Shown: in pieces, positions 1 to 64,000 of the stretch | Numbering within the stretch: position 1 is the first letter of the stretch | Layout: the number at the start of each line of letters is the position of its first letter | Assembly: GCF_004379255.2 (NCBI RefSeq) | Contig: NC_056041.1 | Location: 19,437,559-19,501,558, forward strand | Length of the DNA: 64,000 nt | Source: Salvia splendens | Lineage: Eukaryota > Streptophyta > Magnoliopsida > Lamiales > Lamiaceae | Direction of reading: 5' to 3' | Notes under the pieces: model-generated | The model's input: only the letters and a program-made list of their open reading frames with translations | Databases searched by the model: none | What the model was told of the DNA's origin: nothing | Program-made: the position numbers and the translations under genes

Positions 1-22
1 CAAGGCTTATAGCTCCATCGTC

Positions 23-3000
23 TTGTGCCTGAGTGACAGGGTACTCAGGGAAGTCCAAAAGGAGGATGATGCCGCAGGGGTGTGGGAGAAATTGGAGAAG
101 ATTTATATGGAGAAGTCGATTTCGAACAGATTACACCTTAAGCAAAGGCTGTTCAATTTCAGATTCTCTGACTCCAAGAATCTTGGGGGTCAACTTGAAG
201 AATTCAGAAAGTGTATAGACGATCTTGAAAGTGTGGATGATGCCATGAAGGATGAGGACAAGGCTTTGATGTTATTGAATGCTCTGCCTCCAAGCTTTGA
301 GCAGTTTAAGGACTCAATACTACTGGGGAGAGATTCGAAGGTAACTTTGGAAGAGGTATTCTCTGCTTTAAAATTGAAGGGAACGCAGAAATCAAACGAT
401 AAACCTATTGATCAGGCTGCTGAGAGTCTGAGTGTTAGGGTAGCATCAAAGAAGCCTTTTAAATTCAAGAAACCCTCATCTCAGAAATGGAAGCCTCCAA
501 CCACAAAGGGTGCAGATCAGAAAGAGACCAGGAGCTGTTTCTGGTGTAAGAAACCAGGCCATATCAAACAAAACTGTTTTGCTTGGAAAAAGAAGCAAGC
601 TGAGAATGACAGAGAGGAGGGTACAGCTGCTATCACTGAAGAAATTGAAGAAGCAAGAGCCCTAAATGTGGTTAAAAGCAGCCCAATTTCCAAGGTATGG
701 ATCATGGACTCTGGGTGCAGTTTCCATATGTCATCAAATATTGAATGGTTCTGGAATATGAGAGAGTCAGATGGCTCGGTTTTACTAGGAGATGATCATG
801 TATGCGAAGTCAAGGGTGTGGGGGATATATGTTTGAGATTGGATGATGGATGTTTAAGAACACTAACAGATGTTAGATATATTCCATCTATCAAGAGAAA
901 CCTGATCTCCTTGGGCCTTCTTGAAAGGAAAGGCTATAGGTTGACTCTATATGGTGGAGAGATGCTTGTGACAAAGAATGGCCAGATGATTATGAAAGAA
1001 AAATCAGAAACTTTTCAGAAATTTCAGCAATGGTGCACAGAGGTTGAACTGGAAAAGGAAAGGCCACTGAAATGCCTAAGAACTGACAATGGTTTAGAGT
1101 TCTTGTCCCATGAATTTGATGAGTTCTGCAAAAACAAAGGGATTAAGAGGCATAGAACAGTCCCTCACAACCCACAACAAAATGGAGTTGCTGAGAGGGC
1201 AAATAGAACTATCCTAGAGAAGGTAAGGTGTATGCTGATAGCTTCTGGTATGTCAAAGCCATTTTGGGCAGAAGCAGCTTCAACTGCCGTTGTTTTGATC
1301 AACAAGTCTCCATCAGCTGCTATAGAGAGTGAAATCCCGGATAGCAGATGGTATGGCAGTGCTGGGGATTACTCAAGGCTAAGGCCATTCGGGTGTAGAG
1401 CTTATGCTCATATAAAGCAGGACAAATTGGAGCCTAGGGCTCTTAGATGTGTCATGATCGGTTATCAGAAGGGAGTCAGGGGCTATAGGTTATGGTGTTG
1501 TAAGGAAGGGAACAAGAAAGTGGTGGTTAGTAGAGATGTAATCTTCAAAGAATCTGAAATGCCTTTCCTCAACAGAGATACTCAGAGAACTCATTTTGAG
1601 GTGGAGAACCTGAGAAAACCTACAGATGCAACTCAGACTCATCCAAGTCCTACATGTGAAGCCACTGGTGGTGGAACTACTGAAAGCCAAACTGAAGTCA
1701 GAACTCCGGAAAGAGTAATTGCAAGAGACAGAGCAAGAAGGAATATCAAGCTCCCTACCAGATTTAATGATTATGATATGATGCATTATGCTCTAGCAGT
1801 GGCTGATGAGATGGATTATCATGAACCTTCCACCTATAAAGAAGCATTGAGGAGTCCAGAAAAGGATCAATGGTTGCTGGCTATGCAGGAAGAAATTGAT
1901 TGCTTGTACAAAAATCACACATGGATATTGGTATTGAGACCTACTGACCAGAAAACAGTGGGTTGTAAGTGGATTTACAAGAAGAAAGTTGAAGCTTTCA
2001 ACGACAACCAAATCAGATTCAAAGCTAGATTGGTGGCTAAGGGATTCACACAGAAAGAAGGGGTGGACTACAATGAGATTTTTTCACCTGTGGTTAAGCA
2101 CAGTTCCATCAGAATTTTGCTGGCAATTGTTGCACAAAGAGATTGGGAATTAGAGCAACTTGATGTTAAAACAGCCTTTCTTCATGGAGAGCTTGAAGAA
2201 AAGATCTACATAGAACAACCACCTGGCTTCGTTCAACCAGGGGATGAGGGAAAGGTCTGTCTACTGAAGAGAAGCTTATATGGGCTGAAACAAAGTTCAA
2301 GGCAGTGGTATCTTAGATTTAATGAGTTCATGCAGAAGATTGGGTTTGAGAAATCTTTGTATGATCACTGTGTATTCATCAAGAGAAGAGATGGAGTTGC
2401 TGTGGCATATCTACTATTGTATGTAGATGATATGTTGATTTCTGCTAAGCATAAGGAAGAGGTGGAGCTAGTAAAATCTGATCTGAAATCTGAGTTTGAA
2501 ATGAAAGATCTTGGCAATGCTAAGAAGATTCTTGGGATGGAAATTATCAGAGATAGACATCACAAGAAGATATGGCTGACTCAGAGGGATTATATCAGTA
2601 ATGTGATCAAGAAATTTCAGATGGATCAAAGTAAACCAGTGAGCATACCACTGAGTTCTCAGTTCAAACTCAGTATGAATCAAAGCCCCAAAGATGATGA
2701 TCAAAGAAGAGAAATGGACAAGATCCCATATGCGAACATAGTGGGAAGCATCATGTACACCATGGTGTGTACAAGGCCAGATATCAGCCAAGCAATAAGT
2801 GTTGTAAGCAGGTACATGGCTGATCCAGGTCTGGAACACTGGCATGCTTTGAAGTGGATGTTGAGGTACCTCAGTGGTACTCATGATTATGGAATTCTAT
2901 TTGATGGAAGTAAGAAGGTTGAAAAGCAGCCTCTATTGGGATATTGTGATTCTGATTTTGCAACTAATATAGATACAAGGAAGTCCCAATCGGGTTATGT

Positions 3001-3400
3001 ATTCTGCATGTATGGTGCTGCAGTGAGTTGGAAATCCAGTTTGCAGTCTGTAGTGGCACTCTCAACGACAGAAGCTGAGTACATTTCCATGGCTGAGGCT
3101 GTGAAGGAGAGCATGTGGCTGAAAGGAATCTGCTCTGACTTTGGAGTTGATCAAGAAGCTGTGACATTGCTGTGTGACTCAAATAGTGCCATATGTTTAT
3201 CGAAGCACCAGACATTCCATGAGAGGAGTAAGCATGTGGATGTCAAACTACATTTTGTGAGGGATGAAGTTGAAAAAGGCTCGGTGAAGATTGAAAAGGT
3301 GGCTACTGAGCACAATGCAGCTGATATGCTAACAAAGGTGTTACCCGGACTTAAGTTGAAGTATTGCATGGATTTGGTGAATCTGATTCAGCTGGAGTGA
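23..3400 (+). CDS. copia gag-pol polyprotein with internal in-frame deletion
   Basis: A 1125-codon frame without a stop; the true N-terminus probably lies upstream. In order: a UBN2-type gag region; a CCHC zinc knuckle near residues 172-186 (CFWCKKPGHIKQNC); an aspartic protease with DSG near residue 228; an integrase remnant near 350-400; reverse transcriptase with YVDD at about 800-803; and RNase H near 1050-1100 (DSNSAICLSK). The GAG-pre-integrase region and the first half of the integrase core are absent: the second catalytic Asp (RTDNG) and the Glu (VAER) remain, but the first Asp motif is lost. The deletion keeps the frame. A spliced or unusually recent deletion is possible; integrase activity is not expected. 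Confidence 0.88.
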   Translation: MCLSDRVLREVQKEDDAAGVWEKLEKIYMEKSISNRLHLKQRLFNFRFSDSKNLGGQLEEFRKCIDDLESVDDAMKDEDKALMLLNALPPSFEQFKDSILLGRDSKVTLEEVFSALKLKGTQKSNDKPIDQAAESLSVRVASKKPFKFKKPSSQKWKPPTTKGADQKETRSCFWCKKPGHIKQNCFAWKKKQAENDREEGTAAITEEIEEARALNVVKSSPISKVWIMDSGCSFHMSSNIEWFWNMRESDGSVLLGDDHVCEVKGVGDICLRLDDGCLRTLTDVRYIPSIKRNLISLGLLERKGYRLTLYGGEMLVTKNGQMIMKEKSETFQKFQQWCTEVELEKERPLKCLRTDNGLEFLSHEFDEFCKNKGIKRHRTVPHNPQQNGVAERANRTILEKVRCMLIASGMSKPFWAEAASTAVVLINKSPSAAIESEIPDSRWYGSAGDYSRLRPFGCRAYAHIKQDKLEPRALRCVMIGYQKGVRGYRLWCCKEGNKKVVVSRDVIFKESEMPFLNRDTQRTHFEVENLRKPTDATQTHPSPTCEATGGGTTESQTEVRTPERVIARDRARRNIKLPTRFNDYDMMHYALAVADEMDYHEPSTYKEALRSPEKDQWLLAMQEEIDCLYKNHTWILVLRPTDQKTVGCKWIYKKKVEAFNDNQIRFKARLVAKGFTQKEGVDYNEIFSPVVKHSSIRILLAIVAQRDWELEQLDVKTAFLHGELEEKIYIEQPPGFVQPGDEGKVCLLKRSLYGLKQSSRQWYLRFNEFMQKIGFEKSLYDHCVFIKRRDGVAVAYLLLYVDDMLISAKHKEEVELVKSDLKSEFEMKDLGNAKKILGMEIIRDRHHKKIWLTQRDYISNVIKKFQMDQSKPVSIPLSSQFKLSMNQSPKDDDQRREMDKIPYANIVGSIMYTMVCTRPDISQAISVVSRYMADPGLEHWHALKWMLRYLSGTHDYGILFDGSKKVEKQPLLGYCDSDFATNIDTRKSQSGYVFCMYGAAVSWKSSLQSVVALSTTEAEYISMAEAVKESMWLKGICSDFGVDQEAVTLLCDSNSAICLSKHQTFHERSKHVDVKLHFVRDEVEKGSVKIEKVATEHNAADMLTKVLPGLKLKYCMDLVNLIQLE

Positions 3401-3456
3401 TTGTGGAAGATGGATATGCTCTGTGGATTGTCCAGTTGTGTCCCAAGGTGGAGATT

Positions 3457-3944
3457 TGTTATGAGGATTGGGGCAAAACTGCACAATCAGTAAAGCTCGG
3501 TGATTGATTGCAGCTCGGTGTTAGCCGAGCTTAATCGTGCTCGGTGATTAGCCGAGCTTGCTGGTGCTCGGCATTAGCCGAACTTAGTCGAGTTCGGTGT
3601 TGACCGTTGTTATTAACTGATGCATAGACAAACGTGAGCCGTCGGATGCGATTAGTTAGTTAGCTTAAATGACAGCCGTTGGATTTGTTTTGGTTGTTAG
3701 ATTAGTGTTAGTCAAATAGAGTGCATAACCGAGCTGTGCAAGCAGAGTGAGAGAAAAAGATTTTTTCATCCAATCAGTTTGTAATCTTCCACAGAAATTG
3801 AATAAAAGATTCCTCATCGTTTTCTCATTGAGTTCTTGGTTTTCCTTCGTTAAACTCATTTCAATCAATTGTGTGTGTTGTCGATCTTGCTATTCGTTCT
3901 ATTGTTGATCTTGACTGTGTTCGAGATTTGATCGCGTTACATCA
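3457..3944 (+). repeat. 3' LTR of the copia element, with palindromic GCTCGG repeats
   Basis: 488 bp from TG (3457) to CA (3944), just after a purine tract. A polyadenylation-type AATAAA lies at 3801-3806. Between about 3495 and 3600 a 25-28 bp unit is repeated about four times; each unit pairs CTCGGTG with a nearby CCGAGC and so is a small inverted repeat. Such repeats in an LTR upstream region could be transcription-factor sites, but that is inference. Confidence 0.75.
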
Positions 3945-6900
3945 GAGTTCACAAGAAATGATACTATCAAATATCAACATTTCAAACTTATCAAGACATA
4001 TTTCAAATATTGATTCCAACAATTTTAAGGAGCGGGTATAATAATGGGAGAAATCCTTTAACCTCAATTCTTCATACACAACATAAGCCAAAGAGAACAT
4101 ACAGACGAAAAAAATATTTAACAAAAAATGACCATAAAACATATCAATCTCGTTAAGAAAATAACCGGCATAGAACAATATTTATCAAATTGACAACATT
4201 TCTCTCATTCTTATCCATAACCTTCACACCAAGCAACTTAAAGCCATGCTTCCAATTTCACATAAAAATCTTCACTTTAGCAATAAGAATGGCCTTATAT
4301 ATAAAAGTTTAATAAGTAAATGGAATTAATTAACTAACTAATAAAAAGTGTATGTCGATATTGATGGAGGTAAGCACGATATAAAAGAAGGTAGTAGAAA
4401 TATTCTAAATGTGATGACGTGTAAGTTTGGGTTGGCCTGATGCTAACATGCACCTGGAATAATCTCGGCCGTTGGAAAAGATACATGCGGCAAAATCCGT
4501 TTTGAGGTAGTTGCTATAATCATAATTCTATAGAGACCAAAATAATTCACATTGAACTAATTAGTGTATTAGTTGGTTCACATCTCTCTCACACTACTTT
4601 CGATTGGATGATACTAAAATCTCCTTTTTCTTCTCAATTTATAGGCCAATGATTGAAATGTGGTTCGAATACATATGATAAAATAATTGTAAGTAGAATC
4701 CATTAAAGTGCATTAACTTTGTGTGGAAAATTTTCTTTTCGAACTAAGCCATTTCTTATAACCAAATAAGGTATACTGTTTTTAAAAATTTTAAGCAAAC
4801 AAACATAACCTCTCCTAATCACTCATTGTGAAATAGTAAGCCCTAACATTTTATGATTCGTTCCAAATTTTTTAAATGAAAAGGAAATATTTGTGTGTGT
4901 TTTTTTTGAGTAAGTGTTATGATTTGTTGGTGTTCTTCTTTATGAAAGATTTAATTAATGGGCATTGCATGAAAAAAGAATAATAGGCAAGGGAGCTAAA
5001 ATTAGTATATTAGCTATACAGGCCCATGCATTGATGGCACATTTTGGCCCAAGTTTTACGACTAATGAAGAAGCAACACCGTTTTTTTCTTAACTATTCT
5101 TGATTACTCCTTTTAGTTTTGGATCAATATTAATTGAAGCATTTAAAATATTTTTCAATAACCATCTCATAGTCTTTTTAGCCATCCTAAGATCCCAAAA
5201 ACCAGCCCTAATCCATTTTTCACATGTTATATCAGTAATTTTAATTTTAGCCCCAATACCTATAATAAATCAGTCCCAAAATCAGCCTCAAATAGTTTCA
5301 CCAATTTTTACCCTCATGTTTTTGAGTTCACATATAAAATAAAATGATAAATTAGAAAACATAATTAATACTAAAATCTACATAATATTAAAACTGCATA
5401 AAAAAGATATTATAGAAAAAAAACTACAAGTAGAAGGTAAAAAAAAATTCAAAGTCCCAAATTGTTGCAAAGCAGCTGCATTTTGCTTCCTCCTTCGGCT
5501 TTTGGATGGATTCTCAATGTCATTTTTATTTATCGGATTTTGAATCTTTCTTATTCAATTTCTGGTGCACGTGCAGTTTTATTTGATTCATATATTTAAC
5601 TGAAAAAAAAACAATGCACGGATAGATGTTGTGATTTTCAACAGAAAGTCTAATAGATTATTTATTTTTTAAGATATGGGATCTACATATCAATATGAAC
5701 ATTATTATAATCTTGTTCAGGCTATATTTGATGTTGAGAGATGGCAATTACGCATTTAATTAGTTAATTCGTATTTTTATTTGTTTGTTGTATTAAGAGT
5801 TAGGTATATTTTGTTGAAAAAACTTTGTTCTTGTTTATTATTGGTTTGATATTGCTCAGATTCTTGTTGGAGGAGATTTCGTAGTGCCGATTATGGAAGT
5901 TACTCAATAGTTACTAAGAACACAATACATGTTAAAAACACAAGACTTTTGTTTAACTTGGCAGAATTAATGAATTTATTACACACCACATTTTTTTTAC
6001 TGTAGATGCAAGGATGTCAATTGGATAAGCCCAAAGGATTTCAGGCCAACCCCCTCGGTTAGCAGATTAATTGAGAGTGGGCTAATTAGGTTTGTGATTT
6101 TTCGGGTTATAAACTTTCAACCTTAACTCTAAATATTTGAATTTCAGGCTAGTCCAATGAGCTAATCGGATTGTTATCGATAAAATTAATATATAATTTA
6201 ATCTAATACATAATGATGAATATTAGTCTTATTTATAGGATGTAAAACATTTAATTATTACAATTTTAAGATACTCCATATGTTTAAACTCAAACATGAA
6301 TAAATACTAATTTAAAATTTATATCAATAAACTAAAAATTAAACATATTTTAATAAATTTGAACATATTTTAGAAATAGAATATTTCTTATATTTAATAC
6401 TATGAATTTCTAAGAGCATTCATTAAGATCGAATTAGAACTTATTGATTGGTTAGTTCAACAAAGTTGAAGTAAAATTTCAGAATGTGTCGGAACTTTGA
6501 TGTGCTTATTTAAGAGCAAATTTTCTAGATTATGACTGGCTTCCCTTAGGAGTGAATATTGATCTCAGTAAATATGGATTTATCACTAAAAATTATGAAT
6601 GCATGTATGTTGATCTCTAAAAATTGATTTCTTAAAACGACACAAAAATCTTGAGTTATTGAAATTGATTTTTTTCTTTTTGATGTGCAGATTCGAAGTT
6701 AGAAGTTAGGAGTTAGGAGTTAGGAGTTAGGAATGCGTGTTGATGGCCTAACTCATTAGGCCATCCACAACGCTGTCACTATACCGTCCCTTAAAACCCT
6801 ATTTACAGGCCCCACTGTAATAACTTTAATTGAATTAAGAAAAATGAATTATGTGGGAAAAGGTTCAAGAAACAAAATGCGCAGATCATTGCTATAGTTT

Positions 6901-7080
6901 TGGTGTATGATTGGCAAATAACAAAACTATAATCACTACATTTTCAAAAAAAAAAAAGGTAAGAAAGGGATGCATCATACATCCGAATTACAAAGGGAAG
7001 TTGAGCATCAATGAGCTTTGACTATATAATTACAATTGAGTACACGAAAATAAAGTAAAAAAACGTCATTAGTAATATAG
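3945..7080. other. AT-rich intergenic DNA, no gene seen
   Basis: No coding region or RNA gene can be supported. A GAGTTAG-type heptamer is repeated about five times at 6695-6732. Near 6005-6180, a GGATGTCAAT-like end followed by GGCC/GCCC-rich sequence looks like a decayed hAT MITE. At 6742-6775, two Harbinger-type ends (GATGGCC-TAA and TTA-GGCCATCCACAA) face away from each other, and no intact element could be bounded. Confidence 0.6.
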
Positions 7081-7082
7081 TA

Positions 7083-7261
7083 CTCCCTCCGTCCCGGACT
7101 ACTTGCACTTATTTCCTTTCTGGGCGTCCCAAGTTATTTGCACTATTTCCATTTTTAGTAAAAATTTTCACCTACAACCGTAATATTTGACTTTGCTATA
7201 CACTCATTCCTTAATCTCCGTGCCGAAAATGAAACGTGCGAATAGTGCGGGACGGAGGGAG
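7083..7261. mobile_element. Stowaway-type MITE, 179 bp
   Basis: The ends are inverted copies (CTCCCTCCGTCCC / GGGACGGAGGGAG) and are flanked by the dinucleotide TA on both sides (7081-7082, 7262-7263), the Tc1/mariner Stowaway signature. There is no coding capacity. It lies about 1.6 kb upstream of the HD-Zip IV start codon. Confidence 0.88.
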
Positions 7262-7263
7262 TA

Positions 7264-8905
7264 TAAAATAGAGTATAAAAAATGAGATTTTGTGCTGTTT
7301 TATTTTACGAAATGACAAATGGATACAACATAAATAAAAGTTTCCTAAATTAACATCTAAGACATTTTTTTAAAGTTTTGTAATAGTTTGTGAATCCCGT
7401 AGCTAGATCTTTATGTATTTCATGAAAAATATGTTAAAATATTACTAGTAATATTTAGAATTTAAATTGTAATACTTCCTTAATATATATACAATTAGAA
7501 TTTTTTTTTTAAATGTTGAGATTTCAGTATCGTGTAGTATGAGTTTGAAAATGAGTATATCGGTTTAAAAAAATGAAATATGAGTAGATATGCAAAATAA
7601 TTGCGACAGCTAACAATAAATTGTAATCATAATTTCATTTCCTATATTATGATATCAAGATCTACGTTACTCCTAATATACATCCATGTGCATTAAAAAA
7701 AAGGAATATCCCAAAACATCATGTCCTTGTTTATCCAAGATGCAAAAACGGCTAAATCTTTACACTCGGAATTCACTCATTTATTCCCCAATTCTATGCA
7801 TGTAGTGTAGGCGATATATTTTAAGATGAAATACTCTGAATTTTACAAGTGTGATGCCACGCGCCAAATAGAGCGCGTGGGGGAGATAATTTCAGACACT
7901 CCTCACGTACATTGGTAATAGTGGACCCTACGCCCACCCCATCTCGAAATCTTGCCTTATTTTAAATTCATTTCCTTTTTTTTCCAATTTATTTTCAACA
8001 AAATTTCGATCTCATACTGCGACCGTGTTTGGATTTCTCCAACAGATTCAATTCAATCTTGGGAAGGGGCCTCTTCACTGCAGCATATATATATATATAT
8101 ATACAACTTATATATGTGTATGTAAGAAAAAAGCAGAGAGAGAAATAGTTGATTGACTAAAGTTGTGCGACTTCTGTGACTGTAAGTCAGCTCTCAACCT
8201 GCCAAGAAACCATTTTTAAATCGACATAAATTATTCAATTCGAGGAATAAGCGATTCTGAGAAATTGTATTTTTCTGCTTTTTTTGTAGTTTTTGATATT
8301 GCTTTGCTTTGCTTTGCTTCTACTGTGAAAGTCGCACTCAATTGGACATTTTTCACTTGTTTGGAGTTTTCACACAACCAAAAAGGTTGTCTTTTTATGC
8401 GTACTTTTTCCTCCTTTTCTTGTCTTGTTCAATATACTTCCCCCCCCCAAGATTTCAGATTTCAGAATCGGGGGAAAAAGCTTTTCATAAAGTGGTGCTT
8501 GATTAGAAATAAAAAAGATAAAGGGGGGTTTGTTTATAGATTCGATTGGAAAAGTCAGCCGTGTTTTTTAAATGTGAAATGAGGGGCCTTGAAACTTCGC
8601 TTTCGTCTGTATTTAGATAGTCAAAAACCTAGAAATTGTGAGCTTGATTAGGGTTTCAAGACAAAGTTTTGATCTTTATGTGTGAGGGAGCTCCGTTGTC
8701 ATCTACCAACCCCGTTTCGGTGTTCTTAAATTTTCTGGGGTTTTGGTTGGTGAATAAGTTCATGGGAGTTGGATTTTTGCGTGTCTTATAATAACTATTT
8801 ACTGCTCATAAACTCATTTATGGTTGAGGGCGATCGACTAGAAAGATGAGAGAGAAGCATTTTTTTTGAAATTTTTAGTAGTGAATTCCATTCCACCCTC
8901 TTTAG
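7264..8905 (+). promoter_or_regulatory. upstream region and probable 5' leader of the HD-Zip IV gene
   Basis: This interval separates the MITE from the start codon. It holds a (TA)n tract at about 8083-8102, then pyrimidine-rich and T-rich stretches typical of a plant 5' UTR or leader intron. No convincing L1-box (TAAATGYA) was seen in the stretch checked by eye. The transcription start is not determinable from sequence alone. Confidence 0.4.
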
Positions 8906-11900
8906 ATGAGCTTTGGGGGATTTCCTAAAAAGAGTAGTGGAGAGAAAATGGTTGCTGATGGCTTGTTTTCATACAATGTTATGTCAACTGCTGCAAATTC
9001 TGTGCAAATGCTCCAATCATCTTATTCTCAGCCTTTGTTTTCCTCTCAGCCCCTCTCTCTTGCCCTTGTATGCACTCTTTCTCTCCCACTGTGTTTGTGT
9101 GTGTGTGAAAGAATCAATTTTTTTGCTCTAGGATTTATGTTTAAGATGCTTATTTATGAACTTTATTAATGTTGTGATGTGTGTTTATGTTTATTGTGGA
9201 GGCAGCCCAAGATGGAGAATCTTGGGGGGATGGGCTTGTTGGGGGAGAGTCATGATGGTGGTTTGATCGGCAGAATGAGGGAGGACGAGCTCGAGAGTAG
9301 ATCCGGCAGCGACAACTTTGAAGGCGCATCGGGTGATGATGACAATCCTACTCATAATAAAGCTTCCAAAAGGAAAAAATACCATAGGCACACTGCATTC
9401 CAAATTCAAGAACTCGAAGCGTACGTTTAGCTCGCTTTTTGATAATTGTTTGTTTTGAATTATATTGCAAGTATTGTAATTTCCGAATGTTTTGTACTAT
9501 AGTTCTTTTAAGGATAATCCACATCCCGATGAGAAAGCGAGATTGGAGCTCGGGAAGAGGCTCAGTTTGGAGGGCAGGCAGGTCAAGTTTTGGTTTCAGA
9601 ACAGAAGAACACAAATGAAGGTAATTTGCCAATGTTCAACGTTTTTTTTCGATGCTAAGCATGTCGGTTGTTAATATTAGAATCGCTAAGTGATGTGCAT
9701 TACTGATATAACTGTGATTACGAAGACTCAATTAGAGCGGCATGAGAATTCAATTCTGAAACAAGAAAATGACAAGCTCCGGATTGAGAACATTGCCATG
9801 AAAGAAGCCATGAGAAGCCCGATGTGTGAGAACTGTGGCAGCCCGGCCATTCTTGGAGATGTACCTATTGAGCAGCACCATCTTATGATCGAGAATGCAA
9901 GGTTGAAGGATGAACTCAGCCGACTGCACCACCTAGGAGACAAGTTCTTGGGAAGGACTAATGCTTCTATGCCGCCGCCATTAATGAGCAACTCTAGTTT
10001 GGATCTCTCAGTTGGCAGAAATGGATTTAGTGGGTTGAACTCTATGGATGCCGGGGCTGGGATTCCTTTAGGACTTGATTTTGGCAATAGGATGTCAAAT
10101 TCCTTTCCCATCATGCCACCTAATGGACCTCCCATGAATATGGTCAACTTAAGTGCTCCTTTCGATAATTCGTTATTTGTAGAGCTCGCGATGGCTGGGA
10201 TTAATGAGCTGATAAAGTTAGCCCAGCTCGATAGCCCTCTTTGGTTCCGAAGCTTGGAAGGAAATGGAGAATCTCTGAATCTTGAGGAGTACTCTAAGAT
10301 GTTTTCTCCTTGCATTGGTGTAAAGCCCAACCATTTTGTTACTGAAGCTACAAGAGCTACATGCAATGTGATGATCAACAGCATGCAACTCGTGGAGGCA
10401 TTGATGGACCCGGTAATTTCTTTAATTATTGACGCCGTCTCATTCTATTTTCCTAATAATGTTTACCATTCAACTTAATGATTGTATACTTACCATATGC
10501 AGAAGCAGTGGACAGAATTGTTCCCATGGAACATCGGGAGTGCCTCGATTCTTGACATAATTTCTCCTGGGATAGGTGGAAGTAAAAACGGAATGCTGCA
10601 ACTGGTTTGTTATTCTTACCTTACCTTTCCAGCAAAACAAATTGGGAAAAGGAAATAACAAAGTGAAATCTATGTTTGTTTTTCTAGATGCAAGCCGAGT
10701 TCCAAATTCCCTCACCTTTGGTTCCTATCCGCCAAGTGAAGCTCATTCGTTTCTGCAAGCAGCATGGAGAGGACATGTGGGCTGTGGTTGACATCTCTGT
10801 CGACTCTTTACTGCACGCTATAACTGGAAATGTCCCTGTCCATTGCCGCAGACTCCCTTCCGGTTGCATTGTGCAAGATACGCCAAATGGCTATTCCAAG
10901 GTAATTCGCGTCGATGACTTTGTTTTTCCATACTTTCACTACTATACTGTATATAGTTCTTTGAGTATTTGCATTACAACCTTCGATGACTTGCTTCCGG
11001 ATCTGTTTTTTTTTTCTAATTAATATCAGTTTTATGGAACTACAAACCAAGTGATTTACATAGCTATATTTTCTGAGATTTGTGGAATCTCCTTTGGGCA
11101 TTGGTTTCCTTAGTAAAGGGTACTTACAATATAAGGAAAATTGTACTTTCTTAATTTGAAAATGCTAATTCAGATGACGTGGATTGAGCACACTGAGTAC
11201 GACGAGCGCATCACCCATCAACTGTACCGGCCATTACTGAGGTCCGGGATCGCCTTTGGTGCTCAAAAGTGGCTGTCCAATCTGCATAGGCAATGCGAAC
11301 TTTTTGCTTCCATCATGTCGTCTGGTGGCGATCATTCGGGTACGACTTTGAGGAGTATTATGTTTTACGAGGGAACGACGTGGATGCTCATATATCTCTC
11401 CCCATGTTTTTACATTGCAGTAGTCCCTCCTAGTGGCAAAAAGGGCATAGTAAAGCTGGCGCAGCGAATGACGCGTGGCTTCTGTTCTGGCATCTGTTCA
11501 ACTGTAGACGAGTGGGAGGTGGTCCAGGACGCGGACAACACCAAGCTGATGACGCGGAAGAGCTCTGGCAATAGTGGCGCGCCACCTGGCGTCATATTGA
11601 GCGCTTCCACGACCGAGTGGATGCCCGTGTCTCCACAGCACTTGCTCGACTTCTTACAGGATGAGAAAACCAGGAGCCACTGGGATGTTTTATCTCAAGA
11701 CGGCCCCATGCGATCCATGCTCCGTCTCCCCAAGGGCCACGATCCCGACAACTACATCTCCATTCTCCAAACAAGCGTGAGTTTTCAAAAAAAAAAAAAA
11801 GAACTACATCCCGCGCCACTTGTCGTTCTGTTTTATATTCATGTCGTATATATGTCCAGGCTGCTGCTAGCGCAGATGCGAACCAGAGCAACGTGCTGAT

Positions 11901-12216
11901 CTTGCAAGAAACGAGCGGAGACGCGTTGGGAGCGGTGGTGGTTCACGCTGCTGTCCCGGCCGCAGAAATGGACGTGGTGATGAGCGGTGGGGACCCTGCT
12001 GGGGTGCCTATCCTGCCCTCGGGATTTGCGATATTTCCGGATTGTTTCCCGGAGAGCGGGAGCAGTGGCGGGGGAGGGTCGCTGCTGAGCATCGGGTTCC
12101 AGATACTGGTAAGCAACCTGCCCGCGGCGCAGCTGACTATTGAGTCGGTGAACACGGTGAAGTCGCTCATCGCTCGAACGCACCAGGGTATCAAAGGCGG
12201 GCTGCAGTGCAACTGA
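8906..12216 (+). CDS. HD-Zip class IV homeodomain transcription factor (ANL2/HDG type)
   Basis: Nine exons join without a frame break: 8906-9067, 9206-9420, 9503-9620, 9726-10412, 10503-10604, 10688-10900, 11174-11339, 11421-11776, 11860-12216 (2376 nt, 791 aa). All introns are GT-AG. The acidic N-terminus is followed by a homeodomain at about 110-166 ([10 protein letters not shown]), a zipper-loop-zipper to about 235 with a CENC redox-type motif (C199, C202), a START domain from about 315, and a C-terminal HD-SAD region ending LQCN. Known family members bind L1-box DNA in the nucleus and control epidermal identity, trichomes or anthocyanin. The length matches the family (about 720-800 aa). 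The exact orthologue (ANL2, HDG1 or HDG2) cannot be settled here. Confidence 0.93.
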
Positions 12217-12595
12217 TTGGGGGTGATGGGGCATGAATTTGAGTCAAGAACGAACCTATGTGGTCGAGAATTAGTGGGGTTGTGGTTCGAGTATTGACTC
12301 AAACAGACTGCCTCTTTGTATTTACGGAGTACCATCTTAAATTTTTTTGGAGAACAAGGTATTGTGTGTCTTTTGCTTACAAATTTATATTTCTCTATCC
12401 TGAATTTGGTGCGTCTTTTTATGCTTTAAAATGTCAGAAATCAGAATAGGTGTTTAGTGATGGAGGGAGGCAAGTATCGTAAAAGGTTGGCTTATTTGTT
12501 AATCACTATTGAATGAAATGAATTTGAGTCACTTAGGATGAAACAAGGTTTAACCAAATTATCTAGTGTGTTGTGTAAACAAAACAACAAATATA
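12217..12595 (+). other. 3' UTR and downstream spacer of the HD-Zip IV gene
   Basis: T-rich transcript-tail-like sequence follows the stop codon. No further gene is visible before the repeat block starting at 12596. Confidence 0.5.
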
Positions 12596-12940
12596 GTGGG
12601 ATGCCCAAAGATTTAAAGTTTTTCCATATTTAGGATCAATACATACCTTTTTAAATGTGGAAAATTTTTAAATCTTTGGGCATCCCACAATTCAAATAGC
12701 TTATTATTCAGCATAAAAAGTAATCAATGGGTGAACAAGAAAAAAAATAAAAAAATCAAGGAGTCCGCCTATGAATATCTTTGGTCTAATAAAAATTGTG
12801 GAAAATTTTTAAATCTTTGGGCATCCCACAATTCAAATAGCTTATTATTCAGCATAAAAAGTAATCAATGGGTGAACAAGAAAAAAAATATAAAAAATCA
12901 AAAGAGTCCGCCAATGAATATCTTTGGTCTAATAAAAATT
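12596..12940. repeat. foldback plus two 141-bp tandem units
   Basis: Sequence at 12657-12688 is repeated inverted at 12596-12627, forming a foldback with a short spacer (GGATGCCCAAAG / CTTTGGGCATCC). Its right arm also begins the first of two nearly identical direct units (12657-12797 and 12798-12940; period 141 bp). The pattern suggests a MITE end duplicated in tandem after insertion; no TSD was defined. Confidence 0.75.
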
Positions 12941-12962
12941 AAGACAATTAATATATCTCTCC

Positions 12963-13016
12963 GTCAGTTTATAATATATATATATATATACCTATATATA
13001 TATATTATAAACTGAC
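12963..13016. repeat. 54-bp AT palindrome capped by GTCAG/CTGAC
   Basis: GTCAGTTTATAA followed by (TA)n reads back as its own complement across a central CC. The capped ends show a true palindrome, not just a TA microsatellite. It could extrude as a cruciform or be a minimal foldback element. Confidence 0.8.
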
Positions 13017-13490
13017 AGGAAATTATTTTCAGATCAGTCGCAGATCCCAAACGTTGCAGAGCAGGAAATTCGTTTTTCGTATTGGCGTGTCTCCCTACAT
13101 TTTTATGGAAACATGATTGCCAGTTTATGATAATATGGGGGTTATGGTTCATTCATTCCCCTAGTGTTGTACAATCCTGGGGGCTAGGGGTTTAGTATAG
13201 TATGAGGCATTCCTTTAGTTTGTAGTTTTCGGCCTTACTTGGTTAATAGTTTAAACCGTCACAAATAATGCGCAAATTATAAATACATAATGGATGGTAT
13301 TGACTATATAACGCGAGTTAGAGCCATCCCTCTAGCGTGTAGTTTTCATATTGGCTTGGTAGTTGGATTAAATTATACATGTAATGTATAAGTATAACTG
13401 TATAATGCACAATATGTAATCAGTAATGTACAATATATGTCATATAATGCATTAGTACCGTTAACATGTATTGTTTTGTGGTTATATACA

Positions 13491-14488
13491 GTTAGCGTTG
13501 TGCCTGAATGCTCTGCGGAATTAAAGCCCGTTGTTGGTCAGAAGTTCCAATCATTAGATTTTACATTTGCGTTTTACGATGTATATGCCTGCGCTGTTGG
13601 TTTTGATACGCGCAAACAAGGGATGAGGAAGGTGGACGATGTTACAACGTGGTACTATGTCGTATGCAATAGGGAAGGCCAGAAGAAGTCGAATGACCAA
13701 TTGAATGAACGTTTTGGTTTCTCAATGAAGCGCCGACGGTTATCCAAGCGATGTGGTTGTAAAGCGAGTATATCATTCAAGTTCTTCTCTGAAGGAGGAC
13801 ATCCAGGTTATATAGTACAGGATTTCAATGAGGTTCAGAACCATGATATGGTTGAGTCAGAGCATCAGCATTTTATGTCAATTAATCGTCATTTGGATGA
13901 TGTTCATCAGAAATTCATACTTGATTGTTCAAAAGCGAATATTGGCCCCACACTTACATTTAAGGTGTTGAAAGAAACTCTCGGTGGGTTTGACCATGTC
14001 GGTTGTACGGTCGGTGATATCAGGAATGCTTCACGCGACATCAAAGCATACACACATGGATTCGATGTGCAAATGGTGTTGGATGGCATGGCTAAGAAGA
14101 AGGAAATGTCCGAGTCGTACACATATCACTACGAAGTTAATGATCACAACCAGTTGGTTGCTCTGTTTTGGTGTGACGGCTTGATGAAGAGGAATTACCA
14201 CATGTTTGGTGATATTGTAGCCTTTGACTCCACGTACAACACAAACAGGTACATACCTTTTGCATTATTATGTGCATTATAATGAGGTTTCCATACATTA
14301 CTACACGGTAATAGATGCATTATTCGCTTGTGATTATTCTAATAACGCATTAATTTGCGATTCGCAGGTATTGTATGATCTTCACTCCTTTCACGGGAAA
14401 GGACAATCATGGAAGACCTGTAACTTTTGTCGCTGGATTGGTGTGCAATGAGAAAACAAGGGCATTTGGCTGGTTGTTCAGACATTGC
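13491..14488 (+). pseudogene. FAR1/FHY3-like MULE transposase fragment
   Basis: Two exons are recognisable: about 13491-14248 and 14368-14488, joined by a GT-AG intron inside an Arg codon of the motif YNTNRY. The first half shows a FAR1-type zinc-finger domain (Cys in VCNREG, Cys in RCGC, His in QNHDM and EHQH). It is followed by the start of the MULE transposase fold (AFDSTYNTNRY, FTGKDNHGRPVTF). The frame stops abruptly near 14488, where the sequence changes to a segment coding on the other strand; most of the catalytic domain and the SWIM finger are missing. FAR1 relatives include both domesticated factors and mobile MULEs; the surrounding repeats favour a mobile element. Confidence 0.75.
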
Positions 14489-16762
14489 GCGGGCCATTTC
14501 TCCTTATCCAGCCTTGATTGAAATCGTCCACCCACGCCGAAATTGCGCGGGCCATCAGGGCGCTTGAAGCGATAAATTGATTTCGGAAACGATACGCCTT
14601 GTTCCGGCTTGGTGCTGCTCCCTCTCCTCTGGTATCTGATTCCAGCCTCCTTCCTTCCTCTTTCTGCAGCCATTTCTCCTTATCCAGGCTTGCCTCCAGC
14701 CTCCCAGTGCCGTATTGGCCATGCTCCACGTCCTCCCGTTGCTTCATGGTCTCTGCCGTCCAACCCTTGTTTGTTGGACAGGCACGGATTACCCGCCTCC
14801 GGCAGTGAACCACGCGGTCCACATAAGCACCCTGACAATAACAACCAAATAATTAAATAGAGCAGTAATATATATTAATGAAGACATAGAGCAGAATCAG
14901 TGGCAATATAAATCAAGCAATGAAAAACATTTATGAATTTTGTAGAAGGCAGTCAATGTAATGTAATTATTACAGCTATACAATGTACTCATACAACTGC
15001 ATAATGTAGGAAAATGAGCATATGATGCATTTATTAAAGCACTTACCACCAAAAAGTGGATAGGCCCGCTGAAATGCACGCTCTGGCGGTTTGCCCAGCT
15101 GGGGTACGTGGCCTCGAGCACGGACAGGAAGTAACCACACCAGTTTAGGTTCGTAATTTCATCGACATCTTCAATGAAATGCAGAATCTTGGGCTTGCAA
15201 TGGCCATCGGCTGGAGTCTCTATCAGTGCATTTTCAAGCATGAACATAAAAAGCTTCTTAAACTCCTCGCCCCCATCCACCTGCTGCATCATCAACTGGG
15301 CTATGTCCTTTGGTGTCATTTTAAAACGACCCTTCTGACAGCGAGCAGCAACTAGGTCGTTGAAAGCGAAGTTGCTTTGTTTATCCATTGGGCGTGCAAT
15401 GGGTGTTCGTCCTCGTGGACACCCCAACATCAGATGGACGTCTTCCTCATCGAGGTCTAGGCTTCCACCCCCCGATAACTCAATCTGGCAGCGAGATAGA
15501 TTAAACGCGCTCAGCACCGAGTATGCCAAGTACCCTGGAATCTCTTTGACATCAAAACACAAAATTGACGCAAATCCCAGTTTCGTGACGGCTTCCTTTT
15601 GCCGCGGAGTTAGACTCTTGATGCAAGTCAAAAACTCATAAGGGGCCGTCGACAATACAAATGACCCACCTTTCTACCCCTAGGTTTCCTGTCCTCAATC
15701 TCATCTGGAGCTGAACTAGTTCATGCTTCTGATAGGCGTTCGCGAAATTTATGCGCTATGCCCACCGGCAGAATATCATCGATAGCCTCGTCAATGTCTA
15801 TATGTAGCTGCTTCGACGCTGTACAACATAGAATTTAATAACATACATATTAGTTACATAATGTGTATACCCAAATCATGTACAGATTCAAGCTAGTTAT
15901 GAACATAAAAATATTTCATTCACTCTTTAACCCATGTACAACAGCAGACACTTGATGCATGAAACATGTATATAATGCATAGAAATAGTTAAATAATGTA
16001 CAGATTCATTGAAACAATTCACATATAAATATTGCATTCGCACTTTGAAGGCTTTACAAAAGCAGTCACATTATGTATAAAACATGGTAACTAATGCATT
16101 CAAACAGGCAAAATAATGGATTGAGTAAATCAAGTAATAAACATACAAATATTCCATTCACTCTTTGACCATATACAACAACAGTCACATGATGCAAGAA
16201 ACATGATATATAATGCACAGAAATAGTTACATAATGTACAAATACATTCAGGTAATGAACATACAGCCATTGCATTCACTCTTTGACCAATGTCCAACAT
16301 CAGTCACTTGATGCTTCTACCAGTGAACATAATGCATTCATATAGGCAAATAATGCACAGATTAAATCAAGTAATGAACATACAAATATTCCATTAACTC
16401 TTTGACCATATAAAACAACAGTTACATGATGCATGATACATGATATATAATGCATAAAAATAGTTACATAATGTACAGATCCATTTAAGTAATGAACACA
16501 CAAACATTGCATTCACTCATAGACCAATGTCCAACAGCAGACACATAATGGCTACATTAGGGTAATTAATGCATACAATTAGGTAAATAATATATATACT
16601 GATTTAAATAATGCGGGCATGAAATTTGATATAAACCCAATAAATCATCCACAGAATCAGTCCACTAGTCCAGGAATTCGACATGCAAATGAAATAGAAT
16701 GCTCACCCTCCGTTTGAGCTTGTTGTGCAGTTGAAGGACGCCCTCTTTTCGATATTTTTAAT
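14478..16762 (-). pseudogene. decayed gene resembling the N-terminus of plant Ulp1/mobile-domain transposon proteins
   Basis: Probable exons in transcript order: 16707-16762 (basic RGRPS stretch), about 15661-15818 (containing an in-frame TGA), 15047 to about 15655 (TPRQKEAVTKLGF, then EEDVHLMLGCPRG), and 14478-14831 (YVDRVVHCRRRV). Splice consensus is present at 15047/14831 and at 16707. The order of features matches the long N-terminal region of transposon-borne Ulp1 (C48) protease or plant-mobile-domain proteins as I recall them, but no protease triad is present. The internal stop and the abrupt end make it a pseudogene. Assignment is tentative. Confidence 0.5.
15900..16580. repeat. about six tandem copies of a 119-bp unit
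   Basis: A phrase like CATTCACTCTTTGACC recurs at about 15914, 16032, 16150, 16271, 16391 and 16508, a spacing of 117-121 bp. Alternate copies are more alike (16150 and 16391), giving a 241-bp dimer. Units are rich in ATAATGCA/ATAATGTA words that also occur near 13260-13480 and 17340-17380, so they probably belong to the same MULE-like block. They fall in a putative intron of the minus-strand gene. Confidence 0.8.
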
Positions 16763-17604
16763 CTGGGAAACGCACCAAAAAAACATAAGCCTATAAGATT
16801 TCATCTACAAAATCGGTCACCACACCTTTGTCACCCACAAATTAATTACACCATCAATGAAAGAGCCAAGCGTAACTAAAATGAATACAAAACAATTTTT
16901 AAACATAATATAGAAGAATACCCTTTTGAAAATATCCTCATTTATGGGCAAAAATTGGTGAATCGTCGTGTGTGTTGTGTGGTAGGGGTGAAAATCTGGG
17001 ATAAACGTTTGATGAAACCCAGAAAGTCAACCCATAAATTAATCTTCGACAAACCCTACCTCCTCGTCGACCGCAGAAAATGCTCTCACAAAACGGGAAG
17101 GGTTGTTGAATAGGGAATCAGACGACGTTCGAAGGTCCGTTGAGATGGACGGTACCTTGAATAGGCGGCTAGGGTTTTGAAATGGGTTGGAAATTGGGGA
17201 GACGAAGCTGGTAGAGAGATTGAGAGTAGATACGTTTGGAGTTAGAAATTGTAGAGTAGATGGAAGGTCGTGGGTATATCCCGCTAAAATCTCGCACATG
17301 CCGTTTTCGGGAGGTTTTGAGTATATACATTTACTAATTTACCCCGTTGATGCACGAAATGCACCAAATAATGCACAGACGGGATCCTAACTATGCTTCT
17401 AATCCGGATCGTCCATCCATCTAATCTAACGCTCCAAATGAAGAAGGAACTTAAATATAAGGGGAGAAAAGGAGATTAACACTCCCTCATATATATATCC
17501 CTTCCACTAAGCTTATTTCACTTTCTCTATTTGGCAATAAAATGACCTTTTGAAACTTAATTAACAATTACGGTCCTTCAAAATGTCATAATCACATAGT
17601 GGAA
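16763..17604. other. right end of the MULE-like block, no gene supported
   Basis: Contains the likely 5' side of the minus-strand gene and ATAATGCA-type subterminal words near 17340-17380. An open frame at 17039-17299 (minus) has no recognisable domain and is not called. Confidence 0.4.
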
Positions 17605-18109
17605 AACAACCCGGTGTAGTTGGTTATCACGTCAATCTAACACACTGAGGCCATTCACATCTGTGTCTCAATACCGTCTCTTAACTGTCTCATCCCTTCA
17701 CTATTCATGGAGCACATTGCACTTTTTACTTCATCTCTTAACTAAGACACGACACCTGCATCCCTCCATCTCTTAATCATCTCATCCCTTAACTATTCAT
17801 TTAATTTCATTTTTTATTTTTATTTCCAACAAATTCAATTAATATTTCATTGAAATATTAAATTAATACTAATACTTCATAAAATCATTAAAAATCATGA
17901 AAAATACATAATTGAAAATACGAAAAATACATAATACGAAAAATACATAATTGAAGCAGTCATCCGAAAATACGAAAATTACAACATCCGAAAATACGAA
18001 AAATCATGAAAATTACAACATCCGAAAAATACGAAAAAAATATAATTGAAATCCTAATATTACAATTTATTGAAATCCGCATAATCATGGAAAGTGATGC
18101 GGTGATCGT

Positions 18110-19284
18110 CTAACGGTTGCCAAATTTTACCCAAATGTGCTCCATTAGATCCTCCTGGAGTTGGGCGTGGGCCATAGAATCACGTGTCCTTTCCCAAACA
18201 TATATTCGCTCTTGCAAAGAAGGATGCACTCTACTGCGAGGCGGACTACTTGCAGAAGAGCTCCCCGCTGTTTCAGGGTCGAACCAATTTCCCGCATTAG
18301 GTCCTTCGTCGGCATTTTGTACAAGATTATGCACGTATACATGATGTCGACCATATTCTCCATAAACCACGTACGGGCCGGGGATTTGATAATGTTGAAT
18401 TGAGCTTGTTGAACCCCGAACTCTCTCTCCACATCCTTGCGAGCGGCTTCTTGCTTCTGCCCAAAAAGAGTCTGTTTTTCGTTTATCGGCCTGTTGAACG
18501 CCTTCACGAAGGTTGGCCACTTCGGATAGATGCAGTCGACAAGATAGTACCCCATTTTAAACTGGAGATTGTTAGCGGTGAAGTTGATGGACGGCGCTTT
18601 ACCATTCAAAACTTCGGTGAAGAGGTCGGATTGGTTGAGCACGTTGATATCGTTGTTCGTTCCGGAGACCCCAAAAAATGCTCGTGTATGATCCCCTCCA
18701 CGCCACAGGGCAATTCTTCCATTGCTAATGCATGCAATCGACGCTGCCAAGCATCCCGGGGAATCCGTGTGCTTGTTCGTGAAGTCGGAGCAGAAACTGA
18801 CAATCTGCGGTGCTTAGCTTCTTCAAGAATTCGTCGGTGAAGGCTGCCAGGACGCCTTTGCAGAAGTTCATCAAACACAGTCTCCCAGTGCTATCCCCAA
18901 TGTGCATGTACTCGTCGAACAAATCTGTCGTTTGTCCAGTAGCAAGCTGACGGATTGCTGCAGTACATTTCTGGAGCGTCGTGAGACTGGGACGGCCAGA
19001 AGCGTCGAACCCTTCTTGGAAGTACTCTTCACGGGCAGCCAATATATTTGTGATATGCAGAAATAGCTCCCGCCGCGTGCGTAAACGGCGACGGAAGTAG
19101 GTATCTCCCCATACCGGGTTCTCACAAAAGTAATCTCGTACTAACCTTGCGGCGGCTTCCTCCGGGTCACCATGGATGTATTTCTGGGTCGCTTTTGACG
19201 CGCCGTGACGGCCTCCTCCTCCCTACGTCGCTCTTCTTCTAGCGATTCTTCCATTATTCGATGCATTTGCTCAAATGGGTCCAT
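18110..19284 (-). pseudogene. Harbinger transposase (DDE_Tnp_4 type), broken
   Basis: Starts at an ATG (MDPFEQMHRI) about 115 nt after a TATAAATA box. Recognisable blocks: DYFCENPVWGDTYFRRR, a helix-turn-helix-like middle region, SVDCMH (first catalytic Asp), NNDINVL (second Asp) and KDVEREFGV (Glu). There is a frame change near the N-terminus. Near the first Asp there is a second frame change plus loss of about 20 residues, including the usual AVASxDLWIWH block. A third frame change precedes the C-terminus, which ends WVKFGNR. It cannot encode an active enzyme as read. It would have cut and pasted Harbinger ends with an ORF1 partner. Confidence 0.85.
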
Positions 19285-19398
19285 GAATGGATTAAATTTG
19301 GGAGAAAAAATGGAGAGGAAAGAGAGATGATATGATAGTGATGAGAAGAAAAAAAGATAAGAGATAGTGTGTTTGAGTGTAAAATGAAAGAGTAGGAG

Positions 19399-19406
19399 TA
19401 TTTATA
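19399..19406 (-). promoter_or_regulatory. TATA box of element A transposase
   Basis: TATAAATA on the minus strand, about 115 nt upstream of the transposase ATG and followed by a pyrimidine-rich leader. Elements B, D and E have the same box at 85-108 nt from their start codons. Confidence 0.6.
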
Positions 19407-19951
19407 GAATAAAAAAAGAAAAAAATATTTTTTTTACCGTTGAGATTTTTAAATTTTTTAATTTTTTTTTGCGAAAAATCGATATTTTTTAAAAAATATT
19501 TATTGCGTCAGCAATAACGACGCCCACTCGCGAGGCGGCGAGTGGTCATCACGCCACACGCCAAAGCTCGCCATGTGGCGCTAGCGCGTGGCGAGATGGC
19601 CCGCCGACCCTTCCTTCCCAACGAGCTAAGCGACGAGACGGATAGGCTGCAGCGGCGTCTCGTTGCGGGCACGTCTCGCCGGGATGAGACCGAGCCGCAG
19701 TGAGACGCCGCTGCGGATGCCGTGAAGGTCTCCGGTTCGAGTTCGAGCGACGCCATTAAACTTATTTTATTTTATTTTATTTTTGTGTTGGTTCTTTTCT
19801 TCGTACTACTAGTTCATTGCATTGCCTGCGCCCTAATCCCTAAGGCCATCCACAATAGGAATAGCCCAGCAATAGCCCAGTCATAGCCTAGCCAAAAACT
19901 CCTTTTGCCACATCATCAGCACTAAAAATCCTCCTGCCACATCATCAAAAC

Positions 19952-20650
19952 TAGGGATGTCAATGTAGCCCGTAACCCGTGGGCTGGCCCGAATAGCCCG
20001 CCAAATTTATAGGGTTAGGGTTGGAAATTTCTAGCCCGATAAAATCAAAACCCGATTAGCCCGCACCCGATTAACCCGCAACCCATTAGGGCCAGACCCG
20101 AAAACCCGATGGGCTGGCCCGAAAACCTGATAAAATTTCTATTATTCTATTTTTTAACTCCTAATTCGACATTTCATTGATTAATATTAACTAAAAAAAT
20201 AACTTTCAATTTTACATTAAATATACAAATTATATATTGAATTTTTATTAATATAATAATTGATAAATAAATTAAAAACTTCAAATTCACAAAAAATGTT
20301 TAAATTTCTAAAACATGCATTAAAATTCTACGAAATATCTCAAATATTAGTATTTGATCATGTTTATGATTGAGTTTAAGCATATATCTCAAATATATCA
20401 TAATTAAATATTTTACATTATATGAATATTAGTAATTTTAATCATTATTTATTGAATTGATCGCATGTTAATATTATCGGTACCAACCCGATTAACCCGC
20501 TGGGCTAGCCCGAAACCCGAGCTTTTAGGGTTAGGGCTGAGCTTTTATAACCCGAAATAAATCACAACCCGATTAGCCCGCACCCGATTGACCCGCAACC
20601 CGAGTAGGGTTGGCCCGAAACCCGACGGGCCAGCCCGATTGACATCCCTA
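19952..20650. mobile_element. hAT-type MITE inside element C
   Basis: 699 bp with inverted ends TAGGGATGTCAAT / ATTGACATCCCTA and a perfect 8-bp TSD ATCAAAAC (19944-19951, 20651-20658). Subterminal GGCCCG/CCCGA-rich blocks flank an AT-rich core. It has no coding capacity. Confidence 0.93.
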
Positions 20651-20895
20651 ATCAAAACAAGCAAATAGCTCAGCCATAGCCTAGCTACATCACTAATAAC
20701 AATTATATAAAAATTAAATAATTAACAATCACACAATATACGGAATTTAATTTACGAGACATATACGGGAAACATTAATAATACTATTAAAATTTTAAAA
20801 AGTGCAATAATTTAAAAAAAGTACAACAATTTAAAAAAATTACAATAATTTAAAAAAAGTACAATAATTCACTCCTCGTCTCCGTCGTCGTCTCC

Positions 20896-22303
20896 TCATT
20901 CGCTGTCGCCACCCTCGCCACCCTCACCGCCGCCTCCGTCGCCACCGTCGCCGCCGCCTCTACTCCCGCCGGTCTCTCTCCGTGCCGCCTCCAACTCGTC
21001 GTGCATGCTCATGAGCAATATTTGAAGCAAACTCTTCTCCACGGGGTCCACTGCCGCCCGCCATTCGGCCATCGTCTTGACACCATCTGAGCGCGCGTTT
21101 GTTGACGCGCGAAGAATTTGAGATCCGCTGTGGATTGGCCAAGGGGGGATGTCGACTGGATCTCCTGGGAACCCCCGGCGATCCTCCTCGTCTCCCGTTG
21201 AACCCAATTGTGCCCAACCGGGCGAGTTCAGCGAGCGAACGAACGAGGGGTGGAGACCTCCTGGGCCGTCTCGGGGAGGTCGTGGGAACCACCGCTGCTG
21301 CCGCTGTAATCACCGGTATAGTTCAGTCGTTGCTTCTTCGGCCAGCCAGCGTCAACACCTACTCGAAACTTCTCGGAGTCGTTCAGTACAAGATAGCAGT
21401 TCCAGTAGGTGAACTCCTTATACAACCCGGGCTGGGGGAAGGCTTTCTCCGCTATTCTCCTGCAGTCTTCCTCCGTTTGGGCACTGCTCTGCATGCGGAG
21501 GGCGTTGGCGTATAAACTCGAAAATCGAGAGACGGCATCCCTGATTCAGTCACACCCCTTCCGGCAATCCTCCCCGTTGCGTGGCCTTCCCTCCGGGCTA
21601 AATGTCTGGTAGGCTGCTGCTATCTTGCCCCATAAGTTGACGATCCTCTGGTTATTCGAAGCGAGAGGATCATCGCAAACACTGACCCACGCCTTGCACA
21701 GCGTGACGTTCTCAGCGTCCCGCACTGCTCCGGACCTGGCTATCCTCACCCGGCTGCGACGACTCGCCCTTCTTCCCCTTGCCCTTCTTCTTTGGGGCGC
21801 CCCGCACTGCTCCCCCCGCGGGAACGGGAGTTTCCGGAACACCGAGCATATCAAACCCCAACTCCTCCATGGGGAAAGTCTCAAATTGCGTGAACTGCGT
21901 CTCCGTTGGGGTCGAAGTGTGCGAAGAAGCAGTTGAAAAATCAAAACTGGGGCGATAGACGTTTTCATCCCCCGGCGTCCCCTGCGTCCCCGGTACCCCC
22001 CCTATCGGGGGTTGCACCGCCGGTACCCACCCTGTCGTCCCCTGCGTCGGGGGCTGCATCGTCGTCCCCCCCAGGCATCATCTGCATCCCGGGTGCCCAC
22101 CCCGGCATCATATGCACACCGGGCTGCATCCCCGGTACCCCCTGCCACGCCGGCATACTCCCCCCAGCTGCCATCCCGGGTATCATCCCCTGCCAAGGGT
22201 ACATGTTGTAGTACCCTGGCATCGGATCCCATCCACCTCCCACGGGTACCGGGGGAGTTTGAGACCCGGTCGTCACTGGAGTACCTTCGTTGGTGTTCTC
22301 CAT
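20896..22303 (-). pseudogene. Harbinger ORF1 (Myb/trihelix-like), multiply frameshifted
   Basis: Begins with MENTNEGTPVTTGSQ and a Pro/Gly/Met-rich N-terminus, then a CKAWVSVCDDP block followed by NLWGKIAAAYQTF, the trihelix-like signature of plant Harbinger ORF1 proteins. A C-terminal block (MAEWRAAVDPVEKSLL) and an acidic Gly-rich tail end at 20896. At least three frame changes (near 22050, 21730 and 21500) and an in-frame stop break it. ORF1 proteins help the transposase bind DNA and reach the nucleus; this copy is not expected to work. Confidence 0.75.
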
Positions 22304-22573
22304 TTCTCGGTGTTGATCTTGTACAGAAATTAAGATAGAGAGAGTACTCGTTAAAACAAGTGGTGCGAATGAAAATGACGTGCAAACTGCGTATATATAG
22401 TGTTTCGAAAAAAAAAAATCGTCTAGGCGATGCGCTAGGCGATCCGGATGCTGCAATAGCGCCGAGCGGATCGCCCAGCGCCACGAAATCGCCGAGTGCT
22501 AAGCGGTTTTAAATTCCGAAAATGGTTGGGCGGTTGCAATGGACCGCCTAGCGCACCGCCTAGCGCCGGCGCT

Positions 22574-22789
22574 CGGCTAGGCGGTGCGCTAGGCGCCATT
22601 GCGGATGGCCTAACTCTAAAATACATTCAGATTTCATACAGTTACCAAGGACTGTGTTTTTTTATCCAAGGACTGTGTTTGCGGCTAGGCGGTGCGCTAG
22701 GCGCTATTGCGGATGGCCTAACTCTAAAATACATTCAGATTTCATACAGTTACCAAGGACTGTGTTTTTTTATCCAAGGACTGTGTTTT
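22574..22789. repeat. 108-bp tandem duplication covering the right end of element C
   Basis: Two nearly identical units (22574-22681, 22682-22789). Each contains the last 37 bp of element C, its TAA and about 70 bp of host flank. The duplication therefore postdates insertion of C. Confidence 0.9.
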
Positions 22790-23244
22790 TTAATTATTAT
22801 TTCATTCATTTTGTCATGGTATACAAAAAATATGCTATTTAATCCTTTTCTCATTCGTGGAGTAGTAATTTTTTATTATATTTTATGTTTAATATATATT
22901 CTTAATCATTTTTTAGAGTTAATTCTTCATTGAGTTTCAGTAGTATGTGGAGTACTGAATTCTTGTTATTAAATAAATAAATTTAGTATTTTTAATATAA
23001 TCCTACTCCTATTACTTTTAATTTATTTGCCTATTACTTTTAATTCAAACAGTTGGCATAACCTATTACTTTTAATTCATTTGCATTTTATCTTGATATA
23101 TACTAAGGTTTTAGCTAACAATCACCCAAAGATGAAATAAATACCACTGTAAACCAAGAACAAAATCAACTCTAAAAAGATAATGAATATAAAGATTAAA
23201 TATCAAATATAACAAAAAACCTAAAATGAGATAGATATTTAATA

Positions 23245-23535
23245 CTCCCTCCGCCCCAGTTTAAGAGTGTCATTTAGTTATGGCACGGGTTTTAAGAAAA
23301 GAGTTGGGGTATGTAATAAATGAAGTGAGGTAGTGGTATGTGAGATCCTTTTGACTATTTGGATGTAAAAGATGTTTGTTTTGGTTTATTTTTATGAAAA
23401 TGATGGCATTAGGTGTAAATTTCATGAATAATGAGGTTAAATTTTATGTCCAAATATGATAAATTCTAAATGGAACTCTTAAACTGGGACGGACTTAAAT
23501 GACAAAATGACACTCTTAACCTGGGACGGAGAGAA
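23245..23535. mobile_element. Stowaway-type MITE, 291 bp
   Basis: CTCCCTCCGCCCCAG at the left and CTGGGACGGAGAGAA at the right are inverted copies, with TA on both sides. An internal copy of the right-end phrase (ACTGGGACGGACTTAAATGAC) lies near 23484. Confidence 0.85.
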
Positions 23536-23784
23536 TAGTACTAAAAAACCAATTCCATTTTTAATTTTTGAGAAAAATACCAATCTTTTGGTTTACGTTA
23601 AACCAAAACTTAAAAGTTTTTCAAATTTGATCAGTAAAAAAGCATAATATAGAAAATATTCTTTTAAGTTTGAGTTTAGTATAAATGATTAGATTAAAAC
23701 TATATTTAATGTGATATTTACACTAAAATAAGTATGAATTTAGTGTAAATTGTTGGTGATGCTTTAAGAATTGTAAAAGGATTA

Positions 23785-24491
23785 GAGCATCCGCAGCGAC
23801 GTCTCGCTGCGGGCTTAGTCTCGTCCCGGCAGACGAGCTTAGCTCGTGGGGGAGGGGCGGGACGCGAGACAGTCCGCCACGCGCCAGCGCCACGTGGCGA
23901 GCTCTGGCACGCGGCGTGACGCCCACTAGCCGGCACGCGAGTGGGCGTCGATTTTTGCTAATTTTAATTATTTTTTTTAATCTGAATTTTTTAAAAAATT
24001 CCATTTTTTTCTACAGTTTTTTACAGTTTTTTTTTTAAAAATTTTCCCCACATTCATCTATAAATAACCCAATTCTCCCACCATTTTTCCACACACAACC
24101 ATTACACTCTCACAAACACCATCTCTCTTTCCTCTCTAATTTCTGCAAAAATGTCCGGTGACGGAAACTCCGGCGGCGAGGACAGCGGCTATGACTTGAA
24201 CGCATTTGTCGACTGGGGGGCATGTACAATGTTTTGGGTGCTTCCGGTTCCGGTTCGTCGCCGAGCACCCAAGGCTTGTAATTTTCTTTTATTTAATGAA
24301 GTATTTTTATTAATTGAATTTGTTGGAAATAAAAATAAAAAATGAAATTAAATGAATAGTTAAGGGATGAGATGGTTAAGAGATGGATGGATGCATGTGT
24401 TGTCTCTTAGTTAATGGATGGAGTAAAAAGTGCAGTGGGATCCATGAATAGTGAAGGAATGAGACGGTATTGAGACACGAATGCGGAAGGC
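23785..24491 (+). mobile_element. PIF/Harbinger element B, deletion derivative
   Basis: 707 bp. The left end GAGCATCCGCAGCGACGTCTC and GC-rich subterminal block match the transposase-side end of A. The right ~185 bp match the other end of A in inverted orientation almost base for base. Flanks are TTA/TAA (one mismatch). It ends about 170 bp before the PORR start codon, so it may sit in that gene's promoter. Confidence 0.8.
24151..24345 (+). pseudogene. truncated ORF of Harbinger element B
   Basis: A TATAAATA box (24059-24066) and CT-rich leader precede MSGDGNSGGEDSGYDLN, which resembles other Harbinger ORF1 starts in this window. The frame shifts and then runs into the element's terminal region after about 30 codons. 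No domain remains. Confidence 0.55.
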
Positions 24492-24661
24492 TAAAGACTA
24501 CTTGTAGTCAATGGAAACTGTCTAAATGTGTCGTTTTATGTGTAAAACCTTTGCGTTTTGTACACAACATACGGTTCTGCCGCGAAACCATTTTCAGCCG
24601 CAGTAGATACAAACAATTTCCGAGCTCTCGCAAAACCCCATCAGAAACCCTAATCCCTAAA

Positions 24662-25061
24662 ATGCGATCCGTAATTTGGCAATCTGTGAAGCAGCTCACC
24701 TCCAATACGACGGCGTCCCGATTGATGTCGCAGTCGACCTCAATCCCTAGAAAACAAGTGCGAGTTCGCGACCACGCCTACGATGACTACATGGAGATCC
24801 AGAAAAAAGTCCGCAAAGTCCTCAAATTCCAAGACCTCATTCTCTCGCAGCCTAACGCCATCATCTCCGTCTCCCGCCTCGACAGTATCTCCCGCCGAAT
24901 CGGATTCAAGCAGTTCGAATCCGGCCGCTTCGTTCTCAAATTCCCCCACGTCTTTGAGGTGTTCGAGCACCCGGTTCAGCGCATCCTCTACTGCCGCCTC
25001 ACCCGTAGAGCCGCCGCGCAGATCGAGCTAGAAAAACAGCTCTCCGCCGCCAGATACCGGA
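24662..25061 (+). pseudogene. PORR-domain organelle RNA-binding protein, 5' half
   Basis: Starts at MRSVIWQSVKQL, an Arg/Ser-rich presequence consistent with mitochondrial or plastid import. Then follows the PORR N-terminal region (VRKVLKFQDLIL, SRRIGFKQFESGRFVLKFP, HPVQRILYCRLTRRA). The frame runs to 25061, where the copia element enters; the gene resumes at 33303. PORR proteins such as WTF1 and RPD1 bind organellar group II introns or other organelle RNAs. The reading frame at the break is one base out of step with the 3' half, so an indel exists next to the insertion point. The gene cannot make its normal product here; another copy may exist. Confidence 0.88.
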
Positions 25062-25439
25062 TGTTGAAATGTTTGGTGACTAATGATAGCAAGCTAACGA
25101 GCAAAGAAGTGAGGAAGGGACAACCGCAGCTAGAACGAAGATGAGCTGGCATTTATAGCCGTTGGAGTTAGTTACAAGATATTTTCAGTCGGTTAGATTC
25201 TTAGTTAACATGCTTGTAACGTAGTGTTTGCTTTGATGCTGTTTTAGCTTCGAGTATAAATAGATCAGCTTAGTTTGTAAAGTCATAAGCTTGAGTATCA
25301 ATAAAATTCTCTTTTCTCAATTTTCCTCTGTTTATATCTCTGCATGAAGTTCATGCGTATTGTGTGTAGTTTTCTATAGTCTCTCTCGATTTGAATGTTT
25401 TGCTTGTTGTTTCTCATCTTCATATCTTCATCTTCTACA
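25062..25439 (+). repeat. 5' LTR of the PORR-inserted copia
   Basis: TG...CA, 378 bp. Contains a TATA-like GTATAAATAG at about 25254-25263 and AATAAA near 25300, so promoter and polyadenylation signals are both visible. Followed directly by the tRNA-primer site TGGTATCAG. Confidence 0.95.
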
Positions 25440-25504
25440 TGGTATCAGTGACAAACTCCTAATTCCGCTGCATTTCTTCTGGTTTCTTTTGGTTTTCCGT
25501 CACT

Positions 25505-27619
25505 ATGAATCGTCGTGGAAATCGCGGTGGTGAAGCTCTTGTTCCAATTGAAGACAACACCAGTCCTTACTATCTACATGCTAGCGATAATCCGAGCCTA
25601 CAACTCGTTCCTCAGCTGTTAACTGGCTCCAATTACATCAATTGGAGCAGATCTGTCGTTACAGCTTTAATCGCCAAAAACAAACTCTCATTTGTGAATG
25701 GATCATTTCCTCGTCCACCAATTGATGATCTCCTATCTCCTTCATGGATCCGATGCAACAGTATGGTAATCTCATGGCTTCGAAATTCTGTATCTCCTCA
25801 AATTTGCTCAAGTATAATGTATATTGATTATGCTCATGAATTATGGCTGGATCTACGTGATCGATTCTCTCAAATTGATTCAGCACGATCATATCAACTG
25901 AACCAGAAACTCATGTTCCTTACACAAGGTAATTCTGATGTCAACACCTACTTTGCAAATCTGAGGATTGTTTGGGATGAGTTTAAGCATGCACAACCGC
26001 TTGCTTGGTACACTTGCACCACATGTCGTTGTGATAGCACTTTGAAGTGGCATAAATATCAAGAGGATGACTGCACAATGCAGTTCCTCATAGGTTTGAA
26101 TTCCTCCTTTTCTCAAATCAGATCTAGCATTTTAGCTACTGTTCCACTTCCCTCTCTATCGAAGGTGTTTTCTATGCTTGTTCAAAAGGAAAGGCAGAAG
26201 AGTATTGAAGGTTATATGCCTTCTCCTACTGTTACATCAAGTGAACAACCTTATGCCAATGCAACCTCAACCAATTTTGGCAGAGGAAGGCTGTTATGTT
26301 CTCATTGTGGTAGAAACAACCACACTGTTGATAGGTGCTACTCATTGCATGGTTTTCCACAAAGCTATGGCAGAGGCAGGGGGAAGCCTCCGTTCAAAGA
26401 CTATAACTACTCCAAATCTGTGAATTTTGTTGATGATCATATATCTGATCAAACTGATAAAACAACTTCTTATTTCTCAGGATCCATGGCTTTTCCTTCA
26501 TCTGATCAATGTCAGCAACTCATTTCTCTGTTGCAATCTCAGCTTGCTGCTATATCATCTTCATCACCAACAACTCCATCAACTTCAGCCGCACAAATCA
26601 ATTTAGCCGCACATACAAGTTCAGTCGCACAAATTCCTTCCACCTCTACTCCATCTCACTTCCCATTCACTGGTACAACTCTTTTTCCTCCTTTTATTGC
26701 TTCTATTTCAGATTCTTCTCCTCTATGGATCCTTGATACAGGTGCTACTCACCATGTATGTTGTGATATTACTCTTTTTTCATCATCGTCACCTATTGAT
26801 AATGCCTCTGTGAACCTACCAAATGGTGCTAAGGCAACTGTTACACATATTGGATCTGTCTATCTCACCTCTGCTATCACACTTCATTATGTCCTATGTG
26901 TTCCTACTTTCACTTTCAACCTCATATCTATCAGTTCCCTCACCTCTTCTTTATCATGTGCTGTTAATTTCACTCATGATTCCATAACCATTCAGGGAAC
27001 TTCTCAGGGGATTCAGATTGGGAAGGGTAGCAGAGTTGGAAACCTCTACATTCTTGATGTAAAGTCTGATCCTATCTCAGGTTCAACTCACTCTGCTTGT
27101 ATCAATTCTGCTGTATCTGTTGATCTTTAGCATTGTAGACTTGGACACTTATCTTTCAATAAACTCAAGTCTATGTCCTCTTACATTCCTTTCTCTAATA
27201 AATCTCATTCCCTCTGTGAAATCTGCCCTTTAGCCAAACAGAAACACTTACCATTCTCCATTTCAGATTCTGTGGCTAATGATATTTTTGATCTCATTCA
27301 TTGTGATATATGGGGTCCTTTTTCACCTTGTACCTCACAAGGATACTCTTATTTCTTAACCATTGTTGATGATAATTCACGGTTTGTGTGGACCTTTTTG
27401 ATGCAACACAAATCTGATGTGAAGAATGTGTTAACTCAGTTTTTTAACACCATTCATTCACTCAATTTTCAAAGAAGATTAAGGCCATCAGATCTGATAA
27501 CGGCCCTGAGTTTAACCTACCACATTTATACTCTTCTTTTGGTACCATTACTCAACACTCTTGTGTGGAAACACCACAGCAAAATGCTAGGGTTGAGAGG
27601 AAACACCAGCATTTGCTAA
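25505..27619 (+). pseudogene. copia gag, protease and integrase start, broken
   Basis: Gag starts at MNRRGNRGGE with the Retrotran_gag/UBN2 pattern (LTGSNYINWSRSV). Then come a zinc knuckle (CSHCGRNNHTVDRCY) and a protease active site (WILDTGATHHV). An in-frame TAG at 27128-27130 replaces the Trp expected before HCRLGHLS (GAG-pre-integrase). The frame continues through the integrase zinc finger (CEICPLAKQ) and first Asp (HCDIWGP). Near 27480 it shifts by one base at the second catalytic Asp region, and shifts again near 27640. Confidence 0.88.
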
Positions 27620-27650
27620 ATGTAGGCCGAAGTCTCCAAATCAATCCCAT

Positions 27651-28744
27651 TTGCCTAACACTTTCTGGGGGGATTGTATACTCACAGCTTCTTATCTCAT
27701 TAATAGAACTTCTTCCTCAGTTATACCTGATAATATATCTCCTTTTGAAGCTCTTTATCACAAATCACCATCCTACTCTCATCTCAGAGTGTTTGGCTCA
27801 TTATGCTATGCTTCAACATTGAATAGACACAGAGATAAGTTTTCTCCTAGAGCTTCTAGATGTGTCTTTCTGGGGTATCCTTCGGGTTATAAAGGGTATA
27901 AACTCCTTGAGCTTGATTCTATGCAAGAGATTATTACCAGAAATGTAGTTTTTCATGAAGATAAATTTCCCTTTGATCACCTAACACCTTCCGAATTTCC
28001 AGTTCAAACTGCCTCTCACCTTGCTGACACTTCTGATTTCATCCAGCTCCCTCCATCCTCTTCTGATCCTCCAGATAATCATCCTACATCCCCTAATCTT
28101 CCAGATAATCAGCCTTCACCAAGTATCCTTCACATTCAGAATCCCACTCAAATCACTCGAACTGGCAGAATCACCAAAACTCCAGCTCATCTCACTGACT
28201 ATATCTGCAATTCAGTGCCATCTTCCACTCCATATCCCATCTCAGCCTATTTTTCCCTCTCCAAACTTTCTCCATCACACCTCAAATACATCATCCTAAT
28301 GACTGCTATATCTGAGCCAAAATCATACAATGAAGCTGCTCAGTTTCCTGAATGGCAGAAAGCCATTCAAGAAGAGCTTTCTGCTCTTATTCAAACTGGG
28401 ACTTGGAAAATCCTTCCTCTACCAGAAGGCAAGATCCCTATTGATTGCAAGAGGGTCTTCAAAGTGAAATTCAAGCCAGATGCCAGTGTAGAAAGATATA
28501 AAGCTCGTTTGGTAGCTAAAGGATTCACACAACTTGAAGGCATTGACTTTCTTGACACTTTCTCACCAGTGGCTAAACCCACTACTGTCAAGTTCATTCT
28601 TGCTTTGGCTGCCATTCATGGCTGGTTTTTGTATCATCTTGACATCAACAATGCTTTCTTATATGGTGACTTAAAAGAAGAAATTTACATGACTATACCA
28701 CCTAGGCTTCTTGTTGAGGGGGGGGGAGGCATCCAGAAGGCTCT
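27651..28744 (+). pseudogene. copia integrase end and RT start, interrupted
   Basis: Covers the integrase C-terminal part ([29 protein letters not shown]), a linker, and the RT N-terminal region ([37 protein letters not shown]). It stops at the solo-LTR insertion; RT resumes at 31797. Confidence 0.88.
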
Positions 28745-28749
28745 AAGAT

Positions 28750-31700
28750 TGTCACGATCGCCCTCACTAAGGATAGTAAAGACGGGGAAATCGTGACTAG
28801 GGAAGGGACGAAGGAGCAGGGAAGAAAAAGGGGAAAGCAATGAAAGACAACATCTTAAACAAAGCTTCAAAAGAAGAGTATTAATCAATTAAACAATTAA
28901 GGAGCGGGTTAATATCTCAAGGTAAATAATGTTAAAAAGTAGTGTGGGGCAAAACGAAAGACTTTAACAAGAACGATTCGAAACACGGCAGCGGAAAAAC
29001 AAGTATCAGAGGAGAGTCATAGGATGACGCCCATGTTTGAAGACACGATGCATCCGGGAATTCCTAAAGCTCACTCAACATCCGCCGCAACATCACCCCT
29101 CAACCTGCACATAAAGAAAAAGGATATGCAGGGCTGAGTACTTGTTGTACTCAATGGGCTCATGCCGAAAACATTTTATAACAGTTATGTCATCCATACC
29201 GGTGAACTCGAGTTTTTACGTTTATTTAAGAAATATCATGAGTATCACAAAAACACTTTTCACAGACCGGCCGGTCAAAACAAAGTCCCCACTTTCTCAA
29301 CAATCAATCAATCACATCCTCTTACCATAGTGCGACGAAAGTGTGGCCACACTATTCGCCCACGAGACCGGCCGACTAGCAAGGACGGCTCACGATCCCC
29401 TCTGTGTACACAGCCTGATAGGGTTTGCGGCCCTACTCAGACCCGAATTCGTTTATCATAGCCCTATAGCCTAATGGAGCGAACTCACAAACTAGGCATC
29501 AAGCACAATCTCAACATAGCCCTATAGCCTAACGGAGCAAGCTCAAACGAACTAGCCATCAGGCAACAATCTCAACATCAAAACAATCACGACATGACAT
29601 AACACTTTAAACCACCCTTATAACACCACATCATATTTTCGGAAAAATAAAGAGGTTTGAAAAGAAAGCCCACCTCGTTCGCTTAACAATTCACAATCCA
29701 ACTTATGGCAACTCTCGTTCCTCGAGTTCACGAATACAATCACCCTTGTCAACGAAAACACAAGTCAGCCTTCCACAGAATCATATTACCATGCATGTCC
29801 TATCGTTTCTCTCTCATCGTTTTTCTCAATTTACCCAACCCAATGTTCGTCACAAAGATGGAAAAACACACCATAATATATTTCGACGTATCTCACGCGA
29901 TCACATTATTAAACACGTTCCTTGGATATACATGCATCATATAATACTTTTAAACTAGAAAATAAATATCCTTTTATCAAAGCAGAAAACTGGCAGAACT
30001 GCGCGACCATTTTATAAAAATCACTAAAAATTCACCCGACCTCGTATGAAGCTAAATTTTGGTCACAACACAGAATACACATTCAAGTTCATCCTGAAAA
30101 ATTTTCACACTGAAATCACGTCGTTTAGTCAGTCAAATCAATAATTAAACTCTCTGGTTGGAACATAAAATTTCTAACAGCACTGCGCAGTTTATTTGAA
30201 AACTTTACCATAAATTCATCCAATGCCTAAAAAGGCTGAAAATTTTACACGACTTAGAAGACACTTCAAATTTTGCATGTAGTTCAAGAATCACATCAAT
30301 CGGAGGTCATTTGGTCAGTCAAAAAGAAAACGAAACATTCTTGGCGAGAACACAGGTTTCTGGCAGATTTGCGCAGTCAACTTCAAAAAATTATTAAAAA
30401 TTCTTTTTTTGATAAAAAGGACTGAAATTCACACGAGACACGGAAAACACCTTGAAGTTTACTCAGTAAAAATGTCATATCAAAATTAGTTCGTTTGATG
30501 AGTCAATTACAGATCAGAAGCTACTGGTCATGCACCACAGATTTCAGGTTCATAGTTTCGAAAATAGGGTTTTCATCTTCCATCAAACAAACACCAACTT
30601 TTCATGCTGGAAAACACATAATCATGCTTAAAAGGTTCTCATGATCATGTTTGCCCATAAACTCACATCATTCACCAAAGATTCAAATCAAACTTCACAA
30701 AATTGCATTCAAAACCCATACATAAATGCAAACACAAATTCCCCACCGATTAAATCCTTAGATTTGAAATCCCTACACTCACTAGATGCATGAGGGAGTC
30801 GAAAGAATGTTTGGATGGAGAGGAATGAAGAATAGATGTTTGATTGTACCTTTCTTGAACGAAACAATCGGTAGAAACGAATATAACTCTTGATTCTTCA
30901 ACAAACTCTTGGCGAATCGAAAGGATCTTGAGTAGAGTAGAAAAACAAGTGTGGGAGAAGATGGAGCAAGGGGAGGGGCGTGTGATTTGAGAGGGAGGCG
31001 TGTGAGATGGGTTTAGGGTTAGGTTTTTGGTTTTATTTATAGAGTTAGGAAATAATATATCCCACAATTAATTGAAGATTTGGGAGAATAAATCAAATAA
31101 AGATTTGAGAGATTTGGGGGGGGGGAGGCGTGAATTATGGGGAGAAATAAGGGGAGGATTTTTTAAAATCATAGCTATTTAATTAGCTTATGATTTAATT
31201 TGGTATTTCACGGAGTAGAATAAAATAATACGGAGTAGAGAAATTTGTAAAATCCTCCAAAAATAATTAGAAGTAGGCGTGTGGTTTAAGGTTCCTCCCA
31301 CCAGAAAAATTTCCAAATCTTTAATAGAATAAAGTAAGGCAAGATTGGCTAGAATATTCCAATTCATTCATGGAAAGAAATAAGTAAGAAATCAATTATA
31401 GAATACTTAATTTCTCCTCTCCCAAAAATAGGAGATTTCGAAAATCATGGAAAAATAAATAAGAATATTTTGGTTTTGGATTTAATTTGGATAAATATCC
31501 CAAAATAATTAAATAAATCCAAGAAAGAAGATATTACTTCCAATAAATAGAAAGGCCGAAAAGAATTCGAATAAAGTGGCTGGCACAAATATGCATGATC
31601 CTATTTAATTAAATCCCCCCATTGGAAAACATATCATATTATTCCACATAACTCTCAACCATTAATTTCACATCGTTAACACAATCACATAGAAATCAAT

Positions 31701-31793
31701 TTCCAAAAATGCATTTCCAAATCAACATCCACATTAATAAAACGAAAATAATCCATCAAATAAAAAAAGTCAAAAATTTTCCGGGGTGCTACA
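28750..31793. mobile_element. 3.0-kb solo LTR, probably Ty3/gypsy type
   Basis: 3044 bp starting TGTCACGATC and ending GGGGTGCTACA, flanked by AAGAT on both sides (28745-28749, 31794-31798). There is no primer site, coding region or second LTR inside, so it is best read as a solo LTR left after LTR-LTR recombination. TGTCAC...GCTACA ends and great length suggest a gypsy lineage with long LTRs; that is inference. It contains about three imperfect 185-bp internal repeats. Confidence 0.82.
29990..30545. repeat. three imperfect ~185-bp repeats inside the solo LTR
   Basis: CTGGCAGAACTGCGCGAC, CTAACAGCACTGCGCAG and CTGGCAGATTTGCGCAG start at about 29990, 30174 and 30360. Each is followed by similar blocks (TGAAATTTTCACAC..., TCGTTTRGTCAGTCAA). 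Confidence 0.7.
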
Positions 31794-31796
31794 AAG

Positions 31797-32918
31797 ATGG
31801 TATGCAAATTGAATAAGTCCTTATATGGCTTGAAACAAGCATCGAGGCAATGGCATTTGAAACTCACTGAAGTGTTTGCCAAGTTTGGACTCCAACAATC
31901 AGCCTCAGATCACTCATTCTTCTTCAAACATGATGATACAACATTCTTTGGTGTTGTGGTGTATGTAGATGATCTAATGGCAGCAACAAATAAGCCTGAG
32001 TTAATGGAAAAGTTCAAGACTTTTCTGAGTTAGTTTTTCAAATTTAAAGACTTGAGATCTCCAAAATACTTTCTTGGATTGGAGATAGCCAGAAGTGAAA
32101 AGGGAATCATGGTCTCCCAAAGAAAGTATGCCATGGATTTGATAAGGGATACAGGCTTACTCGGTTGTAAACCATCTCAGGTTCCCATGGATCCTTCAAA
32201 ACAGCTTCACCAAGATGCAGGAGATACAATGGAAGACTCCTCCAAGTATAGAAGACAAATTGGTAGACTCCTATACCTCTGTATTACTAGGCCTGACATT
32301 ACTTTCGCGGTGCACAAGTTAAGTCAATATGTCTCCAAACCACGCACTGAACATTGGGAAGCAAGTGAAAGAGTGCTGAGATATCTAAAGTCCACTCCAA
32401 GTCACGGTCAGTTTTACTCAAGCAAAGCCTCACCTACACTAAGTATCTTCTCGGATGCTGACTGGGCAGCCTGTCCAGACACTAGAAAATCAATCACTGG
32501 ATATTGTTTGTTTCTCGGATCATCTTTGGTGTCATAGAAATCCAAGAAACAACAGACTATATCAAGATCTTCAGCAGAGGCTGAATACCGAGCAATGGCT
32601 CAGGCGACATGTGAAGTGGTGTGGGCTATTGCATTGCTAAAGGACTTTGGTGTCAAGATAGAGAAGGTTGTCCCTCTCTTCTCTGATAATCAAGCCGCGG
32701 TGCATATCAGTGTGAATCCGATTTTTCATGAGAGAACGAAGCATATCGAGATTGATTGTCACACAGTCAGGGAAAAATATTTGGAAGGGATCATTAAGCC
32801 GATGCACATCAAGAATGAATGGCAATTGACAGACATTTTCACAAAACCACTTGGCACTACAGCTTTTGAAAAGATTTTGAGTAAAATGGATTTTTGCAGT
32901 CTATATGCTCCAGCTTGA
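31797..32918 (+). pseudogene. copia RT C-terminal half and RNase H
   Basis: Resumes at KLNKSLYGLKQASRQW, with YVDDLM of RT, then FLGLEIARS, SDADWAACPDTRKS and the RNase H end (SDNQAAVHISVNPIFHERTKHIE). Two in-frame TAG codons lie at 32031-32033 and 32535-32537, the latter where Trp is expected. The last stop is at 32916-32918, immediately before the polypurine tract. Confidence 0.9.
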
Positions 32919-32924
32919 GGGGGG

Positions 32925-33302
32925 TGTTGAAATGTTTGGTGACTAATGATAGCAAGCTAACGAGCAAAGAAGTGAGGAAGAGACAACCGCAGCTAGAACG
33001 AAGATGAGCTGGCATTTATAGCAGTTGGAGTTAGTTACAAGATATTTTCAGTCGGTTAGGTTCTTAGTTAGCATGCTTGTAACGTAGTGTTTGCTTTGAT
33101 GCTGTTTTAGCTTCGAGTATAAATAGATCAGCTTAGTTTGTAAAGTCATAAGCTTGAGTATCAATAAAATTCTCTTTTCTCAATTTTCCTCTGTTTATAT
33201 CTCTGCATGAAGTTCATGCGTATTGCGTGTAGTTTTCTATAGTCTCTCTCGATTTGAATGTGTTGCTTGTTGTTTCTCATCTTCATATCTTCATCTTCTA
33301 CA
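32925..33302 (+). repeat. 3' LTR of the PORR-inserted copia
   Basis: 378 bp, the same length as the 5' LTR. The differences seen are single substitutions only (six). Confidence 0.95.
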
Positions 33303-34181
33303 CCGGAAGCAGTCACCCGGATCAGGAAGCTTCTCATGCTGTCGAACACAGGCCGGGTCAGGCTGGAGCACATCCGCATTGCGCGGAGGGAGTTTGGATT
33401 GCCGGATGATTTCGAATCGTCGGTTATTTTGAATCACCCCCAATTTTTCCGGTTGTTTGATGCTGATGAGACTAGGAATAAGTACATTGAGCTGGTGGAG
33501 AGGGACTGCACTCTCACTGTTTGTGAAATTGAGCGAGTGAGGGAAAGGGAATATCGGGAGAAAGGGGAGGACGCCGAGGAAATCCGGTTCTCGTTCCTCG
33601 TGAATTTCCCCCCGGGGTTCAAAATCGGGAAGTATTACAAGATCGCGATGTGGAAATGGCAGAGGCTGCCGTATTGGTCGCCCTACGAGGATGTGTCCGG
33701 GTACGACCTGCGGTCTTTAGAGGCGCAGCGGAGGATGGAGAAGAGGGCGGTGGCGATGATCCACGAGCTGCTGGCGCTGACGGTGGAGAAGAAGATGACG
33801 TTGGAGAGGATAGCACATTTTAGGATGACCATGGACTTGCCGAAGAAGCTGAAGGAGTTTGTGCTGCAGCAGCAGGGGATCTTCTACCTGTCGACGAGAG
33901 GGAACCACGGGAAGCTGCACACGGTGTTTCTGAAGGAGGCGTATAGGAAAGGGGAGCTGGTGGAGCCGAATGAGCTGTATCTGACGAGGAGGAAGCTGGC
34001 TGAGCTCGTGCTTGTCAGTCCGAGGAAAGCGCGGATGCAGCCTGAGTTGGCTAGCTATTGGAGGGACGGAGTGGATAATCACATGTGGGATGTCGGGAGG
34101 GATTTGGATGATGTGGTGGATGCTTCTTACTCAGATGAGGATGAAAGCTGTAGTGGAAGTGATATAGATGAATCTTGCTAA
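33303..34181 (+). pseudogene. PORR-domain protein, 3' half
   Basis: Open to the stop at 34179-34181 in the frame of EAVTRIRKLLMLSNTGR. Continues the PORR domain (LEHIRIARREFGLPDDF, HPQFFRLFD, NFPPGFKIGKYYKIAMWKWQRLPYWSPYED, KKLKEFVLQQQGIFYLSTRG, LVSPRKARMQPEL) and ends in an acidic tail. No internal stop is seen in this half. Removing the copia and one TSD copy would leave this half one base out of frame with the 5' half. Confidence 0.88.
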
Positions 34182-34711
34182 TTAGTCCGATTTAGAGGGA
34201 ACCCTGGATTTTGAAATCTTGACTCTCTCTACACTTGTCTGAATGGAGTATTAAGATTTGGATGGCAAAGATATTCCTTCCCAATTTCCCATCAATTGAC
34301 TTAGCTAAGATTGTGAACCCTTAAAATCCTTCAGTTTCCTATATAGATGAAACATATATATACTAATTGATAAGAAGAAATTTTGTACTATAATAGGATA
34401 TCGATAAAATACTCTATTTACGTGGAACCTGTCTCTCTGCAGAAATATAACATCAAAATGCTAGCAGATTGTGTTATGCATAAAACGCAACAATTTGGGC
34501 ATAAATAAGCCTTTGTTTTTTTTTTATGAAAAGAACATTCCAAAGTTCAATTATCGAGATACTAATCGCGATTACTATTTTTTATACATGATCAGCCCCC
34601 ACAAAAATATCCTTAATTTTGTTAGTATTTTACTACTACAGTGGAATGGCTTTATTGAAGTGCTATTGCAGTTAACCGTTGAGTTAATAAAGGAATTATC
34701 CTTCAAAACAT
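34182..34711 (+). other. spacer between the PORR gene and the CCB2-like gene
   Basis: AT-rich; no domain-bearing ORF. Presumably contains the PORR terminator and the CCB2 promoter and leader. Confidence 0.5.
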
Positions 34712-36414
34712 ATGGCTCTCATCTCAAACAACAAAAAAATGAGTAGCAGCACTACTTCTGCCCTCTATCTGAATCCGTTAAAATCTCGCGCCATTCACAA
34801 ACGCAACTACCCTTCAAATTTAACCCCATCATCGTCAATTTGCTGCTCCCAGAATCAACAGCAGCCGAATCTGTCAGTTCTTCGCTTCACGCTTGGTATA
34901 TAATTATGACCATTCCCTCTTCCACTCGCAATTTTCTTCATTTCTTTTATTGCATTTTCCTGTTTTATTTTTCAAGGAATACCTGGATTGGATGAATCTT
35001 ACTTGCCCAGATACATTGGATATGGATTTGTGGCGCTTCTAGCGTTGAATCATTTTCTGGGCTCCGATTCTTCATCCATCACTTCAGCTCAGCTTGTAAA
35101 TAAACGTGTTTTCTTGTTTTTTTCCCCCAATTTATATTCATGGTAATTATATGGTCTAAAATGTGTTTTTGCTTTTCTTGGCTATCCTGTAGAGGACAGA
35201 GGCATTAGGTCTTTCTCTTGCATCATTTTCTGCACTTGTCCCGTACCTCGGAAGATTTCTCAAGGTATCACTTTGTTTACTTTATTTTGAGCTTAAATCA
35301 CAAAAGGTGAGCTGAGATTGCGAATCACTAGGTGTTGGGAGTGCTGTATAAAAGCTTTATTGTTTATGCAACTTTGCTTATCTATGAAGAGAAGTGGCTG
35401 TGAGCGCGACGAACTCATTTATAATGCTCTAGTGTAAGCTTGGCTATGCAGGGGGCTTCTCCAACTACTAAAAAAAGCATACCTGAGGGTGTGGACCAAA
35501 TCTTTGCCATGTCACAGGATATCCCTCCTGGATTGAGGGAAGATTTGGCTTGGGGAACATACGTCCTCTTGCCTAATACAAACTCAATATCAGTGGTGTG
35601 CTTTCAAGCCCTTGACTATAGTGTATTAAAACTAAAGTTGGAGGCATTGAGAGCCTACGTTTCGAAGGGTCCTAACTCTATAAATGGTGTAGCTCATTTC
35701 AGTTGAAGATGCTTTATGTGTGCGTGGTTATTGGAGTGTGCCTAAGGATGTGCCAAAAGAAAGCATCCCTGATTGGTTCCGGAAGCAGACACAAAAGATT
35801 GGGTTGTCCGAGTTAAAGGATGTCATGTATCTCCAACAATCAGCAGGTAGAAGTTTAGTTTCATTGGTTCCGTATTGCTGCATTTGGTTGTGCTACAAAC
35901 TACATGAAAAGGTCATTAAAGGACTCGAGCTTATTGTTCATTTGAGTTAATATCGTCTTTCTTAGCGGCCTTTCAATTTGTTAGTAAGCTGAGAAACATT
36001 GAATTGTACATGATATGTAGATAGAGCTTCTCTGAGTATTCATTCAGTTTCTTTGTTTTTCCACTCAGCAGGGCCATGAGAATCTGAAAAATAAAAGAAC
36101 AATGATAACTATAGGGATAGTTAAACATGTTCATTTTTATTCTTTGTATGAGATTTTTATCTTCATTGAATCTGGTTTACAAATGGTCAAGTGAGTTACA
36201 TTTATGATATGTGTGAAAATCCAGATTCAGAATTGAAGGAGATGGTTCCTGTGGGTACTAGGTCTCTCCTTGTGCAACCTATCCGAGAAGCTCGTCAATT
36301 AAGCTCGAGTCAAACAGAGGTGAGGAAGGTTCGTCCTGTTGGCATCTGGACTCGATTATGCATTTACTGAGAAAGACAGAGCATGGATAGCTTCCATTGC
36401 CAGCAAATTTAGTG
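34712..36414 (+). CDS. CCB2: CCB2-like cofactor assembly protein of complex C subunit B (plastid), frameshift in last exon
   Basis: Exons 34712-34895, 34977-35095, 35193-35264, 35452-35595, 35693-35846 and 36225-36414, all GT-AG and in phase through exon 5. The Ser/Asn/Lys-rich N-terminus fits a chloroplast transit peptide. The mature part has the CCB2 pattern: LSVLRFTLGIPG, LPRYIGYGF, RTEALGLSLASFSALVPYLG, two membrane stretches, LISVEDALCVRGYW, VPVGTRSLLVQP. CCB2 acts in thylakoids to attach heme ci to cytochrome b6. Near 36326-36330 one base seems inserted: read as given, the frame ends at TGA 36368-36370, while the expected C-terminus (ASGLDYAFTEKDRAWIAS) lies in the next frame. A final one- or two-codon exon was not located. 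Either a real mutation or a sequence error. Confidence 0.85.
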
Positions 36415-37489
36415 GTATGGTTCTATCCTCATATTCGTAGAATCTAGACTATTATCGATCTCGTTATATAATGTCTGTTCCCTATAACTTATAAGTTCAA
36501 GTGATTGCATAAGTAGGAAGTTTGTATTGTGTTCACTTGATAATGAGGTATAAGAATATGCCCATCATTTAAATTCCTCAATTCTCTTCCATCCTTATTT
36601 ATAGAAACAATTTCACCCTTTCACTCCAAGGAGGGATATATGGCTTAAGGGGCAAGTATTTTCTTATCCGATGCAAACAAACCGAATAGTTGCCACCGGG
36701 AATCTGAAGCTCCTGGCAGACACACTGTTTCATCCAGTACCCATCTGCTCTGCTTCTGTGCACGTGCAACGAGGAGAAAACGATACCCAAGAACGAGCAG
36801 GAGTAGGAGAAGCTGCAGCATCAGTGGAATGCTCAGATCAATAACATTTTATCAAGATCTGAAGCAAACCAAAATGTGCAGCGGTTTCCAATTTCAACTT
36901 ACCTTCTACTTGTTTCATGCCTTTAATTACAAAACGGAGATCGAAGCTCGACCAGATGGCTGCTTTAGAAACATAGGAGCTTGAAAAAAAAAATCTATAT
37001 GTCAAGAATGGTGAAAATGATATGATTATAGCAGCAGAGTGGTTTCATTGCTTTTGGGCAGAAATTCTTGATTCATTAAATTTGAAATGTGAATACACAT
37101 TGCGAGTGAAAGAATGACACGTCATATGTGAAGAAAGTAAAAAGAGTATTGAATTAGTAGAAGCAACAAAGACAAGCAAAACAGTGATAGATAGCATTAG
37201 ATCATTAGTAGTGAGTCATGAAATGAGGGGGACCACACTACACAACAACATATTAAGTCTTGTACAAGTGTATCTTCTTCTTATGAGATTAACAGAAACC
37301 TTAAACACATCAAAAAAGTTGGTGGGGATCAGCTAAGACTTTCCCAAAACCTTTGTCAAAAAGGTTTTATTTTTAGTTTAATTGTCAGAAATCATGAAAA
37401 TATAATAAAAGCAGAACATGGGTGTGTACTATTTAAGCATGGAGAATAACAGTTATTGATCCATGATTGTTTATTGATGGATTTGAGGT
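36415..37489. other. spacer between converging CCB2-like and TFL1-like genes
   Basis: Presumably holds the 3' ends of both genes. A minus-strand open frame at 36599-36790 has no recognised domain and is left uncalled. Confidence 0.45.
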
Positions 37490-38266
37490 TCATCTTCTTC
37501 TGCAAGCAGTCTCTCTTTGTGCATTGAAATAGACAGCAGCAACAGGCAATCCTAAGCCATTCTCTTCTGCAAATCCTCTTGTGTTGAAGTAGTCTCTTGA
37601 AGCCGGCGGCCTCACAGTGTGTCTGCCTCTCTGCTTGAACAACACAAACACATAGCGATGGATTCCGATTACTGGCTTTGGAGCCTCATAGCTCACAATC
37701 TCTCTCCCTGGTAACAAATTAACAAATCTTGAAAATGCAACTTTTTTATGCTACAAAAATGAAGTCAGTTTGGGGTTTGAGATTGGTTCATACCAAAAGA
37801 TGCATCAGTAGTGCCTGGTATATCAGTAACTATCCTGAAAAAGGAAAATGAAATCATAAAATGTGAGTGTTCTTTATTAAACATAAAAAAATTAGAAAAA
37901 TAAATATGATACAAACCAGTGGAGATGTTCCCTCATGTATGGATCACTAGGGCCTGGAACATCAGGATCAGTCATGACCTACAAAAACCCATGCAAACAT
38001 ACATCAAAATGTGAGAAACAAACACGCAGAAAGTGTGATGATATGTAATGGTATTGGTGGTGTACAAGAGTGTAAGCAGCCCTCATGTCTTCTCCACCAA
38101 TATCGACTCGTGGCTTGGACACAATGACAGAGGGCATGAGCTCATGGCCATTGCAGACTTGCTTGTTGCTGTTGTATGTTACAATCAGCTTCACACAAGA
38201 CACGAAGCTGTCCACGACTTCTCCCACGACTCTGCCTACCGAGAGAGAATCCAGTAACCGCGACAT
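37490..38266 (-). CDS. TFL1/CEN-like PEBP protein (floral repressor type)
   Basis: Four exons in the canonical PEBP pattern: 38066-38266 (201 nt), 37917-37978 (62 nt), 37794-37834 (41 nt) and 37490-37707 (218 nt), giving 173 aa without a frame break. Conserved motifs are [38 protein letters not shown] and [14 protein letters not shown]. His85 occupies the position of TFL1 His88 (Tyr in FT), and Asp140 matches TFL1 Asp144 (Gln in FT). Both are known determinants of repressor activity, so a TFL1/CEN role (binding FD and 14-3-3, delaying flowering and keeping shoots indeterminate) is expected. A BFT-like assignment is less likely but not excluded. Confidence 0.93.
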
Positions 38267-38346
38267 TATGCAAGAGTTCAGAATGTAGCTGAAGCTAAGT
38301 TTGTTTTTGTTTTTTTGTTTTGAGAGATGTTGAAGTTGTGAGGGGC

Positions 38347-38355
38347 CTTTTTATA
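38347..38355 (-). promoter_or_regulatory. TATA box of the TFL1/CEN-like gene
   Basis: TATAAAAAG on the minus strand, about 80 nt upstream of the ATG. Confidence 0.55.
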
Positions 38356-39509
38356 GTGGAGTGGAGGGCTAAAATTTGAAGTTGAAATAATTCTTAGGAA
38401 TCTCTGCATGCAAACAAAAAAGGTGTCTATGTGCTGAACAAAACATGTTTGAAAGAACTTTGCTACTAAGATGCCAATCAATCAAATTATGGAGATGGGG
38501 TCAGATGCAATATTAATACACTATTTCTTCAATTTTTCCACTTCTAAGATATTTTAATCAAATGACAAATTTCTTTATCAACCCTCTATTCCATCAACAG
38601 TTTTTACTTTGATTTTTCTCTTTACAAAGAATTGTGAATAGAGATTGCCTAATTATTACTCAATCTCAATGTGACAAAATCTTGATTTTTCATAGGCTCC
38701 TGTGATTGAGTAGTGCAAGTGGGGACATCTAGTGCTAATTTGACCTTCCTATTAGAATTGGGAGTTTGCCACATAAAATAATAAATGTCATTGGGTGATT
38801 GGCTGGAGGAGAATCTGGAATAAAACTTCTGGCAATAGAATATAATATCTTGAGCAAATGGGAATTCAACTTTTGAGGTGCTTCTCTAAATACAATACAC
38901 ATGAGAAGGGGAAAAATTAAATTAAATCTTATCATCGAAGGTTGGGACGTGTATTAATTCCAAGAAAAGGGATTAGAAGTGTCTTATCCTTGCAAGGATG
39001 CTTTGCCTGAAATGGAATGAAAATACATTTTAAGGAAATTCTTTGATCAATTAAATATCAAATAGAGCATGTGGTTTCAATCATGTGGTTTCCACTTGTG
39101 GAGATGTACATTGTTAATTTATTCTTTGAACACAGTGTTTTGATGTGCAATGGAACCGACCTTTGGATTATTTTTTTATGCATATTGTATATGTCTGTTT
39201 ATGGAAATTATTTGCTTTTACCATGGATTTCGTATTAAATAGAAATGGGCAGTTTTCATTTTTTGTTTTGTTTTTGTGAATGTGCGTAATGAATAACGGT
39301 AGTATATTTTTTGATCCGGTTTCATCAGGAAAAATATGTGTGACATTATTCAGGCCTAAATAAATTACTCTGTATGGTGTTGTGCAACGCTGTCTCATCA
39401 TGTATATTCAAATCCGCAACACATTTAAATGTTATATTTGATATTATAAGTGCAAATAAAATTATAAATATACCATTTGAATATGAATATTGAACTGTTT
39501 GATGGTAAA
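38356..39509. other. upstream region of the TFL1/CEN-like gene
   Basis: AT-rich; no other gene or bounded repeat seen. Confidence 0.45.
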
Positions 39510-39511
39510 TA

Positions 39512-39754
39512 CTTCATCCGTCCTATAAATTTTGTCATACTTTGATCGGACACGATTTTTAAGAATTGTAATGGAAAGTGAGTTGAAAAGTTAGTGGAAT
39601 GTTTTATATATTAGTTTTATAATAAAATGCGAGTTAGAATAAATTAGTGAAATATGAGGCCCACTACCAAAAATAGTAAAGAGTGAAATGTGATAAATTT
39701 TATGAGACAAATAAAAATGGAAAAAATGTGACAAATTTTCAGAGATAGAGGAAT
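39512..39754. mobile_element. degenerate Stowaway-like MITE
   Basis: CTTCATCCGTCCTATAAATTTTGTCA at the left and TGACAAATTTTCAGAGATAGAGGAA at the right are imperfect inverted copies, flanked by TA. The right end is decayed. Confidence 0.6.
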
Positions 39755-39769
39755 TAAAATTTTACTACA

Positions 39770-39920
39770 AAAATATAAATATATCCTATATAATCATAAA
39801 AAGCCTATATAATCATAAAAAGTAGGACATTGATTTCTCTCTCTAATTTTACAAAAATATAAATATATCCTATATAATCATAAAAAGTAGGACATTGATT
39901 TCTCTCTCTAATTTTCCAAT
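39770..39920. repeat. tandem duplication, unit about 75 bp
   Basis: ATATAAATATATCCTATATAATCATAAAAAG followed by TAGGACATTGATTTCTCTCTCTAATTTT occurs twice, with an extra partial copy of CCTATATAATCATAAAAAG in the first unit. Confidence 0.8.
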
Positions 39921-40329
39921 TAACAACTTTTTGTGCGGTGGATCTATTGAATAATTTGATACTAAGAGCATCCTCATCCGTGCTCTTGCCAAATAGCACG
40001 GATATGGGCCTGAACCCACTTTTATTACTTTTTTACTCTCTGCTATTAAGCAAGAGCACAACACCCACATTTATGCTCTTCCGCAAGGACATGCTCAAGG
40101 GTCCCACCATTCTATTATTCAATTTAAATAAAAACATTTCAACAATATTAAAATGCATTAAAAATATCCGGAATACTATTACAAATTAAAAAAAATTAAA
40201 AATTAAATAATTAAAATACTAAAAATTAAAAATTACATAATTAAAATACTAAAAATTTAAAATTACATAATTAATATCCTAAAAAATAAAAAATACATAA
40301 TTAAAGGCTAAAAATACCTCTGTAGAAAA

Positions 40330-42803
40330 CTATTCCTCTGGCTCTATCCCCAATGTTCTTCGGAGACCCCCTATCATTGCCAAATGTGAATCAAGTTGCT
40401 CGGGGGTCATATTTGACCTATCAGCCAAATTGAGTTGAGCCAAAAGGGTCCACAATGAGTAGGTGGGGGGTTGAGGTGGCACAAAGGGAGCGGGGGCAGA
40501 TGGAGTCGCGGCGCGACGGCGGTTGTGTTGGGGTTGGTAGCGGAAGCGTGCGTTCTAACGGATCACATAAAATTCTGATCTATTTAGCAGATTATTTAGA
40601 CAAATTCTATTCGCATAATTTTCGCATGTATCGTGCTCATAACTTGAATTTAAACATGCTTTAGCACAAATAATCCCTAAAACATGCTTGCTGCGGAGTT
40701 AGCCAATTTACCTCGTTGAATCACTGAAGAATCGAAGATGGCTCGCGTCTTCTCCACGTGAAGATCTTAAGTACTAAACCACATATCTTTTGACTGGTTC
40801 CCGGACTGTAATCTGATATTAGTGTGGGCTGATCTCACCAGAATACTAGGACTCAAATAAAGAAGACGGAAACTGTTCACAGAGGATAGCAAAAATCGTC
40901 CCTCTTCAAGACAGAGAGGGGGACGAAAATTGTGATGGAAAATATATGTGTGTTTTCTGTCTCCTTTATTCTCCTATATATAATAAGTCACATATTGGGT
41001 CCAGTCAGGGATTTATGGAAGAATTTGGATATGGTCTCCCCCAATTAGCTTCTTCCTCATTAAATTGAAACCACAATTTAATATAAGCTTATATTGGAAT
41101 ATTACGAGCAGCCACTACAGAAGTAATATTGAACTGCCCATCCAAATCCGAAATTACAAGTATTCCGGGTTTCCATTTGTTTATCATTTATTTCTCGTGC
41201 TTAAGATAGAAACATCAATTAATTAATTAATGTCTGCTATGGACTTAATTAATTAACATATTATTAACTCCAAGAGTGGACTTAGCAAGAAACGCTTATT
41301 CGTAATCAAACTCCAACTAGCTAGGTTCCGAATAATGAAACCTTGTTTTGAGCTCCTCTTGTGGATGTTATCAAACGAGACTCACCTCGTGCACGATTCA
41401 ATATAATAGCAACCCTAGCACCGCTAGATATTAATCACCACTACCCAATATACCATGATTCTTAGGTTGCGAAAAATCCACACCTTTTGGTAAGTCAAAG
41501 TAGTGCATAATCAATATCGTATGCTCAATGCTAACGTACATTGATTAAGAAATTAATTATCAAGACCTCGTCTTTCAGTAGATAACATAAAGACTCGTCT
41601 TCCTGTTAGATCCAATTCAGTGCTATACTACACCAATGTCATAATATTTCAGTAAGGCTTAGAAATATGCGGACTGACATTGCAACCTTTCACGATAGGT
41701 AGTCTAGGCCTATTTAGGTTGTGAAATTCTTCTTTTTCTTTGTTTAGAACTGACCATGTTACCTTAAAGTGGACGACGCCCACAACCGGTCTACTAAAAC
41801 AAAGACTTAGACTTTGTTATGTTGATTATACATTTAAATATGCAATAAATATCCATTAATGTAAAACATAACAACATTATGACAAAAATAATCTGTTTCA
41901 TTCCTTTGAAAAATATCATATAGAGTTTTACAGTATTAAATAACTCGAAAGGTGATTTCTAGTATACTAACTCTAACAGGTTGGTCGTTGCCTTCTTCCT
42001 TCCTTGCGGCCGGCGTTGTGAACTGCTCGGGCCGGCGTCGGGGCTACCCAAATTAGCTCCGGCGAGCTGGCTAGCCACCTCATCATCGCCGGCGTCGGAT
42101 AGGGATACCGACCTCGACCGTTTGCTAGAGGAGCTGGAGGAGGATGCTACGCCTCCCCTATACTTCGGATGCACACACACCTCCTGCCAAGCGCTGAGGT
42201 ACTTGAACGGTTTGTAATTTATGGATTGGTAGGTCGCCAAGGCGACACTAATGATGTCGAGCTCGCTCCTACCGCTCCCCGCCGACCGCTCTTCCTGGAG
42301 GTAATACCCCTGAAACTTTTGGATTTCTTCGTTGGCTCTAAATATGGCTTGCGCACCATACTCTCATTGCGCTCGTTGGTTCCAGCCGGGCGGTTTTCAT
42401 TGTACCGGCAAGAGACGCGCCACCAAAACCTATCCCCGCTTTGGTTCGTGCCTATCTCCGGATCTTCGGAGATAATCAAATATGTTTTGAATAATTGATC
42501 CATCTCCGCCGGAGTGTACGGGGTGCGGACACCACGAGGAGTAGGAGTAGGAGTAGGAAGAGGAGGAGTTTGAGAGCTGCCGCCGCCGCTCCCTCCCGAT
42601 CTGGGTTCGGGTGCCCACCCGTATCGCCCATCGGGGGCATCTTGGTCGTCCACCGGGTAAGGCCGGTAGCCACCCAGAACTTGAGAACCTTGGGTTTGAG
42701 GAGGGGCCGAAAATTGCGTTTCTGAACTAGGAAATGGTTGTGAGCCGAACCATTCGTGGTTCCAACCGCGGGAGTCGGAGGGGTGATCGCCGGAGCCAGA
42801 CAT
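40330..42803 (-). pseudogene. Harbinger ORF1 (trihelix/NAM-associated type), split by a solo LTR
   Basis: Begins MSGSGDHPSDSRGWN 108 nt after a TATAAATA box. The core GVRTPYTPAEMDQLFKTYL ... IGTNQSGDRFWWRVSCRYN is the trihelix-like DNA-binding part, followed after a frame change by ATYQSINYKPFKYLSAWQE and a Ser-rich SSSSSKRSRS stretch. Near 41979 the frame is cut by the solo LTR; the C-terminal SLWTLLAQLNLADRSNMTPEQL and the stop lie at 40330-40536. Closely similar to ORF1 of element E. Confidence 0.85.
40537..41978 (-). mobile_element. 1.44-kb solo LTR inside element D
   Basis: On the minus strand it starts TGTTAGAGTTAGTATAC and ends CGCACGCTTCCGCTAC, with GGTTG(GT) repeated on both sides (from 40532 and 41979). 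A TATATATAGGAGAATAAA promoter-like stretch lies inside. It has no primer site and no coding capacity. Long copia (Sirevirus-like) LTRs look like this, but the lineage is inferred; the exact base of the right end is ambiguous because the flanks share 7 bp. Confidence 0.75.
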
Positions 42804-42910
42804 TTTTTTTGTAAGTAAGAGTGAAAGATTGAGAATTGATAAGAGAAGATGAGAGAATTTAGATGAGAATTGTGTAGTGTGGGTTGAAATTTTTTGTGTG
42901 GAAGTAAGGG

Positions 42911-42918
42911 TATTTATA
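42911..42918 (-). promoter_or_regulatory. TATA box of element D ORF1
   Basis: TATAAATA on the minus strand, 108 nt from the ATG and followed by a pyrimidine/A-rich leader, as in elements A, B and E. Confidence 0.55.
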
Positions 42919-43553
42919 GATGAAAATGTGAATTTTGGGGGAAAATTGAAAAATAAATTAAAAGTGGGGAGAAAACGGATATAATTTTTTGAAAAGTGGG
43001 AAAATATTATTTTTATATTTATTCGGATTTTTTAATTAAAATCTGATTTTTTTAAAAAGAAAAGAAATTGCCAACGGCATTGCCGTTGGCTAATCAGGAA
43101 ATGTCACGTCAGCTGCTCGTTGGCACGGACGTGCTCGATGCATCGAGCAGCGCCGTGCCAGCGGCACGGACGCCGTCCGTCGGCGCGAGCACTGCTGCGG
43201 TCTGCGGATGCTCTAAGGCCACGTCCAATTATGTTGTAATATCATCATATCGGCATGTTTTTTTTACTTTTAAAACAGACATGAATATCGGATGATTAAT
43301 CCATACATGCACGGGTGCTGTTAATATTTGAGTTCTCTTATAAATTTAATCTTCAAAAATAATTCATGCGTTCTAGTTCAAAGAAATAAATATTATTCTC
43401 TGTCCCATAGAAATAGGCTAATTGAGATGACACGAGTTCTAATGCGTAATTAGTAAAGTAAGAGAAAATGAGAAATAATGTAGTTGATCCTTTATTTTCT
43501 CCTTATCTCTCATATTTTATTCTCACTCACTCCATTTAACTTAATAAATAGTA

Positions 43554-43744
43554 CTCTTTATGTCTGCGAATAGGAGTTCGTTTTTTCATTTTGGTTCGGC
43601 CGTGAATAAGAGCCCTGATTCATTATTATTGTAGTAAATGGTAACTAAGAGGTCTCACATTCCACTAACTTTCTTTAATAACTTTTCTTAACATTTTATA
43701 CCATGCTGAAAAGAAATATGACTTCAATTCGTAGATAAAGGGAG
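43554..43744. mobile_element. Stowaway-type MITE, 191 bp
   Basis: CTCTTTATGTCTGCGAATAGGAGTTCG and its imperfect inverted copy CGTAGATAAAGGGAG, with TA on both sides. Confidence 0.75.
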
Positions 43745-43920
43745 TATTTCTTAAATCTCAAGCAGAAAAGAAATTGATCACCGGTAACTGAATGAATGGG
43801 AGTGAGTGTATACGTAAGTATGATTAAAGGTGCTAGAAAATTGATCAATATTTAAAGCGAAGTTGTCGATGTCACAAAATTACTTCTTATTCTAGAGGGC
43901 CAATTGAGAAATTTAGGTTT

Positions 43921-43998
43921 AGGCTGTCCAAACAAAAATTGGGTGATAAAGTAGGAATATATGGAAATCAATTTTAATAATTTTTGTTTGGACAGCCT
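43921..43998. mobile_element. 78-bp MITE with perfect 20-bp terminal inverted repeats
   Basis: AGGCTGTCCAAACAAAAATT at the left is exactly inverted at the right. AATTTAGGTT occurs just outside both ends, suggesting a 9-10 bp TSD with a small slip. Superfamily uncertain. Confidence 0.75.
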
Positions 43999-44898
43999 AT
44001 AATTTAGGTTAAAGGGGAGAGAGAGAAGAAGACCGAGGGAATGAAAATTGAGAATTTGAGATTGAAGAACCTGAATTTATTAACTACTTATCAACCACTC
44101 TTTTAATTAAGTGGGTTGAATATGAGATTGAAGACTCTTTTACTTTTGAAAATTGAAACTAACTTATTAATAATGTCTACTGCCATTTAAATCTTAACCC
44201 TAAACATATTTAATTAAGTGGGTTGAATTTGGGATGGGCCTGGGCTAATAGCCGGTCCTGGTTCTGAGCTGGCCTGTTACAATAAAAAAACGCAGCCCAA
44301 GCCCATTTCATTTCCTTGAAGATCCGGGCATAGGCCGGGCTGGGCTAGACCAGCCCGACCCAGTTAAAAACTCTAAACATAAGTTAGTGAAATGTGGAAC
44401 CAAAAGTAATAAAAAGTAAATGAGATAATTATTTGCAAATGAACCGAAAAGAAATATAAACGATCATTCACATACGAAAGAAGTATCTAAAATTATAGTG
44501 GGATTACCTATAGTATAATTTTTTCTATCCATTTTTAGCAGGGGGATCCTCCTCAGGGCTAAATAGCATAGCAGCCCCTGCTATTAGATACACCAAATAA
44601 AATAATCAAATAAAAAATATAAAATAAATTGAATAATTATATATTATTTTAATATCATATTAGAGCTGCTGTGCTAGCATTTCTTACGTGTCATCAACAT
44701 ATGACATGGAGTTCTTTAATAAAAGAGTGAACTACAAAAATAGTCCTTGGACGATAGGTTTATCTCGCTCATAGTCCATGGACTTTAAAAATATCGCTAC
44801 TGGACTAAGGGTTTATTTCAAATTTGACCATTTTGGTAATTTTTTATACGAAAATACCCTTTTTAACATTTGGGCAATTTTATCTTTTCAATATTTTA

Positions 44899-45165
44899 CT
44901 CCCTCCGTTTCACCATAGTTGAGGCGAAACTTTTCGACACAGAGTTTAAGAAAGGGGTGTTGAGTGTGTTAAATAAATAGATAAAATAAGTAAGAGAAAG
45001 AAAAAGGTGGAGAGAATAAGGTAGAAAGTGAATAAAGTAGAGAGAAAAAGGTGGAGAGAAAATAAAGTAAGAAAGAGAAAATAATTACTATATATAGAAA
45101 TAACTCAACTATAAAGAAACTTTCAAAAATAGAAAAATGACTCAATTATGAAGAAAAGGAGGGAG
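44899..45165. mobile_element. Stowaway MITE inside the left TIR of the MULE
   Basis: 267 bp, CTCCCTCCGTTTCACCATAGTTGAG / CTCAATTATGAAGAAAAGGAGGGAG, with TA on both sides. The right TIR of the MULE lacks it and so gives an internal empty site. Confidence 0.88.
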
Positions 45166-45229
45166 TAGCTTTTTTGTGGCAGCTCATTATTATGATTTGG
45201 TGCAGGTTTGTGTCATAATTTTTCTACCT

Positions 45230-45790
45230 CTCTTTTAAATACACCGTAAACACACTTCTCTCTTCTATCTCTTTTCACTTCTTCTTCCTCTTGCTTGCGT
45301 CGACAACGATGCAATTTTTAAATTGTGCATTTCCAGCTGGGTACTAATACAGCTCTTTTCCCTCTTCTTCATACTCCATTTTTCACTGTAAAAATTCAAC
45401 CAGAAAGCTAATTATTTTTGCTTTTAATCTGGAAAACAAGTTCTGACTTCTTGGGGTTCCCCAAAATTGGATCTTATTTATCTTGGTTCATAAATTTCCT
45501 TCACTCTGTTTTGTTTTCACTCATCATTTGATGGGAATTTGGATCACAGAGAAGGCTGCAAAATTATAACTATTTCATCAGGCAATTAACAGAAATACTA
45601 AAAATCAATTTCCCTAATTAAAAATTTTGAAAGCCTCCATCTTTTTCTTTTACTATGCAAGAAAGCATGAAGACTCAACGGTACTGATTCATTGGGTGGT
45701 TTCATGCCCAATTCTCCCAATTCAACAGATGATTCAATTTCTCTTTTTCATGAGAAATGTTTATTTTCTTTTTTATGAATTTTCTTTTAT
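45230..45790 (+). other. gene-like 5' region carried by the MULE
   Basis: CT-rich leader-like sequence with CTTCTTCCTCTTGC and then T-rich, intron-like DNA. With the HD-Zip I exon at 49330 preceded by a splice acceptor, it could be the exon-1/intron part of the same captured gene. No coding exon could be proven here. Confidence 0.35.
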
Positions 45791-46254
45791 TTGGCTGTTA
45801 AAAATGAAGATTTCCATGTTAAAAATTAAACGAGAAAGGAGAAACTGCCCCTAAACCAGACTACTGAAAGTGTTACCGCAAATTACAATTAAGAGCCTTA
45901 GAGCATCCGCAGCGGTGGCGGTTGGCGCCACCGCCGTCCGTGCCAGCGGCAAGGCGAAGGACCGCCACCGCTGCAACCGCGCCGCTGGCACGGCGCTGCT
46001 CGATGTATCGAGCACGTCCGTGCCAGCGGACGCACACGTGGCGGTCTCCCATTCGCCAACGGCATAGCCGTTGGTTTCACAACATTTTTTTATTTTTTTT
46101 TTTTAGAAAATCGGATTTTTATTAAAAAAATCGATAAAAAATAAAAAAAAAAAATTTCACTTCCCCAAAAAAATTATATCCGTTTATAACCGTTTTTCCC
46201 CACTTTTAATTTTTTTTTTATTTTTTTTTACCCCCAAAAATACACACTTTCATC

Positions 46255-46262
46255 TATAAATA
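46255..46262 (+). promoter_or_regulatory. TATA box of element E ORF1
   Basis: TATAAATA, 104 nt before the ATG at 46366, with a CT-rich leader between. Confidence 0.6.
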
Positions 46263-46365
46263 CCCTCAATTTCACTCCAAAAAATTCACACTTTCACTAC
46301 ACAATTCTCATCTTCAATCTCTCATATCCATTTTCATCTTCCTCTCACACCCTACAAACACCACT

Positions 46366-47344
46366 ATGTCCGGTAACGACGACAACCCAAGCGGCTCTCA
46401 CGGTTGGAAACCCCGAATGGTTCGGTTCGCAACCGTTTCATAGTCCGGAAACGGAATATTCGGCCCCTCCTCTCACCCAAGATTCGGGCGTTCCGAGTGG
46501 CTACCGGCCATACCCAATCGACGATCAAGGTGCCTCCGATGGGCGCTACGGGTGGACACCGGAGCCTAGGCCTCGCGCCCCTTCCCAAATGCCGAATCCT
46601 CCATCTCGCGCCGGTGTCCGCACACCGTACTCACCGGCGGAGATGGAAAGATTGTTCAAGGCGTACTTGGAAATCTCCGAAGATGCGGTGGTTGGAACGA
46701 ACCAATCCGGCGATCACTTTTGGTGGCGCGTCTCTAGCCGGTACAATGCACACCGGCCGCCGGGAACGATCGAGCGCAACGAGAGTATGGTGCGCAACTG
46801 CATCGGCCGAGCCAACGAAGAAATTGGCAAGTTCAACGGCTATTTCATCCAGGAGTCCCGGAATGCCGGGAGCGGCCGAAGCGAGGTCGACATCATCACC
46901 GCCTCGCTGAGCACCTACCAATCCATGAACGGTAAGTCGTTCAAATATCTTAACGTTTGGCAGGAGACGCGGACGCACCCGAAGTATAAGGGAGGCATAA
47001 CATCCTCCTCTAGCGGCTCCTCCAAACGCTCACGGTCGGCATCCCTATCCGACGCCGGCGAAGAAGTGGCTAGCCAACTCGCCGAAGCTAACTTGGGTAG
47101 CCCCGATGCCCAACCAAGCGGTTCCCGACGCCGACCGCAAGGTAGGAAGAAGGCGGCGGCCGAACGACGTCGCGCCGCGACTCCATCTGCCCCTGCTCCC
47201 GAACCCGCACCCTATGTTCTACCTCCACCCCCGAACAACTCGTTGTGGGCCCTTTTGGCCCAACTCAATATGGCCGATAGGTCAACTATGACCCCCACGC
47301 AACTTCAAACGCACGAGTCCATGATATTGGGTCTCCAAAAATAA
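46366..47344 (+). pseudogene. Harbinger ORF1 (trihelix/NAM-associated type), one frameshift
   Basis: Starts MSGNDDNPSGSHGW. A one-base shift near 46410 moves the remainder to the frame that ends at 47344. That frame reads NPEWFGSQPF, then GVRTPYSPAEMERLFKAYLEISED ... TNQSGDHFWWRVSSRYN (trihelix-like core), EIGKFNGYFIQE, SYQSMNGKSFKYLNVWQE-like and KRSRSASLSDAGEE, a basic GRKKAAAERRRA stretch, and SLWALLAQLNMADRSTMTPTQL. It is the least damaged ORF1 in the window. These proteins pair with Harbinger transposase for nuclear import and end binding. Confidence 0.85.
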
Positions 47345-49329
47345 TTGGGGTTGGTGCCGCCGGATGCGTAGTCTTCCTCGGGTTATATTAGCCAATAATT
47401 ATGTAATTTTTAATTTTTAGGAGTTTAATTATGTAATTTTTAATTTTTAGTATTTTAATTATGTAATTTTTAATTTTTAGGATTTTAATTATGTCTTTTT
47501 ATTTTATTTGTAATTTGTTATTTTTATTGTGGTTTTTTTAATGAATTTTAGTATTATGAAAATGTTTTTGTGTAATTGAATTTTATATTAATTGTGCTCG
47601 TCCTTGCGGAAGAGCACAGTTGTGGGTGTTGTGCTCTTGCCAGAGAGCAGGCATGAATAGTACCGCCCGGGCCCACAACCGTGCCACTGGCAAGAGCACG
47701 GTTGTGGATGCTCTTATATAGACTAAATAAAAGTCTAACTAACTAATAAAATGTCTAACTAATTACATTTGATTTTTCTAATTTCAACACTCCCCTCAAC
47801 ATAGAAGCAAAACAATTGCTGTCATCTTGACAACAAACATCAAACTACATAAGAAACATCGAAATGGTGTATCAAACTACAAAACTAATTCACACAAATT
47901 CCACGCATGGTTGAGGACCTGAGGTGGAGCAGCTTGTGATTGATCATCTTTCAAAAATTGATCTCAACTCCTCTTCCGCAGAAACTCCATCTTGAGCATC
48001 CAACTATAATGCATACTCCTCAATAAATTCCATACTAACTCCCCCTTAATAGTAGTCTCTTTCCAGAAATTCACACTACTAGCATATAACCAACACATTA
48101 TTTCTCTAAAGCTTCACAGATACATGACCTTTATTTCTCTAAAGCTTCACAGATACATGACCTTCAATCCTTGAGTAGGCTCATCACCTCTCTCCAAACG
48201 ATTAGATCAATCTCTACACAGGAAACCAATTACCAATGCTACACCAGGACTCTTGCAAAATTCACCTTGAACACAAACAAATGTCCTTCCAGAACATCAA
48301 TCAAGAGGCATCAAACAGAGCCAAGGCTCTGAGTATCACTCCTTACAAGCACATCAACCCTACCACCCTCACATCTCAATCTCAGAGACAAACGGTGACT
48401 CGATACCGAAGGCGGCAACAGCGCCGTGAAATGAAGACATTGCCGCCTACGAAAGTTCAATCGGCTGATATCTGCTACACAAATGCAATGTCGCCGCGAT
48501 GCCTAATTAAAACCTCTCCTTAGATGAGTTGTATACAACGAGGGGGCAAACAAAACTAAAAAATTCATCCGATACAATCGGAAAACAAAGACAAATCTGA
48601 AAACATATTCAGATTCAACAACAAATTTGAGAAAACATATTCTCAAAACGAAACACTCAACCGATTTTAATCGGAGAGATACAAACTTGGATCATACAAC
48701 AGACTTGGATCATATAAATTCAATGAACAAAGGAAAAACGAGAGAGAAAAGAGATTTGAGATTTCATCGGCGGAAATTAACGCTGAAGAGAGATAAAAAA
48801 ATGAGATGAATCCAATCGATAAAACCAGAGAATTTCAAACAAGAGAATCGACTGAAAATCAGAATTGAAGAAAAACAGATCGGAGAGAGAAGAGAACCTG
48901 ATGATTTTCGGATCGAAAATAGAGACATCCGAAAGAGGATAGAACCTAATGATTTTCGTAAAACTGCGGTAGAAAACAACAAATCCGCTTGATTAACACT
49001 CCGTAGAGCAAAAACCTCTCAAACATAAAAAATGACAAACCCTAGCTGGAAACCAAACAAAAAATTGAAAAAAAAATTAGAAGAGATAATGGTAATCAGA
49101 GGCGGGTAGCGGATTTGCGCTCTGATACCATATTAAAAATGAAGATTTCCATGGTAAAATTGAAGGAGGAAGGAGAAACTGCTCCTAAACCAGACTACCG
49201 TGAGAGACGAGAGGAAAGGAAGAATATGGAAATTTCTTTATTGACTACATTTTGCCAAAAGTGTTGCAGCAAATTTCAACACTGGCAATTTTTCTCTATG
49301 CAAATTATTAATTAATTTTGTTTGTGCAG

Positions 49330-49565
49330 TTGATTTGGATGAACACAATAATCCGAATCCCATGTACACGAGAGAATTTGAGACAATGTTGGAGGAAGAA
49401 GGCCAAATTTGGGAGAAGAAGAGGAGATTAAGCGTGGTTCAAGTGAAGGCTTTGGAGAAGAATTTCGAGGTGGAAAACAAGCTGGAGACGATACATTTTT
49501 GTAAATTGATGAGCATGAAATATTACGAGAGAAAAAAAATCGAGGTGGACAACATAGCTTCTTAA
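49330..49565 (+). pseudogene. HD-Zip class I homeodomain gene fragment
   Basis: A splice acceptor (TTTGTGCAG) precedes VDLDEHNNPNPMYTREFETML, then an acidic stretch and EKKRRLSVVQVKALEKNFEVEN, the arm and first helix of an HD-Zip I homeodomain (ATHB5/6/16 type). After KLE the similarity ends: helices 2-3 (WFQNRRARWK) and the leucine zipper are missing, and the frame runs to an unrelated stop at 49563-49565. It lies between the MULE TIRs, so capture by the MULE is likely. Confidence 0.8.
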
Positions 49566-49589
49566 AAGAGAGGTAAGAGAAAAAAAATA

Positions 49590-49800
49590 CTTCATCCGAC
49601 TGCCATTAGGAGTCTTATTCTTTGGCGGCACGGGTTTTAAGAAATGTTAGTGGGTAGAAAAGAGTTAGTGGAATATGAGTCTCATTTGTATATATTAGTT
49701 TTAAATGAAATGTGAGTGAAATGAGTTAATGGAACGTGGGACCCTATTCACGGACGAACTAAAATGGAAAAACGGAACTCCTATTCGCTGACGGAGGGAG
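49590..49800. mobile_element. Stowaway-type MITE, 211 bp
   Basis: CTTCATCCGACTGCCATTAGGAG / CTCCTATTCGCTGACGGAGGGAG, with TA on both sides, just inside the right TIR of the MULE. Confidence 0.8.
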
Positions 49801-50192
49801 TATAAAGTAACATTTCTATGACACAACCTGCACCAAATCATAATAATGAGCGGACACCCAAAAGTTAAAATATTGAAAAGACAAAATTATTCAAATGCTT
49901 AAAAAGGTATTTTCGTATAAAAAATTGTCAAAATGACTAAATTTGAAATAAACCCTTAGTCTAGGATATCTGGAGATATTTTTAAAGTCCAGGCACTATG
50001 GGCGAGATAAACCCATAGTCCAGGGACCATTTTTATAGTTCACACTTAATAAAAAAACAACGAGATTTGAAAATGTTATTATGTTTTATAATTAAGATAG
50101 AAGGATTTTTAGATGTCTGAATTGAGAATACGATGCTTGCTGCATATATTATTTGCATATTCCATAATAAATGCCATATGTGACCTTTTATA

Positions 50193-50409
50193 TTCCCTCG
50201 TCCCATTCAAAATATCTATAATATTGAATGACACATGATTTTAGGTGGAATAATAATGTGTGATAAAATAGAGTGAAGAAATGTGATTGAATATTTTAAT
50301 AAGAAGAAATGAGAGAGATTTATTTCCAAATTAAAAAATAAATACCCTTAAACGGGATAAACTAGAAAGAAAAAGTTAACATTTTGAATGGAACAAGTGA
50401 GTGAGGGAG
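50193..50409. mobile_element. Stowaway-type MITE, 217 bp
   Basis: TTCCCTCGTCCCATTCAAAATATC / AACATTTTGAATGGAACAAGTGAGTGAGGGAG, with TA on both sides. Confidence 0.75.
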
Positions 50410-50422
50410 TACATATCAAATA

Positions 50423-50674
50423 CTTCATCCGTCCTCAATTAATTGTCAATCTTTGACCGGGCACGGGTTTAAAAAAATGTAAAGAAAAGTTGGTTGAAAA
50501 AATTAGTAGAATGTGAGACCCACTTTTTTATATTGGTTTTATAATAAAATGTGAGTGAAGTGAGTTAGTGGAATGTGTGACCTACTTATAATTTATAGTA
50601 AAAACAAAGTGTGACAATTATTGAGGGACGGACCGAAATGTTAAAGAGTGATAATTAATCGGGGACGAAGGGAG
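50423..50674. mobile_element. Stowaway-type MITE, 252 bp
   Basis: CTTCATCCGTCCTCAATTAATTGTC / GATAATTAATCGGGGACGAAGGGAG, with TA on both sides, only 13 bp after the preceding MITE. Confidence 0.82.
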
Positions 50675-51266
50675 TATCAACCATGTAAGTTCAAAAGTTA
50701 AAATGGTTAATCTTATAGTAGTACTAAAATAACTCGTGTGTTAAAAGAGAGAAAGCAATCAACAGGAATCAACCGAAACGTACAAGTATACGTAGTCTAA
50801 TTAATAATTACAGAGGCGACTAACAAAAGGTTGACATTGTTTAGTAATTTTAAATTGGAAAAGAATATAGCACCACAATGCAGACCCTACATATGTAAAG
50901 TCATTAAATATAATTATAATTAATTAATTTGATGACCTTCTACTAATCTCTTCTACAGTGCTTGTCAAATTCATTTTCACACTTACTGCAACAACAACCA
51001 AAAAAAAAATTCCAACCCAACCCATCGGACCAGTTTATTGTCGTACATGGATTATAATTTTCAAAGTTTACAAGCGTTTCAATTTATTACGTACTATAGT
51101 CTATATAACTATAATGCATATGTAATACTTGAGATGCACATCTCAACTAGTATGATACATTTTCTTTTATAATTTGTCTCAAATAAAAATAATATATTTC
51201 TATTTTCGAAAACAATAAAATAACTTTTTATCTCTAATTAACACATTCAATTTTCTCTCGCCAATT
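50675..51266. other. AT-rich spacer, nothing recognised
   Basis: No coding frame, RNA gene or bounded repeat could be supported. Confidence 0.5.
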
Positions 51267-51469
51267 AAAATTGAAGAAATAATTGGGGATCGGAAGATGT
51301 ATTTTATTGCTTAATTTCAATATGTGTTTGGGCTACAACCTTTATAGGCATGAGATAATTTACATAAGGTAAACGAGATCATTGGAGATCCTATTCTAAT
51401 TATGGTATACAATCAATTTGGAATCAATCACCTTAATTCCATGATTTCTTTTCAACACTCCCCATCAAG

Positions 51470-54100
51470 TTAAGTAATGGAGTTTCCGATACTCAACTTG
51501 CTTAATACTTCCCTGAACGACTTGGAATTCACAGCCTTGGTTAGAACATCTGTCAGCTGATCCTTCGACTTCACATATGGAAACTCAACAATCTTGGCTT
51601 CAATCTTCTTCTTGATGAAGTGTCTGTCGACTTCCACGTGTTTAGTTCTATCGTGTTGAACTGGATTTTCAGAGATGCTAATAGCAGCTTTGTTGTCGCA
51701 CAAATCAAGCTCTGTCATGCTAATAGCCACAATATCTCAGTGAGGCCACTCTTGATTCCACGAAACTTTCTTCCGCACTTGAAAGTGCTACTACCTTCTG
51801 CTTCTTGCTCCTCCAAGTGACAAGGTTTCCTCCTACCAATATAAAGTACCCTGCCGTGGATTTTCGGTCATTTGGGTTCCCTGCCCAATCCGCATCAGTA
51901 AAGCCATTAATCTCCAAGTGCCCATGTTTTTTGAACAACACTCCATGCTCCGCAGTGCTCTTCAAGTACCGGACAATTCGCAGTACGGCTTCCCAATGGT
52001 CTTCTTGTGGTGAGTGCATGAACTGACTTACTACTCCCACAGCATATGCTATGTCGGGATTAGTATGAGAAAGGTAAATGAGCTTCCCAACCAGCCTCTG
52101 GTATCTCCCTCTGTCCGTGAGTTTCGCTCCTTCAACTATCTGCAATATGTGATTCTGTATCATTGGGTTGTCTGCCGGCTTGCAGTCTACCATGCCCACT
52201 TCTGCTAAAAGGTCAAGAATATACTTTGACCCCTTCTGGCAGCATAGTGAACTCCGTATATCTGAGTGTCTCAGCATAGTGAACACACATCTACACCCCA
52301 CGGCTTTGACCCCTTCTGGCAGTTTTCCCTTCACCCATGTATTTTTTTTCATCAATGTTTTCATCTCTGTAAACATAGCCTCTCTCAAGTGTTTGTGCTT
52401 CATTGCTTCCTCGGCAGTCTGAGGAATTTCCTCTTCCTCATAGAGTGCCGCTTCAAATGCACGTGCCATCTTGCTCAAATTTCCTTGCACAAAATTCGCA
52501 ACCCCATATCTACTCTTTGCACCAATCTTCTCAAGAGAATATCGTTTTGGAGGAATGCCTCGAGTACTCCGATTTGGAAGAACATACTTCCCAGTGTCAC
52601 TATCGATGGTGTTATCCTCTTCCTCATCTTCTGCGGTGTTAGTATCAACTACATTATTCTCTTCAGAAATTGGTACGAAGCATACCTGGGATATCGGTTG
52701 AGGTTGATCGTGAGGTGGTTGAGGAGACTCTAGTGGAGGGACGTGCTCGACGGCAGTGACCGCTACGGTCTCTGTTGGCTCCTCAATTAAAGGGCTTGGA
52801 CGTGACACAAACCAACTTCGACAGTCCCCATGATTATTTTCAGGATTTTTCTCCCTCTGACTGCTAAGGTGGTGAGGGTAGAAGAACTCGGTTTCCAAGA
52901 AGTTGCAATTTATAGTGGTGATGATTTTCTTAGTACTCGGGTCAAAGCATCGATAACCTTTTTAGTTTACCCCGTATCCCACAAAAACACATTTAGTAGC
53001 ACAAGGAGAGAATTTGGTTCTTTCATGTTTGGAAATATGGACATAGACTGTGCACCCAAACACTTTAAGTGACATGCTAAGGGATTTGGGTATTTTGGCT
53101 TGTTGGGAGAGGATATCAAGGGGAGTTTTCTTGTTGAGGATTTTGGTGGGTAATCGGTTTATGAGGTAGATGGAGGTTGCCACGGCTTCTGGCCAAAGGA
53201 ATGTTGGGACATTGGATTCAATCATAATGGCACGGGTCACTTCTAGAATTGTTCTATTTTTTCTTTCAGCTACCCCATTTTTTTCGGGTGTGTAGGCACA
53301 AGAAGTTTGGTGAACAAGACCCTTTTTCTAAAAAATTTAGACATGCCACTAATGACAAATTCGCTCCCATTATCAAATCAAAGGATTTTTATGGTGGTTT
53401 GAAACTGGGTTTGGATCATATGGAAGAAAAGAATAAATTTTTCGACCACTTCATATTTGTGTTTCAAGAAATAAATACAAGTCATCCTAGTGCAATCATC
53501 AATGAAAGTAACAAAATATCTAAAACCCTTTCCCCCAATAACGGGCGCAGGACCCCAAACATCAACATGCACAAGTTCAAACATAAATTTCATACGAGTA
53601 TTTGAAGGTTTGAAAGATTGTCTGTGGCTTTTGACCAAAACACATGTCTCACAGGAAAAATCTCTAGGAATTGTAAAATTTGGAAACAAAAGCTGAAAAT
53701 AACCATGGGAAGGATGTCCTAATCTTTTGTGCCACAGCCAAGCCTCCTCTCTCTTGGATCCATGAGCTAGCATTGCACTGTCATGTTCAGCTACCCCATC
53801 CATGTAGTAGAGTCCTTGGTTCTCAGTGCCATGCCCAACGATCTTCCTCGTACGAATATCCTCTAAAATACAACAATTTGGGTGTATCAGAAGAGTGCAA
53901 TTCAGTTCTCTTGTGACATGGCTCACTGACATCAATCTTTGAGACAAGCTTGGCACAAATAAATAGTTTGACAAACGAAGGCTTGGAGAAATTTCTATGG
54001 TTCCGGCTCCTGCCACTTTAACTAATTCTCCATTTGCAGTTCTAATATAAGTCTTAGTGATCTCACTAAAGTCACTAAAGTTCGTTCTCTCTGGGGTCAT
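51470..54100 (-). pseudogene. copia integrase, RT remnant and RNase H
   Basis: Transcript order: 54100-53378 GAG-pre-integrase (WLWHKRLGHPSHGYF), zinc finger (CETCVLVKSHRQ) and integrase start (VHVDVWGP), to a stop after TTIKIL. 53240-52962 is the integrase end (FLWPEAVATSIYLINRLP), with a stop before KGYRCFDP. 52898-51720 is the linker, the RT start (MKKNTWVKGKLPEGVKAVGC) and then, directly, the thumb/RNase H region (SKYILDLLAEVGMVDCKP). The RT palm with YVDD is absent. 51730-51470 is the RNase H end (NKAAISISENPVQHDRTKHVE). Confidence 0.9.
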
Positions 54101-54407
54101 GGTATATGTGGCCCCACAATAAAAAATTCATCCCCTTTTATCAATTTTATAACTATTTTGCACGTTAAATGCAGCGAAAGTATTCATCAAACGTGCAAAA
54201 CGGTTTTGGGTGTCAATTTGGCCAACATTTGGCGTTATTTCAGAATTTCTAACAAATCTAGGCTGCTTATCATAATAGGATAAATCAGGGGGTTTATTTT
54301 TAAGGGAGAGGGTATATTTTGGTATTTATCATAAATTAGGGCTTGACTATGCAAAATAAAAGGTTTGTTAGGGTTTGATTGAGAATCAAACTCTTTACCT
54401 CCCGTCA

Positions 54408-55551
54408 TTATGCTGCCTCCCCAATTCTAACCCTCCGTCGCCGCTTCGGTCCGTTCCATGAAATTTCCGACTCGGATGCCACTCCCACCGCCGCCGATTT
54501 CCAGTTGGGGAGGGTTGTTAGGCTGGTTCCCTCTTCCAATCGCTCATTCTCTATTCTGATTTGGGGCATTCTGCCGCTGGTTGATTTCCGTGATTCCGAC
54601 GGCGGCGAGCTTCCCTTAGGCTCGTGCCTTCTGTTTTTTGTCCCACCATTCCGGGTATCCCACTCGGAGAAAGAAGGTCTCCCTCGTGTGCTTGTTCTTC
54701 CCACAGTGAGAGCACCACAGCTTGCTTCCCTCCGGCGATTTGGTATGTGGTTCCGGTATGTGGCGGTCGTTGTTGGCTTCCTCGATTGTTCGGTCGATCC
54801 CTCTGTGCCCTGAATCCGTAGCCTATTTTCCCCGATGATGCATCGGCGCTTCCCACGCCAGTGGAGTCTCCGGTGGGTGGAGCAGATGCCAGTGGCATGA
54901 TTTTCTGTCGAGACGCCTCCTTCTTCACCCATCCGTAGGCTTCTTCGGCTGAGGGGTATGGCTGTTGTTTGAGGATGTCCCGACGGATGTGGTCATACTC
55001 CTGATTCAATCACGTGAGAAACTTGATGAGTCGTTTCTCACTTGCGTGCTGCCGATACTGCCCGATCCCCTTATCACAACACGTGACGGGTTGCTTCTGA
55101 CTTCGATAAATATTCACCCACAATCTGTGGATTCGACGGTAATACGTCTCTAGGTCGAGGTTTCCTTGTCTGATTGATATTATTCTGTCCTCCAGGTCGT
55201 ATACCAGATATGGATCCGCCTTGCTCTCGAATGTGATTGCGAGATTGTCCCACAAAGCTTTGGATTTTTGGTGATGAGCGAAATCGGCAATAATATCATT
55301 TTCGATGTTATCGACGATCCACGAGAAAACGATTAAATCGGTTTCCTCCCAATCTCGATACCCCTTGCTGCTATGCTCTGGTGGTTTGTCTTGGATGTGA
55401 GAGTATCCCCTCCTGCTTCCTATCGCGACTTCATTAGGCGAGACCATAACGGGTAGTTCTTCCCGTTCAATTTGAACGCCACAGTATCGTTCTTGTTTGT
55501 CCCCAATTTTGAGGATTCAGTTGCTGGTTTCTCTTCGTCTGAATCTGACAT
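54408..55551 (-). pseudogene. copia gag (UBN2 type), broken
   Basis: Starts MSDSDEEKPATESS with KLNGKNYPLWSRLM of copia gag. A frame change near 55440 is followed by VAIGSRRGY, then YDLEDRIISIRQGNLDLETYYRRIHRLW. An in-frame stop follows near 55010, and further frame changes precede the zinc-knuckle area (LWEEQAHEGD in the wrong frame). Confidence 0.85.
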
Positions 55552-55852
55552 CTTGTGTAGAAGTTGGTTTCTATTTTGGTTTTAGGAAAAGGCCGAGAAT
55601 TGGGTATAAACGGCTATGATGAGAATTCTCTGAGCCAGAATTCTTCCTGCTCTGACACCATGGACAAATAATTGGGGATCGGAAGATGTATTTTATTGCT
55701 TGATTTCAATATGTTCTAGGGATACAATCTTTATAGGCATGAGATAATTTACGTATAGTAAACGAGATCATTGGAGATCCTATTCTAATTATGGAATACA
55801 ATCAATTTGGAATCAATCACCTTAATTCCATGATTTCCTTCCAAACAAAAAT

Positions 55853-56240
55853 ATTCAATTATCTTTCTCTCATTTAATACTTACACTCACAGTTTCTCTC
55901 TTCATTTAAACACATTAACCAACAATTCATAAAATCACGTGTCGACTAAGAAAGGTGATATCCATGCCTCCATGAGAAAATAAACTTCGAGAAGGCATGG
56001 CCTGATGCTTGCATTGCTTACATACGAGAGGAATGCAATTTAAATTGAGGCGGTTATGATCGCACTTCGTTGTATACTTGTATTAGGGTCATTCGTTGTG
56101 GTCTAGTTGTAGGTAAAAGATGTTTTAATTTGATAGATAACATAAATATCATTGATGTTTTATTAAAGATAAACAATCTACCTAATTTTGGGGTGATAAA
56201 TTAGAATTAAATCATGTGTGGAATCATGCAAACCAATTAA
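55853..56240. other. AT-rich spacer, no gene
   Basis: Flank of the copia element; nothing recognised. Confidence 0.5.
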
Positions 56241-56445
56241 GGGCTTTTTGGTATGATGGAATGGAATCAGGAGGAAATGAAATGTACATGAGAATGGAAT
56301 GAAGGTGGGAATGGAATGGGGGTTCCATTCCATTCTTATGCTTAGTAAGCACAAGGAATGCAAAGGGAATGAAATTGTTATTCCTTGATTTGATTCCATT
56401 CTTATGTTTGATAACTACAAATTAATATAGAAATATGTTTAAAAC
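56241..56445. repeat. GGAATGGAAT-rich repeat, left member of an inverted pair
   Basis: Alternating GGAATGGAATG and CCATTCCATTC blocks form a partial foldback. A similar block in opposite orientation lies at about 63255-63400. Possibly ends of hAT-like MITEs; no TSD was found. Confidence 0.5.
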
Positions 56446-56690
56446 TTCACACACACTACACACATTTCACACACTGCACACACTACACATATTTCATACA
56501 CTACACACATTTCACACACTACACACACTACAAACACTACACAAGTTCACACACTACAAGCACACCACACATTTAACACACTGCACACATTACACATTTT
56601 ACACACTACACACACTAAACATTTCACACACTACACAATTCACACACTACAAACACTACTCACATTTCACACGTTTCAAGCATCCTATTT
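56446..56690. repeat. CACACTACA minisatellite
   Basis: Irregular repeats of CACACTACACACATTT. Complementary-strand arrays (GTGTGTAGTGTG) occur at 56820-56980 and 63003-63135. Open frames across it (HTLHTFHTLH) are artefacts of the repeat. Confidence 0.85.
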
Positions 56691-56819
56691 TTGAATTATT
56701 TTTCAGCTTTTAGATTTTTTTTTTTCGATCCAACCCAAACTGAATCGAAAAACTGAAATTTTTCAAAAGTTTAAACTGAATCAAACCAAAAAACTAAACT
56801 AAATTTGAAATTTTGGATT

Positions 56820-56980
56820 GTGCGAAGTGTGTGTGTAGAGTGTGTATTTCGTGTAAAATTTGTAAGTGTGTGTAATGTGTGTACAATGTGTATATTTTGT
56901 GCAGTGTGTTTATTTTGTGTGCAATGTGTGTATTTTTTGTGTATAGTGTGTGTAGTATGTGAAGTGCATGTAGAGTGTGC
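56820..56980. repeat. GTGTGTAGTGTGT minisatellite, opposite orientation
   Basis: Irregular TGTGTGTAGTGTGTATTTTGTG repeats, inverted relative to the array at 56446-56690. Confidence 0.8.
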
Positions 56981-57172
56981 ATTGGCGGATCCAAGATTTT
57001 TGATTTAGGGATGCGATAAATAAATACAGTGACTCAGAACTTCAAAATCTGGCTTTAGTATAAATTATGATTAACATAATATACCTTAATACTTGAATTT
57101 AAAATATATAACACCTACGTAATGTTTGTTTTAGAGAAGAAAAATGTACAATTTACATAAATAGCATTATTG

Positions 57173-57174
<2 letters not shown>

Positions 57175-57229
<55 letters not shown>
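57175..57229. repeat. (TA)n tract 1
   Basis: About 27 TA units. It ends at AGGGTTTTGATC, the left end of alpha element copy 1. Confidence 0.95.
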
Positions 57230-57231
<2 letters not shown>

Positions 57232-57513
57232 TTTGATCTATGCAAAACTGGATTTAAATACAGAAACGCAGAACAATATCATAATTAGGGCACTTTTAGG
57301 TCATAATTAGGTAATTTGTAGGTCATGCTAACAAAGCATGACCTAAAACGATCTTAGTATGACATTAAATCCAAATATTATAATATGACCTAAAATTGCT
57401 TAATTATGACCTTCCGTGTTTTTGGTTAATTATTGACCATTAGATCATCTAATCCTAGGGCTGAGATTTGGTCTGCATTTCTAGATTTAAACACATACTT
57501 ATTTTGATCATCT

Positions 57514-57516
<3 letters not shown>
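57230..57516. mobile_element. (TA)n-flanked element alpha, copy 1 (287 bp)
   Basis: Begins GGGTTTTGATCTATGCAAAAC and ends GATCATCTCCC, with TA tracts on both sides. It contains several AGGTCAT/ATGACCT words that fold back on each other. Similar along its whole length (roughly three quarters by eye) to copy 2 at 59870-60153. Non-coding. Confidence 0.75.

Positions 57517-57591
<75 letters not shown>
57517..57591. repeat. (TA)n tract 2
   Basis: About 37 TA units between alpha copy 1 and element beta. Confidence 0.95.
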
Positions 57592-57593
<2 letters not shown>

Positions 57594-57784
57594 GTGCATT
57601 ATAATGATAACCCCAATTTCCGTAATAACCCTATAACCAAATCTGGACCACACATTTTTAAAATCACGTGGTTGATATTCAAACTTAGATTTACTTCATA
57701 AAAAAAAGCGCGGGGGTAAATATGTCATTTCGCTCATGATAAAATTTACGTATCCAAATTTCACTCATTTAATTTCTGAATTTC

Positions 57785-59500
57785 GCTCATTTTATCATTT
57801 TATCAGTCAGTCAAAAGTATCATTTTATCAACTCAGAGTATCATTCTATCCAGGAAAACTATCATTCTATGCAATAAACCTAACATATATCATTTTATCA
57901 GTCAGTCAAAACTATCATTTTATCAACTCAGAGTCTCATTCTATCCGGCAAAACTATCATTTTATCAGTTTTATGTCATTTTGTCACGTTAAAGTATCAT
58001 TTTATCAGCTTATATGCAATTTCTTCAGCTAAACTATCATTTTTATAAGGTTATTGTCATTTTATCCGCTTAGATTATCATTTTATCTAGGGCTGGCAAA
58101 TCATGCGGATTGGGTCGTTATCGGGTCAACCTGATAATGACCCAACCCAATAAGGCCTAACCTGAACCCGACCTGTTAAGGAAACTGTAAATCCGAACAC
58201 GAACCCGACCTGCTACCTTCAAATCCGAACACGACCCGCACCCGACACGAACCCGTTATCGACACGATATAATATGGGTTGACACGACACGATAACAACC
58301 CGAACCTGATATTACACGATTAAAACCTAATATTACACGATTAAACCTTAATTTTTAACCTAATTTACACAATTAAAATTCATTTTATACTATTTAAACC
58401 TAATTTATAAGAAATTAAAAAATTAAAGTAATATATATTTTTATAAATAATAATAAAAATAATAATATTATTTCTTAATGGGTTACCCGCATCCGACCCG
58501 CATCCGACCCGAACCCAACCCGAAATTATCGAGTTCTTAATGGGTCAACCCGATAAGGACACGGATCCAATAAGACTTGACCCCAACCCAATAATTTCGT
58601 GCGGATTCGTGTCAGATTATCGTGTCGTGTCGAAAATTGCCAGCCCTAATTTTATCAGGTAAAAGTATCATTTTATTAAACAAAAATGTCATTTTATACA
58701 CCAAAAATACCTATCATTCTATCGGCTGAAAGTATCATTCTACCTGGCAAAACTATCATTCTATCGGCTGAAAGTATCATTTTATCAACTCAGAGTATCA
58801 TTCTATCCGGAAAAACTATCATTTTTATAAGGTTTCTGTAATTTTATCCGCTTAGATTATCATTTTATCAGGTAAAATATCATTTTATTAAACAAAAATG
58901 TCATTTTATACACCAAAAATACCTATCATTCTATCGGCTGAAAGTGTCATTCTACCCGGCAAAACTATCATTCTATCGGCTGAAAGTATCATTCTATCCG
59001 GCAAAACTATCATTTTATGCAGTAAACCTAACATTTATAAGCTAAAAGTATCATTTTATCAACTCAAAGTATCATTCTATCCTGCAAAACTATCATTCTA
59101 TGCAATAAACCTATCATTTTATCATTTTATCAGTCGGTCAAAAGTATCATTTTATCAACTCAGAGTATCATTCTATCCGGCAAAACTATCATTCTATGAA
59201 ATAAACCTATCATTTTATCATTTTATCATTTTATCAGTCGGTCAAAAGTATCATTTTATCAACTCAGAGTATCATTCTATCCGGCAAAACAATCATTCTA
59301 TGCAATAAACCTATCATTTTATCCGTCAGTCAAAAGTGTCATTTTATCAACTCAGAGTATCATTCTATCCGGCAAAACTATCATTCTATGCAATAAACCT
59401 ATCATTTTATCATTCAGTTAAAAGTATCATTTTATCAACTCAGAGTATCATTCTATCCGGCAAAACTATCATTCTATGCAATAAACCTACCATTTTATCA
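57785..59500. repeat. minisatellite of TATCATTTTATC/TATCATTCTATCC words
   Basis: Higher-order unit about 90-100 bp: ATCATTTTATCAACTCAGAG, TATCATTCTATCCGGCAAAAC, TATCATTCTATGCAATAAACC, TATCATTTTATCAGTCGGTC. The + strand reads as a repetitive SFYQLRVSFYPAKLSFYAIN-type peptide, which is not taken as a protein. Confidence 0.88.
58088..58648. mobile_element. hAT-type MITE inside the minisatellite
   Basis: 561 bp with inverted ends TAGGGCTGGCAA / TTGCCAGCCCTA and a perfect 8-bp TSD ATTTTATC (58080-58087, 58649-58656). GACCCGAACCCG-rich subterminal blocks, as in the MITE at 19952. Confidence 0.93.
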
Positions 59501-59830
59501 TTTTACGTGATATTTGGCGAAATTCAGAAATTAAATGAGGGAAATGACAGTTTTACCCCCGCGCTTTTTTTTATGAAGTAAATCTAAGTTTGAATATCAA
59601 AACTATCATTCTATGGAATAAACCTATCATTTTATTATTTTATTATTTTATTATTTTACGTGATATTTGGCAAAATTCAGAAATTAAATGAGAGAAATGA
59701 CAGTTTTACCCCGTGCTTTTTTTTTATGAAGTAAATCTACGTTTGAATCTCAACCGCATGATTAGAAATATGTGTAGTCCAGATTTGGTTATAGGGTTAT
59801 TACGATATTTAGGGGTTATAATCTGATCAC

Positions 59831-59832
<2 letters not shown>

Positions 59833-59869
<37 letters not shown>
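59833..59869. repeat. (TA)n tract 3
   Basis: About 18 TA units between beta and alpha copy 2. Confidence 0.95.
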
Positions 59870-59873
<4 letters not shown>

Positions 59874-60153
59874 TTTGATCCATGCAAAACCATTCTTAAT
59901 ACAAAAATGCAGAACCAAGCATACAAAAGTCATTTTTAGGTCATTGTAAGCTTATTTTTACGTCATTATAGTAAGAATGACATGAAATGATCTTAACATG
60001 ACCTCAAACCCAAAGTTTATAATATGACCTAAAACTGCTTTACAATGACCCTCCGTGTTTTTGTTTAATTATTGACCATTGGATTGTCAAATCTCATGGT
60101 CAGGATTTGGTCTTGATTTTGTATTGAGATCAAGTTTTGTATTGATCATTTTC
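59870..60153. mobile_element. (TA)n-flanked element alpha, copy 2 (284 bp)
   Basis: GGGTTTTGATCCATGCAAAAC ... TGATCATTTTCC between TA tracts; the same family and orientation as copy 1. Confidence 0.78.
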
Positions 60154-60179
60154 CTATATATATATATATATATATATAT
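60154..60179. repeat. (TA)n tract 4
   Basis: About 13 TA units. Confidence 0.95.
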
Positions 60180-61628
60180 GATTGTATTCAATGTCGAACT
60201 AATTTTAAAGACCGAACTAGAGAACAAATCTCATTCACCCCTTATTTTAATCTAACGGTTATTTCATTATCAATTAAATCTAATTTTTTTTATTTAATTA
60301 AACTTGCAAAAGGGTTGTTTAGGAACTCTAAAATTGTAGCGGTTATTTGGTTACCTTAATTCATGCAACTTAATCATGGAAAATATATCAGCATCTTTTT
60401 TTTTGTGATTCACAATTTTTTTGAAATTGAATCTGTTAATATACTCAATCTCAATCTTCAATCAATTCCATTCAATCACAATCTTCAACTATCGTCTCTA
60501 CTTGTTCTTTTTATTTGTTATACTTTGATTTGGTTGTATGGATTCTTCAGGCACTGTCTCGAGGTCAGTCTCGGGTTGAAATTCACCCGCAACTCGGCCC
60601 CAATGTATTGTGCCACCGCCGCCACTGCTATAATGTCGTCGTTCAATCACTTCATCTTATAATTACTGTACTTCATCTTATAATGAAATAACTTCATCCG
60701 AGAAATGGAAACATGTCGGTTAAATGAATCAAATTTTAATAGTCCAAAACAAATAACTTCATCTTATGATATAATTTCTTCATCTTTTTAAGAAATGACT
60801 TCATCTTATAATGTAATTAATTCACGGTATATAGTTAAAATGAACCATCAAATAAATCGAAACTCAAATCTTGAAAATCAACTCTCCACAAAATACACTA
60901 AAAATGAATCGAAATTAGAAATTAAGGTATGCAATCACTTCATGTGGTGAGTTGAATTTCAAGATTTTGAGTATCGATTTGTTTGATGGTTCATTTTAAC
61001 TATATACCGTGAATTAATTACATTATAAGATGAAGTCATTTCGTAAACAGATGAAGAAATTATATCATAAGATGAAGTTATTTGTTTTGGACTGTTAAAA
61101 TTTGGTTCATTTAACCGACATGTTTCCATTTCTCGGATGAAGTTATTTCATTATAAGATGAAGTACAGTAATTATAAGATGAAGTGATTGCACGGCTAAA
61201 GTCAAAAAGGGCTAATATTAATATTCAAGTTTAATATAGACATTTTATCGAACAGTTTATGTCCCCATGGTAATGTTTGTCGATAGAATCACAAAATTAC
61301 TCAGTAGATAATTAGAATTCATATAATTTTTAATTGGTGTTTGATTCCAAACAAAATCTTGAAACAGATTTGAAATCAAACTAAATAAACTATCACGTGC
61401 GTGAAATCAAACTAAATAAACTATCCATTGATTTACTCTAAATTCATTTTTACCCAATTACACTCATTTACAGAATGACTAAGATGCCCTTTGGCTGAAC
61501 AATTTAATTCACAGGATGAATTACGAATTTAAGATGTAGGAGCTCTAATCTCAACCACTAAATTAAAATCCATTGGCTAAAATTTAGTCTCTAGTTCTAC
61601 ACTAATAATGTGTTGTGGGAATAAGGGG

Positions 61629-61631
<3 letters not shown>
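60180..61631. mobile_element. (TA)n-flanked element gamma-1 with long hairpin
   Basis: 1452 bp. Its left ~55 bp (TTCAATGTCGAACTAATTTT, then AAAGACCGAACTAGAGA) nearly match the left end of the next element at 61681. The right end carries a related inverted AACTAGAGACTAAATTTTAG phrase. It contains a 241-bp inverted repeat. No coding region. Confidence 0.7.
60644..61190. repeat. near-perfect inverted repeat: 241-bp arms, 64-nt loop
   Basis: Arms 60644-60884 and 60949-61190 differ at about eight positions by eye (about 97% identity). Arms are rich in ACTTCATCTTATAAT words. A transcript would fold into a long double-stranded RNA, like natural hairpin RNA loci that feed DICER-LIKE enzymes; expression is unknown. 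Confidence 0.93.

Positions 61632-61680
<49 letters not shown>
61632..61680. repeat. (TA)n tract 5
   Basis: About 24 TA units. Confidence 0.95.
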
Positions 61681-61683
<3 letters not shown>

Positions 61684-62424
61684 GTGATCAATGTCGAACC
61701 AATTTTAAAGACCGAACTAGAGACCAAATCTGGGCCATTAGATCTAATTTTTTTATGAGATGTGTTGTTGTGTAAATTTTTCGGTCTTCATTACAAGCAC
61801 ATTTTACTTCATTGTATAGGTTTATTACTTCATTCCGTACGTAATACCTTGAAACTACAACATGTTTTTACTTTCTTCCAGTAGGTTTTGAAATGATTCA
61901 ACATATGTTTCATTTGAATTCATTGACCTGAGTTTTTACTTTATTTACATTAAAAAATGCAATTTAGTCAAGTGCATTTATTACTTCATTCAGAAACGTT
62001 ATTACTTCATTGGATAAGGTTTTTACTTCATTCCAGTAGGACTTCAAATGCTTCTACACATACTTCATTCCAATAATTTATTACATCATTCCATGTGTTT
62101 ATTACACCATATCAGCGTTGTGGCGGTGGTGATAGATATTGTAGAGAGAAAGAACGGCACGCGACGGCGAAACCGCATTTACGTACTGGAATGAAGTAAT
62201 AATCCTACTGGAATGAATTAAAAACCTACTGGAATGAAGTTAAATCTTCGTAACATGTTAGTATGACTTATTTACATTCGGATGAATTAAAATAGGCCCG
62301 TGATGAAGGCGAAAATAATTGATAAATTTGTGTCTCTCATCCATAAAAAACTAGATCCAAAAACCCTAATTTGGTATGGTTCGGTGGTTCGGTCTTTAAG
62401 AGTGGATTTGTGAATAATGGGACT
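61681..62424. mobile_element. (TA)n-flanked element gamma-2 (744 bp)
   Basis: Begins GTTGTGATCAATGTCGAACC with CTTTAAAGACCGAAC-like words at both ends in inverted orientation (the right end contains GTTCGGTCTTTAAG). The interior repeats TTACTTCATTCCAGTAGG and its complement CCTACTGGAATGAAG. TA tracts lie on both sides. Non-coding. Confidence 0.72.
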
Positions 62425-62425
62425 C

Positions 62426-62458
<33 letters not shown>
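62425..62458. repeat. (TA)n tract 6
   Basis: TA repeats with one GTATATATGT interruption. Followed by GGTTGCGTTAAAGATAGAACC, which looks like the left end of a further related element whose right end was not found. Confidence 0.85.
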
Positions 62459-63002
62459 GTGGTTGCGTTAAAGATAGAACCATTCTTAAGTGTAGAACCT
62501 AGAACTCTACATATTTTATTCATTGGATGAGGAAAAAATGACGGTCAAGATTAAAAATCATACATATTAGACTATGTTTTCACGACATTCCGGACTCAAC
62601 ATGTGAAAAAACTCACATGTTGATGGAAGAATGAATGAAACGAAGATATGTGTCAATTTACTACAATTTTTAAAGATAAAAGTTAAACAGCTTCATTTAA
62701 AATGTGTAATACGAAGACTAGTGTAAGGTTTATTTATTGTGTAGAAGAATACATATGTTGTCAATAAACTGAGTACAATATTGTACGAAAAAAATAAATT
62801 TATTGTGTAGAAGAATACATATGTTGTCAATAAACTGAGTACAATATTGTACGAAAAAAATAAATCGAACACAAGCACCAAGAAACAAATATGAGATGGA
62901 TTACCTACAGCATTACTTTGTAGTGAATACATCTTAATATATAACTAGAACGAAATTTGGGGATACAGCGGTACCCCTTGTTCCAATGTGGCTCCGCCTC
63001 TG
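62459..63002. other. possible further element of the TA-flanked group; no gene
   Basis: Starts with an AAAGATAGAACCATTC phrase like the other TA-flanked ends. A 69-bp segment (ATTTATTGTGTAGAAGAATACATATGTTG...) is tandemly duplicated at about 62730-62865. Confidence 0.45.
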
Positions 63003-63135
63003 AGTGTGTGTAGTGTGTGAGATATGTGTAGTGTGTGTAATTTGTGAAGTGTGTATAGTGTGTGAAATGTGTGTAGTGTGTAGTGCTTGTAGTGTGTGAA
63101 ATGTGTGAAGTGTGTGTAGTGTGTGAAGTGTGTGT
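63003..63135. repeat. GTGTGTAGTGTGTGAAATG minisatellite
   Basis: G/T-rich irregular repeats, complementary to the array at 56446-56690. Confidence 0.82.
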
Positions 63136-64000
63136 GTGGATTTTTCAATTACTAAAAATTTTAAAATTTTAATTTTATTATAAAATTGTGATGATATTAA
63201 ATTTAAATATAATATAAAATAATATTTATATAATTTTGTTAAAATTTAAAATAAGAAGAAAGGAATATGAAATGGAATGGAATGACATTCCTACTTCCAT
63301 TCCATTCTTTTGCTTGGTAATTTTTTTTTTTTAGGAATCACCATTCCTTTTTTAATAATCGTTCCATTCTACATGGGAATAGCCATTCCATCTTGAGCAA
63401 ATGCAAACTCAATATTTGACGATTTGAATTGTCTTATCAATCATACTTTATCACTTAAACAACACACTTTTGTAAGAATAAAATTTGGTGAATTGGTCAG
63501 GGACGGATGTACATTTGTTCCACAAGGGGCAAATGCCCCTCCTCAAAAAAAATTCATTTGTGCTATTTTGAGCATTATTTGTACATTTTTTTGAAATACT
63601 TTTATATATGCCCCTTCTCAAATCCTTAAAATACCTTTATCTATATTTTTGCCCCAGGTATATAAAATTTCTGGGTCCGTTTGGACCAAATATCTGTTAG
63701 TTCAAACTGTATAGGTTCAACTCAATATCTAATCTCGCCCTCCCAAGAAAATGGGCATGTATAATTAGTACATTTAATTGCGTAAATTTCATATCAATCC
63801 AATAATTAATCAATGTCGGACCAAGACGAATTAAATATACTCCATATAGCAACCAGTCATAGCTGAGAATGAGTCTAAGTTTTTGCTAATCAACATTTGA
63901 GTTAAAATTTGTTTAACCTGTGCAGTGTTTCTTTAAGAGTAGTGATTTAGAGACATAATGTCTCTATGACATAATGCCCCTATGTCACTTTGCCATAACC
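63136..64000. other. AT-rich DNA with GGAATGG foldback; no gene
   Basis: GGAATGG/CCATTCC blocks at about 63255-63400 mirror those at 56241-56445. A GGACGGATGTACATTTGTTCC ... GCCCC segment near 63500-63660 resembles decayed repeat ends. Short ACATAATGTCTCTATG repeats lie near 63953-63990. Confidence 0.5.

Follow-up and report, generated by a model that had tools for sequence, protein, structure and literature searches.

A (TA)n-joined array of transposon-like elements with related outer ends and differing interiors in Salvia splendens

Layout of the array

From position 57228 onward, the 64-kb stretch of Salvia splendens DNA analysed here (the window) carries five bounded elements and a one-ended sixth piece, in the order alpha-beta-alpha-gamma-gamma-delta, with nothing but pure (TA)n, in tracts of 25-75 bp, between them. 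(TA)n lies at both ends of all five bounded elements and at the single end of delta. In this single array no element interrupts another; the one nested insert, inside beta, is hAT-like and has an 8-bp TSD of its own. The whole array probably sits inside an older hAT-like element. In coordinate order, the features are:

56980..63002, no strand assigned: probable older hAT-like host element around the whole array, with imperfect TIR CATTGGCGGATCCA / CAGAGGCGGAGCCA
57175..57227, no strand assigned: (TA)n tract 1, 53 bp of pure TA, the array's left boundary
57228..57516, plus strand: alpha1, 289 bp, with GGG...CCC termini, internal inverted repeats and weak repeats of about 21/22 bp
57517..57591, no strand assigned: (TA)n tract 2, 75 bp of pure TA
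57592..59833, plus strand: beta, 2242 bp including its nested insert, with TIRs and a body made of 21-bp repeats
58088..58648, no strand assigned: hAT-like insertion inside beta, with ends TAGGGCTGGCAA and the 8-bp TSD ATTTTATC at 58080-58087 and 58649-58656
59834..59869, no strand assigned: (TA)n tract 3, 36 bp of pure TA
59870..60154, plus strand: alpha2, 285 bp, in the same orientation as alpha1
60155..60179, no strand assigned: (TA)n tract 4, 25 bp of pure TA
60180..61632, plus strand: gamma1, 1453 bp, with a fold-back at 60640-61194 that is built of 21-bp repeats and 91% self-complementary
61633..61680, no strand assigned: (TA)n tract 5, 48 bp of pure TA
61681..62425, plus strand: gamma2, 745 bp, with inverted sets of 21-bp repeats
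62426..62458, no strand assigned: (TA)n tract 6, 25 bp pure (62426-62450), then imperfect with a G interruption to about 62458
62459..62900, plus strand: delta, whose left end fits the shared terminal sequence and whose right limit is arbitrary

The TSD of the host element is weak because its flanks are GTGTGTAG-type repeats. The insertion within beta, which is not a (TA)n element and was absent from the original prediction, we take to be hAT-like from the length of its TSD and the style of its TIRs.

The original prediction had described five segments of 287, 2241, 284, 1452 and 744 bp parted solely by (TA)n tracts; that layout is confirmed, and each segment measures 1-2 bp longer (289, 2242, 285, 1453 and 745 bp). 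The array had also been called far beyond chance, and the tract statistics bear this out. Pure TA tracts of at least 10 bp number ten in the window; the six of the array are the sole ones of at least 25 bp, the remaining four reaching at most 19 bp. A first-order Markov model trained on the rest of the window was simulated 50 times over 64 kb and gave no tract of at least 12 bp, and the chance of six uniformly placed tracts sharing one 5.3-kb stretch is very roughly 2e-5. Other TA tracts in the window lie at 8085-8103, 12974-13005 and 17489-17498, and array-type ends beside them do not appear among the 22 all-ends profile matches listed. A right end of delta was likewise sought and is not among the 22 profile matches listed.

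Two families recur, as had been proposed: alpha1 and alpha2 are copies of one family (74% identity over 290 columns), and the gammas have a left end in common, a stretch of 50 bp at 92% identity that begins 2-3 bases from the left ends, with little likeness beyond it. The long TIRs claimed for beta are present too, if imperfect (134 of 165 aligned columns match); alpha and gamma have no long high-identity TIRs. Comparing the left side of alpha with its right gives a best match that is internal, and the left-right inverted match is 62% over 236 columns in gamma2 and 34/49 in gamma1. Both alphas share an orientation, as do both gammas, and TA tracts are prone to recombine, which would suit an array that arose without separate transpositions, its TA tracts recombining and its parts being duplicated segmentally or in tandem. 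We regard such an origin as very improbable: identity between the alphas is only 74%, likeness between the gammas is confined to about 50 bp, and alpha-beta-alpha-gamma-gamma-delta does not read as a repeated unit.

Outer ends and interiors

Judged from the sequence, alpha, gamma and delta carry one in-register terminal sequence at their ends, and beta shares it more weakly. We ran leave-one-family-out profile searches with 11 held-out ends over the 64 kb, both strands included, counting an end as recovered if it lay on the right strand, within 8 bp of register and at E<=2.5. Nine of the 11 held-out ends were recovered. In the controls, none of 220 random-position ends was, nor any of 11 interior stretches taken 95 bp further inside; the random-position control indicates that unrelated sets go unrecovered, its base composition being unmatched to that near TA tracts. 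Among non-training matches, counted over both strands, the four alpha ends took the top four places, and the left end of delta was the best match in its profile run. Held-out profiles placed beta's left end at E=2.5 and missed its right end; they placed the right ends of gamma1 and gamma2 at E=16 (rank 15) and E=1.3 (rank 6), respectively. Set against background 90-mers, cross-family end pairs reached p<0.05 in 27 of 42 cases and p<0.01 in 19 of 42, the pairs being non-independent; 15 of 42 did not reach p<0.05. The terminal bases that adjoin TA vary (GGG, GA, GT).

That most outer ends are related though the interiors differ suggests that one machinery inserts all of these elements. On the sequence evidence, the families would be different cargoes between one end type, probably moved by one transposase. 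How distinct families come to share one target would then have a partial answer in their shared ends. The original prediction, which did not include the in-register likeness between ends of "different" families, had raised one undescribed superfamily or the use of one enzyme; a single superfamily or enzyme is supported by the shared ends (well for alpha, gamma and delta, weakly for beta), and the word "undescribed" is not supported, given the SaTar and pineapple precedents considered below.

Several interiors have a period in common. Repeats of 21-bp period, in unlike units, occur in beta, gamma1 and gamma2; the period is weak in alpha and absent in delta. Of the 91 plus-strand spacings up to 45 bp between TCAT cores in beta, 35 measure 20-22 bp, a count without control. 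As background, a top lag of 20-22 bp with z of at least 4 was found in 6 of 226 overlapping windows, 3 of these falling inside a FAR1-type relic that occupies about 13.2-17.5 kb of the window and shows the same period. One common 21-bp unit was considered and rejected: when the consensus units of alpha, beta, gamma1, gamma2 and the FAR1 relic were compared cyclically, p was at least 0.149 in 10 of 10 pairs, and therefore the period alone is common.

The FAR1-type relic was also rejected as a coding partner, on the evidence of its ends. Its right end (taken at 17488) resembles a single one of the 11 array ends at p<0.05, namely the left end of gamma1 (p=0.015), and it has no clear left end, the best inverted match scoring 20 against a shuffled mean of 16 and maximum of 23. 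A coding partner with array-type ends was not found in this comparison, which took in one end (the right) of one candidate. Pattern scans of viral and prokaryote contigs gave 0 matches, as did blastn of gamma2 against plasmids; these are non-plant collections, silent on family spread.

Probable serial insertion into (TA)n

The array likely grew as non-autonomous elements, probably Mutator-like ones (SaTar/MiM-type), inserted serially into a (TA)n tract inside an older element and so stacked up; with respect to Mutator-like elements (MULEs), we claim a probable likeness, not membership. That the array is non-nested, that TA tracts join it and that its ends have a terminal sequence in common are direct observations; transposase recognition and stepwise growth, which we infer, would run as follows. 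One transposase family would recognise a common terminal sequence of about 60-80 bp, whatever the interior, and deliver the recognised element to (TA)n, with every insertion leaving a TA repeat on either side. Slippage would lengthen the TA tracts, and the next element would go into a flanking tract, not into an existing element; families would be different interiors held by one kind of end. The earlier proposal of insertion into (TA)n, with one element's flank as the next target, fits this scheme and is backed by published arrays.

Within (TA)n the target duplication is unreadable; going by raw flank phase, its length would be even in three of the five bounded elements and odd in two. MULEs are marked by long TIRs, by ends in common with an element that codes for a mudrA/FAR1-type transposase, and by target duplications of 8-11 bp, usually 9-10 bp; Stowaway (Tc1/mariner) elements have CTCCCTCC-type termini and a 2-bp TA duplication. 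Termini of this CTCCCTCC type are absent at the array ends, and a TA duplication is inseparable from (TA)n. The even phases would accord with another superfamily (Tc1/mariner or PIF/Harbinger-like) whose duplication has an even length, such as the 2-bp TA, with flanking TA expanded after insertion and (TA)n its consequence, not its target. Later expansion has parallels in maize, where TA tracts lengthen after insertion (as cited in PMC5907723), and in Medicago, where occupied sites hold more TA than empty ones (PMC4486113). Insertion at any TA should, however, also hit the interiors of neighbours, but the array elements join end to end; elements of the same layout in Medicago, rice and guayule have, moreover, been assigned to MULEs (PMC4486113, PMC5907723). 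We judge this explanation decidedly unlikely.

The odd phases in two of five elements, and the variation of TA-adjacent bases, would be compatible with homologous recombination, in which TA filler on circular copies lets them recombine into (TA)n tracts of the genome, the ends serving excision alone and the TA repeat itself being the address. Such recombination would account for array elements never interrupting each other, and it has been proposed for guayule SaTars, whose flanks are unlike those of cut-and-paste elements and include non-TA microsatellites (PMC5907723). Yet the odd phases could also stem from the variable terminal bases, and recombination needs no cross-family shared ends, which nevertheless exist; we hold this route to be unlikely.

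Returning to serial insertion by a transposase, the carrot study describes it as unclear whether Mutator elements drive (TA)n elements, or how copies reach TA repeats (PMC8227079). In-register ends common to families with differing insides suggest that a single end sequence is recognised, and this offers a concrete handle for finding a transposase whose own element has such ends. If so, counting families by their interiors would exaggerate how many independent lineages target (TA)n. Perhaps, and we advance this only tentatively, a single end of about 60-80 bp is common to this genome's (TA)n-dwelling families and is an address label, so that whatever lies between two copies goes to (TA)n, the interiors being freely exchanged cargo and the 21-bp repeats putative protein-binding-site arrays, arisen repeatedly from unlike units; 21 bp is two helical turns. 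If this is true, the question of how elements find microsatellites becomes directly testable.

Relation to published (TA)n-dwelling elements

Rice Micron and maize TAFT are reportedly elements that reside in (TA)n, and the Salvia array is likened to these and to carrot MiMs in that residence, by description. Carrot MiMs reside in (TA)n (PMC8227079), and rice Micron has been reassigned to Mutator-like elements (as cited in PMC5907723). A non-nested array of transposons joined by (TA)n is a known kind; what is added here is the relatedness of outer ends around differing interiors. On (TA)n arrays in Salvia, we found no literature among the matches listed, and the main text of PMC12550479 does not mention Salvia; a literature search with the end and repeat letters gave titles that look unrelated among the matches listed.

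In the portions of the papers on which we draw, SaTars form (TA)n-linked, non-nested arrays of unrelated-looking families in guayule, rice, sorghum and citrus, and are non-autonomous, measuring between 233 bp and 1.9 kb (PMC5907723). Arrays of such layout have been attributed to Mutator-like elements through 9-10-bp duplications at non-TA sites (PMC5907723, PMC8449440), and in guayule and rice, some families have TIRs in common with coding elements (PMC5907723). Flanking microsatellites in guayule are often non-TA, which speaks against a TA-specific enzyme (PMC5907723). The Salvia array resembles SaTars in having several families per linear non-nested array and microsatellite joints, often (TA)n; it differs in that 10-bp duplications and coding MULE partners are established there, and we liken it by layout (PMC5907723).

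Medicago MuTAnT/AutoMuTAnT elements likewise dwell in (TA)n, and their (TA)n targeting, G-rich termini that vary in length, TIRs of repeated modules and fold-back form all recall the Salvia array (PMC4486113). In contrast to Salvia, Medicago has a known coding element and known duplications of 9 nt, and the portions of that paper on which we draw describe no multi-family arrays (PMC4486113). Pineapple Ac-mMITEs form non-nested clusters joined by dinucleotide microsatellites, in two families with thousands of copies in one genome; as in Salvia, a distal TIR part is common to families and a coding partner was not found in the account given there (PMC8449440). The sharing spans those two families in pineapple, whereas in the Salvia array the shared end extends across alpha, gamma and delta, with beta joining more weakly (PMC8449440).

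Elements and tracts of the array

Across 57175-62450 of the window, six pure TA tracts (53, 75, 36, 25, 48 and 25 bp) separate segments of 289, 2242, 285, 1453 and 745 bp and a sixth piece, an arrangement that the original prediction had described correctly, with segment lengths off by 1-2 bp. No other pure TA tract in the 64 kb reaches 25 bp; ten are at least 10 bp long, and the four outside the array measure at most 19 bp. The further claim that the array lies beyond chance was borne out, since 50 simulated windows (Markov model of the remaining sequence) held no TA tract of at least 12 bp and six tracts inside 5.3 kb are improbable under random placement. The array is real, and chance is excluded as its source. 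Eight of the ten element boundaries read TATA followed by G. Target duplications are hidden in the repeat; judged by the raw phase of the flanks, their length would be even at three of the five elements and odd at two.

The elements follow one another as alpha1, beta, alpha2, gamma1, gamma2 and the one-ended delta. The two alpha copies share 74% identity over 290 columns in identical orientation, and imperfect TIRs (134/165 columns) flank a body of 21-bp repeats in beta. The left ends of gamma1, which holds a 555-bp fold-back (91%), and gamma2 are identical at 46 of 50 bp, with little likeness beyond. Delta has its left end, and no right end for it appears among the 22 matches listed for the all-ends profile in the window. 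To the right of the delta end, 62732-62863 is a perfect 66-bp tandem duplication with an internal palindrome, GTACAATATTGTAC. Two hAT-like features accompany the array:

58088-58648, hAT-like insert in beta, with an 8-bp duplication ATTTTATC, TAGGGCTGGCAA ends and ACCCG-type repeats inside
56980-63002, apparent older hAT-like host element, with imperfect TIRs and ends GGCGGA(G/T)CCA

The whole array seems to be nested in the latter. This apparent host is flanked on both sides by GTGTGTAG-type repeats.

A common terminal sequence

Aligned inward with MAFFT, all 11 ends fall into one register (mean column identity 55%, three invariant columns). Against 90-mers from the window's first 56.4 kb, 27 of 42 cross-family end pairs, which are not independent, reached p<0.05, 19 of them even p<0.01, and 15 missed p<0.05; here the delta end was set 11 bp further inward than in the remaining analyses. 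A stricter procedure left each family out in turn and searched both window strands with a profile of the others. The four alpha ends were then the four top non-training matches (E 0.045-0.79), the delta end ranked first (E 0.021), and the gamma left ends ranked 1 and 2 (E 0.00013 and 0.0018), with right ends at E 1.3 (rank 6) and 16 (rank 15). The beta left end ranked second (E 2.5); its right end was not recovered on either strand of the window. At E<=2.5 the search regained 9 of 11 held-out ends in register, meaning within 8 bp; with the limit raised to E<=16 it regained 10. Individual E-values around 1 are weak, and the force comes from register, strand and joint ranking. The same procedure regained 0/220 random positions and 0/11 stretches 95 bp deeper in the same elements, controls not matched to the base composition beside TA tracts; the likeness lies at the ends, not in those inner stretches.

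The new point is a single terminal sequence across outwardly different elements. Successive transposition via these common ends is the best reading: non-autonomous elements would have moved one after another to form the array, a putative single transposase family reading the shared ends, with insertion presumably into (TA)n and each event leaving (TA)n on both sides.

The FAR1 relic and other features

The window also contains a candidate coding partner:

13200-17490, degenerate remnant of a FAR1-type transposase, with a FAR1 DNA-binding domain

An ORF inside it, 13437-14282, matches a FAR1-related protein of Salvia splendens with 100% identity along 94% of the ORF. The relic also shows a below-threshold hit on the beginning of an RNaseH-like domain and, on the opposite strand, weak similarity to a plant mobile domain (E 0.059). 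Upstream of the relic, the arms of a short hairpin at 12961-13019 are rich in TA (CCGTCAGTTTATA...TATAAACTGACAGG). By autocorrelation, the relic's ATAATGCA-type 21-bp repeats (15873-16591) share their leading period with both beta parts, the first gamma1 arm and gamma2; the second gamma1 arm gives 42, then 21. The periodicity is weak in alpha and absent from delta, and 6 of 226 background windows have a 20-22-bp top lag, three of them in the relic. Comparison of the 21-bp unit sequences found no significant likeness between units. As a coding partner of the array the relic was rejected, its right end being unlike the array ends; we therefore claim likeness to Mutator-like elements (MULEs), not membership, and a Mutator identity would be putative.

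Elsewhere, a PORR-domain ORF (33258-34181) matches a protein of Salvia splendens with 99% identity over 95%. Together with the FAR1-related match, this makes nuclear DNA of that species the most likely source of the window. An ORF on the minus strand (18725-19222), whose match to Plant_tran (PF04827, E 0.0028) falls short of the threshold, is probably a PIF/Harbinger-type transposase relic. Tandem repeats of a 30-bp unit at 40191-40305 and 47396-47526, apparently mutual reverse complements about 7 kb apart, enclose ORFs whose matches to DUF6818 and NAM-associated are weak, and possibly mark the ends of another DNA transposon.

Precedents

PMC5907723 describes 15 microsatellite-associated guayule families in multimeric, never nested arrays, with counterparts in rice, sorghum and citrus; it assigns them to MULEs on two grounds, duplications of 10 bp where copies lie outside microsatellites (11 of 15 guayule families) and TIRs common with coding elements, and reassigns rice Micron as well. 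In pineapple, PMC8449440 places 46.1% of full-length copies in clusters, notes two families with common distal TIRs and reports no coding partner found. Medicago MuTAnT has a known coding element and 9-nt duplications (PMC4486113), and carrot has 15 families with >2000 copies in TA stretches, by a mechanism its authors term unclear (PMC8227079). According to a survey of 207 plant genomes (PMC12550479), Micron-type MITEs are widespread in Poaceae and Rosaceae; outside these two families only a few species carry them, exceptions that the Salvia case would join. The Salvia array is a further case of known microsatellite-linked element arrays, of the same kind as the non-nested multi-family arrays of the guayule SaTar elements.
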